DNA of 21,222 nucleotides from a virus. Positions 1 through 21,222 of this stretch are shown here, piece by piece. Below the pieces are notes generated by a model. It ran no database searches, was not told where the DNA came from, and saw only the letters and a list, made by a program, of their open reading frames with translations. Made by a program: the position numbers and the translations under genes. The stretch is from IMG/VR virus record IMGVR_UViG_3300025070_000289, positions 1 to 21,222 of that record, one strand, 5' to 3'. How positions within the stretch are numbered: the first letter of the stretch is position 1; each line of letters begins with the position of its first letter.

Positions 1-127
1 CAGATCTGGAAGCTACGTACGATGCGGATATCGGTGCTAAAAATACTGCTATAGATGAGCTAAACACTAGCATAGCTACGTTAAACACCACCATTGAAAA
101 TCAAGCAGGTACTATAGACGAGCAGTC
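1..127 (+). repeat. 127-bp direct repeat, copy 1 (may extend left of window)
   Basis: Bases 1-127 are identical to 424-550, an offset of 423 bp (141 codons), so the repeat keeps the reading frame of the coiled-coil gene. A diverged third copy starts near 211 and shares the block from AAGCTACGTACGATGCGGAT onward. The left limit cannot be set because the window begins inside the repeat. Confidence 0.95.
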
Positions 128-1472
128 TAAAACTATAGATGAGTTAACAAGTGATAAGCTAGCTCTAGAAGGGAATGTATCTACATTAGAACAAGATAAA
201 GTTGCTCTGCAAGCTACGTACGATGCGGATATTGGTGCTAAAGATACCGAGATAAACGAGCTAACCACTAGCATAACTGCATTAGGCGGTCAGATTAACG
301 AGCTATCAACTGCTGCTTTAGCTGATGATGAAACAATAGCAGATAGAGAAGCATCTATAGCAGACCTCACAGAACAAAAAGAAGATTTAGAAACTGATTT
401 AGCTACAGCAGAACAAGCTAGAGCAGATCTGGAAGCTACGTACGATGCGGATATCGGTGCTAAAAATACTGCTATAGATGAGCTAAACACTAGCATAGCT
501 ACGTTAAACACCACCATTGAAAATCAAGCAGGTACTATAGACGAGCAGTCAGGAACTATTACTGATTTAAGTACTGCCCTTGAGACTACTGCCGAGATTT
601 TAGGAGTACCCTCTAACTTAGTTACACAGGAAGATATAGACCTAGTAACTGCCTACTTGGCAGGTGTGGAGCTAGCTCAGGACAAAGTAGATGGCATGAC
701 GCGTTACGACGTAACTGGGCAGGATGGTTTAGTTACGCAAGAAGACTTGGCTTTGTTGACAAATGCGTATACACTTGGGGACTATACAGGTTTTGATCCT
801 GACGCAGATTTTAACCCCGCAACGGGCACATATTTAACCATAGAAGAGAAAGCTGCTGAGATAGCGGCCCTTAAAGAGTATGAAAATGATTTAGTGGAAG
901 CAATATCGGGAAAAGATTTTGAGATAGATACCCTTATACAGGATGCGGAAGCTAGAGAGATAGAGTATGAAAATGATTTAGTGGAAGCAATATCGGGAAA
1001 AGATTTTGAGATAGATACCCTTATACAGGATGCGGAAGCTAGAGAGATAGAGTATGAAAATGATTTAGTGGAAGCAATATCGGAACAGACTAAAAAGGTA
1101 ACAAGTGCCACACAAACTCAGATCCAAGAAGGAGTTGATGAGATAAAAGAGAAAGAGGAAGAGAAGCGAAAAGCTAACTTCCTAGAGTCGTTAACTGCTC
1201 CGGGGCGAAGAGTAGACGTAGAGACTCCCGACCCCGCGGTCATACAATATGAATACGATATTTCAGGAGACAGTATTTTTGCAACCCCTGAACAAGAAGC
1301 GGCTTATGAGCAACGCAGTCCGTACGCGCTTCAAGACAGTCAAGATAACCCATACGGAGATAGTTTAATCTCTAAGATACAAGATAGACTTCAGAAACAA
1401 CAAGGTTTAGCTTCTGGGGGAGCGGTTAAAAACAAAACAAACGAGATCCTACGGATACTTGGAGAAAGGTAA
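1..1472 (+). CDS. Long coiled-coil repeat virion protein (tail fibre/fibre-like), 5' end missing
   Basis: The frame is open from base 3, with no stop before TAA at 1470-1472, so the gene starts left of the window and at least 489 residues are visible. A TTG at 657 could be taken as a start but is internal. The first ~190 residues are rich in Asp, Glu, Thr, Ala and Leu with regularly spaced hydrophobics, as in a long coiled coil, and are built from DNA repeats. A short dockerin/EF-hand-like segment follows (708-746), then a second coiled-coil block of 29-residue repeats (876-1083). The C-terminal tail carries LASGGAV, a motif echoed in the next two genes. It abuts the following ATG with no gap. 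An elongated fibre or other structural protein is inferred from repeats and neighbours; no family was recognised with certainty. Confidence 0.75.
   Translation, partial: DLEATYDADIGAKNTAIDELNTSIATLNTTIENQAGTIDEQSKTIDELTSDKLALEGNVSTLEQDKVALQATYDADIGAKDTEINELTTSITALGGQINELSTAALADDETIADREASIADLTEQKEDLETDLATAEQARADLEATYDADIGAKNTAIDELNTSIATLNTTIENQAGTIDEQSGTITDLSTALETTAEILGVPSNLVTQEDIDLVTAYLAGVELAQDKVDGMTRYDVTGQDGLVTQEDLALLTNAYTLGDYTGFDPDADFNPATGTYLTIEEKAAEIAALKEYENDLVEAISGKDFEIDTLIQDAEAREIEYENDLVEAISGKDFEIDTLIQDAEAREIEYENDLVEAISEQTKKVTSATQTQIQEGVDEIKEKEEEKRKANFLESLTAPGRRVDVETPDPAVIQYEYDISGDSIFATPEQEAAYEQRSPYALQDSQDNPYGDSLISKIQDRLQKQQGLASGGAVKNKTNEILRILGER
211..290 (+). repeat. Diverged copy of the coiled-coil repeat unit
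   Basis: This stretch begins with the same 20 bases seen at 10-29 and 433-452 and continues with clear but imperfect similarity (GATATTGGTGCTAAAGATAC against GATATCGGTGCTAAAAATAC). At protein level it starts with the same ATYDADIGAK unit. It lies 201 bp after copy 1 and 222 bp before copy 2; both offsets are multiples of three. Confidence 0.8.
424..550 (+). repeat. 127-bp direct repeat, copy 2
   Basis: Exact copy of bases 1-127, in the same frame. Identity stops at 550, where the first copy continues with TCTAAAAC and this one with TCAGGAAC at the boundary. Near-perfect identity over 127 bp inside a gene implies recent duplication or ongoing recombination. Confidence 0.95.
708..746 (+). other. 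Dockerin/EF-hand-like loop in the fibre-like protein
   Basis: The codons read DVTGQDGLVTQED followed by LALL, which resembles a dockerin-type calcium loop plus exiting helix (family consensus roughly D-x-N-G-D-G-x-V-x-x-x-D-L). It has one residue more than the usual 12-residue loop. A second LVTQEDIDL stretch lies about 25 residues upstream without the acidic loop, suggesting a degenerate paired module. Calcium binding is inferred only. Confidence 0.45.
876..1083 (+). repeat. 87-bp tandem repeat, about 2.4 copies
   Basis: Two full identical units occupy 876-962 and 963-1049, with a partial third from 1050 to about 1083. Each encodes 29 residues beginning EYENDLVEAIS and ending EAREI. The unit keeps the frame and has a coiled-coil-like charge pattern. 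The identity of the copies indicates recent tandem expansion inside the gene. Confidence 0.95.
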
Positions 1473-3290
1473 ATGAGTGAAGAGAAAGACGATAATTATA
1501 TATCGGATGCGTTCGGTGCTATTGGTGGTCTGTATGAAGGTACGATGTCATTCCTTGCGGATGATTCTAACCCGCTATCTAGGTTTACAAACTTGGCTTT
1601 GTCTGCTGCCGTGGCAAAATATGCTCAGCCGCAACAAGAAAAATTAGGCTACCAAGGTAAGGTAGATATGGACAAACAACGCGTCCGAGAGCGCGTGCCT
1701 ATGCAACAATCACAAAATGCTGGGCGAGATGTAGGCATACTTAGCCTTGCTAAACCTGAAGAAGAAGGACAAGCCCCTGCATATACTAACAAATATTTAA
1801 CTGGTGAAGAGCGCAGGCCGGGCGGTGCAGGGAGACGTTACTTCTCTGACCCTATAATGGCGAAACGACCAGAAACTGGAATCCCTACTTTAGAAGAAGC
1901 TCAAACTACAGCCAAAGCTCAAGCTGACGCGTTGGCAGCCAAGCAAGCACCTACGCCACCCCCTGAACAACCCGCTATGGCTATGGGAGGACGTGTACCT
2001 AAATATGCTAATGGTGGTATTGCGGGCGCACATAAAGGTTACTACTTAGGTGGTAAGACTGACGGCATGGCTGACAAAGTACCTGCTCGTATTGATGGTA
2101 ATCAAGAAGCTCGTTTGAGTGATGGTGAGTTTGTAATACCCGCTGATGTAGTAAGTCACCTAGGCAACGGTAATTCTGATGCAGGCGCAGACCAGTTACA
2201 TAGTATGATGGACGGAGTACGTAAAGCTCGTACAGGTAATCCAGAACAAGGTAAACAAATAAACCCCCAGAACTTCATGCCTAAAATGGCGCAGGGCGGT
2301 ATAGCTCAATATGCTGGTGGTGGTTCTGTATACGAAAACAAACCGTTTAAAAACAAGTTCCCTGATGGAGATGCTGTAGTAGGTACAACGAGCACTGAGT
2401 CCACTGCGGGAGATGCTGGCGGTACAGGTGCTGGCGGTACAGGCTCTAACTACGAAACTCCTGTAGGACAAGCGACAGGAAAAGAGTCTTCTCTATCTAA
2501 TTGGGTAGGAGACTATGTTACTGAAGGTATACTGGAACCTGCTAGCGCATTGGCAGCAGATCCGTATGAGGCTTATGAGGGCCCACTTACTGCGGGAACT
2601 AGTTCACTACAAGATCAATCGTTTACGGGTATTTCTAGATTAAATGACCCTTTGACTGGCGGCTCAGTAACCAATCAGATGGGTACGTTTACTCCTGATG
2701 CAGCTACTTTAGACCCATACATGAACCCTTATGAGCAGAATGTTATTGACCGCACTGCAGCTGATATGCGCAGACAGAGCCAGATTGATGCCCTAGGTGA
2801 TCGACAAGCTATGACCGCGGCAGGTGCTTTTGGTGGTTCAAGGGATGCGTTGCTACGTGCCGAAAGAGCTAACAACCTAAACCGTGGTATCGGTGATATG
2901 GCCGCAACAGCAAGGGCGCAAGGGTTTGATACCGCTATGACTAACGCACGTACTGGGCAGGAACTAGCTAATAAGTATGGGCAAGACATATTGGGCTTAC
3001 AAGCTGATGCGGGTAACATACAAAGACAAGTTGCTGCTGAGGGCGTTGCTGCTGATTACGAGCAGTTCAGAGAAGAGCGAGACTTTGGTTATAAACAACT
3101 ACAGTTCTTACATTCGTTACTGCAAGGTATGCCAGTGGCTGCACAGAACTACGCATACACGGAGCCAAGTGAGATTGACACCTTATTACAAGCGGGATTA
3201 AGTATGGAAGAAATTCTAGGAATATTAGGGTATGGCGAAGGCAGCGGTGAATCTAGTGGTAGTGAATCCCAAAATGATGGTACAGCTTAG
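1473..3290 (+). CDS. Virion structural protein with GG motifs and DGEFVIPADVV segment
   Basis: ATG follows the previous stop without a gap, preceded by GGAGAAAGG at good spacing; 605 residues. Residues ~168-280 are glycine-rich with repeated short GG motifs (AMAMGGRV, YANGGIAG, MAQGGIAQY). They enclose DKVPARI and LSDGEFVIPADVV (about 204-227), similar to a segment seen in many phage tape-measure and tail proteins. The C-terminal third is Ala/Gln/Arg-rich and helical, containing DPYMNPYEQNV, AGAFGGSRDALL and FREERDFGYKQLQF, patterns I associate with uncharacterised marine podovirus structural proteins. Position before two still larger virion-type genes suggests an internal virion or tail-tube role (T7 gp14-like place). 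No enzyme motif is visible. The exact function is unknown. Confidence 0.7.
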   Translation: MSEEKDDNYISDAFGAIGGLYEGTMSFLADDSNPLSRFTNLALSAAVAKYAQPQQEKLGYQGKVDMDKQRVRERVPMQQSQNAGRDVGILSLAKPEEEGQAPAYTNKYLTGEERRPGGAGRRYFSDPIMAKRPETGIPTLEEAQTTAKAQADALAAKQAPTPPPEQPAMAMGGRVPKYANGGIAGAHKGYYLGGKTDGMADKVPARIDGNQEARLSDGEFVIPADVVSHLGNGNSDAGADQLHSMMDGVRKARTGNPEQGKQINPQNFMPKMAQGGIAQYAGGGSVYENKPFKNKFPDGDAVVGTTSTESTAGDAGGTGAGGTGSNYETPVGQATGKESSLSNWVGDYVTEGILEPASALAADPYEAYEGPLTAGTSSLQDQSFTGISRLNDPLTGGSVTNQMGTFTPDAATLDPYMNPYEQNVIDRTAADMRRQSQIDALGDRQAMTAAGAFGGSRDALLRAERANNLNRGIGDMAATARAQGFDTAMTNARTGQELANKYGQDILGLQADAGNIQRQVAAEGVAADYEQFREERDFGYKQLQFLHSLLQGMPVAAQNYAYTEPSEIDTLLQAGLSMEEILGILGYGEGSGESSGSESQNDGTA

Positions 3291-3301
3291 GAGAAGTATA
3301 G

Positions 3302-5539
3302 GTGAGTATAGATAGTCTTATAGACGACAAAAAAGACGCAATGCAGCTAGGCGGTCAGCCGTTAAACCAAGGCGTTGGCCCTGACTTAATTGAGGTTTTA
3401 GCTACTCGTAAGTTGTTAGAAGAAAAAGCAACTATTGCTAGGGACTTAGCGTTAAAGCAGCAGCCTATTCCTAACACTATAGCTGAACAGCAAGATCAAA
3501 AGTTATTAGGCTTGACTCAAAAAGAGATAGCTACGCAGACAGGTGGCATACTAGCTAATCGTGCTCAACAGCAAGGTAAACCTCAGCCTCGTCCACAACA
3601 AGGTGGGATTATGGGTGCTATGGGTGGCGGCAAACCCCCTATGCCTCAAGGTGCTCCTCGTCCTCCAATGGGTGGTATGGGTGGTGCTCCTCGTCCTCCA
3701 ATGGGTGGTGCTCCTCGTCCTCCTATGGGCGGTATTGCTAGTGCTGCTCCACGCCCTCCTATGATGGCTAGTGGTGGCATTGTTGGGTATAACGTGGGCG
3801 GCAAAGTAAAAAGTGCGGAAGAAGCTGTTCGTGCTCTAGGGTTAGTAGATGACCCCACCAGTCCAACACACCAAGCTAAGCTACAAAAAATAATGCAAAC
3901 CCTTACTGCGCAAAGTAGTCCAGAAGAAAAAGCTGCTGTACAAAAAGTCCTTACTGAGGCAGGTTTGAAAACTGACCCTGTAGATAGAAAAGGCAAAGAT
4001 ACTTCTGCAGCAGGGTTTTATGGCGACCTGTTTAATTTTTCTACTGACTTACCAAAAGATGCGGATAGAGAAGAAGCGAAACAACGCATAAACAGAGCGC
4101 GTGGTAGTCAATTCGGTGGTGCGGGAAGTCCCGCAAGTGGTGAGCAAGTACAGCGTCAGGTGGACGAACGCGGCGGTATGGCTATTGTAGATCAGGCCAT
4201 GATGTTGGGTGGTCTTGGGGCAGTTAAACAAATTGTCGCTAACGCAGGTAAAAAATATGGGCCAAAAGTCGTTAACTATGCCAAACAAAAACTAGCAAAG
4301 AGTAAAGATTTTGCTAGGACTCCGGCTTCAAAACCAAAATATAAGATGGGTGCTGATGGCAAGCCAGTAATGACAGCTCCCGGCCAAGCAGCCTCTCCGA
4401 ATGTTGGGAATTTAACTGGTGCTGGGATAGGGATTGGTGGACTTGCTTATGGTGCGGATGCTGTTATGGGTGGCACTGAACCTGCCGAGGTTAAAGATAT
4501 GGGCGGTGCGGGAGTATTACGTCCTGAGACTGCGATAGATGCGCAAATAGCTGGGCAGAAAAAAGACCCCACTGTGGGTGACGCTAAAGCATTTGTACGT
4601 GACCAGTACAATAAAGAAGCCGCTGGTGGTGCTCCTCAAGCGGGCACAGGAAAAGAGTTTGATCTTAGTGTAGATCCTTCTGAGTTCAGTTCTACAAGTG
4701 TTAGTGATTCTATGAATCCTCAGATGAAGAAGCAACTAGACAGACGACTAGCATTAGACCCCAAGACCGCTGCTGATGAAGAGCGAAAAGCTGCTATGGG
4801 GAGATATAAGGTTGACGAGACTACTAGCGGCCTACAAGATATATTAGATAGACAATTAGCTGAGTCTAGAAGAGTGGCTGACGACCCACAACTACAATAT
4901 AGACGCAATAAAGCCAGCATTTATGCTGCGCAGGGCGCTAAAGGTAGAGCATACCAACAACGTGTTCTTGCCGAACAAGGGAAAGAAGGTAAGCTGTTAC
5001 AACAAGAAGCGAATAACTTTGCAACTATGGCTAACACCGAAGCAGCGTTAATAACTAAGGTGGATGCCGAAGCCGGTAAAGCCGCTACTCTAGCTGCTAA
5101 CTCATTAAGTGCAGCCATGGAAATAGCTTCAACGTTCACTATAACTGACCAGAAAGCGTTCCGTGAGATGATAGCTACTAGAGGAGCGCAGCTTAAAGGT
5201 GAGGCAGAGCTTAAACTCAAGAACGATTATAATATAGTTATGGGCGAAGCTAAGAGCATGACAGAATTAATTGCTGTTACTAATGCTATGTCATCCATTA
5301 TTGCTGCAGAAATAACTCAGCTGCAAAAGTCTCAAAAATATATGGCGGAAGGTTCAGAAGGCCGTGCGAAGCTGGAAAGAGATTTGCAGATGGAACAATT
5401 TATCAAATACATATATCCGCAACAAGCGATTATGAAGAGAATAACTGGTGCGCTCGATATTGACTTAGGTGACTCTGGTGGTTCTGGGGGGTCTGAAGTT
5501 GGTATGACTGATGAAGAAGCTGCAGCGATGGCCCAATAA
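3302..5539 (+). CDS. Virion protein with PRPPMGG repeats and MASGGIVGY motif (possible ejection protein)
   Basis: GTG start at 3302, chosen because AGGAG lies at 3289-3293 and the start fits just after the previous stop; 745 residues. Residues 1-100 are helical and Gln-rich (TIAEQQDQKLLGLTQKEIAT). Residues ~117-155 are a Pro/Gly low-complexity block built on GAPRPPMG. MASGGIVGYNVGG follows directly at ~155-167. A mixed middle and a long helical, charged C-terminal half (about 480-720) follow, ending in a Gly/Ser linker and an acidic tail. The length is close to T7 gp15 (747 aa), and the gene sits directly before the giant protein as gp15 sits before gp16, so an internal/ejection role is inferred from synteny only. 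No catalytic motif was recognised. Confidence 0.65.
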   Translation: MSIDSLIDDKKDAMQLGGQPLNQGVGPDLIEVLATRKLLEEKATIARDLALKQQPIPNTIAEQQDQKLLGLTQKEIATQTGGILANRAQQQGKPQPRPQQGGIMGAMGGGKPPMPQGAPRPPMGGMGGAPRPPMGGAPRPPMGGIASAAPRPPMMASGGIVGYNVGGKVKSAEEAVRALGLVDDPTSPTHQAKLQKIMQTLTAQSSPEEKAAVQKVLTEAGLKTDPVDRKGKDTSAAGFYGDLFNFSTDLPKDADREEAKQRINRARGSQFGGAGSPASGEQVQRQVDERGGMAIVDQAMMLGGLGAVKQIVANAGKKYGPKVVNYAKQKLAKSKDFARTPASKPKYKMGADGKPVMTAPGQAASPNVGNLTGAGIGIGGLAYGADAVMGGTEPAEVKDMGGAGVLRPETAIDAQIAGQKKDPTVGDAKAFVRDQYNKEAAGGAPQAGTGKEFDLSVDPSEFSSTSVSDSMNPQMKKQLDRRLALDPKTAADEERKAAMGRYKVDETTSGLQDILDRQLAESRRVADDPQLQYRRNKASIYAAQGAKGRAYQQRVLAEQGKEGKLLQQEANNFATMANTEAALITKVDAEAGKAATLAANSLSAAMEIASTFTITDQKAFREMIATRGAQLKGEAELKLKNDYNIVMGEAKSMTELIAVTNAMSSIIAAEITQLQKSQKYMAEGSEGRAKLERDLQMEQFIKYIYPQQAIMKRITGALDIDLGDSGGSGGSEVGMTDEEAAAMAQ
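3650..3766 (+). repeat. Pro-Gly repeat block (GAPRPPMG units)
   Basis: Four imperfect copies of a unit encoding APRPPM separated by Gly-rich spacers, residues ~117-155 of the 745-aa protein. DNA units such as GGTGCTCCTCGTCCTCC recur almost exactly. This is probably a flexible linker between the N-terminal helix region and the GGIV motif. Confidence 0.85.
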
Positions 5540-5557
5540 CCCTATAAGGCTAACACT

Positions 5558-8500
5558 ATGCCTAGCATACAAGAGATATACACTGCTATAAATAAAGCAG
5601 AAGCACGGGGAGACAAGAAGTCTGTAGAAATTCTTTCTGGGTTATTTGAGAGACAGCGACGCGCTGATATGGGATTGCCCCCACTCCCAAAAGAAGCTGA
5701 TGGTTCTGCCAAGAAAGAAAAGACGGACGAAGAAGTTGGGTTCTTAGAGAACGTAGCTACGGGTATTGGTTCAGGTTTTGTTGGGACTACTGCTACGGCT
5801 GCGCTAGGTGCTGCTACGGTACTTGAAGAAGATACCGAGTTAAAGGCTAGAAAAAAGATACTAGACTTACAAGAAGACTTCACTCCTGAAGGTGGTGACA
5901 AAGACTCTCTCACATATAAATTAGCATCTGGCGTAGGTTCGCTTGGTGCATTTGCTAGTACCGCACTATTAGGTAAAGCAGCGTTACCTGCTGCCGGTGT
6001 ACTAGCTCTTGGCGCAGGCGCTGGTGAAGCATCAGAACGTGCTAGGGCGTATGGCGCTAGTGAAGAAGAAAGAGGCGCAGCCAGCTTACGTGGTGCTGGT
6101 ATTGGTACGCTAGAACTCCTACCCCTAGGTAGACTAGCTAAGAACTTAGACATTCCCGGCCTACCTGACTTCATAGAAAAATTATCTGGTAAGGTTACAC
6201 CAAAGACCATTACTGGTATCAGGACTAGACTACAGCGCATGGCTGCCACTGGGGTAGCTGAAGGCACGCAGGAAGCTACAGCTGCTATCTTACAAAACCT
6301 AAACGAAGCGGGCTACAACCCAGAACAAGTTATGTTTGAGATGGGTGTAGTAGAAGAAGGCGGTATCGGTGGTGGTGCAGGTGCAATAGTACAGGGCATA
6401 GCAGATATTCTTAATAGGAAAAACCTACGTGCAGATGTAGTTGTAGATGACGAAGTATCCGATAAGGAAGACGAAGCTACAGAAGAGACAGTAGCAGAAG
6501 AGCCTGAGACTAAAGAACCTGTAGAGAAAAAAGCCGAAGAAAAGAAAGTAAGCTCAAAAGAAAAACCAAAAGTAGAAGCGGTAGAATCGACAGAAGAGCA
6601 GCTCGAGGATATACTAGCAATAGAAGAAGCTGATACTAAGGAGAAAGGCGATGTTAGAGAGCAAGTTACTACAACACCTGACGCAGAAACAACTGGAGAC
6701 AGCGTTCCTAGTAGTGCAGGAGTCGTGGGAGTCGAGCGTACTGAGAGTGCCGAAGAGTCTGGAAGACCTGAGCAAGGAAGACTGGATGATAGTAAGCGTG
6801 ACACTGGAAGACCTGCTGGACGAGAGGGAGAGTCATTCTCTCCAGTAGTTACCCGCGTATACAACTCGCTACTAACGCTAGATGCCGAAGGTAGAAAGTC
6901 TGGACTAGCTTTCCTCAAGAAAGAAATGCCCGAAGCGCAGTACGCTGAATTAGAAAGACGTATAGCTCTTGTAGATGCTAATAAGCCTAAAAGCGCTGCA
7001 AAGGAAGATACTAAATCTAAAGTAGTGCCTACCTTTGACAAACGAACTAAGAAGTTTACTTACACCCAAAAACCGTACAAGACGTTTAAAAAAGTTATCC
7101 CCAAGATAGATATGCTTAGGTTAAGTGCAATTGCTAAACGTAAGGCATTGCCGCAAACACCCAAAGCAGTTACTGAGGCTGTGGCTACATATATGTCGTT
7201 CTTCAGTAGTCCTGTAGAGGCTTTGTACGCAGCGGTGCAAGACACCGTAAACCCCGAGTCAAATATAGTACAGCGGCTAGAAACCGCAGACCCTGATAGG
7301 GCTACTGCAGAATTACGTAAAGTCTTCCCTAAACAAGCCTTAAAGTCTAAGCTAGATAAATCACAGGACAAAGACTTGCAGAAGGCTATGGGTAAAACAA
7401 AAGGCGAAGTAAACATAGGAGAAGTCGTTCTAGATTGGGCAAGCAAAAACTTAGAATCGTCTACTATGGATACCATACGAGACCTAGAAGGCGTTATCAG
7501 TAGAGAAGTTGAAGCGGCAGCTGCACAAGTCAGGCGCGTAGCAAATGCAGAAGAGGCAGCTGCGAAAAAAGCAAAAAAGCAGGGGCTAAAAGAAGATACT
7601 CCTGAGTATAATAAGTTTGTGAAAGACGCGGTAAGTGAAACTCCCGTAGCTGCTGAACAGCCAACTGAGCAAGTAGATGCCATACAGGAAAAAGCAGCTG
7701 ACGTTAAAGATGCTAAGGTAGAAGTAGTAACTGAGCCAAAAGCCAAACCAAAAGTAAAAGCTAAACCAAAGAAAGACGAGAAAGAGTTAGCTGAAATATC
7801 GTTTAAAGATTCTATGGCTAGGAAAGACTTAGACCTAACTAAGCAATCTACTTTTGATAGCCTACTACAAACTGCTCAAACATCTCAGAACCCTAAAGAT
7901 AACGAAGCGCGTCTAGTAGAAGCCACGTCAAAGGCCAAAGCTACTAAGCGAAAAGCAGAGTCTGAGCAAAAAGAAGTAGACCAAGCAGTAAAAGATATAG
8001 ATGCGAGAAAGGAACAGCAGAAGAAAACTAAAAAGAAAAAGAAAGATTACAAAGAGACCAAAACAGCTGAAGTAGTAGCTAAAGTTAAGGCGAAACATAA
8101 AGGCTTACAAGACAAGCAAATTATTGGTGCTATGCGCAAAGCGGAAGAAGCGGGTGGGTCTACTGGAGCTAGTAAACGTGTTGCAGAATACTTTGATACG
8201 GCTACCAAAGAGCAAATAATAGAAGATGCAAAAGAGTATACGGCTGGTACTTACTACCGAGGACTAGACTATAAAGATCTAAAAATAGATGCTAAAAATA
8301 TAGCGTCATTAGAAGGCTTTGTACCCGCAACTACCCTAAAACTTATTGAGAATGGCGACTTAAAAGGTGCGGTACTAGACTTCGCTAAGACACTCTCTGG
8401 GCAACCTGCTAGCGTAGCAAGAGCTATGGCAAACAACTTAGGCAACGCTAAGGTAGACATGCGTACTACTGAGCAGCTAGGTGGTGTAGTAGGTGGTAGA

Positions 8501-11500
8501 GTTAAGCAAGGCCAGCTGGATGTAGATAATAACACTGTATCGTATAACTCTGACATACCACTAACAGGACACGCGTTGCTCCATGAGGTAGCGCACGTTG
8601 TAACTAATTCTGGGTTAAACAACAAGCTACTCCCGGCTACCAAGCAGTTAAATAATATATACAACTCAGTTAAGGGTTCTTTAAGTGGTGCTTACGGGAC
8701 TGAGAATGTAAAAGAGTTTGTAGCTGAAGTAATGTCTAACGACAAGTTTAGGAGAGAACTAGCGAGACTAGATGTTAATGGTAAGAACATACCCGTATTA
8801 CGTTTAGTATTTAACGCTATAAGTAACAGACTGCGAGCACTAGTCGGACTCAGCACTAAGCCTATTGAGCGTCTTGATATGGATAACATAGATGGCTTAA
8901 CTATGGCACTAGTAAACACTAACTTAGATAGAGTTGGTAATGACACCATAGCTATGGCGCGTACGCCTAATGAGATATTAAACCTAACTGTAGAGGTTGC
9001 AAAAGCTACAGACAAGTATAAAGGTGCAATAGCAGACAACAGTTGGGCGGCATCAGCGTATAAGTTTGCTACAGAAACAGTGCCCCGCAAGACTAGAGAG
9101 ATATACTTCAAGCTGCATGGAGGACAGTCTATGGGGGATATGGCTAGGGCCGCGGGCTTTGGTACTCTAGGATTACAGCTAGATAAGGCGATAACTGCGC
9201 AACGTGGCTTACAAATGGATTACGAAGCCAAGATAGAAAAAGTTAAAAAGAAGTACAACAAGTGGGCTAGAAGCAACAAAAAGCTAAAAGTCATACTAGA
9301 TAGTGTGATATATAACCCTGAGTTTGGTGCGACTATACACCAAGTAGACCCGACAAAGCCTGCGACCGCTTACTCTGGAGAGAAGTTAGCTATATGGAAA
9401 GAGCAACAAAAACAGTGGAACAAACTAGACGCGGAAGGTAAAGCTCTGTTCACAGAGATGAGAGACGCGTACAAGGACATGTACAAACAACTGTTAGATG
9501 CTATCAACACGCAAGTTGATACTATAGTGGATGGAGACAAACAAGCGGCTATCTCAATAAAGAAAAAGCTGGAGAACAAACTACTGGCAAGTGGTGCGTT
9601 AGATGTTTATTTCCCTTTAGTTCGTCAAGGCGATTATAGAATATCGTTTAATGCGCAGCTTGAAAATTCTTATGAGCAAGTATTTATGATGTTCGCTAAC
9701 AAAGCTGAGCGAGATGCGTTTGCTGAGGAGTTAACGAATGACAAAGACGTGGATTCTATCCAGACGTTTGAAGGTGACATAGACGTTTCTAGATATGACA
9801 ATGCCCCAAGTAGTTCATTTACTAACGAAGTACTAGAAATACTTAACAAGGCAAACGTTGGAGCGGGTGTACAGGAAGAAGTATTAAAGCTATTCATAGA
9901 TAAGTTACCTGAAACATCTTTTGCTAAAGCGTTTAGAAGACGTAAAAAGACAATGGGTTACATACATGACGCAGGGTACGCACTAGAGACTAAAGGTTCT
10001 AGCTTAGCTATACAAACTGCCAAGATAAAAAGCTCCGCTAAAATTAAAGGCATTGAAAAGCAAATAGAAGCCAAAGCCGACGAGCTTATTAAGAAAGACC
10101 CTGACGTGAGAGAAGTAAGAAACGTATTACGAGAGAGGGCTAAGTTTGCTAGGTCTGGAGCAAAGAATAAAGAAACAGAAACCATCATAAAAAACTTCAA
10201 TCAGGTTGCCTTCCTGTACACGCTAGGTTTTAACGTGTCGTCTGCGGTTGTTAACTTGTCACAAATACCACTAGTTATAGTGCCATTCCTAAGTGGTAGG
10301 TTTGGATTATCAGAGTCTATAGATGCGTTCACTTCTGCGGGCAGTATGTTGGGTGGCAACGCTAACATTAAAGATTACTTTGACCAAGAAGGTACCGGCT
10401 ACGAGGCCGTGTTTACATTGAAGCCTTCTGAGATAAAGAAAATAGAAGACACTGCTATAAGTAAGGAACAGGCTGCGGCAAGAATACAGCAACTGAAAGA
10501 TCTTATACCCCTAATTAAAGAAGCGAACGCTAACGGACAACTATACTCCATGTCATTCATGGATGAGCTAGGTATAAACGAAAAGAGTAACTTGCTAGAT
10601 AAAGTCACTCATGGCTCAGCCATATTCTTTAACGCTGCGGAGCGGTTTAACCGCCAATCTACCCTTATAGCTACATACAACTTGGTGCGTAAGCAAATGG
10701 TTGACAAGGCTAAAGCAGGTGAAAAGTATTATAGTGAGTTTGACGGTAAATTTATCGACCCTAAAACGTCAACTGCGGAACTTCGTAAGTTTGCTGCTAG
10801 GGAAGCGTTGTATATAACACAACAAACAAATGGTGGTGCTGTACTAGAGACCGCCCCTAGACTCACGCAAGAAGGGTGGGGACGTGTGGCGGGTATGTAT
10901 AAGAGCTTTGGCTTGCAGATGTACTACACGTTGTTTAAGACATATAAAATAATGATGGCCAATAAGTTTGCTAAGACTCCAGAAGGCAAGGAACAAAGAA
11001 ACGTGGCGTTTAAGCAGTTAGTTGGCATACATATGAGTGCCTTGTTCTTTGCCGGTGTTTCAGGTATTCCTATATATGGTATTGTGCGAACCGTCGTTGA
11101 CATGTTCCTAAATGATGATGATGACGATGTAGACACTATAGTTAGGAAAGCTATTAAAGAAGGGCCATTTAAAGGTGTTGTGTCTGAAGTGCTTGGTGCA
11201 GACGTTGCCTCTAGGATAAAACTTACTGACTTAATCATAAATGAGAACAGGTTTAGTAACAGTGAAAGCCTAGAGCAGGGAATAGGTTTCTACCTTGGTG
11301 GCCCATTCCTCAGTACCCTAAATAGGTTTTATAGAGCCGCTGGCGATTACAGTCAGGGAAATTACCATGAAATGTTTGAGGGTATACTGCCCCCTGCACT
11401 TGGGAATGTTAAGAAGGCCCTTCGTTACTCTATGGACGACGGTATTAAGACTAGGCGTGAGGACTATGTGCTACGCGATCTAAGCACTGGCGAGTTAATG

Positions 11501-11845
11501 GGTAAAGCGTTTGGGTTTGCTCCTACCGAGTACACGTTTAGGCAGGCTAAGAATGCTAGAAACAAGAAAGTAGAAAACGCGGTTATAGCTAAGGCGGTTG
11601 ACTTACGTGAGAAGTATTTCCAAGCGGTGCGTAGATCAGACCCCGACGCGATTAAAGACATAATTAATGACATTGCCGAGTTTAACCGTGATCACCCCGC
11701 AGCGGCTATATCCAACGACCAGCTAAATCAATCCGTAAAACGCCATTTCGAGACTAGCGCTAGCATGGTAAATGGTGTGACTGTCAACGACAGGTTAAGG
11801 AACGACATAGAAAGAAGTAACGAAAATTGGTCTAGAGGCTTTTAA
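5558..11845 (+). CDS. Giant polyvalent virion protein with HExxH metallopeptidase and PLxRFG-like region
   Basis: ATG at 5558 with AAGG upstream; 2095 residues. Residues 1-50 form a helical segment common at the N-terminus of phage internal proteins (EIYTAINKAEARGDKKS). Three Gly/Ala-rich hydrophobic stretches lie at ~66-89, 122-156 and 268-287. Long Glu/Lys linkers run at ~295-370 and ~670-860. LLHEVAHVVT gives H1009-E1010-xx-H1013, and ENVKEFVAE (1049-1057) supplies a candidate third zinc ligand, E1053 or E1057. A PLxRFG-type region includes YFPLVRQGDY at 1351-1360, so the Phe of the namesake motif is Gln here, followed by hydrophobic segments at ~1550-1583 and ~1822-1851 and an acidic run at 1853-1857. 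The C-terminus is helical and charged. By position it matches T7 gp16, the large DNA-ejection protein, but no transglycosylase motif was recognised; the metallopeptidase may replace it. Membrane insertion during genome delivery is inferred. Confidence 0.8.
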   Translation: MPSIQEIYTAINKAEARGDKKSVEILSGLFERQRRADMGLPPLPKEADGSAKKEKTDEEVGFLENVATGIGSGFVGTTATAALGAATVLEEDTELKARKKILDLQEDFTPEGGDKDSLTYKLASGVGSLGAFASTALLGKAALPAAGVLALGAGAGEASERARAYGASEEERGAASLRGAGIGTLELLPLGRLAKNLDIPGLPDFIEKLSGKVTPKTITGIRTRLQRMAATGVAEGTQEATAAILQNLNEAGYNPEQVMFEMGVVEEGGIGGGAGAIVQGIADILNRKNLRADVVVDDEVSDKEDEATEETVAEEPETKEPVEKKAEEKKVSSKEKPKVEAVESTEEQLEDILAIEEADTKEKGDVREQVTTTPDAETTGDSVPSSAGVVGVERTESAEESGRPEQGRLDDSKRDTGRPAGREGESFSPVVTRVYNSLLTLDAEGRKSGLAFLKKEMPEAQYAELERRIALVDANKPKSAAKEDTKSKVVPTFDKRTKKFTYTQKPYKTFKKVIPKIDMLRLSAIAKRKALPQTPKAVTEAVATYMSFFSSPVEALYAAVQDTVNPESNIVQRLETADPDRATAELRKVFPKQALKSKLDKSQDKDLQKAMGKTKGEVNIGEVVLDWASKNLESSTMDTIRDLEGVISREVEAAAAQVRRVANAEEAAAKKAKKQGLKEDTPEYNKFVKDAVSETPVAAEQPTEQVDAIQEKAADVKDAKVEVVTEPKAKPKVKAKPKKDEKELAEISFKDSMARKDLDLTKQSTFDSLLQTAQTSQNPKDNEARLVEATSKAKATKRKAESEQKEVDQAVKDIDARKEQQKKTKKKKKDYKETKTAEVVAKVKAKHKGLQDKQIIGAMRKAEEAGGSTGASKRVAEYFDTATKEQIIEDAKEYTAGTYYRGLDYKDLKIDAKNIASLEGFVPATTLKLIENGDLKGAVLDFAKTLSGQPASVARAMANNLGNAKVDMRTTEQLGGVVGGRVKQGQLDVDNNTVSYNSDIPLTGHALLHEVAHVVTNSGLNNKLLPATKQLNNIYNSVKGSLSGAYGTENVKEFVAEVMSNDKFRRELARLDVNGKNIPVLRLVFNAISNRLRALVGLSTKPIERLDMDNIDGLTMALVNTNLDRVGNDTIAMARTPNEILNLTVEVAKATDKYKGAIADNSWAASAYKFATETVPRKTREIYFKLHGGQSMGDMARAAGFGTLGLQLDKAITAQRGLQMDYEAKIEKVKKKYNKWARSNKKLKVILDSVIYNPEFGATIHQVDPTKPATAYSGEKLAIWKEQQKQWNKLDAEGKALFTEMRDAYKDMYKQLLDAINTQVDTIVDGDKQAAISIKKKLENKLLASGALDVYFPLVRQGDYRISFNAQLENSYEQVFMMFANKAERDAFAEELTNDKDVDSIQTFEGDIDVSRYDNAPSSSFTNEVLEILNKANVGAGVQEEVLKLFIDKLPETSFAKAFRRRKKTMGYIHDAGYALETKGSSLAIQTAKIKSSAKIKGIEKQIEAKADELIKKDPDVREVRNVLRERAKFARSGAKNKETETIIKNFNQVAFLYTLGFNVSSAVVNLSQIPLVIVPFLSGRFGLSESIDAFTSAGSMLGGNANIKDYFDQEGTGYEAVFTLKPSEIKKIEDTAISKEQAAARIQQLKDLIPLIKEANANGQLYSMSFMDELGINEKSNLLDKVTHGSAIFFNAAERFNRQSTLIATYNLVRKQMVDKAKAGEKYYSEFDGKFIDPKTSTAELRKFAAREALYITQQTNGGAVLETAPRLTQEGWGRVAGMYKSFGLQMYYTLFKTYKIMMANKFAKTPEGKEQRNVAFKQLVGIHMSALFFAGVSGIPIYGIVRTVVDMFLNDDDDDVDTIVRKAIKEGPFKGVVSEVLGADVASRIKLTDLIINENRFSNSESLEQGIGFYLGGPFLSTLNRFYRAAGDYSQGNYHEMFEGILPPALGNVKKALRYSMDDGIKTRREDYVLRDLSTGELMGKAFGFAPTEYTFRQAKNARNKKVENAVIAKAVDLREKYFQAVRRSDPDAIKDIINDIAEFNRDHPAAAISNDQLNQSVKRHFETSASMVNGVTVNDRLRNDIERSNENWSRGF

Positions 11846-11879
11846 AAAAACTCCCCGATGCCTCGGAACATCAGGGAGT
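11844..11879 (-). terminator. Intrinsic terminator for the minus-strand operon
   Basis: Arms 11850-11860 and 11869-11879 pair over 11 bp with one C/A mismatch, around an 8-nt loop. Read on the minus strand the hairpin is followed by a run of seven T (the A-run at 11844-11850), a textbook intrinsic terminator. On the plus strand no T-run follows, so it does not clearly stop the virion operon. It starts at the giant gene's stop codon. Confidence 0.8.
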
Positions 11880-11892
11880 AAGGAAAGTAACA

Positions 11893-11917
11893 GAGTAGCG
11901 AAGGGGAAGTGCTACTC
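11893..11917. other. Inverted repeat in the convergent junction
   Basis: GAGTAGC at 11893-11899 and GCTACTC at 11911-11917 form a perfect 7-bp stem with an 11-nt loop. Neither strand has a T-run after it. It lies between the minus-strand operon's last stop and the terminator, so it may protect the mRNA 3' end or help the terminator; that role is a guess. Confidence 0.45.
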
Positions 11918-11931
11918 CATATCCTAAAACT

Positions 11932-12147
11932 TTATGTTGTACGCCATATACGTACTCCTAACTTACCACTTTCTATGGTGGTCTTGGCTTTATACTTCCA
12001 GCCTTTTCTTTTGAATATCACATTAACTTGTTCTCGTGTCTTACGTGCGTTTATGCAAGGCACGAACACTGAAGCGCCAACTCCCATTTTGTCCCAACGT
12101 ACAATAATCCGTACGCCATCAGGTGCTATGTCATCAAGTTTCCGCAT
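11932..12147 (-). CDS. Small basic hypothetical protein (71 aa)
   Basis: The ATG at 12147 lies 14 bases inside the end of the primase-helicase gene, with GAAGAAG just before it, so translation is probably coupled. An ATG that would overlap the primase stop as TGATG leads straight to a stop codon and was excluded. The protein is rich in Arg, Lys and Val with an alternating pattern (GVRIIVRWDKMG, ASVFVPCINARKT, GVRIWRTT) that suggests a small alpha/beta fold. I have an impression of similar short phage proteins but no function. It is the last gene before the terminator. Confidence 0.7.
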   Translation of the reverse strand: MRKLDDIAPDGVRIIVRWDKMGVGASVFVPCINARKTREQVNVIFKRKGWKYKAKTTIESGKLGVRIWRTT

Positions 12148-14944
12148 CTTCTTCTATATCAACCGCAGAACAATCTATGCAGAACACATGAGTTAGAGGC
12201 ATCTTTGTTGATGTACCTTTAGTAAGCCTTATCTTTACATACTTACCCTTGAACTTAGCTTTAAGCTCTTCTATCGTAGAAGTGTAGTTTATCTGTTGCG
12301 CACCACACCACGATTTCAACACTTTAGGTATCACGTATAACTTCTTAACATCAGTCTCATACCTTCCTACTAGCTTGTTGCGAGGGTCAGACTCGGGTAT
12401 TACTAAGTCGTCCATACCATTACCGTGGCCCTTGCGCATATCATCAGTGCTTTTGATTTTTAGTATGCTACCCCAATGCTCGTGCACAAAGTCGTTCAAT
12501 AAATCTGCCGTAGAAGACATTAGATCGTTAGACGTAGCACGGTTCTCTTGTAATAGTTTAAGAACATACTTAAAAAACTTCTCAGTGTCATAGTCAATTA
12601 GCCCTATGCGTTTAGCGATCAACATACCTGTAACCGATGCAGTAGCGCCTGCTGACCAGAACCTATCTTGTGCTGTAAGTCCTGCGGCTTTATCTAACTT
12701 CTGTTGCACTTCTATTAACAGGCGTTGTACTTCTTCTATGTTATCCATAACCCACTGCATGTAGATAACTCCTGCTGTACCGTACGTGTTCTCAGCGCGA
12801 GTAGCGAATGCATCTGTAAGGTGTTTAGTCTTAGATGCATCAAATAACTTTACTGCCCTAGTTTCTAGCATACGAGCCGCTTCGGCCTTCGGGGCATTCT
12901 TGAAAGTGCTGATACGTTCTATCACACTAGTGTTGCCTGTAGATACAGATAACAAACTCCAAGGCTCACCACGTGTCCTTTCTGTATTAGAGTTACCTGA
13001 CATACGATTACGTTGCTTACCGCTAGTTAACTGATACACAAGGTCAGATAGTTGTTCACCCTTACCATTAGTTAACTCGTCAATATATAAAGGTAGGTTC
13101 TTGTATACCTCACCACGCAACATAACTGAGTTACGAGTATCCTTGGCATCAACTACTAACTGCTTTGGGTTGCCCCAAACAGACGCTCCTACGTACATAG
13201 CGGTGGTCTTACCTAACCCAGAGTCCTTACTATGCACGTGGAAGCCCGAACATGAGACTGGCATAAGCGCCATAAGGGGTGAACCGAAAGAAGTAGCTAC
13301 CATGTACTGATGTAACTCAAAGCCATCTCTGTTGTAGAAATTAGCCATATCCTTCCATTGTTCCAGAGAACCTTTAGGCTTAAACGCGCTCATCAAACCT
13401 GCTGTTGCCTGTGATGGTGGGTTACTCTTAACACCATTTTTTGATATTTCTTGATTGCCTACAACAAACGCATCATGGTTATCATCAGTCCAACCAAATT
13501 GAATGCGAGCCTTGTCGGCTTTTGTAGTAGCCTGTAACTCGTTAATCCAAGTAGTCATATAAGTCATAAGTTTATCCATCTTTGTTACTGCCACGCCTTG
13601 CATGGACATTTGCTTTCTAAATTCTTCTCGCGAGGTTATAGCTGTAAGAGGTACAGTGAACTCACGCACGCCATCTTGTGGTAGGTGTAAACGTATTACC
13701 ACAACTTCACCAAGATCTACATCTACAATACGGTTCACGATATAAATGTCGTTGTGGTATATAAGTTCTTCGTCTGGTTCGCCTTCATCGTTAGATGTGC
13801 GTATATAAACACCACCATTATTAGCGCCCCTAAAGTAGGGCTTAGGGTATGTCGGAATCACATACGTAGTAGTAGGAGTATTCGGTAAGTCCAACGCAGG
13901 TACTTCTACTACATTATCTTCTGGCGTAGCTTCTCTTACACTGCTACCCAACGATATGGGAGACTTTATCTTGCCCCAGTGCGGACATTGTGTACATACG
14001 TCAGGCTTAAACTCATCAAAGTGGGAGCACAGGTAAGGCCCTTTAATCTTATCGAACTTATCCTGTGTCTGTTCTGGAGAATATTCAGGGTGGTTCTTAG
14101 ACATAACGTGGGCGGCTTTCTTACCATCAGAACAGAACTTAGCAATAGATAATCCTGCACGCCATATAGGTTCGCTACACTCATCTTGATTAACTACTAT
14201 GTCAACCAACTGCGCACAGCTAGATTCTCTAGTAATAATATCTTTGAACTTGTGTTGCTTGTTGCCCATCAACGCTTCCATCATAGCGGTGGCAGGTTGT
14301 GACTCTATTTTCTGAGGTACTGGTATCTGGTCAGCACCAATCAACTTAGCAAACGCGTCAAGGCTTACAGGCTCAGGTACGTGTTCACTATAAAATTCAA
14401 CGGGGGATGGTGGCTCAGTCTTGTGGTTGTGTGTCGTTGGTATGCGCAGTACCCTAGCCGCATCGGCAGTTACTGATGGGTCAATTGTAAACCCATGATT
14501 CTTACACAACTGTTTCAAGTGATCTGCAACAGGCTTCCAATCGTCCCTGCTAACAGCTTCAGACAAAGGCCAGTAACAATGTACCCCCCTGCCAGAATCA
14601 ACTAGTAGTGGGCGAGGTAATTCAACCTTTTTACAAAATCTTTGTAGGGCTTGAAGACCTTCCTTCTTGGTTGGATAATCTCTGCCTTCCCCGCAGTCGA
14701 TGTCCATAAAGAAAGATTTTAACTGTTTTACGTTGTCAGCTACACGAGAACCACTTTCTTCAAACGTAGCCAGTGCAAAGTATGGGCTATACCCACGAGC
14801 ATCTAGCTTACGTGCTTCTTGTAGTAACGAATCATACGTTGTATGAAACGTTTGTGGTCTATCGTTTTGGCCTAGCTTGACCGCAAATAAACAGTAGTAT
14901 CCTTCATTCCCCGTTACTTTATCGAGAAATACTTCTGCTTCCAT
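12134..14944 (-). CDS. Primase-helicase: AEP-like primase fused to DUF927-type helicase
   Basis: ATG at 14944 with AGGA seven bases upstream; 936 residues. The N-terminal part looks like an archaeo-eukaryotic-type primase: FFMDIDCG (D81, D83), the SGRGVHCYWP motif (117-126) and RVLRIPTTHNHK (164-175). A Cys/His cluster follows, with C306, H308, C317, C320 and H322 as possible zinc ligands. The C-terminal half resembles DUF927 helicases: SKDSGLGKTT Walker A (K579), LYIDEL Walker B (D622, E623) and a sensor-like SVSTGNTS (666-673). The Walker A lacks the usual first Gly. It probably primes and unwinds DNA for the neighbouring polymerase, replacing T7 gp4. Function of both halves is inferred from motifs; the DUF927 assignment is from pattern memory. 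Confidence 0.82.
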   Translation of the reverse strand: MEAEVFLDKVTGNEGYYCLFAVKLGQNDRPQTFHTTYDSLLQEARKLDARGYSPYFALATFEESGSRVADNVKQLKSFFMDIDCGEGRDYPTKKEGLQALQRFCKKVELPRPLLVDSGRGVHCYWPLSEAVSRDDWKPVADHLKQLCKNHGFTIDPSVTADAARVLRIPTTHNHKTEPPSPVEFYSEHVPEPVSLDAFAKLIGADQIPVPQKIESQPATAMMEALMGNKQHKFKDIITRESSCAQLVDIVVNQDECSEPIWRAGLSIAKFCSDGKKAAHVMSKNHPEYSPEQTQDKFDKIKGPYLCSHFDEFKPDVCTQCPHWGKIKSPISLGSSVREATPEDNVVEVPALDLPNTPTTTYVIPTYPKPYFRGANNGGVYIRTSNDEGEPDEELIYHNDIYIVNRIVDVDLGEVVVIRLHLPQDGVREFTVPLTAITSREEFRKQMSMQGVAVTKMDKLMTYMTTWINELQATTKADKARIQFGWTDDNHDAFVVGNQEISKNGVKSNPPSQATAGLMSAFKPKGSLEQWKDMANFYNRDGFELHQYMVATSFGSPLMALMPVSCSGFHVHSKDSGLGKTTAMYVGASVWGNPKQLVVDAKDTRNSVMLRGEVYKNLPLYIDELTNGKGEQLSDLVYQLTSGKQRNRMSGNSNTERTRGEPWSLLSVSTGNTSVIERISTFKNAPKAEAARMLETRAVKLFDASKTKHLTDAFATRAENTYGTAGVIYMQWVMDNIEEVQRLLIEVQQKLDKAAGLTAQDRFWSAGATASVTGMLIAKRIGLIDYDTEKFFKYVLKLLQENRATSNDLMSSTADLLNDFVHEHWGSILKIKSTDDMRKGHGNGMDDLVIPESDPRNKLVGRYETDVKKLYVIPKVLKSWCGAQQINYTSTIEELKAKFKGKYVKIRLTKGTSTKMPLTHVFCIDCSAVDIEEDAET

Positions 14945-14978
14945 AATACATTCCTAATTCCGAGGGTGGAGATAGCAG

Positions 14979-14999
14979 GGGCGCATGACGCGCCCTTTT
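14979..14999. other. GC-rich hairpin between SSB and primase genes
   Basis: GGGCGC (14979-14984) and GCGCCC (14990-14995) form a perfect 6-bp stem with a 5-nt loop. TTTT follows only on the plus strand (14996-14999), opposite to the direction of the surrounding genes. On the transcribed minus strand it could be an mRNA processing or stabilising hairpin in the 82-nt intergenic space; on the plus strand a weak terminator against antisense transcription. Confidence 0.5.
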
Positions 15000-15026
15000 C
15001 GGTAATACCTAGCTAAGTTTTTTGGA

Positions 15027-15734
15027 CTAGTCGTCCCAGTCGTCTACGATTGATGCAATATCAGCGTCAGACTTTTTTGGTTTTGGTGTTGCTTTTTTAC
15101 TGACTTTTTTAGGTTCAGGAGTTTTTTCTTCCCCGAACTCAGCTTCAATAACATTAGTTGCTGATTTAGTTTCTACAACTTCAAAAGGATTATCTTCAGA
15201 AGAGAACTCAAACCCACCTTCAACAGCGGAGAAAGGTGATGATGCTTCCATTGGTACGTACTTAATAACCTGTACCGCTTTCAAACGCAGTGAGATTCCT
15301 GCTTCACGCATGTTGTAGGGCACAAATATAACCGCAACATTAACTGTACTGCCAGTAGTAAGCATGAAATCTTCAGGTAGTTTAACGCCTTTGGAATCAT
15401 ATTGTACAGGTTTAAATGTAGCTTCCTTACCATAAGCACCTTTAAGGGTAGCTTTATAAGTATACATACCATCATCATCTTTGGCGAATGGCATCTCAAC
15501 TTTCTCAGGCCAACCTTTTTCTTTACGTGCTTCATACGCCTGACACATACCCAAGTATAATTCTTTAGCTTGGTCTTTGGTCATACGAAACTTCATCTCG
15601 TATTTAGCGCCATCTTCAAATGGGTCACATGGTACAGTACGATTCTCAGCGTTATCGAACTTGTATGTTTTGTTAATACGAGGCCACTGAGCCTCAACGT
15701 TTTGTATCATAAAAGTGCTATTTTGATTAGCCAT
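15027..15734 (-). CDS. Single-stranded DNA-binding protein, T7 gp2.5-like
   Basis: ATG at 15734 with AAGG upstream; 235 residues. The core (~1-165) has the beta-rich, aromatic-spaced character of a gp2.5-type OB-fold protein (AQWPRINKTYKF, GISLRLKAVQV). It is followed by SPFSAVEGGFEF (166-177), a Pro/Lys hinge and a strongly acidic C-terminus ending DDWDD. Acidic tails of phage SSBs contact polymerase and helicase; here the end is WDD rather than gp2.5's terminal Phe. The gene lies between its own paralogue and the primase-helicase, fitting a replication complex. The family call rests on context, core pattern and tail; no alignment was done. Confidence 0.75.
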   Translation of the reverse strand: MANQNSTFMIQNVEAQWPRINKTYKFDNAENRTVPCDPFEDGAKYEMKFRMTKDQAKELYLGMCQAYEARKEKGWPEKVEMPFAKDDDGMYTYKATLKGAYGKEATFKPVQYDSKGVKLPEDFMLTTGSTVNVAVIFVPYNMREAGISLRLKAVQVIKYVPMEASSPFSAVEGGFEFSSEDNPFEVVETKSATNVIEAEFGEEKTPEPKKVSKKATPKPKKSDADIASIVDDWDD

Positions 15735-15754
15735 AACTATTTACCTTAAATAAA

Positions 15755-16414
15755 TTAATTCGCGTTTATATCAAACCCACCTTCCACGCTACCAAAGGGT
15801 GATGGTTCATTAGTAACAGGGACGAATGATGTGATAGCACGTTTAGTGTCTTCGTGTACCACCATCTCTGATACTTTAATCCCCAACCCCGAGTCGAGAG
15901 GTCGAACAGGTTTAAAATAAAGTTTTGGGACAACGCTGTCTTTATCAAACGTAATGTTTGTGACAACGCTAGTAACTGATGTATCGTGCGCAGATAGATA
16001 GCGAGCATATTCTTGCATGCCCATATTACCATTAACTACCCTACCAAATATTGAACTGGCAGGTATCTGCAACTGATACACCTCATCGAGGTTTCCCTCA
16101 AATACAACTGCAAGGCGCTGTTGAAACCGACAAGCCCTGCCACCATTCTCTCCTGAACCACGTACGTTTTGTGTGCAGTCCATACACCTACGTGCTTGCA
16201 CGTTATCTTCTGATACATTCGGGGATGGTGTTTGTGTGTCGTCTGACCAACATACTGGGGCAGTAGACTTATTAGGGTCAAACTGATTACCAAAATATGA
16301 TCTAGACACAGGTGCGGCATTCACAATGATTACGTTTACAGCTTCGCCAATAGTAGTTTGTTCGCCACCATCAACATCTGTAAATACACCACCACGTATG
16401 CTTAACCTTTTCAC
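15755..16414 (-). CDS. Cysteine-containing SSB-like paralogue (219 aa), unknown role
   Basis: GTG start at 16414 overlaps the previous TAG by one base (TAGTG) and is preceded by GAGGA, supporting the start. The C-terminal part ends with SFVPVTNEPSPFGSVEGGFDI, closely matching KYVPMEASSPFSAVEGGFEF in the next gene, and both are preceded by a similar beta strand, so the two are probably duplicates of one SSB-like fold. Unlike its neighbour it has four well-placed cysteines, C55, C77, C80 and C95 (spacing x21, x2, x14), around CWSDD, CMDC and GGRACRFQQR, suggesting a zinc site. It lacks the acidic tail. It may be a recombination or replication accessory DNA-binding protein. The function is unproven. 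Confidence 0.65.
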   Translation of the reverse strand: MKRLSIRGGVFTDVDGGEQTTIGEAVNVIIVNAAPVSRSYFGNQFDPNKSTAPVCWSDDTQTPSPNVSEDNVQARRCMDCTQNVRGSGENGGRACRFQQRLAVVFEGNLDEVYQLQIPASSIFGRVVNGNMGMQEYARYLSAHDTSVTSVVTNITFDKDSVVPKLYFKPVRPLDSGLGIKVSEMVVHEDTKRAITSFVPVTNEPSPFGSVEGGFDINAN

Positions 16415-16659
16415 TAGAAATCCTCATCTAGGGTTTCAGGGTTAAACTCAAAGTCACTTACAGCTTCCTGAACTACCGAGTCTTTATTGGTATTCAAAAA
16501 GGCGTTTTCAATCCCTTGAAGGTTATAACGATAAGTGTTACCTATCTTTACATATAAGTCTTCGGGTATCTTACCTTGACGTAACCACTGACGTACGGTG
16601 TGCTTAGATACACTAAACTTATCCGCTACATCACCAATTGGTACAAAATTATCTGACAT
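16414..16659 (-). CDS. Small helix-turn-helix protein (MerR/excisionase-like)
   Basis: ATG at 16659 overlaps the upstream TAA by one base (TAATG), with GAGGAG six bases before. The 81 residues begin FVPIGDVADKFSVSKHTVRQWLRQGKI-like sequence (about 6-31), a typical MerR/Xis superfamily HTH, then a wing-like VKIGNTYRYN and an acidic tail. Size fits excisionases and small phage regulators. No integrase is present in the window, so excision is not supported; a transcription or replication regulator is equally possible. Translation is probably coupled to both neighbours. Confidence 0.75.
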   Translation of the reverse strand: MSDNFVPIGDVADKFSVSKHTVRQWLRQGKIPEDLYVKIGNTYRYNLQGIENAFLNTNKDSVVQEAVSDFEFNPETLDEDF

Positions 16660-17057
16660 TACTTTCTCCTCACTGATACAACATATTCAGAATCTACGTT
16701 AAGACCTTTAGGTACAAGGTCGGGGTTCTCTTCCAAAAACTGCTTCATATTGCTCTGATTGACACGCTTGTCTAGCAGTTCAGGTGCTTCTTGCTGAAGT
16801 ACAAACTCATGCATAGAAGACCAATCACTAGTCCAATAACGTGTTCTAGCAGAACGGTAAAACAATCCCGCAGAAGTCCTTACACTATCGACACCTTGAT
16901 CTTCACAGTAGTCCAGTAAAGCACGCTTCACCTTATCTAGCTGATCGGATAACTCAGCATCCTTCTCTTTAAACTCTGCTGATAACTCACTACGCTTATC
17001 TTTTATCTTCAAATAGACAGTAGTTAGCTTCTCAGCGTTCATTTTTCCTTCGCTCAT
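16659..17057 (-). CDS. Coiled-coil phage protein, faintly Gam-like (132 aa)
   Basis: I chose the ATG at 17057 because AAGGAG sits six bases before it; the longer frame to 17135 would overlap the helicase end and lacks such a site. Residues ~8-55 are a charged coiled coil (KIKDKRSELSAEFKEKDAEL). After it come GLFYRSARTRYW (64-75), a helical stretch and a VPKGLNV turn near the C-terminus before a short basic end. The order coiled coil, G-x-x-x-R strand, helix and P-x-G-hydrophobic resembles the Mu Gam DNA-end-binding layout, but this is an impression only. It is encoded between helicase and HTH genes and probably belongs to DNA metabolism. Confidence 0.65.
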   Translation of the reverse strand: MSEGKMNAEKLTTVYLKIKDKRSELSAEFKEKDAELSDQLDKVKRALLDYCEDQGVDSVRTSAGLFYRSARTRYWTSDWSSMHEFVLQQEAPELLDKRVNQSNMKQFLEENPDLVPKGLNVDSEYVVSVRRK

Positions 17058-17063
17058 CTTTCG

Positions 17064-17069
17064 CTCCTT
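17064..17069 (-). promoter_or_regulatory. Ribosome binding site deciding the 17057 start
   Basis: AAGGAG on the minus strand ends six bases before the ATG at 17057. It is the strongest Shine-Dalgarno match in the vicinity and argues against the 26-residue N-terminal extension. Confidence 0.75.
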
Positions 17070-17085
17070 AACTAAAGGGACAGTC

Positions 17086-17114
17086 AAGATAGCGTATGAT
17101 TGTGGGCTAGTCAA
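17086..17114 (-). promoter_or_regulatory. Candidate sigma70-type promoter overlapping helicase stop
   Basis: On the minus strand TTGACT (17114-17109) and TATCTT (17091-17086) are separated by 17 bases, close to the bacterial consensus. The -35 box includes the last codons of the helicase gene. It would drive the coiled-coil/HTH/SSB genes separately. Chance occurrence in AT-moderate DNA is quite possible. Confidence 0.35.
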
Positions 17115-18642
17115 GTATTTCTTTATATAAATCAATCATTCTTGTGTGAACGTCTAGCCTATTATCTAGTAACGAGTAAACACGTCTTTCTACGTGCGAT
17201 CCTTGTAGGTGAACAACGGTACATTTTTGATCTTGCCCTGACCTGTGCACCCTAGCATTAGCTTGCGCGTACGTTTCTAACGAACTGGTTGGCGACCACC
17301 ATACAACCGTGTTAGCCGCTGTAAGTGTTACCCCGTGTGCCGCTGACTGTGGTTGGATAACTAAAACTTTAGGGTCATCTTGTTCTTGAAACCGTTTAAA
17401 TATGTCTGTTCGTTTGGGTGCAGGTACATCGCCATTAATAATTTCAGTAGTGATACCATCTTTGCGTAACCTGTCAGTGAGTAACTGTATGGTGTGTCTG
17501 AACGGCACGAATACTAATACTTTCTTACTAGATTCATCAATTACTTCTCGCAGTACCTTATACCGTTTAGTTATATCAAACTCTAATGAATCACCAGTAT
17601 CGGTATAAACAGCACCAGAAGATATTTGTAGTAGCTTATTCATGTTAACTGCCGCATTAGCCGCAGTGATTTGTTCACCTGCCGCTTGCATGATCATCTT
17701 ACTCTTCAATTCTTTATAGTATTTCTTTTGTTGGGGGGTCATATCTACTTCACGATGCACATATACCATAGGTGGTAAGTCTAAACACTCATCTTTTGTG
17801 AACCGTATGGCAGGTTGCAATGCTTTATGCACTACATCAGTAGCATTTTCTTTCGGTATCCATTTGAAGTTAGTTATCTTTTGCATAACCATATCCCTAA
17901 ACGTACCAAAGAAACGCGGTACTCCAACAGGGTTAACTAACTTAGCAATGCCATACGCATCGGTAGGACTCTGTGCCGCAGGTGTACCCGTCATCATCCA
18001 AAGCCACGTGCTTTTATCCATTAGTTTGTTTAGCGTCTTCCATCTTTTAGTCTGTACGTTCTTATAGTGTGTAGCTTCGTCAACAATTATTAAGTCAAAC
18101 CCACCTTCTTTAACTACGTCTTGTACAATCTCCACACCATCGTAATTTATTATTACAAACTCTGCTCCGTTCTCAATTATCTCTCTGCGCTTCTTCTTTG
18201 AACCATAGGCTACGTCTACCTTGCGGTGCATGGCAAAACTAAACAAGTCATTGCGCCACGCTGATTCCATGATAGATAGAGGACATATAACTAATACTCT
18301 ATTTATCTTACCTTGCTCTAGTAAGTAATCTGCCGCCCATATAGCACTGGCTGTCTTGCCTGTACCCTGCTCATTAAAACAGAAGGCTCTCTTATTTAGC
18401 GTGAAGAAACTTGCAGTAGTCTTCTGGTGATCGTATGGGTCATACCTACCTGTCCACTCGTACCTACCTTCTATTGGTGAGGGTGCATTGATACCAATGT
18501 TTCTTAATACCTGCACTTCGTCAACTCCCCAACTGACTATAACTTCATGTTCTGATAACGTCTTACTCTTTGGTATACAACTCGTCACTTTACCCGGATT
18601 ACGTAAGTTAAGTAATAAAGCCCTGTTATCTACGATCTTCAA
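17107..18642 (-). CDS. SNF2/SF2-type DNA helicase
   Basis: TTG start at 18642 with GGAG eight bases before it; 511 residues. Motifs appear in order: PYDHQ (69-73), EQGTGKT Walker A (91-97, K96), DEATH box (188-192), MTGTP motif III (217-221), a second RecA domain with VLVFVPFRHT, SAAHGVTL motif V (433-440) and QANARVHRSGQ motif VI (460-470). The last is characteristic of the SNF2 group rather than DEAD-box or RecQ. The usual N- and C-terminal extra domains of cellular SNF2 proteins are absent. It probably unwinds or remodels DNA during phage replication or recombination. A structured 223-nt leader lies upstream. Confidence 0.92.
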   Translation of the reverse strand: MKIVDNRALLLNLRNPGKVTSCIPKSKTLSEHEVIVSWGVDEVQVLRNIGINAPSPIEGRYEWTGRYDPYDHQKTTASFFTLNKRAFCFNEQGTGKTASAIWAADYLLEQGKINRVLVICPLSIMESAWRNDLFSFAMHRKVDVAYGSKKKRREIIENGAEFVIINYDGVEIVQDVVKEGGFDLIIVDEATHYKNVQTKRWKTLNKLMDKSTWLWMMTGTPAAQSPTDAYGIAKLVNPVGVPRFFGTFRDMVMQKITNFKWIPKENATDVVHKALQPAIRFTKDECLDLPPMVYVHREVDMTPQQKKYYKELKSKMIMQAAGEQITAANAAVNMNKLLQISSGAVYTDTGDSLEFDITKRYKVLREVIDESSKKVLVFVPFRHTIQLLTDRLRKDGITTEIINGDVPAPKRTDIFKRFQEQDDPKVLVIQPQSAAHGVTLTAANTVVWWSPTSSLETYAQANARVHRSGQDQKCTVVHLQGSHVERRVYSLLDNRLDVHTRMIDLYKEILD

Positions 18643-18666
18643 TTTTTATTCTCCATAGGTTAACCT

Positions 18667-18688
18667 CGTAAAGCGGTCTTCGCTTACG
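18667..18688 (-). other. Hairpin B in helicase leader
   Basis: CGTAA-A-GCG (667-675 of the 18-kb block) pairs with CGCTTACG (18681-18688): eight base pairs with one bulged A and a 5-nt loop. It ends 13 bases before the helicase ribosome binding site, so it could influence translation. Confidence 0.55.
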
Positions 18689-18695
18689 ATTAATG

Positions 18696-18724
18696 TAGCC
18701 CCGCTTCGTTCGTAGATGGGGCTA
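18696..18724 (-). other. Hairpin A in helicase leader
   Basis: TAGCCCC (18696-18702) and GGGGCTA (18718-18724) form a perfect 7-bp GC-rich stem around a 15-nt loop. No T-run follows on the minus strand, so it is not a standard terminator. It is separated from hairpin B by only seven bases. Confidence 0.6.
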
Positions 18725-18865
18725 GGTCTAGTATGAACAGGGCAACAATATCACCATAACCTGACAAACTAACTTGATTTTATGAAGTGTCCTTCAAGGG
18801 AGGAAATAGTCCCCTACTCCATTTTGTTTAAAGACGCATCAAGCTAAGCGTCCGAGAGTGAATTC

Positions 18866-19087
18866 TTACTCCGCGTTTGTAACTTTGCGGATTCCTGATG
18901 CCACACCTGTAGTTACATAAGTAACAGTATCAGTTACATCTTTACCTACCGCGGAAGTTACATTTGCTACACCGTTACCACTAGCTTTAAGGGTGTCGTT
19001 TATAACTCCCTGCGCTCCATCAACAGTAGCATTAAAAGTAGAGCACCCTGCCAAGGCAAAAAGTGTTACAGCTATTAAATACTTCAT
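18866..19087 (-). CDS. Small lipoprotein (73 aa)
   Basis: I chose the ATG at 19087 because TTGGAG lies six bases upstream and the protein then begins with a classical lipoprotein signal: MKY, a hydrophobic core and the lipobox LAGC with Cys15. The mature part is Thr, Val, Ala and Gly rich (GNGVANVTSAVGKDV) and has no recognised domain. It should be lipidated and anchored to a Gram-negative inner or outer membrane; Ser at +2 would favour the outer membrane in enterobacteria. Possible roles are superinfection exclusion or an outer spanin, but no partner spanin is visible. It is unusual among replication genes. Confidence 0.75.
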   Translation of the reverse strand: MKYLIAVTLFALAGCSTFNATVDGAQGVINDTLKASGNGVANVTSAVGKDVTDTVTYVTTGVASGIRKVTNAE

Positions 19088-19100
19088 TACATTCTCCAAG

Positions 19101-19346
19101 TTACTTTTTAGGTTTAGGTTTGTGCCCATTTCTTGCACGATTCTTACTGGGGCTTTCTAGCTTATACCCGTCCTTGTTACTGCCACCATCTTTCAACATC
19201 TTGTTATGGCTGATGTCTTTCCCTTTACGCGCGGCTTTGCCATTCTTCTTATCAAACGCTCGTCTAGCACGTTGGCGTTCCATTCTTCGCTCGAACGTGT
19301 CACTGCCAACAGGGGCGTTGACTTGCTTCTTTCGTTTCTTCCTCAT
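19101..19346 (-). CDS. Small basic HNH-like protein (81 aa)
   Basis: The ATG at 19346 overlaps the nuclease stop by one base (TGATG) and has GGGAGG before it, so I prefer it to the TTG/ATG-like start eight codons upstream. The protein is very basic. Residues ~44-70, DISHNKMLKDGGSNKDGYK then SPSKNR, resemble the H-x-x-x-L-x-x-GGSN ... N pattern of small phage HNH proteins. Only one His (H47) and a late Asn (N69) are in place and the usual second His is missing, so it may be inactive or simply DNA-binding. The Lys/Pro-rich C-terminus fits nucleic acid binding. Confidence 0.6.
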   Translation of the reverse strand: MRKKRKKQVNAPVGSDTFERRMERQRARRAFDKKNGKAARKGKDISHNKMLKDGGSNKDGYKLESPSKNRARNGHKPKPKK

Positions 19347-20017
19347 CAGTGCCTCCCATTGTGCACACATTCGGTGATTAAACAGTGTCGCTTACATAAC
19401 CCACTTTGGTGGGCATTCCATACATCTTTCTTAAATGCGGTTTCCATGCGATTGTAGTCAGATAACCACTTCTCCCACATCATACCAGCTTGTTCTTTGC
19501 CATACGTTTCACGTATTAACTCGTTACATACTACAAACAAAAGCCCGCCACGTACAGTCTCAACTTCAGGAAAGTGTTTAAATATACACAGTGCCATTAA
19601 TTCTAACTGACCTTTATCGGCATACCTAGTGTTCTTGCTTGTCTTGTAGTCAATCACCCAAGCAATCTTGCTTTCTTTATCTAGTATAACTAAATCTGCT
19701 ATACCACGATACCAACAATTGTCGTCCCAAAACCCACAAGGTTCTAGGTCTGCCGTTAACCCCATTTCCAATTCGCAGAGTTTCTCTCCCTTTTTTGAGC
19801 ATAACGCATCAAGCGGAGCCTTTATGTAGTCGTACTCTGGGGGTAACGGTTTCCCATCTCTTACATACTCTTCAGCGGCTTCATGCACCGCAGTCCCATA
19901 CAACATAGCCTCGGTCTGAGGCTCTTTGTAATCCTTTGCTACCTTTAGATGATAGAACTTTTTTGGGCATTGTTCAAAGGATTTAATTTTGCTGAATGAC
20001 CACGGTGCAATACTCAT
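19346..20017 (-). CDS. PD-(D/E)XK nuclease with cysteine cluster (RecB/Cas4-like)
   Basis: ATG at 20017 overlaps the previous TGA by one base. The 223 residues show the RecB-family order: WSFSKIKSFEQCPKKFY (C17), GTAVHEA (H45), GIADLVI (D108), VIDYKTSKN (D123, K125) and QLELMAL (Q137). Cysteines C208, C212 and C217 at the C-terminus, together with C17, recall the four-cysteine iron-sulphur arrangement of Cas4/AddB-type nucleases. It probably acts as an exonuclease in DNA processing or recombination, alongside the polymerase and the helicase. The Fe-S cluster is inferred from spacing; zinc or no metal is possible. Confidence 0.85.
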   Translation of the reverse strand: MSIAPWSFSKIKSFEQCPKKFYHLKVAKDYKEPQTEAMLYGTAVHEAAEEYVRDGKPLPPEYDYIKAPLDALCSKKGEKLCELEMGLTADLEPCGFWDDNCWYRGIADLVILDKESKIAWVIDYKTSKNTRYADKGQLELMALCIFKHFPEVETVRGGLLFVVCNELIRETYGKEQAGMMWEKWLSDYNRMETAFKKDVWNAHQSGLCKRHCLITECVHNGRH

Positions 20018-20208
20018 CAGATGTTACCTGCGGTTGCCACTATTACTACTACACCCAATGCTACTACTAACAACTCAGCGTAAGTAAAAGAGTGGGTCTG
20101 TTTCAACCATGCCATTACTTCCATCTTTGTTTCCGTAACTTCTTCAATAGCTTTATCCGCCGCTTCATTTACTTCTTTAATAGCATCTTCAATTTTATCT
20201 TTAGACAT
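20017..20208 (-). CDS. Small tail-anchored membrane protein (63 aa)
   Basis: ATG at 20208 overlaps the polymerase stop TAA by one base (TAATG), with GGAG about ten bases upstream. Residues 1-38 form a charged amphipathic helix rich in Glu and Lys (KEVNEAADKAIEEV). Residues ~45-60 are a single hydrophobic segment (LLVVALGVVVIVATA) followed by a short GNI end, giving a C-tail-anchored topology. No family was recognised. It could tether replication to the membrane or act in lysis; a holin normally has more than one charge-flanked helix, so I do not call one. Confidence 0.65.
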   Translation of the reverse strand: MSKDKIEDAIKEVNEAADKAIEEVTETKMEVMAWLKQTHSFTYAELLVVALGVVVIVATAGNI

Positions 20209-21222
20209 TATTCACAGTCTCCATAAGATTTGCCAATGCCAGACTCACACGTTATAGGCATACCTTCCGCCCATGAAGGTGTCGTACTCATACACGCTTC
20301 AATGTATTGTCTAGCTTCGTCTAACTCATCATCAGGTACACAGCATACCACAGAATCATGTACCGTAAGCACAGGCTTATACTTCTTAGCTATAGCCAAC
20401 ATCTGTTCACCCATGATGCATCTAGCAATGGCTTGGCATACATTCTCTGTAACCTTACCACCATAGATTCTTGTGCGCCCGCGTCTTGTCTTATAACTAA
20501 ACTCAACACCACGTTCGCCTTGTTCAAACTCCAAGTCATCGTAACGCATAACTAAACCACTAGGCAACTCAACACCATAACCTGTTTGTGTGCGTACACT
20601 CTTAACTATGTTTTCCGCTCCGAATGAGATTGGCTTGTCACGTGACATCTCTACCAACATATTCTGACAGTTACGCCAGAACTGACTTATCTTCCAGTTA
20701 GCCTCTCGGTAGATGGATATAATCCTACGCGCTTCCTCTACATCTATAGTAGTACCAAATGACTTCAACTGCTCAGCGAATCGTACAGCACCCATGCCAT
20801 ACCCTGCACCAAGTATCGTACTCTTACCGACAAACCGTTGCTCCTTGGTAACGTCTTCCTCTTTGACGTTGTATATCTTAGATGCCATTTTAATATATAC
20901 ATCTTCGTTGTTAGCAAACGCTTCAACTAGGTCATCTTGTCCTGCTACCCACGCAAGTACACGCGCTTCAATCTGTGAGGAATCACAATCTACTAGTGTG
21001 TAACCTACTGGCGCAATGATACTGGACTTCAACTTCTTACCATTAGCACCACGACTGGGTAGGTTCTGAATGTTAATCTTGTCATCGCCACCCCACCTGC
21101 CAGTATGTGCCGCGTAATATCTCACTGGGATAGGTATTAGTCCACGTTTAGCAATACCTATAAACCTCTCAGTACGTGATTCCTCTAGCGTACTCTTAGT
21201 ACCCAAACGTGCAGTAACAAGT
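20208..21222 (-). CDS. polA: Family A DNA polymerase, C-terminal (palm/fingers) part
   Basis: The frame stays open past the TTG at 21206 to the window edge (LVTARLGTKSTLEESR), so the gene is cut on its 5' side and the exonuclease part is not visible. Present are AAHTGRWGG...NIQNLP, motif A VDCDSSQIEAR (catalytic D at 20982-20984), motif B QRFVGKSTILGAGYGMG, the TENVCQAIAR segment and motif C TVHDSVV (HDS at 20352-20360). The residue at the E. coli Pol I 762 position is Leu (codon 20811-20813), a variant known from virioplankton polymerases. It is the replicative polymerase of the phage; downstream genes are overlapped by one base each. Confidence 0.95.
   Translation of the reverse strand, partial: LVTARLGTKSTLEESRTERFIGIAKRGLIPIPVRYYAAHTGRWGGDDKINIQNLPSRGANGKKLKSSIIAPVGYTLVDCDSSQIEARVLAWVAGQDDLVEAFANNEDVYIKMASKIYNVKEEDVTKEQRFVGKSTILGAGYGMGAVRFAEQLKSFGTTIDVEEARRIISIYREANWKISQFWRNCQNMLVEMSRDKPISFGAENIVKSVRTQTGYGVELPSGLVMRYDDLEFEQGERGVEFSYKTRRGRTRIYGGKVTENVCQAIARCIMGEQMLAIAKKYKPVLTVHDSVVCCVPDDELDEARQYIEACMSTTPSWAEGMPITCESGIGKSYGDCE

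Follow-up and report, generated by a model that had tools for sequence, protein, structure and literature searches.

T4 gp32 is a single polypeptide in which an OB-type barrel, a Cys metal site (His-Cys3) and an acidic C-terminal tail are combined, and in RPA several different OB barrels share the binding of ssDNA, the OB-C barrel of RPA70 having a four-Cys zinc ribbon. The phiC31 gp3 protein is a recombination directionality factor whose gene is located among replication genes and for which a replication function has also been reported. In the crystals of T7 gp2.5, Enc34 ORF6 and DUF2815 proteins, the C-termini rest on the beta sheets of adjacent molecules (PMC5686142). Here we analysed a stretch of 21,222 nucleotides from a marine bacteriophage (IMG/VR record IMGVR_UViG_3300025070_000289, referred to as the window) that encodes a T7 gp2.5-type SSB and, directly upstream of it, a neighbour protein (NB). 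Our main reading, for which a rough probability of 0.55 is given, is that NB and the SSB are unrelated OB-barrel proteins that jointly do the ssDNA-binding job of one replication module, with one tail. The features used below are the following, with positions as in the window:

12134-14944, minus strand: primase/helicase-like protein (phrog_25314, phrog_8841), the first gene past the SSB
15027-15734, minus strand: SSB, 235 aa, T7 gp2.5-type ssDNA-binding protein by profile and predicted fold
15030-15116, minus strand: tail of the SSB, residues 207-235, EPKKVSKK...IVDDWDD; the same segment sits on NB in gp2.5-less phages
15204-15239, minus strand: shared motif of the SSB, SPFSAVEGGFEF, residues 166-177, just past the last barrel strand
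15755-16414, minus strand: NB, 219 aa, GTG start, a relative of PHROG 27714 in its tailless form
15767-15802, minus strand: C-terminal shared motif of NB, SPFGSVEGGFDI, residues 205-216, predicted disordered
16130-16252, minus strand: four-Cys segment of NB, CX21CX2CX14C, forming a loop that links predicted strands 25-33 and 97-105
16250-16252, 16184-16186, 16175-16177 and 16130-16132, minus strand: the NB cysteines C55, C77, C80 and C95, respectively
16414-16659, minus strand: HTH gene, 81 aa, the gene that precedes NB
16659-17135, minus strand: 133-aa gene of the phrog_13900 family, lying between the helicase and NB genes here as well as in relatives
17107-18642, minus strand: SNF2-type helicase (phrog_62), also part of this replication module

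NB and the SSB are encoded on the same strand with a gap of 20 nt, and the TAG stop of the HTH gene overlaps the GTG start of NB (TAGTG). The module in the window runs from the end of DNA polymerase A through an exonuclease-like nuclease, the SNF2 helicase, the phrog_13900 gene, HTH, NB and SSB to the primase/helicase, and the order of NB and SSB is kept in each distinct NB/SSB pair among the loci first examined. It may be noted that phrog_13900 is labelled as a minor head protein (window 16659-17135, L225:3254-3700 and L126:5479-5865), while its gene is part of the replication module in Xp15 and the marine phages, where it has the SNF2 helicase on one side and NB on the other, and in Rollin it immediately precedes NB. 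Because of this position beside helicase and NB, the label is probably wrong. Elsewhere in the window (875-1083), a perfect 87-bp tandem repeat of 2.4 copies (EYENDLVEAISGKDFEIDTLIQDAEAREI) is present in frame within the ORF 657-1472.

As judged from profiles and from its model, the SSB is a member of the T7 gp2.5 family. It matches phrog_112 with an E-value of 4.2e-18 and 1je5 by sequence with 1e-4, and its match to Pfam SBB_T7 (E 1.5e-5) has 25.1 bits, just under the cut-off of 27. The model aligns to 1je5_B over 160 residues (Z 16.3) and also to the Enc34 SSB (5odl, Z 14.2). The acidic C-terminal tail (...DADIASIVDDWDD) is conserved in all complete relatives seen. Related gp2.5 proteins are also present without NB in the Roseobacter phages CRP-831 and CRP-406 (52% and 42% identity).

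NB, on the other hand, belongs by sequence to a separate family. It matches PHROG 27714 (E 7.6e-30, residues 2-184) and PHROG 23155 (E 2e-8), neither of which has an assigned function, and it has no Pfam family match, no match to phrog_112 or SBB_T7 in profile searches and only chance matches when NB profiles are used to search the PDB sequences. The four cysteines were correctly assigned to NB only in the original prediction, the SSB being without such a set. They are invariant in 52 close and 9 distant members (KPP25, Xp15, Rollin, TM3_14A and Effie being among the 9), whereby the four-Cys relatives reach isolated Pseudomonas, Xanthomonas, Rhizobium and Acinetobacter phages, and the site probably holds zinc. 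The AF2 model of NB has a confident beta core (pLDDT about 90), in which strands 108-118 and 150-156 are separated by a helix (133-142); the Cys region 40-95 is a low-confidence loop, and the end 198-219, which contains the shared motif, is disordered. NB is predicted from this model to be an OB-like barrel. OB-containing proteins make up most of its structural list, where phiC31 gp3 is at the top (9teh_I, Z 8.3, rmsd 3.3 over 120 residues, 11% identity), followed by BRCA2 (Z 6.0), Teb1, RPA (Z 4.5-4.7), CST and other OB-containing nucleic-acid proteins, although most values are between 4 and 6 and even 8.3 and 6.0 are near the level of chance arrangements. Foldseek found no match of the model in the PDB below E 0.3. 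T7 gp2.5 and T4 gp32 are absent from the structural list, which does not exclude a likeness, and NB gave no sequence or Foldseek match to T4 gp32.

The match to gp3 brings in another reading of NB, namely that it is an OB-barrel accessory factor like gp3, or a recombination mediator, instead of a general SSB, and that the tail it carries in its solo form (see below) only recruits it to the replisome. That gp3 is the best structural match, sits among replication genes and has a reported role in phage replication would fit this, yet hhalign of the NB alignments against the gp3 family alignment gave a probability of 0.1%, PF18897 (Gp3-like) has no match in the NB relatives tested or in the NB-bearing genomes, and the phages with a tailed NB have no other SSB detected by the searches run. 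We therefore find this reading unlikely. Sequence homology of NB to gp3 was rejected, as no profile similarity was found, and a place of NB in the gp3 family is unsupported by sequence. A functional kinship of NB and gp3 is nevertheless worth testing, from the fold match and from the acidic tips of some gp3-like proteins. These tips read YADEPPF, KFAEEPPF, GEDEPAF and DETPF (L232:3099-3833, which is phiC31 gp3, and L233, L234, L239 and L240). Thus gp3-like recombination directionality factors may be recruited SSB-like proteins, and the weak structural link to NB raises the question whether gp3 derives from an SSB-like protein of replication.

In the original prediction, NB and the SSB were tandem duplicates of which one had gained a metal-bound insert and the other the acidic tail. 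The genes are indeed adjacent, the motif copies are present at residues 166-177 of the SSB and 205-216 of NB as described, and both proteins are predicted to be OB-like barrels. Yet we found no detectable similarity outside the terminal 20 or so residues. The whole proteins have a Smith-Waterman score of 56, which 2 of 2000 shuffles reach and which is above chance solely through the C-terminal stretch, since the cores alone score 29, a value reached by 402 of 1000 shuffles. In the profile-profile comparison of 21 NB with 20 SSB sequences, only NB 192-219 pairs with SSB 151-179 (P 3e-5), and the cores alone do not match (hhalign probability < 0.2%). The strands said to precede the motif, KYVP and SFVP, hold for the SSB, where KYVP closes the last barrel strand (E145-158), but not for NB, where SFVP (196-199) comes after helix 188-194 inside the low-confidence tail of the AF2 model. 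Also the helices are differently placed in the two predicted folds, the main helix of the SSB following strand 44-51 and that of NB following strand 108-118. The proteins are from different families, each of which occurs without the other, and the four cysteines predate the pairing, being invariant across the NB family including the gp2.5-less phages, so that the insert was not gained after a duplication. We consider a tandem duplication highly improbable, and the placing of NB as a gp2.5 paralogue is unsupported by every sequence test. A very old common OB ancestor could still lie behind the two predicted barrels. What stands of the proposed division of labour is a conserved pair with the tail on one protein and a probable metal site on the other, but not its origin by duplication.

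Within all loci scanned, the SPFxxVEGGF motif is present in 189 NB and 187 SSB reading frames and in zero other frames. Its identical residues are mostly encoded by different codons in the two genes, and the codon identity is the same in cognate (0.47) and non-cognate pairs (0.45), because of which we take the motif to be held at the protein level: as far as the codons tell, it is maintained by selection on the peptide and not by DNA copying. Gene conversion as the origin of the shared motif was ruled out on the same values. In one locus (L043:778-2169), NB and SSB have the same DNA sequence over the motif, which is seen in hardly any other pair, and a single exchange between the copies is possible there. 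Motif variants are also matched between partners (VDGF with VDGF, TDGF with TDGF), a suggestive covariation with too few independent changes for statistics. Given the packing of C-termini on the sheet in gp2.5-type crystals, NB could enter gp2.5 assemblies by means of the copied peptide. Most likely, SPFxxVEGGF would allow NB to dock where gp2.5 C-termini dock on a neighbouring gp2.5, and docking would yield mixed NB/gp2.5 assemblies on ssDNA.

The main rival to docking is that SPFxxVEGGF is a short linear motif recognised by one and the same third protein (polymerase, primase or helicase), by which NB and the SSB are co-recruited without mutual contact. This would suit a motif that is disordered at the NB C-terminus, conserved at the protein level in both genes and repeated in the SSB linker, where a second copy (NPF, residues 182-184) follows the shared one, and it would also suit the SPF/DPF-type stretch that the gp2.5-type SSBs of CRP-831 and CRP-406, which have no NB, carry past the barrel. 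However, the tailed NB is without the SPFxxVEGGF motif and would need the same partner, and a C-terminus docked on the sheet of a neighbour is a known habit of gp2.5-type proteins. A common partner is a possibility that we rank below the main reading.

The strongest case for a joint function comes from the tail, which alternates between the two proteins. At loci with an adjacent gp2.5, NB is always tailless, ending in ...INAN or similar, and EPKKV...DDWDD is on the SSB only, which agrees with what was originally seen in the window. In 14 contigs, NB itself, then about 300 aa long, ends in ...EPKKVVKK...DDWDD and is directly followed by the primase, with no gp2.5 in between. This class (L060/L176, which are one contig, L061, and L177-L188) was found by searching with the odd locus L060; contigs that end at or near NB (L025, L130, L149, L165, L066/L189 and L219) were left out of the gp2.5-less count. 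The order is otherwise kept, with nuclease, small ORF, 511-aa helicase, 131/132-aa gene, HTH (listed in L181 and L187), NB and primase. The NB and SSB tails match each other by hhalign of extended alignments with a probability of 98.6 and E 6e-16. Searches of the whole tailed-NB contigs, possibly incomplete and including those of 60.7 and 62.3 kb, gave no match to either of two gp2.5 profiles apart from the NB tail, no PF00436 SSB and no Enc34-type SSB, whereas gp2.5 was clearly detected by such searches in the paired contigs of similar size. It may be noted that the marine sequences are all metagenomic contigs, which may be incomplete, and that some are included more than once.

NB is present and gp2.5 absent also in the isolated phages Rollin, Xp15, KPP25, Effie, MD-2021a and TM3_14A. 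Several of these NB proteins have an acidic or tryptophan tip, with AFAGWDD in Rollin, DDIANKW in Acinetobacter phages and ATGNW in Xp15, but the end in KPP25 is basic. Solo NB proteins also have an N-terminal extension of 35-45 residues (MSDxxxF...LxxSLxxxNDNL, similar in isolates; L060:5887-6000, L187:6001-6100, L126:5881-6000), which is missing from the paired NB. A tree built from the NB cores nests the tailed marine clade within the paired lineages and leaves the isolates outside, as would fit a gp2.5 that lost its core and whose tail became fused to NB. The history with the fewest changes would start from a solo NB, followed by acquisition of gp2.5 and then by loss of the gp2.5 barrel, the tail being joined to NB; separate gains are also possible.

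Since NB takes over the tail of the SSB at the SSB locus when the SSB is missing, it most likely takes over its job. NB is thus probably an SSB-like protein of the T4 gp32 kind, and with its OB barrel, four-Cys (probably zinc) insert and acidic tail it could act as the only SSB of a phage. In the lineage of the window, a gp2.5-type SSB with a gene of its own stands between NB and the sequence that codes for the tail. There gp2.5 alone bears the tail, which would recruit partners, and NB keeps its predicted barrel and ends in a copy of the gp2.5 post-barrel peptide. More tentatively, the two may form one hetero-oligomeric SSB, RPA-like in principle, in which a tailless zinc-OB subunit and a tailed gp2.5 subunit are joined by the copied peptide, the gp2.5 barrel acting as a unit that can enter or leave the place between an ancestral zinc-OB barrel and the tail of the latter. 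Our literature search found no account of such a pair, which is not proof of its absence. At this locus nature would have swapped the interaction tail of an SSB from one barrel to another, unrelated one, by which the contributions of tail and barrel can be separated, and the PHROG 27714 family, which has members in marine viruses as well as in Pseudomonas, Xanthomonas, Acinetobacter and Rhizobium phages, gains a testable function in ssDNA binding.

Compared with the known systems, the pair would resemble RPA in sharing the work between different OB barrels, and RPA chains are among the NB structural matches at a generic OB level, but NB and the SSB are two separate small phage proteins and their complex is a proposal. 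A tailed NB would work like T4 gp32, having barrel, metal site and acidic tail, although its site is CX21CX2CX14C and not His-Cys3, and the paired NB is tailless. The phiC31 gp3 family (PF18897) provides the best structural match to the NB model, is of similar size and is encoded among early replication genes, and several of its homologues end in SSB-like acidic tips; however, cysteines are not conserved within that family and NB has no known link to a serine integrase. With PHROG 27714/23155 (for example KPP25 ORF069), to which it belongs by sequence, NB has the four cysteines in common, but the members from isolated phages stand alone and the paired NB is without their N-terminal extension and tail. 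The SSB, lastly, is like T7 gp2.5 and the Enc34-type SSBs in its barrel, post-barrel peptide, acidic tail and replication-module position, but its tail ends in WDD where theirs end in DF or PF and, unlike them, it is paired with a second, unrelated OB-like protein.
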